Origin: Clostridiales bacterium
Lineage (GTDB): Bacteria > Bacillota > Clostridia > Oscillospirales > CAG-272
Assembly (NCBI GenBank): GCA_022800625.1
Contig: JAAWQR010000006.1
Location: 17,200-81,199, forward strand
Direction of reading: 5' to 3'
DNA: 64,000 bases
Shown: positions 1 through 64,000 of the stretch, piece by piece
How positions within the stretch are numbered: the stretch's first letter is position 1
How the letters are laid out: every line of letters begins with the position of its first letter
The notes under the pieces: generated by a model
Told to the model about the DNA's origin: nothing
The model's input: the letters and a program-made list of their open reading frames with translations, nothing else
Database searches by the model: none
Position numbers and translations under genes: made by a program

Positions 1-138
1 TACTGCAACATTTGACCCAAGTCCGCCAAGTCCGCATATCGCGACTCGAGCGTGCGAGAGCGCTTCTGTCAAAGTTTTCCCCTGTCTTTCTTCAAGCGCA
101 CGGTATATATCATTTTTTGTCAGTTTAATATTTTTCAT
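1..138 (-). CDS. thiF: ThiF-family adenylyltransferase, N-terminal part (runs off window start)
   Basis: Reverse-strand reading from ATG at 138 gives MKNIKLTKNDIYRALEERQGKTLTEALSHARVAICGLGGLGSNVA..., a nucleotide-binding GxGGLGS start typical of ThiF; adjacent to thiS. Confidence 0.75.
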   Translation of the reverse strand, partial: MKNIKLTKNDIYRALEERQGKTLTEALSHARVAICGLGGLGSNVAV

Positions 139-156
139 AACCTACTCCGTGACATA

Positions 157-357
157 TCAGCCGCCTCCGACAAAGCTGACAATCTCTATCACGTCTCCGT
201 TCTCAAGCACAGTGTTGTCATATGCCGATTTCGGTACAATATCACCGTTGCGCTCAAATGCGATACGACGTGTATCGTATGCAGTCCCTTTTAGATATTC
301 TGCGACCGTCATACAGTCGACGGATTCTTCGCGCCCGTTTATTTTTACCATAAGCAC
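157..357 (-). CDS. thiS: Sulfur carrier protein ThiS
   Basis: 66 aa, ubiquitin-like, C-terminal GG; downstream of a TPP riboswitch. Confidence 0.85.
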   Translation of the reverse strand: MLMVKINGREESVDCMTVAEYLKGTAYDTRRIAFERNGDIVPKSAYDNTVLENGDVIEIVSFVGGG

Positions 358-414
358 TCCTGTATAATAAAACGGAAGATTACCTAAATGGCAATCTTCC
401 GCAAGTGTATATTT

Positions 415-508
415 TAAGTATACCTACGTTGGCATTACCCAAATCAGGTTTCAGGTCGAAGGTTACGCTACCTTCCTCTCAGCCTGTAACACAAGCTCCC
501 TCTGAATA
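415..508 (-). promoter_or_regulatory. TPP (THI element) riboswitch
   Basis: Reverse strand contains GGGAGCTTGTG...GGCTGAGAGGAAGG...CCTTCGACCTGAAACCTGATTTGGGTAATGCCAACGTAGG, matching the conserved TPP riboswitch core (CTGAGA, ACCTGAT, GGGTAATGCCAACGTAGG). Confidence 0.93.
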
Positions 509-761
509 TTATTATAATACAACGTAGGGAAAAAATCAAGGAATTTCGGGGATTTTATTTTGTTATCCTGCATTTGAGGTTTGATATGAGCTTGAAAAGT
601 AAGAAAATTAACTGTATAATTTTGATAGCGTATATAATAGGACAGAATGAATATAAAAAATTAGTCCTCATATTTTCATATAAAATGAACCTTTTGATAT
701 GTTTTTACGTCTGTATAAGTGAAACCGGTTTTAGAATTCATAAAATCAGGGAGGTGATAAA

Positions 762-2033
762 TTGGAGCGCTTTGAAGAGCTTTTAGAGATCAACCGATGT
801 GCTGTGGAACGATTTGTCAGGTTTCGTATAGGCTCAAAGGTTGACGCTGACGATGTTTTGCAGGATGTATATATTGCGGCATACCGAAATTTTCATGGGT
901 TGAAGAATGAAGATTGTTTCAAATCTTGGATAATAAGTATTGCAAGAAATAAATGCAATGATTATTATCGTAAAAAAGCATTGTTGATGGAAATTCCCCT
1001 CGAAGAAATATCAGAAAGGGAATTGTCTTACAGCAGACACGGTATTTCTGAAATATCCGTAGTAAAAGATACATTAGTATCGCTCAGAGATAGAGATAAG
1101 CAAATTCTTTATCTGTATTTTTGGAAAGAGCTGCCACAAGCAGAGATTGCAAAGTGTTTGAATGTCCCGCTCGGAACGGTTAAGAGCAGACTTCATACTG
1201 CAAAACAAAATTTTAAAAACAAATATCCGTATTTTAAGGATATGCCGAAAGGAGAAAATAAAATGAATAGAATGCCTGAATTTATACCAGAATATAAAAT
1301 CGAGAAAACTGACAGAGCGCCGTTTTCGGTAAAATGGGAAGAACTTATGGGATGGTTTCTTGTTCCGAAGCTTGGCGAAAAACTTACATGGGGAATGTAT
1401 GATATTCCTTCTCGAAAGTGCAGCCGTGTGTTTGATATGAAAGTTACGGGCAAGGCGAAGGTACATGGTATTGAAGGTGTGGAGCTGACCGCGAAAGAAG
1501 CTTCTTATTCGGATAAAAATGACGTGATCGATCGCACTTTTGTCGCACAGCTCACAGATACTCACTGCCGTTATTTGGCAACACTCCGAAATGACGGAGA
1601 TGTGAGGAACTATATTACCTTCCTTGACGGAGAAGAATTTATTCCTAATTGGGGATTCGGTGAAAACAACTGCGGTAACGAAACAAACCTTTCACCAAAG
1701 GGAGATATAAGCAGAGAAGACAGTATTGTTACATCCGCTAATAAAGATTTTTTGCTTGATATTGTAGGCAGATATGAGCTGACAATTAACGGTAAAATAT
1801 ATGATACAGTATGCGTAATGGATATAGAAACATACGACTGCGGCGTGGTTTCGGAACAGTTTTTGGACAAAAACGGCAAAACGATTCTTTGGCGCAGATT
1901 CAACCGCAATGATTGGGCAATAAACCGCTACAAAAAGAAATGGAGCGAGCTTCTTCCCGATAATGAGAGACTTACGGTAAACGGAAAAACCTTTGTACAT
2001 TGGTACGATTGTATAACCGAATATGTGCTGTAA
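762..2033 (+). CDS. ECF-type sigma-70 family RNA polymerase sigma factor with ~250-aa C-terminal extension
   Basis: TTG start after GGGAGGTGATAA; region 2 (DADDVLQDVYIAAYRNF) and region 4 (QAEIAKCLNVPLGTVKSRLHTAK) motifs, followed by a long unassigned C-terminal region. Confidence 0.8.
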   Translation: MERFEELLEINRCAVERFVRFRIGSKVDADDVLQDVYIAAYRNFHGLKNEDCFKSWIISIARNKCNDYYRKKALLMEIPLEEISERELSYSRHGISEISVVKDTLVSLRDRDKQILYLYFWKELPQAEIAKCLNVPLGTVKSRLHTAKQNFKNKYPYFKDMPKGENKMNRMPEFIPEYKIEKTDRAPFSVKWEELMGWFLVPKLGEKLTWGMYDIPSRKCSRVFDMKVTGKAKVHGIEGVELTAKEASYSDKNDVIDRTFVAQLTDTHCRYLATLRNDGDVRNYITFLDGEEFIPNWGFGENNCGNETNLSPKGDISREDSIVTSANKDFLLDIVGRYELTINGKIYDTVCVMDIETYDCGVVSEQFLDKNGKTILWRRFNRNDWAINRYKKKWSELLPDNERLTVNGKTFVHWYDCITEYVL

Positions 2034-2036
2034 TAG

Positions 2037-2067
2037 AGAACAGGCAGGTGACAACCCTGCCTGTTCT
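2037..2067. terminator. Bidirectional intrinsic terminator between convergent genes
   Basis: AGAACAGGCAGG / CCTGCCTGTTCT stem of 12 bp. Confidence 0.7.
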
Positions 2068-2078
2068 TTAGCTTATTA

Positions 2079-2678
2079 TCAGCCGCATGAGCCTTCAAAA
2101 GGAGATAGTTCAAGGCGCATAAAATATCCTCTGTCATGGTGGCAGACAGGACAGGAAGCGGGCGCTGCTTCGGCGCTCAGTATATGACCGCAGTTAAGGC
2201 AAATCCATGAAGTTTTAACGTCCGAGACAAACAGCTTGCCGCTTTCAAGAAAATCCGCAAATCTTCCGAAACGGTTTCCGTGAGTTTTTTCAATATCCGC
2301 AATCATGCTGAATGACGCCGCCACCTGCGGAAATCCTTCCGCCTTTGCGGTTTCCGCAAACGCCTTATATACAGGATCATGCTCTTCATATTCATTATGC
2401 TGAGCCATTCGGAGAAGCTCTGCTGTTGTCGGCGCAATATCTATGGGGTATCCGCCGTCTATATGAATATTTTCTCCCGCAAGCTCCCTCAGGTGGTCGT
2501 AAAAAATCTCCGCGTGCTCCTTTTCCTGACCTGCCGTGTAGTTAAATATGCACTCTATCACATATAAATTTTCACGCCTTGCCTGAGAAGCGGCAAAAGT
2601 GTAGCGGTTTCTTGCCTGACTCTCTCCCGCAAATGCTCTCATAAGGTTATCTTTTGTTACGCTGTTTTTGAAATCCAT
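2079..2678 (-). CDS. rbr: Rubrerythrin
   Basis: Ferritin-like N-terminus (MRAFAGESQARNRY...EKEHAE) and C-terminal rubredoxin-like CxxCGH...CPVCHH. Confidence 0.93.
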   Translation of the reverse strand: MDFKNSVTKDNLMRAFAGESQARNRYTFAASQARRENLYVIECIFNYTAGQEKEHAEIFYDHLRELAGENIHIDGGYPIDIAPTTAELLRMAQHNEYEEHDPVYKAFAETAKAEGFPQVAASFSMIADIEKTHGNRFGRFADFLESGKLFVSDVKTSWICLNCGHILSAEAAPASCPVCHHDRGYFMRLELSPFEGSCG

Positions 2679-2703
2679 GATAAATATTCCTTTCTTTTTC
2701 GAT

Positions 2704-3738
2704 TTATTTTAAATATAGATGAGCGGGATGCGACAGATATTCTGCATACGGCAGCTTTTCCGACGTAATATATCCGGGCGGCGCAGATATTACATCGGGA
2801 ATACGGTTTACGATAGTAGCGCATGTGTGCTCTACAGTTGCCGGTTTTGAAACACTGAAAGATGTGTCGGGCTCGCCGGTAATTTTAAAATCACACATAT
2901 CACCCTCGCCTTTTTCGTAAACCTTGCCGATACAGCCTATTTCAAGCTCTGTTCCCTGATATGTCTGAGCCTTTACAAGAGCATTCATGCCTATACAGTC
3001 TCCCGCGGCAATTGATCTTCCGAGAGTTTCGGAATAAATATCATGATCCGCAGTGTACGGCAGGCATTCCTGAGTTATCGACTTAACTGTCCACCCCATT
3101 TTATTGCATAAGGCTTCGGTAGAGTTCCACACATAGCTCGGTTCAAGTATTTTGGGATGCGCTATCGTTTTTTCAAATTCTTCGGTGCTGAGTCCCGCGC
3201 CGTGAGCTTCTGCAAGTGCGATTCCGTAGTCCTCGACATTGTAGCTTACAGAACCTTCGATTCGGTCAATTTTCTGAATTCCTCCTGCAATACAGGAGAT
3301 CATATTTATCCAGAAAATGTCCTGCATTCCCGAGCCTGTAACAGTGCAGCAATTTTCTTTTGCCATTTTGTCAAGTCTGCTTGCATTTACGGGAGATGTA
3401 TTCCACGGGTAAATTGCCTCCTCGCAGGTTGTGATGACATTGATTCCGCGACTGACACAAGCTTCAATGTGCGGTTCCATCTCACTCATGAAGCTGAACA
3501 AAGTTAATACTGCGATATCGGGAGTTGTGGCATCGAGAATTCCTTCTGCATTTTTCGAGACTAAAATTCCTGTTTTGTATCCGAGATCTGCTATCTCGCC
3601 GATGTCGTGGCCTACGAGATTATCGTCGTTGTCAATCGCGCCGACGATTTCAATTCCGTGCTCTATCATATACCTGATAAGATATCGGCTCATTTTTCCG
3701 CATCCGTACTGCACGGCTCTTATTTTTTCATTTTTCAA
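2704..3738 (-). CDS. NAD(P)-binding dihydrodipicolinate reductase-like / 2,4-diaminopentanoate dehydrogenase-like oxidoreductase
   Basis: Rossmann start [32 protein letters not shown]; full-length resemblance to the Ord/DAP dehydrogenase-like family. TTG start at 3738 with AAGGAAGG RBS preferred over the longer ORF. Confidence 0.7.
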
Positions 3739-3990
3739 AATGTTGCCTTCCTTTGCTGTAGATTTATTCGTGTATATTTTTGACTGATAATAAAAGATAA
3801 ATTCACCTATACACGATTTAATTAAAGTAACTGAATACCGAAAGCTGATTTTTAGCAATTAAAATAAACAAAATTTTAAAAGTCATTGACAATTTGATAT
3901 TAAATAGTGTATAATTTAAATGATAAATCAGTTGGACGAATTTTATTTTCTTCGTTCAAAAAATAATTTTATTACACGAGGTAATTGAAA

Positions 3991-4809
3991 ATGAAAAGAA
4001 TCATCTCACTTGCGCTTGCAGGCGTACTTTCACTTGCGCTCTTTTCTTCATGCGGGCAGAAAGCTCCGACACTTGAGGAGTTAAACTCTGCTGTAAAGAA
4101 GACAGAGGCTCTTGAAGGAACAGACACTGACGTAACGATGAATATGAAAATGAGCATATCAGGTATGACAATCGACAGTGATTTCAGCGGAAACGTTAAA
4201 GTTGCCAAAGAGGATGGCAAGCTTGTAAAATTTCTTTCAAACATTACGGCAACGATGGGCACAGAGTCAAGCACGACATCTATGTATTATGCTGACGGAT
4301 ACACATATACCGATTATGCAGGAATGAAAACAAAAACGGAAACCTCTGAAATAGAAGCTCTTTCATCTGCTGCTGTTGAGATCCCGGATTTTGATTTGAA
4401 TGATGAGACAGTTACGGATTTTTCATCCGAAGCTGTTGACGGCGAATATAAGTGCACGGTTTCGTTGAATACTGATAAAATTAAAGATAAACTCGGTGAA
4501 CTGCTCGGAGAATATACAAATTCAGAAGCTGACAGTTCTGACAACTTAAATTTTTCATCAGCTTCCGGTTATTACATTATTGATAAAAACGGCTACTGCT
4601 CGGAATATAATTTTAAGTTTGATATGAAGATGAGTGATGAAAGCCTCGGAGAATATTCTGCAGCAATCGACATGACGGCTAAATACAACAATATAGGTGA
4701 GAAAGTTGAAATTACAGCTCCTGCTGACCTTGACGAGTACAGCGAAAATCCGTACGGAGACCTTGGTGACCTCGGAGATATGGGCGATCTTGGAGACTTT
4801 GACGAATAA
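3991..4809 (+). CDS. Putative lipoprotein with acidic GDLGD-type C-terminal tail
   Basis: Signal peptide with lipobox (LALFSSCG), ends GDLGDLGDMGDLGDFDE; RBS ACGAGGTAA. Confidence 0.75.
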   Translation: MKRIISLALAGVLSLALFSSCGQKAPTLEELNSAVKKTEALEGTDTDVTMNMKMSISGMTIDSDFSGNVKVAKEDGKLVKFLSNITATMGTESSTTSMYYADGYTYTDYAGMKTKTETSEIEALSSAAVEIPDFDLNDETVTDFSSEAVDGEYKCTVSLNTDKIKDKLGELLGEYTNSEADSSDNLNFSSASGYYIIDKNGYCSEYNFKFDMKMSDESLGEYSAAIDMTAKYNNIGEKVEITAPADLDEYSENPYGDLGDLGDMGDLGDFDE

Positions 4810-4822
4810 ATATATATCAATA

Positions 4823-4860
4823 AGAGAGACTGTTGCGTTTTTGTCGGCGGTCTCTTTTTT
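4823..4860 (+). terminator. Intrinsic terminator
   Basis: AGAGAC...GTCTCT followed by TTTTTT. Confidence 0.65.
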
Positions 4861-5094
4861 AACATCCGAAAAAGAGAAGCTGAAATGAATATAAGGTATA
4901 GCTCGTCTTTTCTTTCCGTAATATTTGAATACAATTCAGGTATGTAAAAAATCACATAATTTTATATTCTCCTATTGACAAAAAGACGAAGTTAGAGTAT
5001 GCTAATCTATGTATAAAATCCAATATGCAAATTTGATCTTCTGATTTGCTTTGTACAGATAAACCACGCCGAAATCGGCGGATCGGAGAAACAA

Positions 5095-7446
5095 ATGACA
5101 CTGAAAGAGCTGAAAATAGGCCAGAGTGCGACGGTGCTTTCTGTTGGCGGTGAAGGAGCGCTCAGACAACATTTCCTTGATATGGGCGTTATTCCCGGAG
5201 TCGAGGTTACACTTGTAAAATATGCGCCGATGGGCGATCCTATGGAGCTTAAAATACACGGATATGAACTTACGCTTCGTTTGGCAGATGCAGAAAAAAT
5301 CGAGATATTTAAATCGGACAGCAGCCAAAGCAATGCTGAAAAGAAAAATATCCGTATGCGAGAAACTCATGATCATCCGGGACTCGGAGAGGGAGGCAGA
5401 TATCATGTTAAAGCTGACGAGCATCCCCTTCCTGCGGAAGAAAAACTCACATTCGCTCTTGCCGGAAATCAAAACTGCGGAAAAACCACGCTTTTTAATC
5501 AGCTTACAGGCGCAAATCAGCATGTAGGAAATTTTCCCGGGGTAACAGTTGACAGAAAAAGCGGCAAAATAAAGGAGCACGATAATACGGAGATCACCGA
5601 TCTGCCGGGAATTTATTCAATGTCGCCTTACAGCAACGAAGAAATCGTCACAAGACAATTTATTATTGATGAAAAGCCTAAAGGAATCATAAACATTGTC
5701 GACGCTACCAATATTGAGAGAAATCTTTATCTTACAATGCAGTTGATGGAACTTGATATACCCATGGTGCTTGCGCTGAACATGATGGATGAGGTACGCG
5801 GAAACGGCGGTACAATACTTATAAACGAAATGGAAGAAGCGCTCGGAATTCCCGTAGTTCCGATATCCGCATCAAAAAATGAAGGTGTGCGCGAACTTGT
5901 AGATCATGCGATTCATGTAGCTCAGTATCAGGAACGTCCCGGAAGGAGTGATTTTTGCGGCAGCAGTGATCACGGCGGAGCTGTACATAGGTGTCTGCAC
6001 GGAATTATGCACCTCATTGAGGATCATGCGCGGAACGCCGGAATTCCTCTTAGATTTGCGGCAACAAAGCTTGTTGAAGGCGACAAAATGATATTTGACG
6101 CGTTAAATTTGTCTCAAAATGAACTCGATATGATAGAGCACATCATATCTCAGATGGAAAATGAACGCGGACTTGACCGCGCAGCCGCCATTGCTGATAT
6201 GAGATTTTCATTTATCATGAAGCTTTGCGACAATATGGTTGTAAAACCGAGCGAAAGCCGCGAGCACAAAAGAAGCCGAATGATCGATAAGTTGCTTACG
6301 GGAAAATATACAGCTATACCGTCGTTTATTTGCATAATGGCGCTTATCTTTTGGCTGACATTTAATGTAATAGGAGCATGGCTTCAAGGCTTATTGGAAA
6401 TGGGAATTGGCAGCTTGAGCCAAATCGTAGAATCATCTCTTGAAGCATGGAATGTAAATACTGTTCTTTGCTCTTTGATTGTGGACGGAATATTCGGCGG
6501 AGTCGGAAGCATACTCAGCTTTATTCCGATCATTATTATCCTGTTCCTCTTTTTATCGTTGCTTGAGGACAGCGGATATATGGCAAGAGTCGCATTTGTC
6601 ACCGATAAGCTGCTGAGAAAAATCGGATTGTCGGGAAGAAGCATAGTGCCTATGCTCATAGGATTCGGATGTACGGTACCGGGAATCATGGCAAGCCGTA
6701 CACTTCCCTCAGAGAGAGACCGTAAAATGACGATAATGCTGACTCCGTTTATGAGCTGTACTGCTAAGCTTCCGATATACGGTTTTTTCACGGCAGCGTT
6801 TTTTCCGAAATACAGCGGACTGATAATGGTAGGAATATATTTTACAGGCATAGCCGTCGGAATAATTACGGCGCTTATATCCAAGAGAACCGCATTTCGC
6901 GGTGAAGCTGTTCCGTTTGTAATGGAGCTTCCCAACTACAGGATGCCAGGAATTAAAAATGTAGTACACTTGCTTTGGGACAAAGCCAAAGATTTTTTGG
7001 AGAGAGCGTTTACCGTTATATTTATAGCATCAATCGTTGTGTGGTTCTTACAAACTTTTGATTTCAGGCTTAATATTGTAAGCGACTCAAGTGATAGCAT
7101 TCTTGCAAAAATCGCAGGATTTATCTCACCAATCTTTGCTCCGCTCGGTTTTGGAGACTGGCGAATATCAACAGCGCTTATCGCGGGATTTATGGCGAAG
7201 GAAAGTGTTGTTTCTACTTTGACTGTGCTTGTGGGCGCATCCGGAATTACTTATTTACTTGCTCCTTCTGCTGCGGTATCTCTTCTTATTTTCTGCCTGC
7301 TGTATACACCGTGTATTGCTGCAATAGCCGCAGTAAAACGTGAGCTTGGCGGTAAGTGGGCGGTATCGGTTGTTGTCTTGCAGTGTGCGATTGCATGGAT
7401 TTGTGCATTTGCAGTGCGTACAGTATGTGTATTGGTCGGAATATAA
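5095..7446 (+). CDS. feoB: FeoA-FeoB fusion ferrous iron transporter
   Basis: N-terminal FeoA/SH3-like domain (~75 aa), then G domain (GNQNCGKTTLFNQLTG, DLPGIYSMSPYSNEE) and FeoB membrane region. Confidence 0.95.
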   Translation: MTLKELKIGQSATVLSVGGEGALRQHFLDMGVIPGVEVTLVKYAPMGDPMELKIHGYELTLRLADAEKIEIFKSDSSQSNAEKKNIRMRETHDHPGLGEGGRYHVKADEHPLPAEEKLTFALAGNQNCGKTTLFNQLTGANQHVGNFPGVTVDRKSGKIKEHDNTEITDLPGIYSMSPYSNEEIVTRQFIIDEKPKGIINIVDATNIERNLYLTMQLMELDIPMVLALNMMDEVRGNGGTILINEMEEALGIPVVPISASKNEGVRELVDHAIHVAQYQERPGRSDFCGSSDHGGAVHRCLHGIMHLIEDHARNAGIPLRFAATKLVEGDKMIFDALNLSQNELDMIEHIISQMENERGLDRAAAIADMRFSFIMKLCDNMVVKPSESREHKRSRMIDKLLTGKYTAIPSFICIMALIFWLTFNVIGAWLQGLLEMGIGSLSQIVESSLEAWNVNTVLCSLIVDGIFGGVGSILSFIPIIIILFLFLSLLEDSGYMARVAFVTDKLLRKIGLSGRSIVPMLIGFGCTVPGIMASRTLPSERDRKMTIMLTPFMSCTAKLPIYGFFTAAFFPKYSGLIMVGIYFTGIAVGIITALISKRTAFRGEAVPFVMELPNYRMPGIKNVVHLLWDKAKDFLERAFTVIFIASIVVWFLQTFDFRLNIVSDSSDSILAKIAGFISPIFAPLGFGDWRISTALIAGFMAKESVVSTLTVLVGASGITYLLAPSAAVSLLIFCLLYTPCIAAIAAVKRELGGKWAVSVVVLQCAIAWICAFAVRTVCVLVGI

Positions 7447-7567
7447 TTAGATAAAGCGGGAAAATACGGATATGTTTTTACAGATTCGTATTTTTCACGC
7501 AAATAAATTTCGTGAAGTATATTGAAATTCCGATAGATTTGTGATATAATAAAAAAACAACATGTAC

Positions 7568-7641
7568 GGAGGCATAGCTCAGTTGGTTAGAGTGCTTGCT
7601 TGACATGCAAGAGGTCGCTGGTTCGAACCCAGCTGTCTCCA
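7568..7641 (+). tRNA. tRNA-Val (GAC)
   Basis: Cloverleaf GGAGGCA...TTGACAT anticodon loop...GCTGGTTCGAACCCAGC TGTCTCC A. Confidence 0.93.
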
Positions 7642-7647
7642 TAACAA

Positions 7648-7697
7648 AAAAAGTCTTGAAATCCCTTATATATTAAAGTGTTTTCAAGACTTTTTGT
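7648..7697 (+). terminator. Terminator after tRNA-Val
   Basis: AAAAAGTCTTGAAA...TTTCAAGACTTTTT stem-loop. Confidence 0.7.
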
Positions 7698-7794
7698 TAT
7701 ATTAAAATAATTGCGATCAGCGTCAAATAAAGATATATTATTGATTCTGTTGAATTTTATTATAAATTTCTATGTATACTGATAATAAAAAATA

Positions 7795-7966
7795 CTATTT
7801 ACTGAAACGGAGTTTTATGATATACTATTACTGGAAATAAATATTCGTATTCGGCTCAAATAAATAGAGTACCGGATTCCGAAGACTGTGTGGGCGACAT
7901 TCTCCTCGTGGGAGAATGTGGCTTCTGTACTCGCAATACAAGCCGCAAAGTTAAATTTGCGGCTTA
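7795..7966 (+). ncRNA. Structured leader RNA with a tRNA-Arg-like 5' half (unidentified)
   Basis: 19-nt identity with the tRNA-Arg gene (ATAGAGTACCGGATTCCGA) and upstream similarity; nested stems GAGTAC/GTACTC, GAAG/CTTC, ACATTCTCC/GGAGAATGT, then AGCCGCAAA/TTTGCGGCT. Confidence 0.5.
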
Positions 7967-7989
7967 TTGATTTAAAAAGGAGTATTTTT

Positions 7990-8514
7990 ATGGTATCAGG
8001 TAAACCTACTGTACGGCAAATTGCATGGATTTCTATTATACCTCAGATGTTGTTTATGGCTTTTTTAGGTGTTGTTTATTTTACTTTTATAGAATCTAAA
8101 TTTCTTGCAGCTTATCTTACATGCCTTACATATTTGATTGTTTCTTTTACATTAAGATTATCCTTGACACATAATCATAGGAAGGGAATGATTTTAATAA
8201 GAGACGATAAATACGAGTTGGCTATAGACGAGTTTCAAAAAAGCTATTCATTTTTTTCAAAGCATGCTTGGATTGACAGATATCGGTTTATTACCATGCT
8301 TTCAAGCAGCAAAATTTCATACAGTGAGATGGCGCTTGTGAATATAGCATTTTGCTATTCTCAGATAGGAGACGGTAGAAAAACAAAAGATTATTACTTA
8401 AAAGCTTTAGATCAGTTTCCTAACAGCGAGATAGTTAAGACTTTTTTAAAAACTATTGAATCTATCGAGAATTCTATTAAAGTAGATAACATATCAAATC
8501 AAACTAAAATATGA
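7990..8514 (+). CDS. Small membrane protein with TPR-like C-terminus, hypothetical
   Basis: RBS AAAAAGGAG then ATG at 7990; two N-terminal TM helices, TPR-like helices (KYELAIDEFQKSY..., YYLKALDQFPNSE). Confidence 0.65.
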   Translation: MVSGKPTVRQIAWISIIPQMLFMAFLGVVYFTFIESKFLAAYLTCLTYLIVSFTLRLSLTHNHRKGMILIRDDKYELAIDEFQKSYSFFSKHAWIDRYRFITMLSSSKISYSEMALVNIAFCYSQIGDGRKTKDYYLKALDQFPNSEIVKTFLKTIESIENSIKVDNISNQTKI

Positions 8515-9305
8515 GCAAAGAAGGTTTACAGATGTATTTTACAAAATTCACGGAAGAACCGATAAAAATATACGGACTTAAAGTCATAGATCCCCAAAAT
8601 AGCATTTATCAGAGACTTCCTGACAGCAAATCCTCACTCGTCAGCGCAGATGTCTGCGGACGCGCAAGAACATGTATGGGAGGTCGAATCAGATTTAGAA
8701 CCGATTCAAAGGAGCTTGTTGTCAGAACTTCTGTTCATCAGGATTTACCCGACAAGTGCATATCGATTGCAGGGTCTGTCGGATTAGATGTATTTGATGG
8801 TTCGCTTGAAAGTATACGCTACCTCGGCTGCGCTGCTCCCGAAAATTACAATACATGTGAATTTGAGTATGGCTTTTCGGGAAGTGCAAAAGGGGAACTT
8901 CCGATGGCAGATATTATCAGCGAGGATAATTTCAGAATAATAATCATGGACTACGACTTTAATGCTCCGAATCCTGAATTTCTTCGTGAAACACATGAAC
9001 CGTTTTTTCTCAGACTTCGTGAGAAAAATGCGAATACTCCTATAGTGCTGATGAGCCGTCCCTGTTATGACTCAAATATTCCCGACAGCATAGCGAGACG
9101 TGAGGTCGTAAGAGAAACATTTGTAAGAGCACGTGCAAGAGGGGATAAGAATACGTACTTTATCGACGGGGAGCTTATGTTCGGTGAAATAGACCGAGAG
9201 TGCTGCTGCGTTGATGAGGTTCACCCGACGGATCTCGGACACATGCGAATTGCGGAATATATTTATCCAACGCTGAAAAGACTTCTCGATAACGGAATTA
9301 AATAA
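8511..9305 (+). CDS. SGNH/GDSL-type hydrolase
   Basis: C-terminal VDEVHPTDLGHMRIAEYIYP (DxxH block), PIVLMSRP; 4-nt overlap with upstream gene. Confidence 0.75.
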   Translation: MSKEGLQMYFTKFTEEPIKIYGLKVIDPQNSIYQRLPDSKSSLVSADVCGRARTCMGGRIRFRTDSKELVVRTSVHQDLPDKCISIAGSVGLDVFDGSLESIRYLGCAAPENYNTCEFEYGFSGSAKGELPMADIISEDNFRIIIMDYDFNAPNPEFLRETHEPFFLRLREKNANTPIVLMSRPCYDSNIPDSIARREVVRETFVRARARGDKNTYFIDGELMFGEIDRECCCVDEVHPTDLGHMRIAEYIYPTLKRLLDNGIK

Positions 9306-9571
9306 ACATAATATGGGGGCAGCAGATCAGATGAATCTTTTGCAATGACCTGCTGTTTTGCTGTAACTGCACGCATAAGAGTTAAATCAGAAATTATCTT
9401 GACTTCTTTGAAAAAAGTATTGCCACAACAAGAAATCTGTGGTATAATGGTAAAGCATGCAAAAATGCAGTAATATTTTTATCACACACACAGCAGAAAG
9501 CTTTCTGTCGGTGCCGTTTATTCGGTCACAGAAAAAATGCTGTGGTGGAAAAACCGAAGGAGGACATAAAA

Positions 9572-10312
9572 ATGTCTATTGTATCAATCAAACAGCTTCT
9601 TGAAGCAGGTGTTCATTTCGGACATCATACAAGACGCTGGAACCCGAAAATGGCTGAGTACATCTTTACAGAGCGTAACGGTCTCTACATTATCGATCTT
9701 CAGAAGACTATCAAAAAGTTTGAAGAAGCTTACAATTTTGTACGCGACACTGCTGCTGACGGCGGAAAGATTCTTTTCGTAGGTGCAAAGAAGCAGGCTG
9801 CTGATGCTATCCGTGAGGAAGCTGAAAGATGCGGTATGTACTATGTAAATGTAAGATGGCTCGGCGGTATGCTTACAAACTACAAGACCATTAAAATGTC
9901 TATTGACAGACTCCGTAAGCTTGAAAAGATGCAGGAGGACGGCACTTTTGATATGCTTCCTAAAAAGGAAGTTGCAGCTCTCCAGAAGGAGATGTTCAAT
10001 CTTGAGCGCAATCTCGGTGGTATCAAGGAAATGGGCGGACTTCCGTCTGCTATCTTTATAGTTGATCCCCGCAAGGAACACAACGCAGTTCTTGAGGCTA
10101 AGAAACTCGGTATCCCGGTAATCGCTATCGTTGATACCAACTGCGATCCCGATGATGCTGATTATGTAATCCCCGGAAATGACGACGCTATCCGCGCTAT
10201 CCGTCTCTATGCATCAGTTCTTGCAGACGCAGTTCTCGAGAGCCGTCAGGGCGAGCAGATGGAAGAGGCTGAGGCAGCAGAGGCAGAAGCTGAAGCTGAG
10301 GACGCTGAGTAA
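9572..10312 (+). CDS. rpsB: 30S ribosomal protein S2
   Basis: [27 protein letters not shown]...; followed by tsf. Confidence 0.97.
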
Positions 10313-10396
10313 TCCGGTATTCCGAGTTAAACGGAAGCGCACGTCAGAAGAAATCGGGCGGCGGTAAACTAATAAAGAAAGGTATGGTAAATATAG

Positions 10397-11332
10397 ATGG
10401 CTATTACAGCTAAAATGGTATCCGATCTCAGAGCAAAGACCGGATGCGGTATGATGGAATGCAAGAAGGCTCTCACAGAGGCGAACGGTGACTTTGACGA
10501 AGCAGTAAAGGTTCTCAGAGAAAGAGGACTTGCTGTTGCAGGCAAAAAGGCTGAAAGAATCGCAGCTGAGGGTGTAGTTGATATTATGGTAAGCGACGAC
10601 GGTAAGACTGCGGCAATGATCGAGGTCAATGCCGAGACAGACTTCGTTGCAAAGAACGAGTCCTTTAAGGAGTTCGTTCGCGGAATTCTCAAGACTATCC
10701 TTGACAAGAAGCCTGCGAACATTGAAGAGCTTCTTCCTCTTCAGTACCTTGACACAGACTTCACAGTTGAAGGCAAGGTTAAGGACATGATCTTCACTAT
10801 CGGTGAGAACATGAATATCCGCCGTTTTGTTATCGTTGAGGGTACATTCTCAACATACATTCACGGTAAGGGTTCAACAGGCGTTATCATCGGCTTTGAT
10901 GCTGATGAGGCTGCAACCAGCAATGCAGGCTTTGCTGATTTTGCAAAGAATGTTGCTCTTCAGGTTGCTGCAATGCCCGTTCTTTATCTCAATAAGGAAT
11001 CTGTTCCCGAGAAGGATATCGCTGAGGAGAAAGAAATCCTTATGACTCAGATCAAGAACGATCCTGCAAATGCTAAGAAGCCTGAGCAGATCATTGAGAA
11101 GATGGTTACAGGCAGAATCAACAAGTTCTATGAGAAGAACTGTCTCACAGAGCAGGCTTACGTAAAGGATGATTCAATGACAGTAGGCAAGTATGTTGAA
11201 GCTGCTGCTAAAGAATTCGGCGGTAAGATCGCTCTTAACGGTTTCTGGTGCTTTGAGAAGGGCGAAGGTCTTGAGAAGCGCGAGGATGACTTTGCAGGTG
11301 AGATCGCAAGACTCACAGGTAAGGCTGAGTAA
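10397..11332 (+). CDS. tsf: Elongation factor Ts
   Basis: MAITAKMVSDLRAKTGCGMMECKKALTEANGD... Confidence 0.97.
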   Translation: MAITAKMVSDLRAKTGCGMMECKKALTEANGDFDEAVKVLRERGLAVAGKKAERIAAEGVVDIMVSDDGKTAAMIEVNAETDFVAKNESFKEFVRGILKTILDKKPANIEELLPLQYLDTDFTVEGKVKDMIFTIGENMNIRRFVIVEGTFSTYIHGKGSTGVIIGFDADEAATSNAGFADFAKNVALQVAAMPVLYLNKESVPEKDIAEEKEILMTQIKNDPANAKKPEQIIEKMVTGRINKFYEKNCLTEQAYVKDDSMTVGKYVEAAAKEFGGKIALNGFWCFEKGEGLEKREDDFAGEIARLTGKAE

Positions 11333-11342
11333 TAATAAAACT

Positions 11343-11380
11343 ATACCAACGGCTGTCTCTTTTGAGACAGCCGTTGGTAT
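11343..11380 (+). terminator. Intrinsic terminator of rpsB-tsf
   Basis: ATACCAACGGCTGTCTC / GAGACAGCCGTTGGTAT, 17-bp perfect stem. Confidence 0.85.
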
Positions 11381-11480
11381 ATAATAAAGACGCTTTGCTT
11401 AATACTAAGCCGCTAAGGGAGTAATTTGAAACGCAACTAAAAGAGTTAGTGCGAATTATCTGTTGTTTGTGAGGAAAATC

Positions 11481-11987
11481 ATGAGAATACAATATAAAAA
11501 CTTAACGATCCGACAAGCAGACGTTTCAGATGTAAAATATCTTGTCATGTGGTGGAATGACGGAACTGTGATGGCACATGCGGGCTTTCCTAATGGCTTG
11601 GGAACGACCGAGAAAAAAGTCATCGAAGAACTCGGAAACGGCCGTATGGTTATTGAGGAAAGCGACCGTCTAATAGGTGAGTGCAATTACCGTAATATTA
11701 GTGACGGCGTTGCAGAAATTGGCATAAAAATTTGCGAAACCGATTGTCAAAATCGCGGCGTCGGCAGAAAGGTTTTAAGTATGCTGATTGGATGGCTGTT
11801 TCAAAACGGTTATTCCAAAATTGTTCTCGACACCAATTTGGAGAATACACGAGCACAGCATGTTTATGAATTTCTTGGTTTTCAAAAGGTGCGGACTAAT
11901 ATCGATTCTTGGAAAGATCAGCTTGGTCGACTTCAATCTTCTGTAGATTATGAATTAATAGAAAAGAATTTTAATAGCTATATTTAG
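11481..11987 (+). CDS. GNAT family N-acetyltransferase
   Basis: Acetyl-CoA motif QNRGVGRKVLSMLIGWLFQNGY...LDTNLENTRAQHVYEFLGF. Confidence 0.85.
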   Translation: MRIQYKNLTIRQADVSDVKYLVMWWNDGTVMAHAGFPNGLGTTEKKVIEELGNGRMVIEESDRLIGECNYRNISDGVAEIGIKICETDCQNRGVGRKVLSMLIGWLFQNGYSKIVLDTNLENTRAQHVYEFLGFQKVRTNIDSWKDQLGRLQSSVDYELIEKNFNSYI

Positions 11988-12206
11988 AAATAGTTAAAGC
12001 TTATCGCAGTTCTTGTTTTCGGGAACTGCGATAATGTGTTTATACCCATAATAAGAAAGCAACTGTATTGATAATTTCCGCAAACAAGTATATGATGTAA
12101 TTCATTTTATCGAGTTATACCGTATACTTATATAAAAACTTACTTATATGATGTTGTGAAAGACGAAAGTCCTTTATTTATGCTTTTGAAATGTGTGGTT
12201 GTCTGG

Positions 12207-13385
12207 TTATTCCGGTATGGCAATGTCACCGTCAACAAGTGTTCCTTTATACATCGAATACGCTCTGCTGATTTCATTTGCTTCGGAAATTTCACCGTCA
12301 TAATTTACAGCGACAGTATCACCAACCGTAATGCCGGTGCATTCGATACATCTTTTTATTCTCATATCATTGGTGTAAACTTTATATATAGTTCTGTCTT
12401 CTTTATTTGTGCAGAGGATGCTGTCATCAATTAACACATAGCCATCGCCGATTTCGGTAAGAGTTCCCGATACTGTTGATGTATACGGATTAAATTCAAT
12501 CTCAACAGAATTATTTTTAGCATAATCAATGATCTTTCCTGCGGCATCCTTACCAATGAAATAGGTATAGCTGAAATCGAAGATGTTAGTTGTAAAATAA
12601 CCGTCCTCGGAAATACAAACTACTCTCTTATATACTCCCAAGGCATCAGACGTCACTGTGAAGGAAAGATAACTGCGATCGTTTCTCTCAAAAGAATCAA
12701 ATTCATCACACAGTGCGGCATCCTTGCATTCAGAAAGAATATCTAAAATATACGAGTCATCACTTATGCGAAAATTGCCCGCTTCATCAAATCCTTTACA
12801 TACCGTAAAATCATTTAGCTTGAGATTTTGAGGTAATCCATAAAGCTCCATCATTTCTCCAAGAGAGAGAGGCCTTGACGCATCGTTATACGCATATACA
12901 TAATACGCACCGTCTTTGCCTGCAGCAATAAGTTTTTCCTCAGATACATCATTGATCTTGTATACTTTAAAGGTTTCGGTATATTTTCGATCGGTATATG
13001 AGTCAGTACCTTCCGCATCACAGTAACCAAGCTCCTCGGAGAGCACATCCTCCGAAACAGGATTCATCAGCTTAATGGCGTACTCTTTGCCGTTGTAGTA
13101 TACGGCAGTATATTTTTCTGAGGCAGTTTTATACTCCCAAGGCCATTCTATATCGGCTTCTTCCCCGGATATAAAATACTTGTATTTATTGTGACTGGTA
13201 GTACTTTCCTTGAAAAATGACGGAAGTATTGCCGTTCCCGCAATTATCAGCACAGCAAAGCAAGCTGCAACAGTACCACATTTGAGCAGATTGAAGCGCC
13301 TTGATCTCCGCCCGCTCTCTGCGGCGGCAGTAATTAGATCATCGTCAATGTACCCGACAGCCTTTATAATTTTCGGCACTTTCAT
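12207..13385 (-). CDS. Putative anti-sigma-like membrane protein, partner of the adjacent ECF sigma factor
   Basis: Cytosolic N-terminus, one TM helix (CGTVAACFAVLIIAGTAILPSFF), extracytoplasmic C-terminus; start overlaps the sigma factor stop by 4 nt. Confidence 0.6.
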   Translation of the reverse strand: MKVPKIIKAVGYIDDDLITAAAESGRRSRRFNLLKCGTVAACFAVLIIAGTAILPSFFKESTTSHNKYKYFISGEEADIEWPWEYKTASEKYTAVYYNGKEYAIKLMNPVSEDVLSEELGYCDAEGTDSYTDRKYTETFKVYKINDVSEEKLIAAGKDGAYYVYAYNDASRPLSLGEMMELYGLPQNLKLNDFTVCKGFDEAGNFRISDDSYILDILSECKDAALCDEFDSFERNDRSYLSFTVTSDALGVYKRVVCISEDGYFTTNIFDFSYTYFIGKDAAGKIIDYAKNNSVEIEFNPYTSTVSGTLTEIGDGYVLIDDSILCTNKEDRTIYKVYTNDMRIKRCIECTGITVGDTVAVNYDGEISEANEISRAYSMYKGTLVDGDIAIPE

Positions 13386-13945
13386 ATTTCAACGCCCTCC
13401 TTTATCAGATAATCTTTTAGTTTGTTTCGGGTATAGAACAACATGTTCTTTACCTTACTTTCGGTAAAAGAATAGCGCTTTGCAATTTCTGTGATAGAAT
13501 CGAAGAAATAATATTTTCGTATAAAGACGTTTCTGCTCTCTTCTTTTTGACTGCGAAGAAAGCTGCTGATCAGCTTTCCGATATCATCATCGCTCATGTC
13601 GACAGCGCATTTTTCATCCGGCAAAACAGTTTCAAGCTCCTCTAATGATACAAGCATATCTGCCGATCGTTTCTCCCGCTTCATAAATTCCAACCGTCTC
13701 AGCGACAGATTTCTTGCAATCTTGCAGATAAATGCCATAAGGTTATTTGGTCTTGCGGGCGGTATTGCATTCCATATGCCAACGTAAGTATCATTAACAC
13801 ATTCTTCGGAATCTTCAGAATTGTTCAGAATATTATAAGCAATACTGCGGCAAAGCTTTCCGTACTTTGTATCCGTTTCCTTGATCGCCTGCTCATTTCT
13901 TTTAAAATAAAGTTCAATAATTTTTAGGTCATCCACATTGTTCAC
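13382..13945 (-). CDS. ECF-type sigma-70 family RNA polymerase sigma factor
   Basis: Regions 2 (DSEECVNDTYVGIWNAIPP) and 4 (ITEIAKRYSFTESKVKNMLFYTRNKLKDYL). Confidence 0.88.
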   Translation of the reverse strand: MNNVDDLKIIELYFKRNEQAIKETDTKYGKLCRSIAYNILNNSEDSEECVNDTYVGIWNAIPPARPNNLMAFICKIARNLSLRRLEFMKREKRSADMLVSLEELETVLPDEKCAVDMSDDDIGKLISSFLRSQKEESRNVFIRKYYFFDSITEIAKRYSFTESKVKNMLFYTRNKLKDYLIKEGVEI

Positions 13946-14072
13946 CTCCCCTTTATTTGATTCAAAAGCGCTTTCACTTATAAGTACGTTTTTTTCGGCT
14001 TTGGTCTTAAAACAACATAAATTTTTACGGCAACGCTGGAAGTGATGTCCTCAGACGAAAACAAAAGTCCCA

Positions 14073-14567
14073 TTACAGGGACTTTTCTATTTTAAGAAGG
14101 TAGGTTTTTATATCGATTCCGCCGGCATATCCTGTCAGATTGCCGTCTGAGCCTATAACGCGGTGACAGGGAATAATAATCGAGATAGGATTATGCCCTA
14201 CAGCACCTCCGACAGCCTGCGCAGACATTTTACGAATTCCCGTTTGCGCGGCAATTTTATCAGCAATTTCACCGTAAGTCATAGTTTTACCGAATGGTAT
14301 TGTCAAGAGAATATCCCAAACCGACTTGCGAAACGGAGTTCCATCAGGGTTCAACTTTGGTGTAAAATCAGGCGATCTTCCGCTGAAGTATGTGTCAAGC
14401 CAACATACGGTTTCGTCAAATACAGGCAACCTCACCTCTTCGGCTTCTTTGATTAAGGAAGCGTCAAAATACTTCTGTCCGTCAAACCAAAGTCCTGTAA
14501 GCGATCTGCCGTCAGATGCAAATATGATTTTTCCTAAAGGGGACGCGTATTGATATGTATAGATCAT
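14073..14567 (-). CDS. ogt: Methylated-DNA--[protein]-cysteine S-methyltransferase
   Basis: IIIPCHRVIGSDGNLTGYAGG active-site motif. Confidence 0.95.
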   Translation of the reverse strand: MIYTYQYASPLGKIIFASDGRSLTGLWFDGQKYFDASLIKEAEEVRLPVFDETVCWLDTYFSGRSPDFTPKLNPDGTPFRKSVWDILLTIPFGKTMTYGEIADKIAAQTGIRKMSAQAVGGAVGHNPISIIIPCHRVIGSDGNLTGYAGGIDIKTYLLKIEKSL

Positions 14568-14812
14568 GGTTTAAAAATCTCCGAATTTCCGAGTTTTTAC
14601 TCATAATACCATTATAATCGAAAACCTTATAAATATCAAGAAGAAGCTTTGCTTTTCTGTATAGGATCTATGTGCGGCATTAAATAAAGAAATCAGTCAG
14701 AGGGGAAAATTTTTATGAGATAAAAACAAGCATTACCAATTTTATCGGTAATGCCATGAATTTATTTAATAGTGACTGCAATATATCATGTCTCAAATTT
14801 AAGTTTTTTATA

Positions 14813-15505
14813 TCATTTTTTCCACGGGCGTTTTTTATCCGTCCAGCCTTTATCTTTCCAATAATCCATGTCGGCTTTATTCCAGCCGTGCTTCTGCATC
14901 ACACGCATTACAGTGAAAAAGAGCTTAGTTTTTACAGACGGCTTGAGATGTTTTTGCTTTTTCAGAATTTTTTGTGCCAAATCGAACAGCTTCTTATCTA
15001 TTTTCAGTTTTTTCTGTTCGCTTACACGTTCCCATGAGACCTCCGCCACAGCGATGCCGTATGTATATTTTTTCGCGATTCCCCACCAAAAGGCACTGTC
15101 AGACATATCACGATTGGTGCTTTTTATCCCGGCTCCTGCGGCAGTGGAAATGCAGACGGCTTGCTTTGAAAACATTTTTTCCTCGGGACGATGCACCATC
15201 CATCGCCAGCCGTAATGATCAAGCAGAGCTTTCATCGCTCCTGTTGTGTGATACACATATACGGGACTTGCGAGTATCAGTACATCCACATCATCGATAG
15301 CTTTTGTAATGGGGAAAAGCTTTTCATAATGTGGACATCTCATTTCCGATTCTGTGAAGCAGGCGGTGCATCCGACACAGAATTCGTCAAAATCCCTCGG
15401 CAGAAATATTTCAGTTATATCACCGTTCAGCTTTTCTGCCAAGCTATGTGCAATATGGTATGTAGAACCTTTATGGCTTTGCCCGTGTATTACTGTGATT
15501 TTCAT
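14813..15505 (-). CDS. Flavodoxin-fold NAD(P)H-dependent oxidoreductase
   Basis: MKITVIHGQSHKGSTYHIAHSLAEKL..., CVGCTACF, LASPVYVYHTTGAMKALLDH. Confidence 0.85.
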   Translation of the reverse strand: MKITVIHGQSHKGSTYHIAHSLAEKLNGDITEIFLPRDFDEFCVGCTACFTESEMRCPHYEKLFPITKAIDDVDVLILASPVYVYHTTGAMKALLDHYGWRWMVHRPEEKMFSKQAVCISTAAGAGIKSTNRDMSDSAFWWGIAKKYTYGIAVAEVSWERVSEQKKLKIDKKLFDLAQKILKKQKHLKPSVKTKLFFTVMRVMQKHGWNKADMDYWKDKGWTDKKRPWKK

Positions 15506-15518
15506 GTTAATCTCCATT

Positions 15519-15642
15519 CCGCCGCCACAGCGGCGGCACAAATAGTTCATTAAATTCAACGTGTTATACACGCGCGGGTCTGCGAAGCAGACAAAAATGG
15601 GAATATATCCATTTTTCCACTTCACAAATAAATCTGTGAAGT
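15519..15642. repeat. Chain of five consecutive hairpins in an intergenic region
   Basis: CCGCCG/CGGCGG (15519-15536), CGTG/CACG (15560-15572), GTCTGC/GCAGAC (15578-15592), AAAAATGG/CCATTTTT (15593-15616), ACTTCACA/TGTGAAGT (15619-15642). Confidence 0.7.
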
Positions 15643-15717
15643 CGGTGAATTTGGGCGTGAAATAGATGCACTATATTCCTGCAGTATCGTATCTTTCACT
15701 CTATTTCCTCAATGATA

Positions 15718-16605
15718 CTAAACGGTTCTCATGCGAACTGAAAGAAGTTCTATTAAAACAACTTCGGGACGGTTATTGACACGAAAGGGAATAATACTGT
15801 TTCCTATACCTCTGCTGACTATCATATTTGTATTCTCTTCAGAATAGATTCCCGCATCATATTTAGGAAACAGTCCCTGATTGGGTGCTGCCAAACCACC
15901 AATGAAGGGCAGTCTGAACTGCCCGCCGTGTGCATGTCCGCTTAGTACTAAATCAATTTCGCTTTTTACATAAACATCAAACAGCTCCGGTCTGTGAGAA
16001 AGCAGTACCGTGTAGGAATCATCATTATCTTTCGTCATTTTTTGCAATTTGCTTGTCATGACTGCATCAGAGTCTCCGAATAGATAGTCTGTTTTGAAGG
16101 CGGGATCATCAACGCCAAGAAGTGTAATTGTTTTTCCGCCTGTTTCAATGCTGACAATGTCGTCTGCAAGAATAACTACTCCGAGTTCGATCAGTGATTT
16201 TTTAAAATCTTCATATTCAGATACACGGGATTCGTGATTTCCGCTCACATAGTAGCAGGGAGCTATCTCCATTGCTTTTTCGGCAAATTGCAAAGCGACA
16301 GTTATATCGGTTCTGCGTGAGTCTATCATGTCTCCCGTAATTGCTATTATATCAGGCTTCGCTTCGCTGAGTACGGAAATAAGTTTTTTATTATCCTTAC
16401 CCGTTTCACTGTTATGCAGATCAGAAATCTGCGCTATCCGATACCCGTTAAATTCTTCAGGAAGTCTGTTGCTTTTTACCGTGAATTGATTAAGTTCAAG
16501 GGCTTTGTTGCTCCAAACGATCCAAATGATTAACACTGCAAAAATGATCGCAATGAGAGTAAGAATAAATATTATATTTTTTCGTTTCACACGCATATAC
16601 CACAT
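15718..16605 (-). CDS. Metallophosphoesterase
   Basis: QISDLHNSE, GDMIDSR, GNHESR, SGHAHGGQFRLP motifs; N-terminal TM helix. Confidence 0.9.
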   Translation of the reverse strand: MWYMRVKRKNIIFILTLIAIIFAVLIIWIVWSNKALELNQFTVKSNRLPEEFNGYRIAQISDLHNSETGKDNKKLISVLSEAKPDIIAITGDMIDSRRTDITVALQFAEKAMEIAPCYYVSGNHESRVSEYEDFKKSLIELGVVILADDIVSIETGGKTITLLGVDDPAFKTDYLFGDSDAVMTSKLQKMTKDNDDSYTVLLSHRPELFDVYVKSEIDLVLSGHAHGGQFRLPFIGGLAAPNQGLFPKYDAGIYSEENTNMIVSRGIGNSIIPFRVNNRPEVVLIELLSVRMRTV

Positions 16606-16864
16606 GTACCTCTTGAAATCACGACTTATGCAGATGTATATATCAAAGTTACTTGTAATCAGACCTGTATACATACAGTCACAGATCTGCGAAGCAGATC
16701 AAGCATTTGCTGTATATCTCAATCATATGAGAAATCCATCTATCTGTTTCTTCAAATTGTTCCGTTATAAGTTTTTGTAAGGTGAAAACTATTATAATTA
16801 TAGCACACAATAGCTGCAAACGCAATCTTAAATTAATAGGGAGCTTCTTTGTTTTATATACAAA

Positions 16865-16897
16865 AACACAGCAGAAACTTTAAAGCATCTGCTGTGT
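16865..16897 (-). terminator. Terminator downstream of purA
   Basis: ACACAGCAG...CTGCTGTGT stem. Confidence 0.6.
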
Positions 16898-16924
16898 TCT
16901 TTAATTTTAGTTATTTGTGATTTC

Positions 16925-18196
16925 TCACATCTCAATATACGCATCTCTGTCAGGACCGACGGAGATATATTTAACCTTGCAGCCTATCGCATTTTCAATG
17001 TACTTTACATATTTCTGCGCGTTTTCGGGAAGATCCTCAAAATTACGGCAACTCGAAATATCTGTTTTCCAACCGTCAACATATTCATATACAGGCTTTG
17101 CACGATCAAGCTTTGAGCCAACCATGAACTTGTCTGTTTCCACGCCGTCTACCGAATACTTTGTGCAAACGGGGATCTTGTCAAAATAAGAGAGAACGTC
17201 CATTTTTGTAAGCGCTATGCAGTCAGCACCCTGAATCATGGCTCCATACTTTGAAGCGGGAATATCAAATCCGCCGACACGTCTCGGTCTGCCTGTAGCG
17301 GCTCCGTATTCTCCGCCTGCTTCGCGAAGTTCATCGCCTTCCTTGCCGAACAACTCGCATGTGAAAGGTCCTGCACCTACACAGCTTGAGTAAGCTTTCA
17401 TTATTCCGATAGTCTCATCAAGTTTTATGTGAGGAATACCTGCTCCGATAGGCGCGTAAGCCGAAATTGTCGAAGAAGCCGATGTAAACGGATATATACC
17501 GAAGTCAATGTCTCTGAGTGCGCCGAGCTGAGCTTCAAACATAACTGATTTGCCTGCATTTACAGCATCTGTGAGATATTCTGTCGTATCGCAAACATAG
17601 TTTAGGAGGGGAAGACCGAACTTTTCAAGCCATGAGATATTTGCTTCGGGGGTGAGAGCTTCAGATCCGTATCCGTTCTTTACGGTCAGGTTTTTCCACT
17701 CGATAATTCCTTCCATTCTTTCTTTTAAAGCGTTCATATCGAAAAGATCGCCCATACGGAATGCCTTTTTCATATACTTGTCCGAGTATACGGGAGAAAT
17801 ACCGCGGCGTGTTGAGCCATAGCTGTTCTTACCGAGTCTGTCCTCTTCAAGGCAGTCAAGAAGCTTGTGATACGGCATACAGATTATAGCGCGGTCGCTG
17901 ATCTTGAGATGATCGGGAGTAATTTCGATACCTTTTTCACGAAGTCTACCGATCTCACCTGTCAGGTGCTCGATGTCGATAACCATTCCGGGACCCATTA
18001 CATTTACGGTTTCATCTCTGAGTATTCCTGACGGGAGAAGATTGAGAATAAATTCTCCTCTGTCGTTGATTACGGTATGACCGGCATTGTTGCCGCCCTG
18101 ATATCTGACAACGACATCATATTTGTTTGCGAGGAGATCGACCATACGGCCTTTGCCTTCATCTCCCCAGTTTGTTCCGACTACTGCTGTTATCAT
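16925..18196 (-). CDS. purA: Adenylosuccinate synthetase
   Basis: MITAVVGTNWGDEGKGRMVDLLA..., GTRRGI, RVGGFD. Confidence 0.96.
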   Translation of the reverse strand: MITAVVGTNWGDEGKGRMVDLLANKYDVVVRYQGGNNAGHTVINDRGEFILNLLPSGILRDETVNVMGPGMVIDIEHLTGEIGRLREKGIEITPDHLKISDRAIICMPYHKLLDCLEEDRLGKNSYGSTRRGISPVYSDKYMKKAFRMGDLFDMNALKERMEGIIEWKNLTVKNGYGSEALTPEANISWLEKFGLPLLNYVCDTTEYLTDAVNAGKSVMFEAQLGALRDIDFGIYPFTSASSTISAYAPIGAGIPHIKLDETIGIMKAYSSCVGAGPFTCELFGKEGDELREAGGEYGAATGRPRRVGGFDIPASKYGAMIQGADCIALTKMDVLSYFDKIPVCTKYSVDGVETDKFMVGSKLDRAKPVYEYVDGWKTDISSCRNFEDLPENAQKYVKYIENAIGCKVKYISVGPDRDAYIEM

Positions 18197-18271
18197 TATA
18201 TTACCTACCCAATATTTATTTATATTTTGTAACGGTTTTACGCTTTTCAATGAAAGAGCGCAAGCTTATAG

Positions 18272-19702
18272 TTAAACTTTTATCGATACGGTGACTTTTT
18301 CAGTGTCCGCATATTTTGCAAGAATCGGACGAACAACATCGTTTAAGAATTCTTCCGTCTGCTCAGGCGCGCGACCGATGAAGTTCTCCTTCTTTATCAG
18401 AGGAGCAAGCTCACTTTCCGTCAGGTTAAATCTCTTGTCGTTCAGAATTCTTTCAAGCAGATCGTTTTCGCAGCCGTTCAGCTTTATTTGCTTTGCCGTA
18501 GCTACGGAATGCTCTCTTATAGCCTCATGAAGCTCCTGACGGTCGCCGCCGTTCTTTGTACAGTACATGAGAATGTTCTCGGTAGCCATGAACGGTATTT
18601 CTTCGTCAAGATGACGCTCTATTACTTTCGGATAAACAGTTCCTCCCGATATAACGTTGATGTAGAGAGACAAAACGGCGTCGGTAGCAAGGAACGCTTC
18701 GGGAACTGAAATACGTTTGTTTGCCGAGTCGTCAAGAGTTCTCTCAAACCACTGAGCTGATGCGGTGAGCGCAGGATTCAGAACATCTACCATAATGTAT
18801 CTTGAAAGGGAAGCGATCCTCTCGCTTCTCATAGGATTGCGCTTGTAGGCCATTGCCGACGATCCTATCTGCTTGTCCTCAAACGGTTCGTCAAACTCTT
18901 TAAGATGCGAGAGAAGTCTGATATCGTTGGAGAACTTTGCAGCGCTTTGAGCTATACCGCACAGAGCAGAAAGAACGTTGTAGTCAACTTTTCTGGAATA
19001 TGTTTGTCCCGAAACAGGGTAGCAAGCATCAAATCCCATTTTTTCTGCGATAAGACGGTCAAGTTTTTTTACCTTTTCATGATCTCCGTCGAACAGCTCA
19101 AGGAAGCTTGCGCCTGTTCCCGTCGTACCCTTGCAACCGAGAAGCTTTAGGGCGTTTATCTGGAATTCAACAGCTTCGAGGTCAGATGTAAGATCCTGTA
19201 ACCAAAGCGTTGCTCTCTTGCCCATCGTAGTCGGCTGAGCCGCTTGAAAATGCGTATACGCAAGGCAGGGAAGATTCTTATGCTTCTCTGCAAAATCTGC
19301 AACGGCTGATATACAGCTGATAAGCAGAGAACGGACTCTCACCAGCGCTTCTTTCATAATGATTATGTCGGTGTTATCTCCGACATAGCATGATGTAGCG
19401 CCGAGATGAATTATTCCGTGCGCACTCGGACATGCGTCGCCGTATGTTTTTACGTGTGCCATTACATCATGACGCACTTCGCTTTCATAAACTTTAGCCT
19501 TGTCGTAATCAATGTTTGAAATGTTGGCGCGCATTTCTTCGATTTGTTCTTCTTTAATGTCAATTCCAAGCTCACGCTCGCTCTCTGCCAGAGCAACCCA
19601 CAGCTTTCTCCATGTTGTAAACTTCTTGTCCGCAGAGAAAATATACTTCATTTCATCGCTTGCATATCTTGAACAAAGCGGACTCGTGTATACGTTATTC
19701 AC
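18272..19702 (-). CDS. purB: Adenylosuccinate lyase
   Basis: Full-length; signature GSSAMAYKRNPMRSERI. Confidence 0.96.
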   Translation of the reverse strand: MNNVYTSPLCSRYASDEMKYIFSADKKFTTWRKLWVALAESERELGIDIKEEQIEEMRANISNIDYDKAKVYESEVRHDVMAHVKTYGDACPSAHGIIHLGATSCYVGDNTDIIIMKEALVRVRSLLISCISAVADFAEKHKNLPCLAYTHFQAAQPTTMGKRATLWLQDLTSDLEAVEFQINALKLLGCKGTTGTGASFLELFDGDHEKVKKLDRLIAEKMGFDACYPVSGQTYSRKVDYNVLSALCGIAQSAAKFSNDIRLLSHLKEFDEPFEDKQIGSSAMAYKRNPMRSERIASLSRYIMVDVLNPALTASAQWFERTLDDSANKRISVPEAFLATDAVLSLYINVISGGTVYPKVIERHLDEEIPFMATENILMYCTKNGGDRQELHEAIREHSVATAKQIKLNGCENDLLERILNDKRFNLTESELAPLIKKENFIGRAPEQTEEFLNDVVRPILAKYADTEKVTVSIKV

Positions 19703-19861
19703 TCTGAATCTTCATCCTTTCAAAGGTATTATTCATACCTTACTATTTTACACCGATATTCTTTTTTTTTCTACACATATTTGTAACTTGACGCGTCTTT
19801 TTGACAACTTTGTCATTTTGATAAAAAAAAGCTGCTCATAACACTTGTTCTGTGTGTATAT

Positions 19862-21244
19862 TTACTGCTTATTTTCACTATCCTGCTGAGATTTTGCAAG
19901 AATGCGAAGCGCATCATAGATGCCGCGCATTCCTGTTACGCCGTAAGATGCGCTTTTCTGCCTGTCGGGGACTGCTATCTGAGAAAAACCGAGTCTTGAT
20001 GCTTCTGATATTCTCAGATCTATTGACGGAACTGAGCGAAATTCTCCCGCAAGCCCGATTTCTCCCATAACTATAAGTTCCATCGGAACGGGTATGTCCT
20101 TCAGAGAGGAAATAAGAGCTAAAATTATAGCAGCGTCAGCGGACGGATCGTCTATTCTCATTCCTCCGACTACATTGAGAAATACATCGTAGGTTGAAAA
20201 ACGGAGTCCGAGCCGTTTTTCAATTACCGCAAGTATCAGGCACATTCGGTTGTAGTCTATTCCGTCGGCTGTTCTTCTGGGAGTCGGGTACGATGTGGGT
20301 GTAACCAATGCCTGCACTTCCGCGATGATCGGGCGTGTGCCTTCAAGTATACATGCGGCGCAGCTTCCCGAAACGCCCTCCGGCCGTCCTTCAAGAAGCA
20401 TTGCGGACGGATTGTCAACGGAAATAAGACCTCCTCCGGTCATATCAAAAACTCCGATTTCATTTGTACTTCCGAATCGGTTTTTTATGGCTCTGACTAT
20501 CCGGTGCGCTTGACTTCTCTCTCCTTCAAAAGAGAGAACTGCGTCTACCATGTGCTCTAGCACTTTCGGTCCTGCAATGCCGCCCTCCTTGTTTATGTGT
20601 CCGACGATAATAAGCGACACACCGTCCGATTTTGCTCGAGCAATAAGTCTTGAAGCACATTCCCTGACCTGAGTCACGCTGCCGGCTCCTGAGGCAACGG
20701 ACTGACAAACGAGGGTTTGAATGGAGTCTATTATGATAATATCAGGCGATACGCTTTGATATTCCTTCAAAATGTTTTCAATGAGTACTTCGTTTTGAAC
20801 ATACATTTTATCCGGATTTACGCCGAGCCGTTCAGCGCGGAGCTTTAGCTGAGAGCGTGATTCTTCGCCTGATACATACAGAATTTTTGAACTGTCTCCG
20901 AGTCTGCCGCAAAGCTGCATCAAAAGCGTTGATTTACCTATTCCAGGCGCTCCTGCAAGTAGCACAGCAGAACCTGTTACAATTCCGCCGCCGAGTACGC
21001 GGTCAAACTCGCTTATACCTGTCGGAACTCTCATATATTTCGGAATGTCAAGCTCACGGAACGGCACGGCACGCTCGCCTGAAACACCCGTGATAGCAGA
21101 TACGGCGGCTGACGCCTTTACAGGGGATGTGTATGTTTCTTCTTCAAATGAGTTCCATTCTCCGCACGACGGACACCTTCCGAGCCATTTCGGACTTTGG
21201 TAATCGCACTCTTTGCAGACGTAAATACTTTTCGGAGCTTTCAT
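19862..21244 (-). CDS. radA: DNA repair protein RadA
   Basis: N-terminal zinc finger CKECDYQSPKWLGRCPSC, Walker A GAPGIGKSTL, KNRFG motif. Confidence 0.96.
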   Translation of the reverse strand: MKAPKSIYVCKECDYQSPKWLGRCPSCGEWNSFEEETYTSPVKASAAVSAITGVSGERAVPFRELDIPKYMRVPTGISEFDRVLGGGIVTGSAVLLAGAPGIGKSTLLMQLCGRLGDSSKILYVSGEESRSQLKLRAERLGVNPDKMYVQNEVLIENILKEYQSVSPDIIIIDSIQTLVCQSVASGAGSVTQVRECASRLIARAKSDGVSLIIVGHINKEGGIAGPKVLEHMVDAVLSFEGERSQAHRIVRAIKNRFGSTNEIGVFDMTGGGLISVDNPSAMLLEGRPEGVSGSCAACILEGTRPIIAEVQALVTPTSYPTPRRTADGIDYNRMCLILAVIEKRLGLRFSTYDVFLNVVGGMRIDDPSADAAIILALISSLKDIPVPMELIVMGEIGLAGEFRSVPSIDLRISEASRLGFSQIAVPDRQKSASYGVTGMRGIYDALRILAKSQQDSENKQ

Positions 21245-21337
21245 TTTTATTTATATTTTTGTAAGTGCCAAACAGAAAATATACGTTTTTGAGCGCTTGC
21301 TGTCCCGACTTACTTATCCTTTCTTTTTGTTTCCGTC

Positions 21338-22186
21338 CTAAACTGCGTTATTTCTTACGAAATACTCAAGTATTGGAGAAAATACCGTGCATGCAAGAGA
21401 TGCCCTGTATGCAGGCTCTGCAAGACACTTGCACTCGTCCGCATTTGAAAGAAATCCGCATTCTACAAGGAGTGACGGTATCTTCATTTTATTTAGCAGG
21501 TATATTGACGACGTTGCTTTTTTTGACTGCCTGTCATTATCTTTTTGCAGATGCAGTTTAACATAATTTTGCATAACCTCGGCTAAAGCTCTGCTGTCAT
21601 CGGAATTCGGTGAATAGTAAACCTGAAGTCCGCTGTACTTCGGATCGGTGAATTTGTTCATATGGATGCTTAGAAACATGCTTCCGCCCGATTCTTCTGT
21701 GAAGCGAAGCCTGTTTTTCAGATCAAGAGATTTTTTTCGTCCTTTATAGTCGGTATATTCGTTATAGCGGTCATAAAGCAGACGGTCGTCCTCGCGTGTC
21801 ATTTTGTAGGGAACTCCGAACAGGACACACAGTGATGCGATGTCGTCGGATATCGCAAGGTTCAGCTCTTTTTCGATAAGACCGTCCGCGGACGATGCTC
21901 CGCCGTCTTCTCCTCCGTGCCCCGCATCGATTATAAGCAGGCCGTTATGAGCGTTTACAAGCGGAGTTTCAGATGGAGACTCACTTGCGGCAGAGGAAAA
22001 TTCGTTTTGAAGTGCATCGGTGTTTTGAACGATTGCATTTTCATATTCAGAGTCCGGAACAACTGTTTCCGCGCTGTATGCGCGTCCCGCACGATTTCCG
22101 AGAAATACGGCGGAGGATAGAAGCATAACTCCGAAAAGAAGATAGCTTGCTGTAATTACAACGGGTGATTTAGGCTCGATTTTCAT
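21338..22186 (-). CDS. N-acetylmuramoyl-L-alanine amidase (Amidase_3, CwlD-like)
   Basis: IDAGHGGEDGGA...LNLAISDDIA...SIHMNKF...LVECGFLSNADE. Confidence 0.88.
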   Translation of the reverse strand: MKIEPKSPVVITASYLLFGVMLLSSAVFLGNRAGRAYSAETVVPDSEYENAIVQNTDALQNEFSSAASESPSETPLVNAHNGLLIIDAGHGGEDGGASSADGLIEKELNLAISDDIASLCVLFGVPYKMTREDDRLLYDRYNEYTDYKGRKKSLDLKNRLRFTEESGGSMFLSIHMNKFTDPKYSGLQVYYSPNSDDSRALAEVMQNYVKLHLQKDNDRQSKKATSSIYLLNKMKIPSLLVECGFLSNADECKCLAEPAYRASLACTVFSPILEYFVRNNAV

Positions 22187-22260
22187 AGTATTCTCCGTTC
22201 TGCGCCGAAAGTACGGCACATATAGTCAAAAATTAACTGATAATATACTATGAAAAATGT

Positions 22261-22857
22261 TCAGCGCCTATTACCGAATAAAAGCTTTTGCGCTTCAATA
22301 TCTTCACTTAAAATCGCGCATGTGCCAACTGAAACATATCTACCTTTCTTGTAAACCGCATTGCGGGAGATTCCTTCAAAGCTCATGCCGACACTCTTCA
22401 TTACATTTAGACTGTCGGTGTTTTCATACATATATTTTGCTTCGATTCTGTTTAACTCAAGAACTAAAAATCCAAAACGCAGAACTTCGCACAGTGCTTC
22501 TCTTGCGATTCCGCGATGCCAAAACGCCGGATTTAATACATACCCGACTTCAGCCGAGTTATTGTTGAAATTAAATGAAGTAAATCCGCAGGTGCCTATC
22601 ATTTTTTCGTTTTTCAGTGTTACCGCCCAATCATAAAATTCTCCCGCACGATAACGGGATTGAATATATGATAAATATTTTGAAGTATATTTTAAGTTGA
22701 TATGAGGTTCCCAAAGAAGGTATTTGGTGACCTTTGGATCTGACGCGTATTCGTACATATCGGAAGCGTCGTTTTTTTCAAGTTTTCGCAATATAAGACG
22801 ATCTGTTTTCAGAGTAGGGGGATCCTTAAAATATTTCAAAATCCCGCTTCTGTCCAT
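22261..22857 (-). CDS. GNAT family N-acetyltransferase (RimJ/RimL-like)
   Basis: LKTDRLILRKLE...AEVGYVLNPAFWHRGIAREALCEVLRFGF. Confidence 0.88.
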   Translation of the reverse strand: MDRSGILKYFKDPPTLKTDRLILRKLEKNDASDMYEYASDPKVTKYLLWEPHINLKYTSKYLSYIQSRYRAGEFYDWAVTLKNEKMIGTCGFTSFNFNNNSAEVGYVLNPAFWHRGIAREALCEVLRFGFLVLELNRIEAKYMYENTDSLNVMKSVGMSFEGISRNAVYKKGRYVSVGTCAILSEDIEAQKLLFGNRR

Positions 22858-23180
22858 TTCAGAGACCTCCCCATTATTAAAATCATCCGTCATTAAAATT
22901 TTAATATGAATTGCCGTACCGCAGTGCGGCATATGTAAAACAAACTTTCCTGCGTATATTATACCATAATTTGAATTTAAAGTCACTATTAAAAAGTGAT
23001 TTTTAAGACAGCAACTGAAATAGGATGGTTATTGTATCACAGATTTAATGTGATAGATCCATTCTAACAAAACTGTAAGTAATTTCACTGCAAATGTAAG
23101 ATGATTCTATGGAAATAAAATTTCGGCGGCAGTATAATAACAGCAGAAGAATCAAATCACAAAAAGGAGTAATTAAATTT

Positions 23181-23519
23181 ATGAAGAAAAAATCACTGAG
23201 CATTTGCGTTGCCGCGCTTATAGCAGTGTTTGCTGTGGCAGGAGGACTTTGCTATATGCAGAATTATGATAAGTATTATTATACTCAGATTGATAATTCA
23301 AAGATAAGGGAATTGCCTGCAAGCAGCGATATGAAGTATGAATATAAGATTGACTGTTATGCGGAAAACGGAAAGAAGAGAGAGCTTACATTTAAAACAT
23401 CAAGAGAACTCAGAGAAGGGGCATACTTGTCTCTTGAGGTAAGATCTCTCGGAGTACATAAATGGGAAGAAATCGATTATAACGATTTGCCGGACAAGGT
23501 ACAGGAAAAGCTGAAATAA
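23181..23519 (+). CDS. YxeA-family (DUF1093-like) exported protein
   Basis: N-terminal TM/signal, YYTQIDNS...YEYKIDCYAENGKKRELTFKTSRELREGAYLSLEVRSLGVHKWEEI. Confidence 0.7.
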   Translation: MKKKSLSICVAALIAVFAVAGGLCYMQNYDKYYYTQIDNSKIRELPASSDMKYEYKIDCYAENGKKRELTFKTSRELREGAYLSLEVRSLGVHKWEEIDYNDLPDKVQEKLK

Positions 23520-23827
23520 TATAAGTCTGTCGATTATCAGACGAAGAAACAAAGTCCATCGGTGTGCATTTTTAATCTTGACATTTGAGCATTTTTATAT
23601 TAAGCAGTAAAAATAGCGTAGAATTAAGACGATTCTTCGCTATTTTTTATTGTTCTTCGTAGTTATCAGGCAGTTTACTCTCTGATAAAGACTCCAACAA
23701 AATCAACGATTTGCAGATTTTAAAAATTTCAAATAGAATTAAGTTGAAAGCTAAATAGCAAAGTGATATAATTAATAAAACATCTCAACAGCTTGACAGC
23801 TGAAATACACTTTATAAGGATTTTCCC

Positions 23828-25924
23828 ATGAATAATTTTTTTAAGAAAAATCTGTCCCTGATTATTTGTGCCGGTATGCTTGCAGGAAATACAGCTGTAA
23901 CTGTCAGAGCAAACAGCCGCGGACTTTTTAACAAAATCGGCATAACTTCAGAAACAGAGCTTGTAAGTCAAAGTAACATTATTGATGTTATCTTCAGTGA
24001 TCCTATTGACGGATTCTTTATAAATCCGCAGTATGAAAGCGTTATAGAGCACAGCGAGGCTCTAAAGACTTCAGGGGTTCGGGAATCTATCGATTTGTCC
24101 GAATATGTGGATTTTAATGCTTCGACGGCTCATCTGCTGAATGAAATGAAGGAGCGTAAAAGTCAAATCGATGTAAGGCTTAAATATAAAGCTGATAAAA
24201 TAGTTTCAACCAATGATATGAAGCAGCTTGCACATGATCTGATTAATAAAACTCTTGAACATTCCGGTGTTCCGAATGAGGGTGATTATATCGCTTTTCA
24301 GTACGGATCATGCAGTTACAGTATCAGTTATAAAATACTCGGAGAGAATTATTATTTCAATATCGGATATAATTTTAAATATTACACTACCGGAGGGCAG
24401 GAAAAAGAAGTCGACAGAGCAGTTGAAGATTTGATTAATGAGCTTGACATTGAAGACAAAAGTGATTATGAAAAGCTTGAAAAGATTTATAATTGGATGT
24501 GCGAGAATATCGCATATGATTATGATAATTTAAATGATTCGGACTATCTTTTAAAGCATACGGCGTATGCTGCACTTATTGACAGAAAAGCAGTATGTCA
24601 GGGATACGCTGTTTTACTATATAGGCTTGCTTTGGAGGCGGGCATTGATGCAAGATATATTTCAGGCATCGGAAACGAAGAGCCTCACGGTTGGAATATC
24701 GTAAGGCTCGGGGAAAAATATTATAATATTGACACAACGTGGGATGCAGTATACTGTCAGGCGGGTTTTGATTATAAGTATTTTTTGAGAACTGAAAGAA
24801 CGTTTGGAAATCATTATAGAAATCCCGAATTTTTGACAGATGAATTCTTTAATCTCTATCCAATGGCTGACAGTGATTTTGATCCCGATCATAAACATGT
24901 TTACGGAGAGTGGCAGCTAATAAAAGAAGCAAACTGCAAAAATAAAGGGATTGAACAACGAATCTGCAAAATTTGCGGCAAAAGAGATAATCGCAGCACT
25001 GCATTAGGAGAGCACAGATGGTGTGAATGGATAACTGTTACAGAACCGACTGAAAAGAATGAAGGTTTGATTCAGCGTCAATGTTCTGTTTGCGGAAAGA
25101 CCGAGGAGAAAGTATTAGATAAAATTGAGCATGTGCATAAATATACAGATATAACAGTTTCTCCGACTTGTACCGAACAGGGATACACAACTCATACATG
25201 TATTAAGTGCGGAGACAGCTATACTGACAGTGAAACAGCATCGCTCGGTCATATATACGGTGAGGATTATACAGTTGAGGTTTATCCGACAAGGGATAAA
25301 TGCGGTCTCAGATACCGTATATGTAAGACATGCGGAGATAGAGAAGATCATGATGTGCCGAAACTTCAAAACAGTTCGCTTATATTTGACGATCTTGCGG
25401 CTGATTGGTATAAACCGTCGGTCGATTATGTTTTGACAAACGATCTTATGAACGGTAAAGGAGACGGAAAATTTTCCCCATCTGAAAATATGACGCGTGC
25501 TCAGTTTGCGACGGTTCTTTGGCGGATAGCAGGGAACCCTGAATCAAACGCCAATGTTCCGTTTGACGATCTTGACAGGAGAGCAGAATGGTATTTGCCT
25601 GCAGTGGCGTGGGCTTACGAAAACGGAATTATCAACGGAACTTCGCCCGCTTCATTTGATCCGAATGGAAATATCAAACGTCAGGATATGGCGGTCATAC
25701 TTTACAGGTATGCTGAAAAATACATGGGATATAATGTGTCGGGAAGTGCGGATTTGTCTTATTTCCCGGATGCGGGCACAATTTCCGATTATGCCGTTAA
25801 CGCTATAGCATGGACAAACTCTTTGGGAATCATAACGGGGAAGGACGGACAGATTGCACCGATTGCTACAGGCACTCGTGCTGAGGTCGCTACAATTCTA
25901 ATGAGATTTGATCTTCTTCATTAA
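23828..25924 (+). CDS. Secreted transglutaminase-like protein with Cys-pair repeats and C-terminal SLH domains
   Basis: Signal peptide; AVCQGYAVLLYRLALEAGIDARYISG...HGWNIVRLGEKYYNIDTTWD transglutaminase core; repeated C-x2-CG modules; SLH motifs (WYKPSVDYVLTNDLMNGKGDGKFSPSENMTRAQFATVLWR). Confidence 0.88.
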   Translation: MNNFFKKNLSLIICAGMLAGNTAVTVRANSRGLFNKIGITSETELVSQSNIIDVIFSDPIDGFFINPQYESVIEHSEALKTSGVRESIDLSEYVDFNASTAHLLNEMKERKSQIDVRLKYKADKIVSTNDMKQLAHDLINKTLEHSGVPNEGDYIAFQYGSCSYSISYKILGENYYFNIGYNFKYYTTGGQEKEVDRAVEDLINELDIEDKSDYEKLEKIYNWMCENIAYDYDNLNDSDYLLKHTAYAALIDRKAVCQGYAVLLYRLALEAGIDARYISGIGNEEPHGWNIVRLGEKYYNIDTTWDAVYCQAGFDYKYFLRTERTFGNHYRNPEFLTDEFFNLYPMADSDFDPDHKHVYGEWQLIKEANCKNKGIEQRICKICGKRDNRSTALGEHRWCEWITVTEPTEKNEGLIQRQCSVCGKTEEKVLDKIEHVHKYTDITVSPTCTEQGYTTHTCIKCGDSYTDSETASLGHIYGEDYTVEVYPTRDKCGLRYRICKTCGDREDHDVPKLQNSSLIFDDLAADWYKPSVDYVLTNDLMNGKGDGKFSPSENMTRAQFATVLWRIAGNPESNANVPFDDLDRRAEWYLPAVAWAYENGIINGTSPASFDPNGNIKRQDMAVILYRYAEKYMGYNVSGSADLSYFPDAGTISDYAVNAIAWTNSLGIITGKDGQIAPIATGTRAEVATILMRFDLLH

Positions 25925-25941
25925 TAATTTATATTTAAACA

Positions 25942-25978
25942 GAATAGGCTTCGTCGATTTCGGCGAAGCTCGTTTTTT
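25942..25978 (+). terminator. Intrinsic terminator
   Basis: GGCTTCG...CGAAGCTCGTTTTTTTT. Confidence 0.75.
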
Positions 25979-26133
25979 TTGGCTGAAAATATCAATAATG
26001 CGGTAATATGGCAAAAAATACTTGTTTTTCAAAAATGGTATGTTATAATAAAATTGTAAATGATTCAGCATTTTTGTTCTGTTTATCTTACGAGTTTTAT
26101 CATTAAATTAAATTACTTATATAGGAGTTGTAT

Positions 26134-26974
26134 ATGTCACAAAAAATTCAAATAATAATAAGCTGTGATCGAAGAGTGTTGGAACTTGAACAGGTCAAAA
26201 ATTGGCTGATCGAAAACGGATACAGTTTATCAAATAATCATTATCATGTGGATAAAACAGCTGATATAATAATTTTAATCACATGCGGAGTAACACAGAT
26301 GCATGAGGATTTTACGTTTAAGATGCTTGAAAAAATAAAAGCAGGGATGAAACCCGGCGCACAAATAATATTAGGCTGATGTGTTCCCGAAATCAATCCC
26401 GAACGTGTAGCTAAAGAGTTCGGCGGACCGATTTTCAGTCCGAAGGCATATTATAAGCTGGATCGAATATTTAATATGCCGCGTAAATTAGATACATTTG
26501 ACCGACCGAACATTTATATGATGAAAGGACTGTACCGAAGCGACGTCGGTTGAAGAGCAATTTACATTAGAACTTACAGACATCAATCCTGTATTTCTCA
26601 AGGTGATTTATGAACCTGTAAAGACGTTATGCCTGCAGAAGAGACTTTCTAATCTGTATATTCCCATTCAGTCGGGAAATGACCGGGTTTTAGGTTTGAT
26701 GAACAGACGTTACAATATAAATGAAACTAAAGAAATGCTATGCGAACTTAAAGCTTTGGCGCCGAAGGATTTTAAGATAGGCACATCTGTAATAGTAGGA
26801 TTTCCGTCTGAAACATGCGACGAATTGCAGGATACGATCGACTTTTGCAACAGTATGAACTTCGATTGGATATACTGTCACGGTTTCTCCGCAAGGCCCG
26901 GTACTTCGGCGGCTAAACTGCCGGAACAGCTATCTGAGGAAGAGGTAATAGACAGAGTAAGTTTGTTTAGATAA
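26134..26974 (+). pseudogene. Degraded MiaB/RimO-type radical SAM methylthiotransferase
   Basis: N-terminal UPF0004-like part with in-frame TGA just before a conserved Cys, second TGA, frameshift, absence of the radical-SAM CxxxCxxC segment, then recognisable TDINPVFL...LYIPIQSGNDRVLGLMNRRY...VIVGFPSET in another frame, truncated C-terminus. Confidence 0.8.
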
Positions 26975-27047
26975 AGAATAAAGGATAAGGAATCCGTAGT
27001 ATTGGATTTTGCGTAAGCAGTAATATTTGTTATTGATAAGCTGAAAT

Positions 27048-27073
27048 AAGTCTCACCGGAAACGGTGAGACTT
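27048..27073. terminator. Intrinsic terminator
   Basis: AAGTCTCACCG GAAA CGGTGAGACTT. Confidence 0.75.
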
Positions 27074-27090
27074 GTCTTTTATCTTAATTT

Positions 27091-29292
27091 TTACCTCAGT
27101 CTTGAAATAAATTCATCCTGAACTTCGCGGGAAAGAGTTACAAATCTGGCGCTGACGCCCCACATGCGGATTATCAGATCGCGATGAGCATCCGGATTTT
27201 TCTGAGCGTCAAGCAGATCCTCTGCGCTTACACTGTTCGGCTGGTGCTGCATACCGCCTATATCAAAATAGGATCTTGTTAAGCTTGCAAGGACGCCGTC
27301 TGTTCCCTCAAAAACAGAACTTGAGTACTCAAGCATAAGGCAGTTGTTCCATTCCGACATCTCGGGTGAGAGCTTCGCGGCAGAACGCATTGCAGAAATC
27401 GGACCGTTTTTCATCGTACCTGCGGCAGGACTGAGGGATACGGGGATAGGAGTACCTGAAAATCTTCCGTCGGGCGTTGCAGGAGTATTCCAGCCTGCGA
27501 AAACAGGATGCGGCTGATGGAAGCCACTGAGGTGGCGCACACCGCTGAAAGTAAAACGCTTTGAGATTTCTTTAGCTGCATGTTCCATGATCCTGATTCC
27601 GGGCAAATCTGCGCAGTCATCGTCATTCCCCCATTTCGGTGCACTGAGCAAAGAGTGTCGCATGACTTCAAATCCTTCAAAATTTTTATCAAGAGCTTCT
27701 CTAATCTCAGACAGAGAATATCTTTTTTCGTCAAACACTCGCTTTCTGAGTGCGGACAGAGAATTTACGGCAACCGTAAGTCCTGATATCATAAGTCCTT
27801 TTTGTTTTAGCCTATAGTCGATCAGATCAATGTCCCCGCCGATGTCGAGTGCACCTTCGATCATAGCTGATGTAAAAGACAAAGGCGACATTAGACTTGC
27901 AGCGGCAGCTCTGATATGCGGTTCGGTTATATCGGCCGAATAAAATTCTTCCGTGTCACCATCGGCAAATCGCAGAACCACCTTTTCAAATTTGTTATAT
28001 GAATTGATCTCAAGGTCAACTGCGGCTGAGATATCTCTTTCATATAGGGCAATAAATTCCTCAAAAGTGCAGTTGTCTTTGGCTTTTTCGAGGGTTTTCA
28101 GCAGAATTTTTGTAAGATTTACGTCGCCGCTTCTGAATATCTGACATCGTCCGGGTATCATAATATCCTGACACAAATCAAACGCGTAGTCGCGCGCATC
28201 TTCGGGAGGAATTCCTGCGTTTGTGAGATTTTCGATGAATTTATCGTCGTTGTAGTATGCAAGAGTGTTAAGTCCGCTTTCCGATAGCTTTGAGAGACGG
28301 TCTAAAAATTCAGGAGGATTCTTGCTGTTTATTCTGCATGCGACTTCGGGTTCTTCAAGGCGAACCTTGTCAAGTGAATCGATAAAGATGTACGTCAGCT
28401 CATTTACGGCATTGTCTCCGTTCGGCAGTACTCCGCCCAGCGTAATATTGTGCTGAGAATTATACTGCCCCATTTGATAGTGATACAGATCGCATGAATC
28501 TGAAAATTTTATCAGCAGACAAGCTGTTATCTCCTCTATTTCATTATGCTTGTTTTTATCATAGAACGGGTACAGAAAGCTATCGACTCTGCCGTAAGAC
28601 ATTCCTCTGAAATTGTCGCACAGAACGCCAATGTGGGCAAGCCAAAAGAGCTGCGCGGCTTCATAATAATCACGCGGAGGTTCAGTTGAAATATGACGGC
28701 AAATTTCAGAAATTCTTTTAAGCTCTGCTTTTCTGCACTCGTCGTTTTCATATTCAGCCATCTCGGAGGCTTTTTCGGAATACCGCATAATGAGCTTTGA
28801 AAAAGCTCTGTAAACCGCCGCCATAGCTCTTGCATATTCGGCTCTAAAAACACTTTTCGCTTTTCTTTCCGCTGTTTCGGCTCGCTCAATGATTACTTTA
28901 ATGCCGTTCTTCAGAAGTATGGAATAATCCGCTACATTATGGAGCTGACTATTGTTCGGCAGATCAAATCCCCGAAACTTTTTTCTGTCGTTGTCGTTTA
29001 TGTATTGCGGCATAGTATTAAGGTCAAGAAGTGATTTTCCGTCAGGCGTAACTGAAGGATCGCATTCAGGATTATCCACACGCGAGAGCAGAGTGCGAGA
29101 GCCGACTATCAGCTCATGTTCACCGATATAAATCGGCATATTTTCAAATATATAAGAAATTGCGGCGGCTCGTCTTTCCGGGAGAGATAGAGGAAGCTCG
29201 GCAAAAGATATCGAACTGTCAATTTCTTCACGCGCGGATGAGTGCTTTGCTTTAAGCATATTTTCGCGAAGTATTTTTATTCTGTCACTCAT
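27091..29292 (-). CDS. Glycyl radical enzyme, pyruvate formate-lyase family, unassigned substrate
   Basis: C-terminal glycyl-radical segment RMWGVSARFVTLSREVQDEFISR, candidate active-site Cys in FDLCQDIMIPGR, GMQHQPNSVSAEDL; next to a PflA-type activase. Confidence 0.88.
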   Translation of the reverse strand: MSDRIKILRENMLKAKHSSAREEIDSSISFAELPLSLPERRAAAISYIFENMPIYIGEHELIVGSRTLLSRVDNPECDPSVTPDGKSLLDLNTMPQYINDNDRKKFRGFDLPNNSQLHNVADYSILLKNGIKVIIERAETAERKAKSVFRAEYARAMAAVYRAFSKLIMRYSEKASEMAEYENDECRKAELKRISEICRHISTEPPRDYYEAAQLFWLAHIGVLCDNFRGMSYGRVDSFLYPFYDKNKHNEIEEITACLLIKFSDSCDLYHYQMGQYNSQHNITLGGVLPNGDNAVNELTYIFIDSLDKVRLEEPEVACRINSKNPPEFLDRLSKLSESGLNTLAYYNDDKFIENLTNAGIPPEDARDYAFDLCQDIMIPGRCQIFRSGDVNLTKILLKTLEKAKDNCTFEEFIALYERDISAAVDLEINSYNKFEKVVLRFADGDTEEFYSADITEPHIRAAAASLMSPLSFTSAMIEGALDIGGDIDLIDYRLKQKGLMISGLTVAVNSLSALRKRVFDEKRYSLSEIREALDKNFEGFEVMRHSLLSAPKWGNDDDCADLPGIRIMEHAAKEISKRFTFSGVRHLSGFHQPHPVFAGWNTPATPDGRFSGTPIPVSLSPAAGTMKNGPISAMRSAAKLSPEMSEWNNCLMLEYSSSVFEGTDGVLASLTRSYFDIGGMQHQPNSVSAEDLLDAQKNPDAHRDLIIRMWGVSARFVTLSREVQDEFISRLR

Positions 29293-29339
29293 AATAATCT
29301 CCATTTTGCCGCTAAACGGCAGTTCAAGTCTAAATAGAT

Positions 29340-30236
29340 TTATTTTTGCGAATCCGGCATACCGCATTCACGCATAATATTTTTTAAATGCTCTATGTCA
29401 TCACAGCTTACATGAAATCCGTCATTTTTCGGAAGGTTCATTCCGAACATTCCGTATTTCTCGCGTCCTAATGAATGATACGGAATCATCGTTACTGATT
29501 CGGGAGGAGTTTTCAGTGATGACAAAAAAGCGGATATGTTTCTGATCTCCGACTCATCAGCATTAAAGCTTCCGATGAGGGGAATCCTGACATGCAGCTT
29601 GATTCCGATATCTGACAAATACCGACAGTTCTCAAGGATAGATTTGTTAGACGTTCCCGTGCCTTTTATGTGAATCTCTTCAGTAACGGCTTTAATATCG
29701 TATAAAAAGAAATCAGTATAAGGTAGAACCCTGTCAATATCCTCGCGCGGCACGTTTCCGCATGTATCGACAGCGGTTGTAATCTCGAGCTTTTTACATT
29801 TTTTCATACATTCACAAATGAAATCAGCTTGAAGAAGCGGTTCGCCGCCCGAAAATGTAACTCCTCCGTTTTTTCCGTAAAACGGCATATCACGAATGAG
29901 CTTTGTAAGAATTTCATCTTCCGTCATGAGCGCTCCGCAGATCGACAGAGCATCCGTCGGACATACATTTGTACATTTTCCGCAGTTTGAGCATACGGTT
30001 CTGTTTACCGCGTGATAAGCTTCCGATATGCTGTGACAGTCACATATATTCTGACACTCTCCGCACATAATACAAAGAGAACTGTCATATCTCAGCTTCG
30101 GTACAGCGCTCATTCCTTCGGGATTATGACACCACAGACATTTAAGAGAACATCCTCCCATAAAAACGGTTGTCCTGATTCCGGGACCGTCGTGAACTGA
30201 GAAAGATTGTACGTCAAAAACAAAGCCTTTAGCCAT
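29340..30236 (-). CDS. Glycyl-radical enzyme activating protein (radical SAM, with ferredoxin-like cluster insert)
   Basis: FSVHDGPGIRTTVFMGGCSLKCLWCHNPE radical SAM motif plus CIMCGECQNIC and CSNCGKCTNVCP. Confidence 0.94.
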   Translation of the reverse strand: MAKGFVFDVQSFSVHDGPGIRTTVFMGGCSLKCLWCHNPEGMSAVPKLRYDSSLCIMCGECQNICDCHSISEAYHAVNRTVCSNCGKCTNVCPTDALSICGALMTEDEILTKLIRDMPFYGKNGGVTFSGGEPLLQADFICECMKKCKKLEITTAVDTCGNVPREDIDRVLPYTDFFLYDIKAVTEEIHIKGTGTSNKSILENCRYLSDIGIKLHVRIPLIGSFNADESEIRNISAFLSSLKTPPESVTMIPYHSLGREKYGMFGMNLPKNDGFHVSCDDIEHLKNIMRECGMPDSQK

Positions 30237-30437
30237 ATGAATGTTCCTTTGACTTGAATTTTAAATAAATTATACATGCTTTTTATTTGTGTGTCAAGGT
30301 GAAATACAGAAACAAAAATATATAAGCAAATAAAACTTACTTATTGATTGTAAAAATTTCCGTATTCGTACAGTATAAATCTTCTTGTTTTACAAACAAT
30401 AGTATTGGCAATTTATAAAACAAGGAGATTTTTATAT

Positions 30438-30983
30438 ATGAAAGCTACAGGAATCGTAAGACGAATCGACGATCTCGGCAGAATTGTCATTCCGAAAGAG
30501 ATCAGAAGAACTATGCGTATACGCGAGGGAGACCCTCTTGAAATATATACGGACAGAGAAGGGGAAGTAATATTCAAAAAATACTCTCCGATAGGAGAGC
30601 TTGCCGAATTTGCCGCTCAGTACGCGGATACACTTCATAAAACCTGCGGTTTGTTTGTTGCTATATGCGACAGAGATGCTGTTATCGCGTGTGCGGGAAT
30701 ACCCAAAAAAGAATATAACGACAGAAAGCTCTCTCATGAACTTGAAGCAGCAATGGGAACGAGAAATCTTTATACAGCTGATTCGGAGAGCGAAATTTAT
30801 CTTGTAGACGGCGGCAGCAGTGTTGTAAGCTGTATGATGCCGATTATAACTGAGGGAGATATTATGGGCTGCGTTGTTTCTCTGAAGTATTCTGAGAAAG
30901 ACGGAGAGTGCGTATCATCTGATATTGAAACAAAGCTTATACAAACGGCGGCGGGATTTCTCGGACGCCAGCTTGAAAGTTGA
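30438..30983 (+). CDS. spoVT: Stage V sporulation protein T (AbrB-type regulator with GAF-like domain)
   Basis: MKATGIVRRIDDLGRIVIPKEIRRTMRIREGDPLEIYTDREGEVIFKKYSPIGEL... Confidence 0.93.
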   Translation: MKATGIVRRIDDLGRIVIPKEIRRTMRIREGDPLEIYTDREGEVIFKKYSPIGELAEFAAQYADTLHKTCGLFVAICDRDAVIACAGIPKKEYNDRKLSHELEAAMGTRNLYTADSESEIYLVDGGSSVVSCMMPIITEGDIMGCVVSLKYSEKDGECVSSDIETKLIQTAAGFLGRQLES

Positions 30984-31009
30984 AGTAAGTAAGAGAAAAT
31001 GCAAAGAAA

Positions 31010-31051
31010 AAAGGATTTATGCATATGAACATGCACAAATCCTTTTTTATC
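31010..31051. terminator. Bidirectional terminator between spoVT and rplS
   Basis: AAAAAGGATTT...AAATCCTTTTT. Confidence 0.8.
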
Positions 31052-31055
31052 AGCC

Positions 31056-31397
31056 TCAGATAAGCTCTTTGACTTTAGAACTCTTACCGACTCTGTCGCG
31101 CAGATAGTAAAGCTTTGAACGTCTTACTTTACCGCGTCTGATAACGTCAACCTGAACAACATGGGGAGAGTGGAGGGGGAAAGTTTTCTCAACACCGCAG
31201 CCGTAAGCTACGCGGCGAACCGTAAATGTCTCGGAAACTCCGCCGCCGTGACGTGCGATAACAGTTCCTTCAAACATCTGGATTCTTTCTCTTGTACCCT
31301 CTTTGATCTTGTTGTGAATTCTAACCGTGTCACCTATGTTAAACTGGGGAACGGTTTCCTTCAGATACTCACTTGCAAAAGCGTCGATCTTATTCAT
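31056..31397 (-). CDS. rplS: 50S ribosomal protein L19
   Basis: [53 protein letters not shown]. Confidence 0.96.
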
Positions 31398-31589
31398 TTC
31401 GACTCCTCCTTTTGATATGCGGACATTCGTGCTGAGCTTGGCAGAGGACTGTCCTGTATTTGTCATAGACTTATTTATTATATCACAGATTTTTCCGATA
31501 TGCAATACTTTTTCTCAAAATTCGTTGCTTATAAAGTTTTATGAAAAACAGATGGTCGAGATTTAAGATTACCGCTTATTAACAAGCAT

Positions 31590-31637
31590 CAAAAAAGCAA
31601 AGCTTTCGGTATTTTGCCGAAGCCTTGCTTTTTTTGT
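31590..31637 (-). terminator. Intrinsic terminator
   Basis: AAAAAAGCAAaGCTTTCGG...CCGAAGCcTTGCTTTTTT. Confidence 0.75.
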
Positions 31638-31655
31638 TATGATTATTTCTGAATA

Positions 31656-32162
31656 TCAGCTCTCGCTGCTTGTGTCGCTTGCTGCCTCGGTATCTGCTCC
31701 GTCAGGCGTATCAGTTGTTGTGTCGGAAGAACTCTCGTCCTTCTGAGGTATGAGATAGTAAACGATGACGTCGCCCTCTTTTACTTCAATCTCATGCGCT
31801 CTCTGTTTATCGGGAGTCTCTCCGTTGATGGTGTATTCCCATACATATGTATATCCTGCTCTTGTTGTTTCTGATTTTCCGGCAATAGATACTATTGAAG
31901 TTCCGTCAGAAGAGAGTTTATATTTTATTTCATTCTGCTCAAGAATGGCAACAACTGCGTCGAGAACGGTCGGCGGAGCTTCTTTTGTTCCCTTGACTTC
32001 GCCTGTAACAGCGCCTTTTAATAAGGTTTGCTTACCTGACGTATCCTGCGTAACGGCGGTAAACCTAACGTCATCTACTGCTACAACACTTCCGCATGAA
32101 AGAAGAGCGGTGCATGATATAGCGATTAAAAGTATAAAAGCTGTAATTTTAATTTTTTTCAC
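31656..32162 (-). CDS. DUF4430-like lipoprotein
   Basis: Lipobox TALLSCGS; TVLDAVVAILEQNEIKYKLSSDGTSIVSIAG...YTYVWEYTINGE; Ser/Thr/Asp-rich tail. Confidence 0.65.
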   Translation of the reverse strand: MKKIKITAFILLIAISCTALLSCGSVVAVDDVRFTAVTQDTSGKQTLLKGAVTGEVKGTKEAPPTVLDAVVAILEQNEIKYKLSSDGTSIVSIAGKSETTRAGYTYVWEYTINGETPDKQRAHEIEVKEGDVIVYYLIPQKDESSSDTTTDTPDGADTEAASDTSSES

Positions 32163-32367
32163 TGTATGATTCCTCCGAATCTTATAATCTTTATAAAATC
32201 ATTACATATGTCATTATATATGAATTATTCGCTTTTGTCAATACATAATGCAAAAATCAATGTTATTTTATAAGTTATGACAACTGTGAAAAGCTTTAAT
32301 ACATCTGACGGTATTGACTCAAAGTACAGACAAGTGGTATAATTATACGGTAATGTGCCTATAAGGA

Positions 32368-34191
32368 ATGAGCGCATTAAAAAATCGGGAAAGAGTGTAT
32401 CGGATAATGATTAAACTTTTGCGCTATATGCGCGGACATATAAAAGAAAGTATCCTCAGTCCGACTTTTAAGCTGCTTGAAGCTTCTTTTGAGCTTTTTG
32501 TTCCGCTTGTTGTAGCAAAGATAATTGACAGCGGAATCGGCAGCGGAGACACAGGATATGTTATAAAAATGTGCTTGGTACTGGCACTGCTCAGCTTTGT
32601 AGGCCTTGCGGCATCAGTGCTCGGTCAGCTTTATGCGGCAAGAGCGTCTGTAGGATTTGCGTCAAAAATAAGACACGCTATGTTTTCTAAAATTCAGTCA
32701 ATGCCGTACTCTGAGCTTGACCGTATCGGAACTTCTACACTTATTACACGTATGACCTCGGATATCGGACAGGTGCAGACGGGGGTAAATCTTACTCTTC
32801 GCCTGATATTACGCGCGCCGTTTATTGTTTTCGGAGCTATGATTATGGCTTTTACAGTCGATGCGGCGAGCGCATCGGTTTTTGCTGTGATGATACCCGC
32901 TCTGTCCGTTGTGGTGTTCGGAATCATGATTATCTCAATTCCTCTCTACAGAAAGGTTCAGTCATCTCTTGACCGTGTGACCTTGCATACGCGCGAAAAC
33001 CTGACGGGAGTGCGGATTCTGCGCGGTTTCTGCAAGGAGAGGGAGGAGACCGAATCCTTTGAGAAGGCTTCCGATGAGCTGAAAAAGTGCCAGAAATTCG
33101 TCGGCAGAATATCGGCTCTGATGAATCCCGTGACATACGTTATTGTAAATATATCCGTTATATATTTGATTCATATAGGCGCCCTCAGAGTGAATTCAGG
33201 CTATATAAGCCGAGGAGAGCTTGTCGCGATGTATAATTACATGACGCAGATTCTTACAGAACTTATCAAGCTTGCAAATCTTATTATTACCGTAACTAAA
33301 TCAGCGGCGTGTGCCGGACGTATCTCATCTATACTTGAAGAATCTCCGTCAGAGAGAACGAGCGGTTATGAATGCGTGACTTCTGTTGATGGGAAAGCCC
33401 CGAAGGTCGAGTTCAGAAATGTATCTTTTAAATATGACGGGAACTCGGAAAATTCGCTGAGCGATATATCCTTTTCGGTGTATCCCGGAGAAACGGTCGG
33501 AATTATCGGCGCGACGGGCAGCGGAAAGACTACGCTTGTAAATTTGATTCCCGCATTCTATGAATGCACTGACGGAGAAGTTTTGGTTGACGGAAAAAAT
33601 GTAAAGGAGCTGTCTTTAAATTCTCTCAGACAAAAATTCGGTATTGTTCCTCAGAAAGCTGTGTTGTTCCGTGGTACGATACGTGAAAATCTCAAATTCC
33701 GTGACGCCGAAGCCTCAGACGAAGAAATTATGTCGGCGGCAAAAACAGCTCAAGCAAAAAGTGTTATTGAAGGAAAAAAAGGTGCGCTTGACGGCTTTGT
33801 AGATCAGTCGGGACGCAACTTTTCGGGCGGTCAGCGTCAGAGACTCACGATTGCCAGAGCGCTTGTCGGAGATCCTGATATACTTATTCTTGACGACAGC
33901 TCTTCTGCTCTCGACTATGCGACGGATTCTGCTCTGAGAAGCTCACTTGCAGAACTTCCGTATAAGCATACGACATTTATCGTGTCTCAGCGTACATCTT
34001 CGATTATGGGAGCTGATCGCATAATAGTGCTTGAAAACGGACGCGCTGTCGGCATCGGAACACATGAAGAACTGTATCAAAGCTGTGCGGCATATCGTGA
34101 AATTCACGATCTTCAGTTCAGGGAGAAGAAAAAAACTCAGGGAGCTGGAGCAAAGTCAGAAGGAAGGGGCAGACATGTTTATGAGCAATAA
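32368..34191 (+). CDS. ABC transporter, fused permease/ATP-binding protein
   Basis: Walker A GATGSGKTTL, signature NFSGGQRQRLTIARAL, Walker B ILILDDSSSALD. Confidence 0.93.
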   Translation: MSALKNRERVYRIMIKLLRYMRGHIKESILSPTFKLLEASFELFVPLVVAKIIDSGIGSGDTGYVIKMCLVLALLSFVGLAASVLGQLYAARASVGFASKIRHAMFSKIQSMPYSELDRIGTSTLITRMTSDIGQVQTGVNLTLRLILRAPFIVFGAMIMAFTVDAASASVFAVMIPALSVVVFGIMIISIPLYRKVQSSLDRVTLHTRENLTGVRILRGFCKEREETESFEKASDELKKCQKFVGRISALMNPVTYVIVNISVIYLIHIGALRVNSGYISRGELVAMYNYMTQILTELIKLANLIITVTKSAACAGRISSILEESPSERTSGYECVTSVDGKAPKVEFRNVSFKYDGNSENSLSDISFSVYPGETVGIIGATGSGKTTLVNLIPAFYECTDGEVLVDGKNVKELSLNSLRQKFGIVPQKAVLFRGTIRENLKFRDAEASDEEIMSAAKTAQAKSVIEGKKGALDGFVDQSGRNFSGGQRQRLTIARALVGDPDILILDDSSSALDYATDSALRSSLAELPYKHTTFIVSQRTSSIMGADRIIVLENGRAVGIGTHEELYQSCAAYREIHDLQFREKKKTQGAGAKSEGRGRHVYEQ

Positions 34192-35959
34192 GGAAAGAAT
34201 CCCTAAAAACGGAAGCATTCCGCGGCTTATGAAATATATTAAGCCGTATACCGCAGGTCTTGTTACTTCACTGATTTTAACATTTGCTGCAGTTACGCTG
34301 ACTCTTTTTGTACCGCGACTTGTCGGAAATGCGATAGATCTGATAATAGGAAAGGGACAGGTAGATTTTAAGGGGATTGCAAGGATACTTCTGATAATCG
34401 GATCGGCAGTAGCTGTGACGGCGCTGTGTCAGTGGCTGATCGGCGTGATTAATAACCGTATGACATACGGAATCGTGTGCAGAATGCGCCGCGAGGCATT
34501 TGCAAAGCTTCAGGAGCTTCCTGTTTCATATACGGATACAAACGGATACGGTGTGACTCTCAGTCGGATCATTGCCGACGTTGACACCTTTTCCGACGGT
34601 CTTTTAATGGGTTTTACCCAATTGTTTACAGGTGTGCTTACTATAATCGGTACGCTCATCTTTATGCTGGTTATTGATTTTAAAATAGCATTGATCGTAG
34701 TCGTTCTGACGCCTGCTTCGATGCTTGTGTCTAAGTTTATAGCTTCGCGCACATTCAGGCTTTTCCGAGCTCAGGCGGAGGCAAGGGAGGAGCTGACTGC
34801 GATAACGGATGAAACTATTTCTTCCGAAAAAACTGTTAAAGCTTTTAACGTTCAGGAACGCATGACGGATAAGTTCGACAGTGCAAATGAAAAGCTTTCA
34901 AAATGCTCTGTTGACGCTACGTTTTATTCTTCTATCGTTAATCCCGCTACCCGTTTTTTGAACGGAGTGATATATGCTCTTGTAGCTCTTACAGGAGCTA
35001 TATCCTCTATGGGGGGCGGAATTACGGTCGGCGGTGTGACATGCTTTCTCGGATATGCAAATCAGTATACGAAGCCGTTTAACGAAATATCGGGAGTTAT
35101 TACTGAATTTCAGAACGCACTTGCATGTGCCGCAAGAATTTTTGAGCTTATAGACACTCCGAGCGAAAAGGATGCGTATGACAGAAATGATAATATAAAA
35201 ACAAAATCTGATTCTCAGAGATATGGTCAGGTTGATATTGAAAACGTATCTTTTTCATACGATAAAGATCGTTCCCTTATCGAAAACTTCAATCTTCACG
35301 TAAAACCCGGGCAGAAAACAGCGATCGTAGGTCCTACAGGATGCGGAAAAACGACACTCATCAATCTTTTGATGCGCTTTTATGATATAGACGGCGGATC
35401 AATTAAAATTGACGGAGTTGATATAAGAGATATGACGCGTCATGAGCTTAGAAAAAATTACGGAATGGTCTTGCAGGAAACGTGGATAAAAGAGGGAACT
35501 GTCGCTGAGAATATTGCGCTCGGGAAAAAAGAAGCTGACAGAGATGAGATAGAAGCGGCAGCGCGGGCAGTACATGCCGATTCGTTTATCAAACGACTGC
35601 CTGACGGATATGATACCGTGATCGGCGAGGAGAGCGGCAATCTGTCGCAGGGACAGCGGCAGCTTATATCAATAGCCAGAGTAATGCTATGTATGCCGCC
35701 GATACTTATACTTGACGAGGCGACATCTTCGATAGATATAAGAACAGAAGCCATGATACAGGAGGCGTTTGATAAGCTTACACAGGGAAGAACGAGCTTT
35801 GTGGTTGCTCACAGACTGACGACTGTCAAAAATGCCGATATAATTATCATGATGAAAGACGGACATATATTGGAGACGGGAAAGCATGAAGAACTGCTTG
35901 AAAGAGGCGGCGCATATGCTGAGCTGTATAACAGCCAGTTTCTGCACTCCGAGTCTTGA
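34175..35959 (+). CDS. ABC transporter, fused permease/ATP-binding protein (heterodimer partner)
   Basis: Walker A GPTGCGKTTL, signature NLSQGQRQLISIARV, Walker B ILILDEATSSID; overlaps the preceding ABC gene. Confidence 0.93.
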   Translation: MFMSNKERIPKNGSIPRLMKYIKPYTAGLVTSLILTFAAVTLTLFVPRLVGNAIDLIIGKGQVDFKGIARILLIIGSAVAVTALCQWLIGVINNRMTYGIVCRMRREAFAKLQELPVSYTDTNGYGVTLSRIIADVDTFSDGLLMGFTQLFTGVLTIIGTLIFMLVIDFKIALIVVVLTPASMLVSKFIASRTFRLFRAQAEAREELTAITDETISSEKTVKAFNVQERMTDKFDSANEKLSKCSVDATFYSSIVNPATRFLNGVIYALVALTGAISSMGGGITVGGVTCFLGYANQYTKPFNEISGVITEFQNALACAARIFELIDTPSEKDAYDRNDNIKTKSDSQRYGQVDIENVSFSYDKDRSLIENFNLHVKPGQKTAIVGPTGCGKTTLINLLMRFYDIDGGSIKIDGVDIRDMTRHELRKNYGMVLQETWIKEGTVAENIALGKKEADRDEIEAAARAVHADSFIKRLPDGYDTVIGEESGNLSQGQRQLISIARVMLCMPPILILDEATSSIDIRTEAMIQEAFDKLTQGRTSFVVAHRLTTVKNADIIIMMKDGHILETGKHEELLERGGAYAELYNSQFLHSES

Positions 35960-36109
35960 TTATTGCAATTGAACGTCTGTTGTGATATAATAAAAATGAT
36001 AATTCCGATGTGCCGCCAATGGCGGCGCAAATGAAAAAATTATTGTCTAATAAAAATGCAAATGCCAATTGCACCTTCGGTTAAGTATTAAGAAAGGCAT
36101 GGGATAAAG

Positions 36110-37150
36110 ATGAGAGAATTGTTTCCGACGCTTATCGGCAACAGAATAATAAAAGATCACATAGGACGAGATATATCTTTAGGTACTCATTCCCATGCGT
36201 ATATAATTGAAGGACCTCACGGATCAGGTAAAAAAACTATCGCACGTCTCATTGCGGCGTCGCTTTCATGCGAGCACAGGTATGATGAGGATTTTCCTCT
36301 TCCGTGCGGCGAGTGCAAAAACTGTCATAAGATTTTGAATAATGTATCACCCGATGTTGTGAAGATAGGAGTCGGAGAGCGCTCTACTATCGGAGTTGAA
36401 GCGATACGAGAGATTCGTTCGGGACTTTATACGACTCCGAATGATTCTGATAATCGTACATATATCATAGAATCGGCGGATAAAATGACGGTGCAGGCAC
36501 AAAACGCGCTTCTTCTTACTCTTGAAGAACCGCCGAGCTTTGCGGTATTTATTCTTCTTTGCGAGGATTCGTCGCGCCTCCTTGAAACTGTCAGAAGCCG
36601 TGCGATGACTGTGAGATGCGAGCTTTTTGACGACGTACATTCTGCGGAATATCTGAGAGGTCTTTCAGGTGGGGAAGAGCTTGAAAAAAACAATTTGAGA
36701 AAATTCAGAGGAATTATTTCAATATCGGGCGGCGCTCTCGGTATGATAGAAGAGCTGACTCGCGAAGACGATTCTGCTTCTGAAACAGTAAAGTGCCGGG
36801 ATGCGGCGGAAAGCCTTATTTCCGTATTGCTGCGCGGGAGTGCCGCTGATATAGTTAAGCATGTATACGGGAGTATTCCCAAGTCATCGGACAGCGCGCG
36901 GCTTATACTTATATGTGCCGATAACGCAGTGCGCGATATAATTGCACAAAAGAGATCGGGTGAAACTGACATGCGTTTTTTTCCTCTTTGCGATGAGGCG
37001 GCAGATTACGCTTCTGCTTTAACACTCAGGCGTCTGATCGGTATACATAACGAAATTTTAAATGCAATTTTCAGACTTAACTCAAATGTTTCGCCGAAAA
37101 CTGTATTTACAGATTTGTCGCTCAAGGTGAATCAAATTAAAAACAGCTGA
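36110..37150 (+). CDS. holB: DNA polymerase III subunit delta'
   Basis: EGPHGSGKKTIARLIAASLSCEH, CGECKNCHKI, VDAIREIRSGLYTTP-like segment, ALLLTLEEPP; followed by ricT. Confidence 0.88.
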   Translation: MRELFPTLIGNRIIKDHIGRDISLGTHSHAYIIEGPHGSGKKTIARLIAASLSCEHRYDEDFPLPCGECKNCHKILNNVSPDVVKIGVGERSTIGVEAIREIRSGLYTTPNDSDNRTYIIESADKMTVQAQNALLLTLEEPPSFAVFILLCEDSSRLLETVRSRAMTVRCELFDDVHSAEYLRGLSGGEELEKNNLRKFRGIISISGGALGMIEELTREDDSASETVKCRDAAESLISVLLRGSAADIVKHVYGSIPKSSDSARLILICADNAVRDIIAQKRSGETDMRFFPLCDEAADYASALTLRRLIGIHNEILNAIFRLNSNVSPKTVFTDLSLKVNQIKNS

Positions 37151-37184
37151 CAGTTTTTGCGCAGTAAAAGAAACGGAGATATAA

Positions 37185-38054
37185 ATGAATAATAATGAAA
37201 AAAACGAGTCCGGAATGAATTTGAACACTGATAAAAAGGTTGAAATAATAGGTGTAAAATTCAAAGAGAACGGGAAGACATATTATTTTGCTCCCGAAGG
37301 ATATACAGTTGCGGCGGGGGATCGTGTGATCGTTGAAACCGCGCGAGGCATAGAATACGGCTTTGTTACGGAGGGAAACAAATTTCTTTTTGCGAATGAT
37401 ATAGTTCAGCCGCTCAGACGTGTTATACGAAAAGCTTCGGATAGTGACACAGAGCAGTTCAAAAAGAACAGGGAGCTTGAAAAGCAGGCTCTTGAGATCT
37501 GCCGTAAAAAGATTGAAGAACACGGACTTGACATGAAGCTTATCGAAGCGGAATACACCTTTGACAACAGTAAGCTAATGTTTTATTTTACGGCGGATAG
37601 CCGAGTTGATTTCCGTGAGCTTGTAAAAGACCTCGCTTCGCTTTTCAGGACAAGAATCGAACTGCGCCAAATCGGCATTCGCGATGAAGCGAAAATGCTT
37701 GGAGGTATCGGTATATGCGGCAGACCGTTCTGTTGCTCATCATTTCTGTCCGATTTTGTTCAGGTGTCGATAAAAATGGCTAAGGAGCAGAATTTGTCGC
37801 TGAATTCAGCCAAAATATCAGGCACGTGCGGCAGGCTTATGTGCTGCCTGAGATACGAGCACGAAGCATATGAGAAGGAGAGAGCCATAACGCCGAAGAT
37901 CGGAGCTAAGGTATCAACCTCAGAGGGTGCTGGTGTTGTGACCGACTCTAATCTTTTGACAGGACTTGTTAAGGTTAAATTCAGCGACGGAAAAAACGAA
38001 ACAGTGAAGGTTTTCGACAGAAATGACGTTAAGGTGCTCCAAAAGAAAGAATAA
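37185..38054 (+). CDS. ricT: PSP1 domain protein RicT/YaaT
   Basis: VKDLASLFRTRIELRQIGIRDEAKMLGGIGICGRPFCCSSFL...GRLMCCLRYE. Confidence 0.95.
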   Translation: MNNNEKNESGMNLNTDKKVEIIGVKFKENGKTYYFAPEGYTVAAGDRVIVETARGIEYGFVTEGNKFLFANDIVQPLRRVIRKASDSDTEQFKKNRELEKQALEICRKKIEEHGLDMKLIEAEYTFDNSKLMFYFTADSRVDFRELVKDLASLFRTRIELRQIGIRDEAKMLGGIGICGRPFCCSSFLSDFVQVSIKMAKEQNLSLNSAKISGTCGRLMCCLRYEHEAYEKERAITPKIGAKVSTSEGAGVVTDSNLLTGLVKVKFSDGKNETVKVFDRNDVKVLQKKE

Positions 38055-38244
38055 CAATTATTTTTGAAAACCTCTTTATTTTTTCGGTATACTGTGATAA
38101 AATAGAGTGGAGCATGAAAATGCTGCGGTATGACGATTTGTGTTCATTTTTGTCTTACTCAGAAATTTATCTTGCTTTTCAAGCTGCGGCGCAGTTTTTA
38201 TTACGCTGTATTCTTGTTTGATAATTCTTATGGAGGTGAATAAA

Positions 38245-38415
38245 ATGGCTTACAAAATTTCCGATGCTTGTATCGCTTGCGGCGCATGTGCTGCCGAGTG
38301 TCCTGTAGAGTGCATTTCCGAGCAGGACGGTAAGTATGTAATTAACGCTGATGAGTGCCTCGAGTGCGGCGCTTGCGCAGGTGTATGTCCTGTTGACGCT
38401 CCCGCGGCTGAGTAA
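38245..38415 (+). CDS. 4Fe-4S ferredoxin (2x CxxCxxCxxxC)
   Basis: [24 protein letters not shown]...[15 protein letters not shown]. Confidence 0.95.
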
Positions 38416-38431
38416 TCATACTTATATTTTT

Positions 38432-38477
38432 ATGATAAAGACAAAGGCGGAGTTTTCTTCGCCTTTGTCTTTATCAT
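38432..38477 (+). terminator. Intrinsic terminator
   Basis: ATGATAAAGACAAAGGCG / CGCCTTTGTCTTTATCAT, 18-bp stem. Confidence 0.85.
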
Positions 38478-38542
38478 AAGTAATCGGCGGGAACTGTAAT
38501 ACCGCCGATATATCGGAATTCTGCAAATGGAGTGAATATTAT

Positions 38543-38983
38543 ATGTGTTCGGAATGTTATACAAGTCAAAGACGGGCAACCCCATTAATAAATCCCGTAG
38601 ATTGCTTGCAGAATCACACACAATATATATGCGGAACTTGCGGACGCTGTATCTGCATTGAGTGTGATCCGAAACGGGGATTACAAAGATGGAATTTTCC
38701 GTTCAAATCATTAGAAATTGCAAAGCTGTATTTGCGGAGCGCTGATTATACTGTGAAAAAGCCATGCGGTATATACGAGTTGAAAAGTGAAAACGGCAGA
38801 CTTTCATATAAGATTTTTGCAGACAGTGAGGATCTTCGGATGTATTTAAAAAAGAACAAAGGTAAAGTCTGCCGTGAAGATATGAAGCCTATTTTTATTG
38901 TTGAAGAATACAAAGAATATGCAAATACGCAGATAAGAAAGCTGACTTCTGACGAAATTCGGAAATATATGTCGGAACGATAG
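38543..38983 (+). CDS. Cys-rich, putative zinc-binding hypothetical protein
   Basis: MCSEC...DCLQNHTQYICGTCGRCICIECDPKRG N-terminal Cys cluster. Confidence 0.6.
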   Translation: MCSECYTSQRRATPLINPVDCLQNHTQYICGTCGRCICIECDPKRGLQRWNFPFKSLEIAKLYLRSADYTVKKPCGIYELKSENGRLSYKIFADSEDLRMYLKKNKGKVCREDMKPIFIVEEYKEYANTQIRKLTSDEIRKYMSER

Positions 38984-39045
38984 CATTCGGTTTATTATTC
39001 AGGTATCTGTACATAAATAACTGATATTAAATTGATGCTGCCGAA

Positions 39046-39858
39046 ATGAAAGGTAACAAGGATGAGGGATTTGCATTGACAGAAAATCTACATGAACAAA
39101 ATAAAATTTTCGATCCCGAGACGGAACGACTTGATAAGATAAACGAATCGCTTACACTTATTCAGCGTCTTGCGGGGCTTACCTTTGGTACGGACGCATA
39201 TTTGCTTGCTGCATTCGCAAAAAAATTTCCGTCGGGGCAGGCAGCTGATCTCGGTGCAGGCACGGGAGTGATTTCGCTTTTGTGCGCCGTGAGAAAAAAG
39301 TATTCACACATTTATTCTGTTGAACTTCAAAAAGAATATGCCTCTCTGTGCGAGAGAAATATAGCTTTGAATTCACTTTCGGATATGATAAGTGTTAAAA
39401 ATTCGGATGTGCGAGAGATAAGCTCTTGCGACACTGAAGGAGAGCTTGCAGCAGTACTTACAAATCCTCCGTATATGAGAGCGTCAAGCGGAAGAGAAAA
39501 TCCGTCTGCTGAGAAAAATATTGCAAGGCGCGAGGTGTACGGAACGATAAGTGACTTTTGCGCAGCGGCTGCAAGACTTTTGAAAAGCGGCGGCATGTTT
39601 TACGCCGTATACCGTCCCGAGCGTTTAGCGGAACTGATATGTGCTATGCGAGACGTGCGGATAGAGCCGAAACGGCTTGTTTTTGTGTATCCCGATGTCT
39701 GCTCTCCGCCGTCCCTCATTCTTGTCGAGGGGAGGCGTGACGGAGCGCCTTCGGTAAAGATCAGCCGTCCTCTTATCATATATAAAAGCGGAACGAGAGA
39801 ATATACGGAAGATATGGAGCGGATATATTCCGAATTTTCGCTTGAGCATTTGTTTTGA
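39046..39858 (+). CDS. trmN6: tRNA1(Val) (adenine(37)-N6)-methyltransferase
   Basis: DLGAGTGVISLL, NPPYMRASSGRENPS; immediately upstream of rsmI. Confidence 0.88.
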   Translation: MKGNKDEGFALTENLHEQNKIFDPETERLDKINESLTLIQRLAGLTFGTDAYLLAAFAKKFPSGQAADLGAGTGVISLLCAVRKKYSHIYSVELQKEYASLCERNIALNSLSDMISVKNSDVREISSCDTEGELAAVLTNPPYMRASSGRENPSAEKNIARREVYGTISDFCAAAARLLKSGGMFYAVYRPERLAELICAMRDVRIEPKRLVFVYPDVCSPPSLILVEGRRDGAPSVKISRPLIIYKSGTREYTEDMERIYSEFSLEHLF

Positions 39859-39882
39859 AGCCAAAGAAAGGTGCGGTTATAA

Positions 39883-40767
39883 ATGAGTTATCCGAAGAAA
39901 AAATTGCCGAAAAAAGAAAAAAATGAGATAGTCGGAGGTACTCTTTATCTTGTTGCAACGCCTGTCGGGAATCTTTCCGATATATCAGAGCGTGCGCTCA
40001 AGGTTCTCTCCGAAGTTGATTTTATAGCGGCTGAGGATACAAGAAACACAGGCGTTATGCTTTCAAGATTCGGGATCTCAAAGAGTATGGTAAGCTACTT
40101 TGAGCATAATAAGCGCGAACGAGGCGAGATGATCGCGGAAAGACTTGAGCGAGGAGAAAGCTGTGCTCTTGTAACGGATGCCGGTACCCCTGCAATAAGT
40201 GATCCCGGAGAGGATCTTGTCTGTCTGTGCGCCGAGCGCGGTATTCCCGTGACTTCGATTCCCGGAGCATGCGCCGCAATCTGCGCCCTGACGCTTTCTG
40301 CTCTTCCGACAGGCAGGTTTACTTTTGAAGGCTTTATAGGAACACCTAAAAATGAAAGACGCGAAAGACTTTCAGAGCTTGCAGAAGAAAAACGAACGAT
40401 AATAATATATGAAGCTCCGCACAGACTGCGTGGAACGCTTGCTGACTTACTTAATTATTTCGGAGAGCGTAAAATCTCACTCTGCCGCGAGATAACAAAG
40501 CTTAATGAAGAAGTTATGCGCACTACAATTTCCGATGCGATAAAGTATTACGAAAACGCTGTTCCTCGCGGAGAATATGTTCTTGTTGTTGAGGGAAAAA
40601 AAGAAATTCAGAGTTTTGATTATCCTGAAGATATAACAGAGCACGTAAATTCACTTATAAAGTCGGGACTTGACAGAATGGAAGCGATGAAAAAGGCTGC
40701 ACGGGAGCGCGGAATAACCAAAAGCGAGGTATATAAATCCTACGTTTCACATGCAGATGAATCTTGA
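39883..40767 (+). CDS. rsmI: 16S rRNA (cytidine(1402)-2'-O)-methyltransferase
   Basis: GTLYLVATPVGNLSDISERALKVLSEVDFIAAEDTRNTGVML. Confidence 0.96.
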   Translation: MSYPKKKLPKKEKNEIVGGTLYLVATPVGNLSDISERALKVLSEVDFIAAEDTRNTGVMLSRFGISKSMVSYFEHNKRERGEMIAERLERGESCALVTDAGTPAISDPGEDLVCLCAERGIPVTSIPGACAAICALTLSALPTGRFTFEGFIGTPKNERRERLSELAEEKRTIIIYEAPHRLRGTLADLLNYFGERKISLCREITKLNEEVMRTTISDAIKYYENAVPRGEYVLVVEGKKEIQSFDYPEDITEHVNSLIKSGLDRMEAMKKAARERGITKSEVYKSYVSHADES

Positions 40768-40842
40768 AACAGTGAGCACAAAACATGCGGTATTTATTGT
40801 AATTTTCCGCATAATCTGTTATAATTTATTATATATGAAAAT

Positions 40843-42057
40843 ATGACGCGCCGATACTTGGATCAGCATCAGCACTGTCAAAAAACGGGGGCGATTATTA
40901 TTAAGCACTTATTTTGCGGCGGATCTGTCTATATGGCGGAGACGAGAAGATTTATAAAAGCAGATATTCTGACAAGCGGAACAAAGATTATGTCAGTCGG
41001 AGAAAATATACCGTGTCAGGAAGATACCGTGAAGGTTGATCTCAGCGGTAAATATGTGATTCCCGGGCTTGTTGACGTTCACACTCACGGACGTGCAGGC
41101 CATGATTTTAATAACGTAACGTCAGACGATGTAAAAGAGATGAGACTCTCTTATGCGGCAAAGGGAACGACTACCGTTATGGCAACTCTCGCGTCCGCAA
41201 CACCGGAGTCGCTTGAGGCTTCCGCCGCAGCTATCGGAAGCTCCAGAGTGGAAAAGAGCGGTATGGCAACGATCGCGGGAGTTCATCTTGAAGGCAGATA
41301 TTTGAATCCTTCAAGGCGCGGTGCGCATGCAACGGAGCTTCTCGCTCCCCTCGACGGCTCTGAGGCAGGAGCGCTTATAGATAAAATGATGCCGGCGCCC
41401 GTCCATGTTTCGGCGGCTTTAGAGCTTGCGGATGACAGCTTTTATAATGCTGTTCTATCACGGGGAGCAACGCTCGGTCTTGCGCACAGCGATGCGACGT
41501 ATGAGCAGGCGATGTCTGCTGTTGACAAGGGTGCTGTCTCCTTTACGCATACCTTTAACGCAATGCGGCCGATACATCACAGGGAGCCGGGAAATGCCGC
41601 AGCTTCAATGATGTGCGACAGAGCATACAGTGAGATTATCTGTGACGGTGAGCATGTTCATCCTGCAATGGTAGATATGCTGCGCCGCATGAAACCAAAA
41701 GATAAGCTTGTACTGATAACGGATTCTATGGAAGCGGCAGGCAGTGATGACGGCGAATATGCAATAGCAGGACAGAAAGTTTTTGTAAAGAACGGACGCG
41801 CTGTCAACGTAGACGGAGCACTTGCAGGAAGCACGCTTGACCTTTTTTGTGCTCTTAAAAATTATATGCGTTTTTGCTCTGTAACTCTCGAAGAAGCGAT
41901 TCCGACAGCGACGCTGAATCCTGCTTCAATGGTAGGTATAGATAACATTTGCGGATCAATATCCGAGGGGAAGAGAGCCGACTTCCTGATTCTTGATTCA
42001 AAGGAAGATATGAATTTGCTTGAAGTTTGGGCGGCAGGTGAAAAAGTTACGGAATAA
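40843..42057 (+). CDS. nagA: N-acetylglucosamine-6-phosphate deacetylase (start uncertain)
   Basis: PGLVDVHTHGRAGHDF, GVHLEGRYLNPSRRGAH, HTFNAMRPIHHREPG, ITDSMEAAG. Confidence 0.93.
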   Translation: MTRRYLDQHQHCQKTGAIIIKHLFCGGSVYMAETRRFIKADILTSGTKIMSVGENIPCQEDTVKVDLSGKYVIPGLVDVHTHGRAGHDFNNVTSDDVKEMRLSYAAKGTTTVMATLASATPESLEASAAAIGSSRVEKSGMATIAGVHLEGRYLNPSRRGAHATELLAPLDGSEAGALIDKMMPAPVHVSAALELADDSFYNAVLSRGATLGLAHSDATYEQAMSAVDKGAVSFTHTFNAMRPIHHREPGNAAASMMCDRAYSEIICDGEHVHPAMVDMLRRMKPKDKLVLITDSMEAAGSDDGEYAIAGQKVFVKNGRAVNVDGALAGSTLDLFCALKNYMRFCSVTLEEAIPTATLNPASMVGIDNICGSISEGKRADFLILDSKEDMNLLEVWAAGEKVTE

Positions 42058-42098
42058 TAACGCTTATATTTGATAAATCGGAAAGGAATGTATGAATT

Positions 42099-44042
42099 AT
42101 GAAAGAAAAATTTTATATAACAACGGCGATAGCCTATGCTTCAACGAAGCCTCATTTCGGAAATACCTATGAGGTAATCATGACAGATGCTGTTGCACGA
42201 TATAAGAGACTTCGCGGATACGATGTTTTCTTTTGCACGGGAACCGATGAACACGGTCAGAAAATCGAGTTGAAAGCTGAGGAAGCAGGTATTACGCCGA
42301 AGGAATATGTAGACAATATCGCAGGTGAGGTTCGCGGCGTGTGGGATAAGATGAATACAACATACGATCATTTTATCAGAACGACCGATGCTCACCATGA
42401 AGAAGCCGTCAAGCATATTTTCAAAAAAATGTACGACAAAGGCGATATTTATCTCGGAGAATACGAGGGACTGTACTGCACTCCGTGTGAATCCTTCTTT
42501 ACAGAAAGCCAGCTTGTTGACGGCAAATGCCCCGACTGCGGCAGACCTGTTGCAAAGACAAGCGAAAAGGCGTATTTCTTCAGAATGAGCAAATATGCCG
42601 ACAGACTTATCAAATATATTGAAGAAACTCCCGGATTTATCGAGCCGGAATCCCGTAAAAAAGAGATGATAAATAACTTTTTGAAGCCGGGACTTCAGGA
42701 TCTCTGTATTTCCAGAACGAGCTTTAAATGGGGAATCCCCGTTGATTTCGATCAGGAGCACGTAATATATGTTTGGCTTGATGCGCTTACTAACTATATT
42801 ACTGCTCTCGGATATGATCCGTGCAATGAGGAACAGCCTGAGCTTTTCAAAAAGAATTGGCCTGCTGATGTCCATGTAATCGGTAAAGATATCATGAGAT
42901 TCCATTCGATCTATTGGCCGATATTCTTAATGTCGCTTGATCTGCCCCTGCCGAAAAAAATATTCGGTCATCCGTGGTTCAACTTCGGTCAGGATAAAAT
43001 GTCAAAATCTAAGGGTAATGTTGTATATGCCGACGCTCTTTCTGATAAGATCGGCGTTGACGGCGTGAGATATTATGCTCTTGCCGAGATGCCGTATGCA
43101 AACGACGGTTCGGTCACATATGAAGCGATCCTTAACAGGTTTAACACCGACCTTGCAAACAATCTCGGAAATCTCGTCAACCGTACAGTTGCAATGACCA
43201 AAAAATATTTTGACGGCGTAATCCCGAGCTCGCGAGAGGAAACAGAGCTTGACGCTGACCTCAAAAATACAGTTTTGACGGCGGCAGAGAAATATTCGTC
43301 CATGATGGACAGCTTCCATATAGCCGATGCACTGTCCGAGGTGTTTACCGCTCTCAAACGTGCAAATAAATATATAGATGAGACAACGCCGTGGACGCTT
43401 GCAAAGGATGAAAGCATGAAGGGCAGACTCGGTACGGTTCTTTATAATCTTCTCGAGGCTATCAGAATCTGCACGGTTCTCCTGTCTCCCGTGATTCCCG
43501 CTTCAGCTGAGAAAATCATGGCTCAGATAGGCTCTGACGTGTGCGGTTATGAATCTGTATTGACATTCGGAAATCTGAAATCGGGCGACAGTGTCGGAAA
43601 TCCCGAGCCGCTTTTCTCACGAATCGATGAAGAAAAATTTATGGCGGAAATCGAATCCGAAAGAGAAGCTGAAATGAAAGCGTCGGCATGCGAGAGCGTA
43701 ACCGAAGATACAGAGCATCTTCCTCAGATAACTATTGATGATTTTGCACGCGTTGAACTGAGATGTGCTAAGATATTCGAGTGTGAAAAGATCAAAAAGG
43801 CGAAAAAGCTGCTAAAGCTTAAAGTTGATCTCGGATTTGAGCAGAGACAGGTAGTGTCGGGAATTGCGGCATATTATGAACCGTCAGATCTTATCGGAAA
43901 AAAGATCGTGCTTGTTTCAAATTTAGCTCCTGCGAAGCTTTGCGGAGTTGATTCTGAAGGAATGATACTTGCGTCAGGTGAAGACAAGATCAATGTTATA
44001 TTCCTTCCCGATGAAACACCGCTCGGCTCAAAGATCAGATAA
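42099..44042 (+). CDS. metG: Methionyl-tRNA synthetase
   Basis: FYITTAIAYASTKPHFGNTYE, KMSKSKGN, C-terminal tRNA-binding domain. Confidence 0.97.
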   Translation: MKEKFYITTAIAYASTKPHFGNTYEVIMTDAVARYKRLRGYDVFFCTGTDEHGQKIELKAEEAGITPKEYVDNIAGEVRGVWDKMNTTYDHFIRTTDAHHEEAVKHIFKKMYDKGDIYLGEYEGLYCTPCESFFTESQLVDGKCPDCGRPVAKTSEKAYFFRMSKYADRLIKYIEETPGFIEPESRKKEMINNFLKPGLQDLCISRTSFKWGIPVDFDQEHVIYVWLDALTNYITALGYDPCNEEQPELFKKNWPADVHVIGKDIMRFHSIYWPIFLMSLDLPLPKKIFGHPWFNFGQDKMSKSKGNVVYADALSDKIGVDGVRYYALAEMPYANDGSVTYEAILNRFNTDLANNLGNLVNRTVAMTKKYFDGVIPSSREETELDADLKNTVLTAAEKYSSMMDSFHIADALSEVFTALKRANKYIDETTPWTLAKDESMKGRLGTVLYNLLEAIRICTVLLSPVIPASAEKIMAQIGSDVCGYESVLTFGNLKSGDSVGNPEPLFSRIDEEKFMAEIESEREAEMKASACESVTEDTEHLPQITIDDFARVELRCAKIFECEKIKKAKKLLKLKVDLGFEQRQVVSGIAAYYEPSDLIGKKIVLVSNLAPAKLCGVDSEGMILASGEDKINVIFLPDETPLGSKIR

Positions 44043-44092
44043 ATCAGTAAGCTTGTTTGATTCTGCAAAGGGACTGAAAAAAGGAGAGTGTT

Positions 44093-44578
44093 ATGATCGA
44101 CTATAAAACAGACAGAATAGGTTCATGTGTCATAGGAGAAAATCCGACTTTGCTTGTAAAAATGAAGAGCGGATTTGCAGTTATCGCCGACAATCAGTTT
44201 TTGCCCGGATATTGTATTCTGCTCGGATATCCGCAGGCGGATTCACTGAATGCACTGTCACTGGAAGAAAGAGCACAGTATCTTACAGATATGACTCTCA
44301 TCGGCGACGCAATAATAAAAACATGTGCTCCGCTTAGAATCAATTATGAAACCCTTATGAATCTTGACAACTATTTGCACACACATATACAGCCGCGTTA
44401 CGAATGGGAATCGGATGAATATAAGTTCGGACCTCCTTTCAGCTACCCCAAAGAGATGAGATATACGCCTGAATACGAATTCAGTGAGGAAAAATACGGA
44501 GAGCTTAAATGTAAGCTGCGTGATAATTTGCTTGATTTAATGAAACAGGCAGGTTATGATATAAGCGATATAAAATAA
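44093..44578 (+). CDS. HIT-family hydrolase-like protein
   Basis: LDNYLHTHIQPRYEWE (HxHxxPR) and overall HIT/Ap4A hydrolase-like length. Confidence 0.75.
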   Translation: MIDYKTDRIGSCVIGENPTLLVKMKSGFAVIADNQFLPGYCILLGYPQADSLNALSLEERAQYLTDMTLIGDAIIKTCAPLRINYETLMNLDNYLHTHIQPRYEWESDEYKFGPPFSYPKEMRYTPEYEFSEEKYGELKCKLRDNLLDLMKQAGYDISDIK

Positions 44579-44620
44579 AACGGATTTAACGCCGTGATTT
44601 ATTATTGAATTCACTTTCTG

Positions 44621-44653
44621 TTTCGGCGGCGGAAGTTTTCCGCCGCCGAAGCT
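44621..44653 (+). terminator. Terminator-like GC-rich hairpin
   Basis: TTCGGCGGCGGAA gtt TTCCGCCGCCGAA. Confidence 0.6.
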
Positions 44654-44684
44654 CATAAATCAAAAGAAAGACATATACATAACA

Positions 44685-45479
44685 ATGGAACAAATAAAAT
44701 ATTTCGATTCGCATGCTCATCTGGACGATGCCCGCTTTGTGAATGAATTCGACGGAGGCACAGACGGTGCTGTGAAAGCTTCACTTGAAGGAGGAGTCTG
44801 CGGCATCGTAAATATCGGTACAAATCCCGAAAACTCGCGCATTTCTCTTGCGCTTGCCGAGAAATATCCGTTTATACATGCCGCAGTCGGAATACATCCG
44901 TCAGACGCACAGTATTTAGGGGATAAGCTTGACTCGGCGCTTGCTGAAATTGAAGCCATGCTCTCTCATCCGAAGTGCGTAGCTCTCGGTGAGATTGGAC
45001 TTGACTATCACTATGACAATACAGATAGAGAAGTCCAGTTATATGCTTTTGAAGAACAGATGAAGATTGCAGAGCGGAAATCTGTCCATGTCGTGATCCA
45101 TGACAGGGAGGCACACGGAGAAGTAATGGATATTATCAAACGCTATCCGACCGTATGTGGAGTTCTTCACAGCTTCAGCGGGAGCGCGGAGATGGCGCGT
45201 CAGATCACTGATCTTGGCTGGTATATTTCCTTCAGCGGTCCTGTTACATACAAAAATGCCGCAAAAGTTAAAGAGGCGGCGAAGATCGTGCCGCAGGACA
45301 GGCTTTTGGTTGAAACGGATTCTCCGTACCTTCCGCCGACGCCCCACCGAGGTAAGATGAATTATCCGGGATACATTGCATATACGGTTCGTGCGTTAGC
45401 TGAGCTGAGAGGTATAAGCGAATCTGAATGCGCAGAGATTACGCGCGGGAATGCTGTGAGATTTTTTGGTATAAGTTAG
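44685..45479 (+). CDS. tatD: TatD family deoxyribonuclease
   Basis: FDSHAHLDDARF, GEIGLDYHYD, LVETDSPYLPPTPHRGK. Confidence 0.95.
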   Translation: MEQIKYFDSHAHLDDARFVNEFDGGTDGAVKASLEGGVCGIVNIGTNPENSRISLALAEKYPFIHAAVGIHPSDAQYLGDKLDSALAEIEAMLSHPKCVALGEIGLDYHYDNTDREVQLYAFEEQMKIAERKSVHVVIHDREAHGEVMDIIKRYPTVCGVLHSFSGSAEMARQITDLGWYISFSGPVTYKNAAKVKEAAKIVPQDRLLVETDSPYLPPTPHRGKMNYPGYIAYTVRALAELRGISESECAEITRGNAVRFFGIS

Positions 45480-45617
45480 AGCATTTTCAGACTTAAACTA
45501 ATCAGATATTTTAAGAATTTTTAAATTTACAGAAAAATATCGAAAGTGTTTGACAAAACTCGTCATATATTGTATAATAATATTGAAATTGCTTGAAATC
45601 AAGGGGGATACAAAGCT

Positions 45618-46307
45618 ATGGGAACAAAAATTCTTGTTGTAGACGATGATCAGAATATCTGCGACTTACTGAGACTTTATTTTGAAAATGAAGGATATGA
45701 GGTTAAGTCTGCAAATGACGGAGCCGAGGGTGTCAGCTACTTTAAGATGTACGAGCCTGATTTGGTTCTTCTTGACATTATGCTGCCGAAGAAAGACGGC
45801 TGGCAGGTTTGCCGCGAGATACGCGAGGTTTCATCAAAGCCTGTCATTATGATTACTGCAAAAGGCGACGTATTTGATAAAGTTTTGGGGCTTGAACTCG
45901 GAGCGGACGATTTTGTTGTAAAGCCTTTTGATATGAAAGAGCTTTCGGCACGTATAAAAGCGGTGCTCAGACGTTATTCTGCTCATGATACTCAGAGCGA
46001 GGATGAAGTTGTTAAGTTTGAAAACATTGAGATCAGCCTTCAGAAATATGAATTAAAGCTCAACGGAAAACCCGTTGATATTCCGCCTAAGGAGCTTGAG
46101 TTGCTTTACTTCTTAGCTTCAAACTTCAACAGAGTATTCACACGCGATCAGCTTCTTGATAAAGTATGGGGATTTGATTATCTCGGCGACTCAAGAACTG
46201 TTGATGTTCACGTAAAGAGACTTCGCGAAAAGCTTGAGGGAGTGTCTGATAAGTGGTCTCTCAAAACAGTTTGGGGTGTCGGATATAAATTTGAACACAT
46301 ACAGTAA
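45618..46307 (+). CDS. OmpR/PhoB-family response regulator
   Basis: Receiver domain (VDDDQNICDLL, LLDIMLPKKDGW) and winged-helix output. Confidence 0.95.
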   Translation: MGTKILVVDDDQNICDLLRLYFENEGYEVKSANDGAEGVSYFKMYEPDLVLLDIMLPKKDGWQVCREIREVSSKPVIMITAKGDVFDKVLGLELGADDFVVKPFDMKELSARIKAVLRRYSAHDTQSEDEVVKFENIEISLQKYELKLNGKPVDIPPKELELLYFLASNFNRVFTRDQLLDKVWGFDYLGDSRTVDVHVKRLREKLEGVSDKWSLKTVWGVGYKFEHIQ

Positions 46308-46326
46308 CAGCTGAAATCAGCAAATG

Positions 46327-46352
46327 ACCGTTGCGGATTTATCCGCAGCGGT
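46327..46352 (+). terminator. Stem-loop between response regulator and kinase genes
   Basis: ACCGTTGCGGAT tt ATCCGCAGCGGT. Confidence 0.5.
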
Positions 46353-46448
46353 ATTTGTGCTTTGAGGCACAGAAAATTTTCTTGTCATCACCAATTGCCG
46401 CAGGGCGACATTTTTATATTTATTTATCTTAATATACGGAGATAGCCG

Positions 46449-47969
46449 ATGTTTAAAAGTATATTTGCAAAATATGTAAGTGCGTTCATGCTGATAAATA
46501 TTGTTTGTATGATTATACTTACTTCGATTATAGCTTCTATCATCAATACTTATAATACGGACGTGAAAATATCTACTTTGGAAAGTACGACTTCATATGT
46601 ACTTGAATGTATTGAGGACGGAATGAGTCAAAGCTCTCTTCCGAATCTCAGGTCTTATGTCGGAATATATTCAACAACTCTTCGCCGTGTTATAAATGCA
46701 ATGAGCGTAAATGTTGACGAATTTGTTGTATTTGTAAGTGATGAAAGCGGAGAAATCATTCTGACCGGAGGCGGAGCTTCTTCACTCAAGTACGGCGGAG
46801 ACGACGGTATTTTTACAAATGATGAAGAGAGATACAGTATTTCCGAATCTCACCTTGAGCATTTAAAAACCTCAGGCAGTTATGACGAAATTTCAACTCT
46901 CGGCGGTATGTTCGATGAAAAATATACAGTATATTCGGTTCCCGTATATTTCGGAGGAAATTTTGTAGGGGTTGTCAGCGCATGTACTGTAAGTTCGGGC
47001 ATGAATGATCTTCTCGACGGAACGGTCAGAGCAATAATTATGTCAACACTGTGGCTGATGCTTGCCGTTCTTGTTGCGGTATATTGCATAAGCGAACGCC
47101 TTATTTCTCCGATTCGCGCTATGAGCCGCGCTGCAAAGCAGTTCGGAAAGGGAAAGTTTGATGTGAGAGTTCCAGTGAGGGGAAATGACGAGGTTGCTGA
47201 GCTTGCAACAGCCTTTAACAATATGGCGGCTTCCCTTGAAAGCAATGAAGAAATGAGACGGCTGTTCCTTGCCAATGTTTCGCACGATCTGAGGACTCCG
47301 ATGACAACGATTTCGGGATTTATAGACGGAATACTTGACGGTGCTATTCCTCCCGAAAAGCATGAATATTATCTTGGTGTAATTGCTTCTGAGGTCAGAC
47401 GGCTCTCGCGTCTTGTAATGACGTTGCTTGATATTACAAAAATTCAGGCAGGAGAGCGTAAGTTCAATATGATTCCGTTTGATGTATGCGAAATGTGCCG
47501 ACAGGTTCTGATATCTTCGGAACAGCGTATAGAAGCAAAGCGATTGAATGTTGATTTCAGATGCGACAACGACAATATGTATGCTATTGGAGACACTGAC
47601 GCAATACATCAGGTTATATATAATCTTCTCGACAATGCCATTAAATTTTCTTATGATGAGGGGGAATATATAATCGAAGTGAGGGCAATTGATCAAAAAA
47701 TAGAAGTCAGCGTTTATAATGAGGGCGTAGGAATATCAAAAGAAGACCTGCCGTATGTCTTTGACAGATTCTATAAGAGCGATAAGAGCCGCGGACTTGA
47801 CAAAACAGGAGTGGGACTCGGACTGTATATAACTAAAACTATAATCATGGCTCATGATGAATCAATAAAGGCTGAAAGTGAGCAGGGAAAATGGTGTAAA
47901 TTCACATTTACTCTGAAGAGAGACAGATCAAAGGATAAGGCTCTGCCCGAAAGAACGTCAGAGCACTAA
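46449..47969 (+). CDS. HAMP-domain sensor histidine kinase
   Basis: Two TM segments, HAMP, FLANVSHDLRTPMTTISGFIDGI H-box, NLLDNAIKFS, GVGLGLYI. Confidence 0.95.
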   Translation: MFKSIFAKYVSAFMLINIVCMIILTSIIASIINTYNTDVKISTLESTTSYVLECIEDGMSQSSLPNLRSYVGIYSTTLRRVINAMSVNVDEFVVFVSDESGEIILTGGGASSLKYGGDDGIFTNDEERYSISESHLEHLKTSGSYDEISTLGGMFDEKYTVYSVPVYFGGNFVGVVSACTVSSGMNDLLDGTVRAIIMSTLWLMLAVLVAVYCISERLISPIRAMSRAAKQFGKGKFDVRVPVRGNDEVAELATAFNNMAASLESNEEMRRLFLANVSHDLRTPMTTISGFIDGILDGAIPPEKHEYYLGVIASEVRRLSRLVMTLLDITKIQAGERKFNMIPFDVCEMCRQVLISSEQRIEAKRLNVDFRCDNDNMYAIGDTDAIHQVIYNLLDNAIKFSYDEGEYIIEVRAIDQKIEVSVYNEGVGISKEDLPYVFDRFYKSDKSRGLDKTGVGLGLYITKTIIMAHDESIKAESEQGKWCKFTFTLKRDRSKDKALPERTSEH

Positions 47970-48014
47970 CGGCTGTAATTTGATACAGTTATATTGCGGT
48001 TAAGGAGAATTTAT

Positions 48015-49169
48015 TTGAATTATAAATATGTTGCCACTTGTCTTTTCGGACTTGAAGGACTGCTCGGCGAAGAAATTGATAGGCTTGGTTATCACCGAAT
48101 TGAAACTATAGACGGCAGAATAATTTTTGAAGGCGGCGCAGAAGCCGCGGCAAGATGTAATATCAACCTCAGATTTGCTGAGCGGATTTATTTGCTTATA
48201 GGAATGTTCAGCGCATATTCATTTGCTGAGCTTTTCGAGAAAACCCGCGATCTGCCGCTTGAGGAATACTTTGATAAAACCGATGAATACCCTGTAAGCG
48301 GTCATTCAGTAAGAAGCACGCTCTTTTCAGTGACAGACTGCCAAAGGATTATCAAGAAAGCCGTTTCCGTAAGACTCGGAAAGGCATACGGAGTAAATAT
48401 TCTGCCCGAGAACGGAGTACGCAAAAGGCTTGAGTTCTTCATTTTAAAGGACAGAGTTATGCTTATGATAGAATTGTCAGGCACACCGCTCCATAAAAGG
48501 GGATATCGGCCCGAAACGGTGGCAGCTCCTTTGCGCGAAACGCTTGCCGCAGCTATCGTAAAACTTTCTCGTCCGCGGGAAAATGTTCTTCTCAGAGATC
48601 CGTTTTGCGGCTCGGGAACCATAGCTATTGAAGGAGCTATGATGATGAATAATATAGCTCCGGGGTTAAACAGATGCTTTGCAGCAGAAAAATTCTCCTT
48701 ATTTCCAAGTGAGACATGGACTTCGGCAAGAGAAGAAGCAAGAGAGAGTATTATACGCGATTCTGTGTTTGAAGCATACGGTTCCGATATAGATAAAAAC
48801 TGCGTAAGGATCGCGGAAGAATCGGCTCGCCGTGCGGGAGTTGAAAAATCGGTCAGATTTGAAGCTGTGAACGCATTTGATATTACAACCGAGAACAGGC
48901 GAGGAACAATAGTAACAAATCCGCCGTATGGTGAAAGACTTCTCACCGAAGCTGAGGTCACAGAACTTTACAGGCAAATGGGAGAGCATTTTAAAACACT
49001 GGACAAATGGCAGTTTTATATACTTACTCCGAATGAGATGTTTCCGAAGCTTTTCGGACGGCGTGCAGATAAAATACGCAAGCTATATAATGGAATGATA
49101 CCGTGCTTTCTGTATCAGTTTTTCAAAAATGCAGACGGGCATAAAGAAAAGTTCCGCCATAATAAGTAA
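48015..49169 (+). CDS. THUMP-domain class I SAM-dependent RNA methyltransferase (RlmL/YpsC-like)
   Basis: TTG start after TAAGGAG; DPFCGSGTIAIEGAMM, TNPPYGERL. Confidence 0.92.
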   Translation: MNYKYVATCLFGLEGLLGEEIDRLGYHRIETIDGRIIFEGGAEAAARCNINLRFAERIYLLIGMFSAYSFAELFEKTRDLPLEEYFDKTDEYPVSGHSVRSTLFSVTDCQRIIKKAVSVRLGKAYGVNILPENGVRKRLEFFILKDRVMLMIELSGTPLHKRGYRPETVAAPLRETLAAAIVKLSRPRENVLLRDPFCGSGTIAIEGAMMMNNIAPGLNRCFAAEKFSLFPSETWTSAREEARESIIRDSVFEAYGSDIDKNCVRIAEESARRAGVEKSVRFEAVNAFDITTENRRGTIVTNPPYGERLLTEAEVTELYRQMGEHFKTLDKWQFYILTPNEMFPKLFGRRADKIRKLYNGMIPCFLYQFFKNADGHKEKFRHNK

Positions 49170-49233
49170 AACTGAATAAAATTTTCACTCCTGATAAATA
49201 ATATTAAAAATTGTTTGTCAGGAGTGATTTGTT

Positions 49234-50661
49234 TTGGATATAAAAAAAGCTAAGGTCACGGGAAACATGAACGATGATATTGCGCTTATGGATTCCGTTC
49301 TTCGCGTAGAGGAAAACTTTGATATCATAAAGCGCGAAATGAAGATAGCTGATAATGATATTGTAATGTACTATATCGACGGATTCGTAAAAGCGGAAAT
49401 GATGCAAAAGCTGATGCTTTATCTCGTTACACTCAAGGATTTCGGCGATGGAAGCGCTAATGCAGCGGCAGAATTTGCAGCGTCGTCGATTCCGAGCGTT
49501 GAGGTTACTGTTACAGATTCGATTGATGATCTTATACTCAATGTCATGAGCGGCTGTACGGCATTTTTCTGCGAAGGATTTGGACCTAATGCAATAATAA
49601 TAGATGCGAGAACCTATCCTGCGAGAAACACGGAGGAGCCTGAAAACGACCGCGTAATGCGCGGCAGCCGAGACGGCTTTGTTGAGACCTTGATATTCAA
49701 TACAGCCATGATCCGCCGCCGTATCAGAGATACACAGTTTACTGTAAAATATGTAAACGCAGGGCGTGAAACTAGAACCGATATGGCTTTATGCTATATG
49801 GCGGACAGGGCAGATCTGAAGTATGTAAAAGAACTTACAAAAAAGCTTGAAAATCTTGATACCGACTCTTTGGTACTCGGACATCAGAGCGTAGCTGAAT
49901 CTTTGATACATGACAGATGGTACAATCCGTTTCCGAAGATTAGGGCAACGGAACGTCCCGATGCCGCCGCTGCAACGATACTTGAGGGCGGGATAATCCT
50001 CATATGTGATAACAGTCCGGAAGCGATGATTTTTCCGACTTCGGTATTTGATTTCTTACAGGAAACAGACGACTATTATTTCCCGCCGCTCACGGGAACT
50101 TATCTCAGACTGCTGAGACATGTGATCTTTTGGTTTACTGTCTTGTTGACGCCGGTGTGGTATCTTCTTTTGCGCCATCCAAGCATAATTCCGGAATGGC
50201 TTTTATTCATTGTCCCGGACGATCCCGGCGCTTTGCCCATCATATGGCAGTTGTTTCTTACCGAATTTGCACTTGACGGCTTGAAGCTGGCTTCGCTTAA
50301 TACGCCTAATATACTGTCAAATTCTCTGTCTGTTGTCGGAGGTTTGCTTCTCGGAGATTTTGCCGTGACTGTCGGCTGGCTCTCTCCCGATGTCATACTT
50401 TATATGGCGTTTGTAGCAATAGCTAACTTTACGCAGTCGAGCTATGAGCTTGGATATGCGTTTAAATATATGCGTATGCTGCTGCTTGCCCTGACAGCCT
50501 TTTTCGATGTGTGGGGCTTTGCCGCAGGAATTATTATATCAATAATTCTTGTAGCGACAAACAAAACCGTAAACGGAAAGCGCAGCTATTTGTATCCTTT
50601 GATTCCGTTTAACGGTCCGGCGCTTGCTAGACTTGTATTCAGACTGAAAAAAAGAAGCTGA
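49234..50661 (+). CDS. GerA-family spore germination protein (GerAA/SpoVAF-like)
   Basis: DGFVETLIFNTAMIRRRIRDTQFTVKYVNAGRETRTDMALCYM; C-terminal membrane region; TTG start with RBS GGAGTG. Confidence 0.92.
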   Translation: MDIKKAKVTGNMNDDIALMDSVLRVEENFDIIKREMKIADNDIVMYYIDGFVKAEMMQKLMLYLVTLKDFGDGSANAAAEFAASSIPSVEVTVTDSIDDLILNVMSGCTAFFCEGFGPNAIIIDARTYPARNTEEPENDRVMRGSRDGFVETLIFNTAMIRRRIRDTQFTVKYVNAGRETRTDMALCYMADRADLKYVKELTKKLENLDTDSLVLGHQSVAESLIHDRWYNPFPKIRATERPDAAAATILEGGIILICDNSPEAMIFPTSVFDFLQETDDYYFPPLTGTYLRLLRHVIFWFTVLLTPVWYLLLRHPSIIPEWLLFIVPDDPGALPIIWQLFLTEFALDGLKLASLNTPNILSNSLSVVGGLLLGDFAVTVGWLSPDVILYMAFVAIANFTQSSYELGYAFKYMRMLLLALTAFFDVWGFAAGIIISIILVATNKTVNGKRSYLYPLIPFNGPALARLVFRLKKRS

Positions 50662-50754
50662 GCATACGTTTTTCGCATTTTCTTAGCAGCAGAATCAACT
50701 GCTGCAGTGGTATTAGAAAAAATCTTATAGAAAAATATTAGGCAAAAATGCTGT

Positions 50755-50797
50755 GGATGGGTGCAGATTCATTAAGCGAATTTCACCCATCCTTTTT
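50755..50797 (+). terminator. Intrinsic terminator
   Basis: GGATGGGTG...CACCCATCC followed by TTTTT. Confidence 0.75.
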
Positions 50798-50922
50798 GCA
50801 GCTTGATTTTCGACCTAAATCTTTAAAATAATTATAAGAAGCGCAGCTGTTAGCATTTTAATATTGAAAAGAAGAGAAAAACATGATAAAATATCTCTAT
50901 AACAAACGATGAGGAAATACTA

Positions 50923-53343
50923 ATGATACAAAACGAAGAATATCTATCTTTAAAGAAACAGCTCTTTGATAAATATTATGAAAAACTGAATGATAAGCAG
51001 CGCGAGGCAGTGTATACCGTAAACGGTCCTCTTCTTATTCTTGCAGGAGCGGGAAGCGGAAAAACAACCGTCCTCGTAAACAGAATATCGCATATAATCA
51101 GATACGGAAACGCGTACTATTCGACACTGACACCGCCTGATGTCAGTGAATCGGATATTTTATCCATGCGAGATGCGCTTTCGCTTTCTCATGATGAGCT
51201 TGGCGAGTTTCTGATGCGTTTTCGTGTGAATCCTGCACCCGCATGGTCGGTTATGGGCATAACCTTTACAAATAAGGCTGCAAACGAGATAAAAACGCGA
51301 ATTTCCGGAGTTTTCGGAGAAGACAGCGATGAAGTCAGAGAAATCCGTACGGGAACTTTTCATTCAATATGCGTTCGCATTTTAAGACGCTGGGGTGAGA
51401 GGATCGGATATGCACAGGGATTTGGAATTTGCGACATGACCGACAGCAAGAAAGAGCTGTCGGAGTGTATGAAGAAGCTGAACATCGATGAAAAAACGTT
51501 TCCCGTAAAGTCGATACAAAATGAGATCAGCCGTGCAAAAGATAAGCTTATGACGCCTGAGGATCTGTTGCGAGAGGCAGGAACTGATATAAAGCTTCGC
51601 CGCACGGCAGAAGTTTATGATCTGTATGCCAAACGGCTGAAAAGCCAGAATCTTTTTGATTTTGACGACATTATTATGAGAACAGTAGAATTGATAGAAA
51701 CAGACTCAGAGGTGCGTGAAAAATTACAGCATACATACAGATATGTTTGTGTGGACGAGTATCAAGATACAAATTACGCACAGCTGAAGCTGACGCTGCT
51801 GCTCTCTGACTTTTACCGCAACATTATGGTAGTCGGAGACGATGATCAGAGTATATATAAATTCCGCGGAGCGGTAATTGAGAACATTTTGAATTTCGAT
51901 AAAAATTACGATAATACCAAGGTAATAAAGCTTGAAGAGAACTACCGCTCAACGTCAACCATTCTTGAAGCTGCGAACGCAGTTATTTCAAATAACTCGG
52001 GAAGGCTCGGAAAAACTCTGTGGACAAGCGGTGAGAGGGGCGACAAAATCGTAATAAAAAATCTGCGCACGCAGAATGATGAGTCGAGATATCTCTCCGA
52101 TGAGATCACGGCAAGAGTAAGAGACAAAAAGAACAAATTCTGTGATTTTGCTGTGCTTTACCGAATGAATACACAGTCGCGCGTTATCGAGCAGGCTTTT
52201 GCAAAGAGCGGAATTCCATACAGAATGCTCGGCGGTATGCGATTCTTCGACCGAATGGAGGTTAAGGATATCGTATCATATCTTCAGGTTATAAATAATC
52301 CGCTTGATGATATTAGGCTTTCAAGAATAATCAACGTGCCGAGACGCGGCATCGGGGACAAATCTTTCGGTATTGCCGAGACTCTCGCATATGAAACTGG
52401 ATTTTCTATACTTGAATTCATGAAAAATGCGCGTCAGTATACGGCAATATCCACAGGAGCTGCAAATTCAATGAGAGATTTTGCATATCTTATAGATTCG
52501 CTCAGGGAAGACGCTTCAAGAATGTGCGTTTCCGATCTTATTCGACGGGTTATCGATATCACTGGATACGGCGCTATGATCGATGAAATTAAGGAGAAAA
52601 ACGAGAGGGAAGAGAGACAGAGCAACCTTGAAGAGCTTATATCGGCGGCTGTTCAGTATGAGGACAGCGCAGATGATCCGAATCTGCTCGAATTTCTTGA
52701 GGAAGTTGCGCTTGTTTCAGATATCGATAAGTACGATGAAGAAGCGGATGCTGTTGTTCTCATGACGATTCACAGCGCAAAGGGACTTGAGTTTCCTGTT
52801 GTATTCCTTCCCGGAATGGAAGAAAATATATTTCCTAGCTACATGACTGTTATGAATCCCGATGAAATTGAGGAAGAACGCCGTCTTGCATATGTTGCGA
52901 TAACGCGTGCAAAGCGCAATCTTTACATAACTCACGTAAATGACAGAATGCTGAACGGAAGGACTCAGTACAATATGCTCTCCCGCTTTGCAGCGGAGAT
53001 TCCTCAGGCTCTTGTTGAAAGGGCAGACGACGGAAACATAAGCGCAAGATCTTTTGCCCCGCGAAAGGCAGATTATGCCGTCAGAGAAGCAAATAAGGTA
53101 AAATCGGGCGCGAGAGCCGCAGGACTTGTCGAAGCAACACGCAGTACGCCAATACCGCAGCGTCAAAGCACGGGCAGTATTGAAAAGTTTAAGGCAGGTG
53201 ACAGCATAAAGCACCCTGTTTTCGGCTCAGGCGTTATACTTTCCGTAAAACCTATGGGCGGAGATATTCTATACGAGATCGTATTTGAAAGCGCGGGAAC
53301 AAAGCGATTGATGGCAACATATGCAAAGCTGAAACGTGCATGA
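50923..53343 (+). CDS. pcrA: UvrD/PcrA-type ATP-dependent DNA helicase
   Basis: LNDKQREAV, AGAGSGKTTVLVNRI, VDEYQDTNYAQ, VGDDDQSIYKFRGA, TIHSAKGLEFPVVFL, RLAYVAITRAK. Confidence 0.93.
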   Translation: MIQNEEYLSLKKQLFDKYYEKLNDKQREAVYTVNGPLLILAGAGSGKTTVLVNRISHIIRYGNAYYSTLTPPDVSESDILSMRDALSLSHDELGEFLMRFRVNPAPAWSVMGITFTNKAANEIKTRISGVFGEDSDEVREIRTGTFHSICVRILRRWGERIGYAQGFGICDMTDSKKELSECMKKLNIDEKTFPVKSIQNEISRAKDKLMTPEDLLREAGTDIKLRRTAEVYDLYAKRLKSQNLFDFDDIIMRTVELIETDSEVREKLQHTYRYVCVDEYQDTNYAQLKLTLLLSDFYRNIMVVGDDDQSIYKFRGAVIENILNFDKNYDNTKVIKLEENYRSTSTILEAANAVISNNSGRLGKTLWTSGERGDKIVIKNLRTQNDESRYLSDEITARVRDKKNKFCDFAVLYRMNTQSRVIEQAFAKSGIPYRMLGGMRFFDRMEVKDIVSYLQVINNPLDDIRLSRIINVPRRGIGDKSFGIAETLAYETGFSILEFMKNARQYTAISTGAANSMRDFAYLIDSLREDASRMCVSDLIRRVIDITGYGAMIDEIKEKNEREERQSNLEELISAAVQYEDSADDPNLLEFLEEVALVSDIDKYDEEADAVVLMTIHSAKGLEFPVVFLPGMEENIFPSYMTVMNPDEIEEERRLAYVAITRAKRNLYITHVNDRMLNGRTQYNMLSRFAAEIPQALVERADDGNISARSFAPRKADYAVREANKVKSGARAAGLVEATRSTPIPQRQSTGSIEKFKAGDSIKHPVFGSGVILSVKPMGGDILYEIVFESAGTKRLMATYAKLKRA

Positions 53344-53386
53344 GGCAGAGCATAGTAACAAATTTCAGTAAAGGCTCGGACAAGTT

Positions 53387-54529
53387 ATGAAAGAATTTTC
53401 CGTATCCCTGAGGGATAAGCTGAAAAAAATGGACAAGACGGTGGCACTGACAGCTATTGCCATGACAGCGCTCAGTATTCTTGTGCTTTGGGGCGGTTCG
53501 GACGTGTTTAAGGGCGGACACCAGAAAGTTATTATACAGTGTGTTTCCGCTTCTCTCGGTATCATATTGATGATTGGAATATCTCTCCTTGATTATGATG
53601 AGGTATGCTCCAAATTTGAGCTTGTATTCTTTGCGGTATCGGTGGCGCTGATGCTCCTTACGATAGTTCTGAACCTAAATTCGTCAAGTTCCACCAATAA
53701 AAACTGGATAACGATAAAAGGGTTACCTTTCAGTATTCAGCCTGCGGAGTTTGTAAAAATAACGTTTATAATCACTTTTTCAAGGCACGTTGACCGCCTG
53801 AGAGATGAAATAAACAAAATAAAAAATGTTGCGATTTTGATGGTTCATGCAGGAATCATACTCGGACTTATTATGATAACCGGCGACCTCGGTACGGTTC
53901 TTGTTTATATGTTTATAGTAGCGGCGATACTGTTTGCAGCCGGACTGTCACTTTGGTATTTTGCTGCCGCCGCCCTCATTGTCGTTTTAGTAAGCCCGAT
54001 ATTATGGGGAAAGCTTAAAGTTTATCAGCAAAACCGTATCATAGTCGGATTCAATCCCGAGCTTGATCCTGAAGATTTCGGATATCAGGCGCTGATGAGT
54101 AAAAAAGCCATTATCTCGGGCGGATTTACGGGAGCAGGGATAAAAGGAGGCACTCAGTTCGGGAAAGTTCCCGCAGCTCACTCAGACTTTCTGTTCTGTG
54201 TGCTTGCGGAGAAGCTCGGATTCTTCGGAACGCTTACATATATTGTCCTTATGGCTGCGTTGATAATTCGCCTTTTGGTGCTTTCTCGCAGAACCCGAAA
54301 GGACTATGCGTCGCTTATATGCGTGGGAGTTGCGGCTGTGCTCATAGCTCAGACGCTTGAAAACATCGGGATGTGCCTTGCTATGCTTCCCGTTGTCGGA
54401 ATCACGCTTCCGTTCTTTTCATACGGAGGATCGTCAATGCTAGCCATGTATATTGCTCTCGGAGTTATTCAGAGTATTTGCACGCATAACAAAAAATACT
54501 ATTTTGAGCGTGAAACGTCAAGGCAGTAG
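53387..54529 (+). CDS. rodA: RodA/FtsW/SpoVE (SEDS) family protein
   Basis: SIQPAEFVKI, AHSDFLFCVLAEKLGF, LPFFSYGGSSML. Confidence 0.92.
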   Translation: MKEFSVSLRDKLKKMDKTVALTAIAMTALSILVLWGGSDVFKGGHQKVIIQCVSASLGIILMIGISLLDYDEVCSKFELVFFAVSVALMLLTIVLNLNSSSSTNKNWITIKGLPFSIQPAEFVKITFIITFSRHVDRLRDEINKIKNVAILMVHAGIILGLIMITGDLGTVLVYMFIVAAILFAAGLSLWYFAAAALIVVLVSPILWGKLKVYQQNRIIVGFNPELDPEDFGYQALMSKKAIISGGFTGAGIKGGTQFGKVPAAHSDFLFCVLAEKLGFFGTLTYIVLMAALIIRLLVLSRRTRKDYASLICVGVAAVLIAQTLENIGMCLAMLPVVGITLPFFSYGGSSMLAMYIALGVIQSICTHNKKYYFERETSRQ

Positions 54530-54551
54530 CCTGATTCGGAGTGGAGATAAT

Positions 54552-55130
54552 ATGAGTAAGACTACAAAAGGAAGAATAGTTGACGCCGCATGGAGGCTTT
54601 TTTATGAACGAGGTTTTGATGAAACTAAGATCGAAGATATCGTCAGAGAGTCGGCAACCTCCAAAGGATCATTTTATCATTATTTCAACAGCAAGGACGA
54701 GCTTCTCGGATCTCTTGCATATCTTTTTGATGAGAAATATGCCGAGATCGAAAAAAATATCAACATTGAAGATGATCCGATAGATATTTTGCTTTATTTA
54801 AATCACGAGCTGTTTGTGATGATTGAGGATAATATTGATTTCTCGCTTCTCTCTCGCCTTTATTCCGCTCAGCTCATGCCGCGAGGGGGGAAAGAACTTC
54901 TAGACTATAACAGGTATTATTATAAGCTGCTTAATAAGATAATACTTCGCGGCAGAGAGAACGGCAAGCTTGATACAACACGCACTGCTAAGGATACGGT
55001 TCATTTGTACGCAATGTGCGAAAGGGCGATCATTTATGATTGGTGCATATCGGGCGGCAGCTATTCGCTTTCCGAATATGCCGCGCGAATTATGCCAATT
55101 TTTCTTTCAGCTTTGCGTGCAAAAAAGTGA
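54552..55130 (+). CDS. TetR/AcrR family transcriptional regulator
   Basis: KGRIVDAAWRLFYERGFDETKIEDIVRESATSKGSFYHYFNSKDELL. Confidence 0.92.
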   Translation: MSKTTKGRIVDAAWRLFYERGFDETKIEDIVRESATSKGSFYHYFNSKDELLGSLAYLFDEKYAEIEKNINIEDDPIDILLYLNHELFVMIEDNIDFSLLSRLYSAQLMPRGGKELLDYNRYYYKLLNKIILRGRENGKLDTTRTAKDTVHLYAMCERAIIYDWCISGGSYSLSEYAARIMPIFLSALRAKK

Positions 55131-55365
55131 ATTCATATATTGTTTACACATTTTTATGGTAAAGTATCAGGAGCATTCTTTATTTTATTCTTTCTGAATT
55201 CCCCTTAAAATAAAGATAAAATATTTATTTATAACGACTGAGGTATAGAATTCGTTCTGTACCTCGGTTTATGTTGCGTTCTGTCGTTTTTTGTTTTATA
55301 ATATTTTTGTAACATCTGTATGACTGTACAGATGACAATATTTTCAGCTTCTTAAGGAGGACTCA

Positions 55366-56844
55366 ATGAAGCTTTTTGCATTTATTCTTTATTTTGCAGT
55401 GGTGCTTGGAATCGGAGTATATTTCTTCCTGCGCACGAAGAGTGCAAGCTCTAAGGATTACTTTCTCGGCGGACGCTCAATGGGACCGTGGGTCACTGCT
55501 ATGAGCGCTCAGGCATCAGACATGAGCGGCTGGCTGCTTATGGGTTTCCCGGGCAGTATCGTGGCATTCGGTTTCGGTAAAATGTGGATAGGTATCGGTC
55601 TTGCTCTCGGAACGATTGCCAACTGGATCTTGGTTGCTCGGCGACTTCGCAGATTTTCCGTTGCGGCGGGAGACTCTATTACAATTCCCGAGTATCTGTC
55701 AAACAGGTTTGCGTCAAAGAATCCAGCTCTGCGTATCGTGTGTGCTGTAGTATTTCTTATCTGTTTCACTCTCTATGTCGCATCCGCTTTTGCGGCAGGC
55801 AAAGAGCTTTTCATCGATGTACTTCCGTCTCTCGCGGACAAGCCGAATCTTGCGATGTTTATATTTGCGGTAATTCTCATTTCATATACTTTCCTCGGCG
55901 GTTTTAAGGCTGTTTGTTATACGGACTTTTTCCAGGGAATTATGATGCTTGTTGCAATTCTTGCTGTTCCGATAATCATACTTTTCACAAAGAATCTTGA
56001 TTTTGGGGCGATCAACAGCGGATTCGAGGGAACGGCGAATTACTTTGTTTCAAATCCGTTTTCGGCTACTCCCCAGGATATAATCTCAGGACTTGCATGG
56101 GGACTCGGATACTTCGGAATGCCTCATATTCTTGTTCGCTTTATGGGTATCCGAAAAGCGTCGATGGTTAAGAAATCAGCTACTGTAGCTTCAGTTTGGG
56201 TAGTGCTTTCACTTGGAGCGGCTATTCTTATAGCTCTTTTCGGAAGACTTCTTCATCCTGAGCTTATAGCGAACGGAACGCAGGAAACAGTGTTTATTGT
56301 GCTTTCAAACGATCTGTTCCCTCCGTTCATAGCAGGTGTGCTGCTTTCAGCCATCCTTGCAGCTGCTATGAGTACCGCTGATTCACAGCTTCTTGTAGCC
56401 TCATCATCATTTACAAGCGATATCTATAAAACGGTATTCAGACGTAAGGCGTCTGATAAAGAAGAACTTTGGATAGGCAGATGTGTCGTTATCATAGTTG
56501 CGGTCGTTGCTTATTTTATAGCTGCTAATCCGAACTGCGGAGGAATTATGGATCTTGTCGGAAACGCGTGGGCAGGCTTCGGCGCGGCGTTCGGACCTGT
56601 TATCCTTCTCTCGCTTTTCTGGAGAAGACTTACATATGCAGGAGCAATAACTGGAATTATAACGGGTATTGTGACTGACGTACTTTGGCTTAATTTCCTC
56701 TCTGAAAAAACGGGTATATATGAAATCGTTCCCGGATTTATAGTTTGTCTTATCGCAGCAGTTGCAGTTTCACTGATAGGTCCGAAGCCTTCTAAAGAGG
56801 TTACGGATATCTTCGACGCGGCAACATCAGCTGTTGAGGAATAA
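55366..56844 (+). CDS. putP: Sodium/proline symporter
   Basis: FLGGRSMGPWVTAMSAQASDMSGWLLMGFPG; SSS family TM architecture. Confidence 0.93.
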   Translation: MKLFAFILYFAVVLGIGVYFFLRTKSASSKDYFLGGRSMGPWVTAMSAQASDMSGWLLMGFPGSIVAFGFGKMWIGIGLALGTIANWILVARRLRRFSVAAGDSITIPEYLSNRFASKNPALRIVCAVVFLICFTLYVASAFAAGKELFIDVLPSLADKPNLAMFIFAVILISYTFLGGFKAVCYTDFFQGIMMLVAILAVPIIILFTKNLDFGAINSGFEGTANYFVSNPFSATPQDIISGLAWGLGYFGMPHILVRFMGIRKASMVKKSATVASVWVVLSLGAAILIALFGRLLHPELIANGTQETVFIVLSNDLFPPFIAGVLLSAILAAAMSTADSQLLVASSSFTSDIYKTVFRRKASDKEELWIGRCVVIIVAVVAYFIAANPNCGGIMDLVGNAWAGFGAAFGPVILLSLFWRRLTYAGAITGIITGIVTDVLWLNFLSEKTGIYEIVPGFIVCLIAAVAVSLIGPKPSKEVTDIFDAATSAVEE

Positions 56845-57003
56845 AATAAACATGTCGAGTGGCAGGGGATTTTCGGAATCTCCTGTCTTTCTTTATCTTT
56901 GTCCGATAATAAAAATACTGTTGAAACGATGCAAATAATAATGTATAATATAATGTGGTATTTTGCCACATGTTATTTAACGCACAGATAGGAACTAATA
57001 ATA

Positions 57004-60000
57004 ATGTTTAATATATTGAGTGATATATGGGCGCATCCGGGTGCAGTTCATGCACCTGTTGTGCCTTTTGATATTACAGATGTGAGTGTAGATGAGATAG
57101 AAGTGCATATAAAGGAGCTGAGAAGCCTCGGCTGCGATACATTGCTTATTACGGTTGATGAAGACTGCAAGGTAAGCGAAGCTGTGCTTGACGCTCTGTT
57201 TGCCGCTGCCTCATACAGACATATGCTTGTATTTATACATGAATCGATAGTTACAGCGTATACAGGAATGACTGATACCATGCTTCGCGCATGCAATCCC
57301 ATGTCATGTTCGCATATTCTGAAAATATCGGATTCTCCTGTAGATAGTTACGGCGTCGGAGAAGAACTTGTATCAGAGCTTAATGTAAGATACAAAGACG
57401 GTGTGCTCGAAAATGCCGGGTCGATATCTCCTTCCGACAGGGCGGCAGCCGCTGAGAACAGAAAAATGTATATAAGTCTGAGCGCTGAAACTGATGGAAT
57501 CGATCTTCTCGAGTGCAACACTGCGGAAATTCTTGTCGGTGCATTTGAGATATTTTTTGAGAGGTTCCGCGAAGTGTCGGCAGGGTCGCTTGTAGGGTTT
57601 AAAACCGACAGGATAAATCGATATGTAAGCTCCGACTGTATTTATTGGACATATGATATGATAGAGCGCTTTCACGCTCTCGGCGGAACGGATATCATAC
57701 TTGTTTCTCTCCTTTCGGATAATCAGCCAAAGCGCCCAAGCCGCCATTATAAAGAAGGTCTTAGAATATATAAAAAGGCGCTTGCCGAACTTTTAAACGA
57801 AAGCTTTTGCAATCCTCTTTCCGAGTGGTGCGGAAAAAATTCGCTTTCTCTTACAGGTGAAGTGCCGTATGAATTTATAAGTGATATGTCATCAAGCTTT
57901 ACATTGCCGATCTTCTCAGACGAGGGATTTGACTCGGTCAAAACTGACGGTGACAGCATATGGTTCAGTATCAAATGCCTTGCCGATATGGCGCGCGGAG
58001 AAGGATTTACGGGGGCAGGATATAAATGTAATTCTATGGATGCAGATTCGCTTATGAAAGAGGTAATGCTTGCCGTGTCTGCTTCATGCGCTTTGATTTT
58101 TCTCACCGACGGATTTGTTTTACGCTCTCACCTTAATGATATCGGCGTCAGACGAGAAGATATGCGTCAGATGTTTACCTATATCAAACGTCTGTCATCT
58201 CTCGGAACATCGTGCGGCTGTATGAGCGACGTTGCTGTGCTTTGCGATAACGGTATGATACCGTATTCGGGAGCTTCAAAACTGACTGCTATGGGGATAA
58301 AATTTAATTTTGTCTCTTTAAAGCAGTTGACGGAGCGTGCTCATATTCATAACGGAAAAGTACTGATTGATAAATTTGCATACAGTACGGTATTTGTTGA
58401 TCCGCGTATCAGAATGTCGCCGCTTGATGTTAAAAAGCTCGGCGAGCTTCCCGTACAGGGAGGAAAAATGTATATCGGCAGCTCGTTTGGTGATTATGCA
58501 AAAAAGCACGTGAAAATTTCGGATTTTGACAAAGAATGCGCAGGGAAGGTCACTAAGCTTGAAACGATAAAAAGCGGATGCGAATTTCTTATATTACTTA
58601 ATCGCTTCGATAAGGCTGTAAATCTGAATTTTAAAATCGATCTCGGAAAACGTGCATATACTTTTGATCCTGAAAGCGGAAATAAAACTGAGATCGTTCC
58701 TGACGGAACTATAGATGAGCCGTATAAATCAATTCATATAGCTTCCTATGGAATTTGCGTTATCGGTATGAATTCTGATGAATTTTCGGAAAAACCGCAG
58801 AGCGTACCTCTCAAAGTATCTGAGATCATTTCTCTGAAGCAGGGTGAAAATACAGTTGATATTCCTTTTTCGGATGATATGAAATGCTATATTTCTGTTG
58901 ATTTGTTTGACGGAGCATTTTGCGATGTTATACTTAACGGAATTGAGGTCAAAAGAATTCTGTATCCGCCGTACAGTGCGGATATAACTGACATCGTGTC
59001 AGTCGGCGAAAATGTGCTGATCGTTAAATCTGAAGGAGATGTGCACGGTGCATGTCTGCATATATTCAGGAAATGCGATGCTGTGTCGGGGAAGACTGCA
59101 TATACGGTTTCAGCGGCGGCGCTCGGTTGCAGGGTGAATCAGTATGAGACAGACGCTCTCTTACAGTCCTTTTCAAAGATGGGATATGCTAAAGTATCGT
59201 TCGGCACACCTGCCGATGTTACCGTTATCAACACATGCACCGTTACAAGTGAGAGCGATAGAAAGTCTCGCCAGATGATAAGGCGTGCGGCGTCTGTCAG
59301 TCCGGGATCTGTCGTTGTGGTAACCGGTTGCTATGCTGAAACGGGCAGAGCTAAAATTGAAGAGATAGACGGCGTAAAATGTATAGTCGGCAACGCATCA
59401 AAATCGGATATACCGTCTATTGCGCACTCCATTCTCACAGAAAACAAAGCTCCCGATATCGCAGTGTCGGATGTATCGGAGGCTCAATTTGATAATATGA
59501 CACTGACAGAACCGCAGCGCGTACGCTCCTATATAAAAATTGAGGACGGATGCAACAATAAATGTTCGTATTGTATTATTCCGAAAGCGCGCGGCAGAGT
59601 TCGCTCAAAAGCCGCCGATGTTATATCGAAAGAGGGAAGAGCACTGCATGCGGCAGGCTGTCTTGAGGTTATTCTGACTGGTATAGAAGCCGCGTCATAC
59701 GGCTCAGATTTCGGGCGTGACAGATATTACGGTGAATCACTTGCTTCGGTCATTGAAGAAATGGGAGTAATCGGCTTTGAGAGAATTGGTATGGGCTCTC
59801 TCGATCCTACGGTTATGAATTCTTCATTTGTTGAAAGAATTTCAAAAGTACCGCAGGTGCTTCCTCATTTTCATCTGTCTGTGCAGAGCGGCTCATCGCC
59901 GGTACTCGCTCGGATGAGAAGAAAATATAACGCGGATATGCTCCGCGATTGTATAGATCGGATCCGTCAGTCAATTCCCAACGTAATGCTTAGTGCGGAT

Positions 60001-60429
60001 ATAATCGTTGGATTCCCCGGCGAAAGCGAGGAGGAGTTCGGGGAAACCGTAGAATTTATAGAAAAAACGAAGTTTTTGCACCTGCATATTTTTCCGTATT
60101 CACCGCGAGAGGGAACTGAAGCGGCTGAGATGGAGTGTCAGCTCTCAAACGAAGAAAAAAGCCGCAGGCTTCATATTTTAGAGAAAAAGCAGCAAGAGAT
60201 AAAACGCTCCTTGCTTGAAGAATATGTGGGGAGTCATAAAAATACTCCTGTGCGCGTGCTTGCGGAGCAGATAAAAAACGGACGAGTTATCGGTCATTCG
60301 GAACACTATGTCGAAATTGAGCTTGACTTGCCGACCTCAATTGAAAAGACTGATGAGCTTGTCGGAAAAGTTGTATGCGGTTATCTTACCGAAACTGACG
60401 GTGAGACATGTCGAGGTTATATATCTTAA
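57004..60429 (+). CDS. mtaB: Fusion: N-terminal GH106/GH2-like glycosidase-type region (~1-695) + C-terminal MtaB tRNA ms2t6A methylthiotransferase (~697-1141)
   Basis: Single uninterrupted 1141-aa ORF. C-terminus has GCRVNQYETDALL, NTCTVTSESDRKSRQ, TGCYAE, EDGCNNKCSYCIIPKARGRVRS, VQSGSSPVLARMRRKY, DIIVGFPGESEEEF, TRAM-like end. N-terminus has TIM-barrel-like and beta-sandwich (FCDVILNGIEVKRILYPPYSADITDIVSVGENVLIVK) regions. Confidence 0.85.
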   Translation: MFNILSDIWAHPGAVHAPVVPFDITDVSVDEIEVHIKELRSLGCDTLLITVDEDCKVSEAVLDALFAAASYRHMLVFIHESIVTAYTGMTDTMLRACNPMSCSHILKISDSPVDSYGVGEELVSELNVRYKDGVLENAGSISPSDRAAAAENRKMYISLSAETDGIDLLECNTAEILVGAFEIFFERFREVSAGSLVGFKTDRINRYVSSDCIYWTYDMIERFHALGGTDIILVSLLSDNQPKRPSRHYKEGLRIYKKALAELLNESFCNPLSEWCGKNSLSLTGEVPYEFISDMSSSFTLPIFSDEGFDSVKTDGDSIWFSIKCLADMARGEGFTGAGYKCNSMDADSLMKEVMLAVSASCALIFLTDGFVLRSHLNDIGVRREDMRQMFTYIKRLSSLGTSCGCMSDVAVLCDNGMIPYSGASKLTAMGIKFNFVSLKQLTERAHIHNGKVLIDKFAYSTVFVDPRIRMSPLDVKKLGELPVQGGKMYIGSSFGDYAKKHVKISDFDKECAGKVTKLETIKSGCEFLILLNRFDKAVNLNFKIDLGKRAYTFDPESGNKTEIVPDGTIDEPYKSIHIASYGICVIGMNSDEFSEKPQSVPLKVSEIISLKQGENTVDIPFSDDMKCYISVDLFDGAFCDVILNGIEVKRILYPPYSADITDIVSVGENVLIVKSEGDVHGACLHIFRKCDAVSGKTAYTVSAAALGCRVNQYETDALLQSFSKMGYAKVSFGTPADVTVINTCTVTSESDRKSRQMIRRAASVSPGSVVVVTGCYAETGRAKIEEIDGVKCIVGNASKSDIPSIAHSILTENKAPDIAVSDVSEAQFDNMTLTEPQRVRSYIKIEDGCNNKCSYCIIPKARGRVRSKAADVISKEGRALHAAGCLEVILTGIEAASYGSDFGRDRYYGESLASVIEEMGVIGFERIGMGSLDPTVMNSSFVERISKVPQVLPHFHLSVQSGSSPVLARMRRKYNADMLRDCIDRIRQSIPNVMLSADIIVGFPGESEEEFGETVEFIEKTKFLHLHIFPYSPREGTEAAEMECQLSNEEKSRRLHILEKKQQEIKRSLLEEYVGSHKNTPVRVLAEQIKNGRVIGHSEHYVEIELDLPTSIEKTDELVGKVVCGYLTETDGETCRGYIS

Positions 60430-60616
60430 TGCAGATCGTGTTCCTGAAAATTAAATAGAGTTCAGTTCTGAAAGCGGAGGAAAATAAAAGAGGATTTGGG
60501 TCTTCGGAAAATATTCTTCCACTTTTTACGGTTCTACAAAAATATAAATGAAATTTTATATAATCTATTTACTGAATGATAATTTTGTGGTATACTATTC
60601 AGGTAAACAAAATAAT

Positions 60617-60690
60617 CCGCCCTTAGCTCAGATGGATAGAGTACCGGATTCCGATTCCGATGGTCGTGGGTTCGACTCCCTCAGGGCGGG
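60617..60690 (+). tRNA. tRNA-Arg (CCG)
   Basis: CCGCCCT TA GCTCAGATGGATAGAGT A CCGGA TTCCGAT TCCGA TGGTC GTGGG TTCGACT CCCTC AGGGCGG G; one mismatch each in anticodon and T stems. Confidence 0.88.
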
Positions 60691-60906
60691 ATAAACCGAA
60701 ATGACTCATCAAAAAGGATGGGTCATTTTTAGTTTCCTGAAAATAGAAGAAATTCGAACTCGCAGGATTTCGGCGAAAAGAAAAAATGTCGGCAGCATGT
60801 TTTCCACCGAAAGAGAGAGGAAGAAAACGGTGGTGCTTCCGAATATGGCATATGGCGCAATAATCACACAGGAATGTTGTTAAATTTAATTCTATAGAGA
60901 TAAAAT

Positions 60907-61455
60907 ATGAAACGAGAAATGATTGTAATTCCATATAACTACGATTGGAACAAGAGATACAGAAAGATACATTCGCTACTTTCGAGAATATTCAAAAACA
61001 TTGAAGTAGATATTCAACATTTTGGTTCAACTGCTGTTGAAGGCATGCCTGCAAAACCTATTATTGATGTTATGGTTATTGTAAAAAATATTTCGAAGGT
61101 TGATGAATATAATACAAAAATGATCTGCGCCGGTTATGTACCAAAAGGTGAGAATGGTGTAACCGGCAGAAGATATTTTCAAAAGTTTGCTTGCGATGGA
61201 ATCAATCATATTGAACATGTTCATTGTTATGAACAAGATAATCCCCATGTAATAGATGAATTGATGTTCCGCGATTACTTGAGAATTAACAAAGATGCCT
61301 TTGAAAAATACAAGAGAATCAAAATTGAAGCATCGGATAAATATAAATATTCACCTATTGAATACACCGAGTACAAATCACAGTGTATAACTGAAATTTT
61401 AGAGCGGGCAAGGGAATATTACAACGAGGGTTCAAATCCCTCATCCAAAATGTAA
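60907..61455 (+). CDS. GrpB/UPF0157 family nucleotidyltransferase-like protein
   Basis: IPYNYDWNKRYRKI...DIQHFGSTAVEGMPAKPIIDVMVIVKN...; last ~9 codons overlap a tRNA T-arm-like sequence. Confidence 0.88.
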   Translation: MKREMIVIPYNYDWNKRYRKIHSLLSRIFKNIEVDIQHFGSTAVEGMPAKPIIDVMVIVKNISKVDEYNTKMICAGYVPKGENGVTGRRYFQKFACDGINHIEHVHCYEQDNPHVIDELMFRDYLRINKDAFEKYKRIKIEASDKYKYSPIEYTEYKSQCITEILERAREYYNEGSNPSSKM

Positions 61456-61480
61456 AAAATATCTTTTTTATAGCCGCTTG

Positions 61481-61521
61481 AAAAGTAAGAGAACGCTGCT
61501 CCGCAGCGTTCTCTTACTTTT
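61481..61521 (+). terminator. Intrinsic terminator
   Basis: AAAAGTAAGAGAACGCTGC tcc GCAGCGTTCTCTTACTTTT, 19-bp perfect stem. Confidence 0.9.
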
Positions 61522-61603
61522 CCCTTTATTTACTGATCTATTTCGGATTTAAAATATCGTACTGTATATCTCGGATCTGTCAAAAATCACAAAAGTTATA
61601 GTG

Positions 61604-61642
61604 AAAAAGCCGTCTCAGTTAACATTGCTGAAACGGCTTTTT
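61604..61642 (-). terminator. Intrinsic terminator downstream of nhaC
   Basis: AAAAAGCCGT...ACGGCTTTTT. Confidence 0.8.
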
Positions 61643-61661
61643 ATGTATAGATAATTTTATA

Positions 61662-63392
61662 TCAGTTTTTCTCTTTGGTTATATTTTTTATCACAAAGAG
61701 AGTTCCGATTGTAAGAAGTATGCTGATCGGAAGCGTAATATACCATGATTTAACGAATGCCGCGATGATGTAGGATACAAACGAAATTGCAGCTACGGTA
61801 AGCGCATACGGAATTTGAGTTGATACATGATTGATATGGTCGCACTCAGCTCCGGCTGATGACATGATAGTGGTATCCGATATAGGAGATATGTGGTCTC
61901 CGCATACAGCACCTGCAAGGCATGCAGAGATTCCTATATAAAGAAGCTCGCTTGAAGCAGGGAAGATATTTACTACGATCGGAATGAGAATACCGAATGT
62001 TCCCCAAGACGTTCCGGTTGAAAATGCAAGGAAGCATGCTACAAGGAATATGATAGCGGGTAGGAAGTATGAAAGCCCTGAGGCCGCGTTATCCATAAGC
62101 TCTTTAACAAATTCATCAGCACCGAGAAGACTTGTGATGTTTTTCAGCGTTGTAGCAAATGTGAGAATTGTTATAGCGGGAACCATAGCTTTAAAGCCGT
62201 TCGGCAGACATTCCATAGCATCTTTAAACGATATTGTTCGTCTGAGAATGAGATAGATTACAGCGAAAATAACTGCAACTATTCCTCCCCAAGGCAATCC
62301 TACTGTTGCGTCAGTTCCTGCAAATGCGTCAATGAATCCTACGCCATAACCGATTCCTCCGACGTAAACAAGGGCGTAAACGCAAATAATTATAAGAACG
62401 GCAATCGGGATTATAAGATCGATAAGTTTGCCTTTTTTCTTAGCGGTATTCTCTGAAGCATTGGCAGAGACAAATTCACCTGTGGTAAAAAGATCGCCGT
62501 TGTTTATAGCATTTAACTCATGCTTTTTCATCGGTCCGTAATCGAACTTCATTAAGATTATTCCGAGAATGAATACAAACGTTAGAAGTGAATAAAAGTT
62601 GTAAGGAATAGCTCTGATGAAAAGCTGAAGTCCGGAATATCCGGTTCCTGATGAAAATTCGGAAACTGCTGCCGCCCACGAAGAAATAGGAGCGATCATA
62701 CAAACAGGAGCAGCCGTTGCGTCAATAAGATAAGAAAGTTTTGCTCTCGAAATCTTATGCGAGTCTGTTACGGGTTTCATAACGCTTCCGACAGTTAAAC
62801 AGTTAAAATAGTCGTCAATGAAGATCAGTATACCGAGAATAAATGTTGCAAGCATAGCTCCGGCACGTGTTTTGATATGTGTTTCAGCCCATCTTCCAAA
62901 AGCTGCCGAAGCGCCGGTTTTATTTATAAGCGCTACAAGCATTCCGAGCAATACTAAGAAAATGAATATTCCCGCACAGCTTTGAAGAGCGCCTATCATG
63001 CCGTCATTTATTATTACGTCAAGAGTTCCTGTAATCTTAAAGCCTGATGTCATTAAAGCTCCTGCCAATATACCTACAAAAAGTGAAGAGTAAACTTCTT
63101 TTGTTATAAGGGCAAGAACTATAGCAATTACCGGAGGTAGAAGCGACAGGGGGGTTGCGTAAAATCGATTTTCACTCGGTGTTTCTTCTTCTGTTACTTC
63201 CTCAGGAGTTGTACTTGAATCCAAAAGAGCTATGTCGAGTTCATCAGTACTTTCAGTTACAGCGGACTCCGCAACATTATCGTCTGAAGGGACTGCAATG
63301 ACTACTGATGTCAGTGAGAATACCATGATTGTCGCGATTAACAGAAAAACAATCGGGGAACGCAGTTTTTGAAATAATCCTGTTTTTTTCAT
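61662..63392 (-). CDS. NhaC-family Na+/H+ antiporter-like protein with signal-like, acidic N-terminal extension
   Basis: Multi-TM; DDYFNCLTVGSVMKPVTD, GTSWGTFGILIPI, CGDHISPISDTTIMSSAGA motifs. Confidence 0.88.
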   Translation of the reverse strand: MKKTGLFQKLRSPIVFLLIATIMVFSLTSVVIAVPSDDNVAESAVTESTDELDIALLDSSTTPEEVTEEETPSENRFYATPLSLLPPVIAIVLALITKEVYSSLFVGILAGALMTSGFKITGTLDVIINDGMIGALQSCAGIFIFLVLLGMLVALINKTGASAAFGRWAETHIKTRAGAMLATFILGILIFIDDYFNCLTVGSVMKPVTDSHKISRAKLSYLIDATAAPVCMIAPISSWAAAVSEFSSGTGYSGLQLFIRAIPYNFYSLLTFVFILGIILMKFDYGPMKKHELNAINNGDLFTTGEFVSANASENTAKKKGKLIDLIIPIAVLIIICVYALVYVGGIGYGVGFIDAFAGTDATVGLPWGGIVAVIFAVIYLILRRTISFKDAMECLPNGFKAMVPAITILTFATTLKNITSLLGADEFVKELMDNAASGLSYFLPAIIFLVACFLAFSTGTSWGTFGILIPIVVNIFPASSELLYIGISACLAGAVCGDHISPISDTTIMSSAGAECDHINHVSTQIPYALTVAAISFVSYIIAAFVKSWYITLPISILLTIGTLFVIKNITKEKN

Positions 63393-63697
63393 ATACGTTA
63401 TCTTTCATTTGCGGATTTAAATATGAGCCGCAAGTCCGAAAAAGTTAGATTTGCAGTAACACTGCATTTTTTCGGGAAAATATATTATTCTTATACAATT
63501 ATATCATAATTTGTTAAGGATTACAATACTGTAATTAAAAAAACAAACATAATTCTAATTTCTATAACATTAAGCGACATTTTATATACTTTCTGTCATC
63601 AAAAGCGTAAGTGTCGATACTTTGAATATAAACATATAATTATCATTGAGGATATTTTCCTCAGAACAAAGAAAAACGGAAGGATAGTTTAGTTTAT

Positions 63698-64000
63698 ATG
63701 GATAATAAAAATGACAACATGACGCCGCGCGACCGCATTGATCTTGAATTTCTCAGGAATATTTTGAAAGACAACGGTATGTGTGGATGTAATGACATTG
63801 ACGTTGGCAGAGGTGAGAATCGACAGGGCTGTGGCTGTGCAAAAAAGGAAAAAGAAAGAAGCTGCGGTTGTCGCGAGAGAAATGAAGAGAGACGTGGATG
63901 TGGCTGTGCAGAGAGAGAAAGAGAGAGAAACTGCGGCTGTCGTGAAAGAAATGAAGAGAGACGTGGATGCGGCTGTGCAGAGAGAGAAAGAGAGAGAAAC
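63698..64000 (+). CDS. Cys-Gly-Cys repeat protein, highly charged (runs off window end)
   Basis: ATG at 63698 gives MDNKNDNMTPRDRIDLEFLRNILKDNGMCGCNDIDVGRGENRQGCGCAKKEKERSCGCRERNEERRGCGCAERERERNCGCRERNEERRGCGCAERERERN. Confidence 0.75.
   Translation, partial: MDNKNDNMTPRDRIDLEFLRNILKDNGMCGCNDIDVGRGENRQGCGCAKKEKERSCGCRERNEERRGCGCAERERERNCGCRERNEERRGCGCAERERERN
63863..64000 (+). repeat. 69-nt tandem repeat, two complete units in window
   Basis: Units 63863-63931 and 63932-64000 nearly identical, encoding CGCRERNEERRGCGCAERERERN; a more divergent preceding CGCAKKEKERS half-unit. Confidence 0.9.

Follow-up and report, generated by a model that had tools for sequence, protein, structure and literature searches.

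Does this genome encode a glycosidase joined to a tRNA-modifying enzyme, or have two neighbouring genes come to be read as one? The question is raised by an open reading frame (ORF) in the window, by which we mean the whole 64,000-nucleotide stretch of DNA analysed here. Read directly, the frame (57004–60429, +) runs from ATG to TAA over 1141 codons with zero in-frame stops, just as an earlier note made from the sequence had claimed, and it carries a GH106-like half followed by an MtaB half (Table 1). No glycosidase–MtaB protein was found described among the titles and abstracts listed by a literature search. The ORF may well form its own transcription unit, as is suggested by the promoter-like site upstream of it and the hairpin behind putP, both of them consensus matches. 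Right after the promoter-like −10, about 30 nt 5′ of the ORF start, lies a palindrome, ATGTGGTATTTTGCCACAT (56953–56971), which is a possible operator.

Table 1 Features of the ORF and its surroundings, in window positions
Feature	Position	Strand	Basis or remark
Terminator-like hairpin, 3′ of the upstream putP gene	56861..56887	+	Consensus match only
Promoter-like TTGAAA-17-TATAAT upstream of the ORF	56921..56949	+	11/12 matches; consensus match only
Continuous ORF, 1141 aa: GH106-like half, then MtaB	57004..60429	+	No in-frame stop
GH106-like half, residues 1–690, TIM barrel and C-terminal jelly roll	57004..59073	+	Homology, model, Foldseek
Promoter-like TTGACG-16-TATACT with TG, within the GH-like part	58907..58934	+	About 150 nt 5′ of GTG 59083
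AGGA, possible Shine–Dalgarno sequence for an internal start	59068..59071	+	Chance expectation ~0.06
Linker codons TGC GAT GCT	59074..59082	+	Between homologous GH-like C-terminus and homologous MtaB N-terminus
mtaB coding part, 448 codons if GTG 59083 is the start	59083..60426	+	TIGR01579, identity to relatives

A GH106-like half and an MtaB half

The C-terminal half was described in the earlier note as a complete MtaB, the tRNA (N6-L-threonylcarbamoyladenosine(37)-C2)-methylthiotransferase of TIGR01579, and both its motifs and its score bear this out. Residues 706–1108 reach 391.7 bits with TIGR01579, above the curated cut-off of 357.05, and the curated MiaB and RimO models stay below their own cut-offs on the same half. 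Pfam recognizes UPF0004 and Radical_SAM, and the three N-terminal cysteines and the CxxxCxxC radical-SAM motif are all present, in the segments LGCRVNQ (707), NTCTVT (743), GCYAE (775) and CNNKCSYC (850). Compared with an ordinary MtaB, the ORF as read has a 693-residue N-terminal extension in place of the protein’s own start, and its tail gives no match to Pfam TRAM, residues 1083–1140 being built as five strands in the full-length model. The half is 57–61% identical to the MtaB of three other genomes of the genus (G005, G008 and G009).

A second, unfused MtaB elsewhere in the genome was considered and rejected, as the other two full-length methylthiotransferases are MiaB (contig C20) and RimO (contig C31) by the curated models; the half in this ORF is the sole MtaB. 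With a strict threshold of E ≤ 1e-75, the protein was detected in 263 of 295 sampled family genomes, so MtaB is normally retained in this lineage. If the cell needs a functional MtaB, this ORF must therefore supply it, whether within the fusion or by internal initiation.

The window holds one more methylthiotransferase-like radical SAM gene, at 26134–26974 (+), which looks like a pseudogene. Its N-terminal piece (MSQKIQIIISCDRR...) contains an in-frame TGA after ILG; a second stop follows, as does a piece of 123 aa that matches MtaB residues 952–1071. No CxxxCxxC segment was seen in the gene. A glycyl-radical enzyme (PFL-like) and its radical SAM activase lie at 27091–30236 (−), and at 63698–64000 (+) a Cys-rich repeat ORF (CGCRERNEERRGCGCAERERERN units) begins and runs off the window end.

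The N-terminal half, residues 1–~693, matches no family above cut-off, scoring 12.6 bits with PF17132 (GH106; gathering score 29) and 17.7 bits with NF045579 (jelly roll; cut-off 50). Its AlphaFold model (pLDDT 86.5, pTM 0.88) contains the (α/β)8 barrel and β-sandwich of the GH106 fold. The top three Foldseek matches in the PDB were 5mqm (E 3.6e-26), 6q2f (E 4.0e-26) and 5mwk, all at E 2.5e-24 or lower and with TM-scores by query of 0.61–0.65, and a profile of the GH-like group matched 6q2f at E 4.8e-14. The closest folds are thus the GH106 α-L-rhamnosidases BT_0986 (5mqm) and RHA-P (6q2f), relative to which the window’s half is shorter and falls under the PF17132 threshold. Profiles and fold comparison together identify this half as GH106-like, with a C-terminal jelly roll common to GH2-type enzymes. 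The earlier note had likened residues 1–~695 to a GH106/GH2-type TIM barrel and β-sandwich and had proposed a structural and profile check, under which the assignment of a GH106-type barrel and β-sandwich holds up.

The accompanying glycosidase label calls for a qualification over the catalytic residues. In BT_0986, E593 is the general base and D458/S459 are among the metal-site residues, and the Ram106B group has Asp-Glu at the metal-site position (PMC6828813). We aligned the six GH-like members of the genus (alignment A1: the window’s, L006, L008, L037, L038 and L031). The column of the general base holds Glu in none of the six, being a gap column with Tyr, Phe or Leu beside it, and the metal-site pair reads DR, DR, SA, NR, DR and RR; one carboxylate, E80 (the E of LYDE), is kept in all six. 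Three of the longer sister-genus homologues (G285, G241 and G066) keep both the general-base-column Glu and TDEP, as in Ram106B-type GH106 (Tm_Ram106B and relatives, PMC6828813), whereas the window’s genus has neither. As all six genus proteins lack, by alignment, the general base and metal-site positions of GH106, the GH-like half is probably a glycosidase with altered or lost catalysis; catalytic death is put no higher than probable because the general-base column adjoins a gap and is placed by sequence alignment only.

Two separate genes in the relatives

Stand-alone homologues of 618–683 aa that match the GH-like half over its full length occur in 5 of the 11 other genus genomes (G003, G005, G008, G009 and G010), and the sister genus g56 has longer ones. 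When GTDB R220 species genomes were scanned with the genus alignment (A2), whose reach is close relatives only, four loci were returned; these are the loci of G008, G003, G009 and G010 again, in Clostridia metagenome-assembled genomes from the rectum of roe deer, goat and sheep and from horse faeces. An order-wide sample of 345 genomes added one weak match to the GH-like half and no more. These proteins of gut Clostridia seem to form a small, genus-restricted clade with the GH106 fold and with the rhamnosidase active site apparently lost.

Beyond the window’s own genome (G000), no GH–MtaB fusion was found in the 12 genomes of the genus, in the samples of 295 family genomes (among the matches listed) and 345 order genomes, or at the four GTDB R220 loci; nor does any other N-terminal partner of MtaB appear among the matches listed for the 295 family genomes. 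The GH-like gene and mtaB lie on different contigs in G005, G008 and G009, and in G066, G165, G207, G285 and others of the sister genus. A search for the same domain order in related genomes had been proposed in the earlier note, with consistently separate proteins in close relatives named as the observation that would count against a conserved fusion; two separate proteins, on different contigs, were found every time. The Rosetta-stone pattern, the same fused order in several lineages, is likewise not seen, the fusion occurring in G000 only among the genomes searched. A purposeful carbohydrate/tRNA-modification fusion has no comparative support, and because all relatives searched keep the GH-like gene and mtaB apart, a young accidental fusion is most likely.

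We rejected a conserved operon of the two genes, none being found in relatives, and no gene order around either gene is common to relatives. In G008 a DUF6873 gene adjoins the GH-like gene, and in G003 the same place holds a look-alike (L006 3887–4606, L008 293–1030). The homologue in the window’s genome is on another contig (C19), and a shared neighbourhood through this gene was rejected on that ground. A plasmid search with the junction gave no match.

Among the MtaB matches listed for the family sample, four other frames exceed 700 codons. In G049 (L082) and G178 (L083), mtaB is joined through its C-terminus to the following gene, whose N-terminus is weakly FGAR-AT-linker-like. These two resemble the window’s case in that mtaB is joined to a neighbouring cistron in single genomes, but they differ in the partner protein and in the end of mtaB that is joined, and were rejected as N-terminal MtaB fusions. 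In G175 (L084), mtaB shares its frame with the gene that follows, a single TGA standing between them, so the frame, given as 1011 codons, was rejected as a fusion. Also rejected, as an N-terminal fusion, was the 706-codon frame of G114, in which the upstream part is read-through and has no recognised homology. The partner proteins of all four are only weakly alike. Given the fusions in G049 and G178 and the single in-frame TGA in G175, the window’s is not the only case of junction loss around mtaB, which in this family has thus become joined to a neighbour more than once.

The junction and its likely origin

The window’s GH-like half matches its relatives up to ...HIFRK, and the relatives’ proteins end, before their stop codons, in ...LYRKEG (G003), ...ILSKEL (G008), ...RISE (G009) and ...IFRIV (G005). 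The MtaB of relatives starts about a dozen residues before LGCRVNQYE, with the N-terminus MKDEKKTAALSTLGC in G005 and (TTG)NTSKTASILTLGC in G009, the nearest MtaB, with which the window’s (GTG)SGKTAYTVSAAALGC aligns. Between FRK and GTG 59083 stand the three linker codons and nothing more, and the first of them, TGC, is one base away from TGA. By this alignment, the join position is where a lost stop would be expected, and not where random domain joining would fall. The earlier note had left the choice between a true fusion and read-through of two cistrons; the second is favoured over the first, as the genes are separate in relatives and the join lies exactly at the natural termini.

The account that we regard as probable is that a GH106-like gene stood in tandem with mtaB and that the intervening stop was lost in one lineage, with MtaB probably still made from GTG 59083. 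The GH106-like gene, of restricted distribution, would have come to lie back to back with mtaB, almost without spacer, in the window’s lineage; this intermediate is one that we infer, because none of the relatives searched has the two genes adjacent but unfused. The GH-like stop would then have been lost, for which a single substitution at 59074–59076, from TGA to TGC, is the simplest route, and ribosomes from ATG 57004 would run through to give a 1141-residue protein of two domains and a short linker, as the ORF has no further in-frame stop before the end of mtaB. Because the frame is continuous as sequenced, a 125-kDa product would arise beside or instead of a separate MtaB. Overlaps between tandem genes most often originate in a mutated stop codon of the upstream gene (PMC10666635).

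The old start GTG 59083 probably still initiates MtaB, so that the genome’s only copy would also be made alone. As the earlier note had observed, there is no in-frame ATG near the junction (none between codons 626 and 726), and an AGGA (59068–59071) precedes GTG 59083; the spacing measures 11 nt. Such a Shine–Dalgarno spacing is longer than usual, and a Shine–Dalgarno-like motif with an in-frame start arises by chance in ~6% of 14-codon stretches in the window’s genes. That note had taken GTG 59083 to be the sole internal start available; in-frame GTGs also stand at 58996, 59014, 59041 and 59134, but 59083 is the only one to fit the N-terminus of the relatives’ MtaB. A GTG start is in keeping with G008 and G009, in which mtaB appears to start at TTG, and in G001, G004 and G006 the mtaB start is a TGATGA stop/start overlap. 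The internal promoter-like site counts for little, because 16 sites of its type were observed against 10.4 in shuffles. The two halves would act independently: MtaB in methylthiolating tRNA at t6A37, the GH-like half as a cytoplasmic carbohydrate-related protein in which the GH106 catalytic residues appear to be missing.

A rather unlikely alternative is that a base-calling, consensus or assembly error hides the stop or joins two loci, the organism itself having two ordinary genes. The assembly is a draft in 55 contigs, a single base suffices to turn TGA into TGC, the fused order occurs nowhere else among the genomes searched and the neighbourhood of neither gene is common to relatives; however, there is no long homopolymer at the junction, and the GC content of both halves is within the range of the window’s genes.

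It seems to us improbable that the ORF encodes a selected bifunctional protein, in which the GH106-like domain and MtaB cooperate within a single chain, the former serving, for example, as a module for ligand sensing or targeting by which tRNA methylthiolation is tuned. The continuous frame with its two intact domains would suit such a protein, and the lost GH catalytic residues could suit a non-catalytic binding role, yet the fusion is present in one genome only, its homologues are unfused, no conserved neighbourhood links the GH-like and MtaB families and no pathway is common to the two halves. Furthermore, the full-length model consists of two folded parts with a linker (residues 690–698) at pLDDT <50 and a pTM of 0.55; the GH-like and MtaB parts are therefore predicted to have no defined mutual arrangement. 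We give very little credence to the more specific version in which a genus-specific clade of GH106-fold pseudoglycosidases had one member kept as an MtaB fusion because a ligand- or RNA-binding domain modulates tRNA methylthiolation.

If the stop between two tandem genes was indeed lost, as we think probable, the locus illustrates how the change of one base can join adjacent bacterial genes that are unrelated, and thereby mislead methods that read functional links from gene fusions. Of more lasting interest than the fusion itself is the clade of GH106-fold proteins with an apparently lost active site, the function of which is testable.
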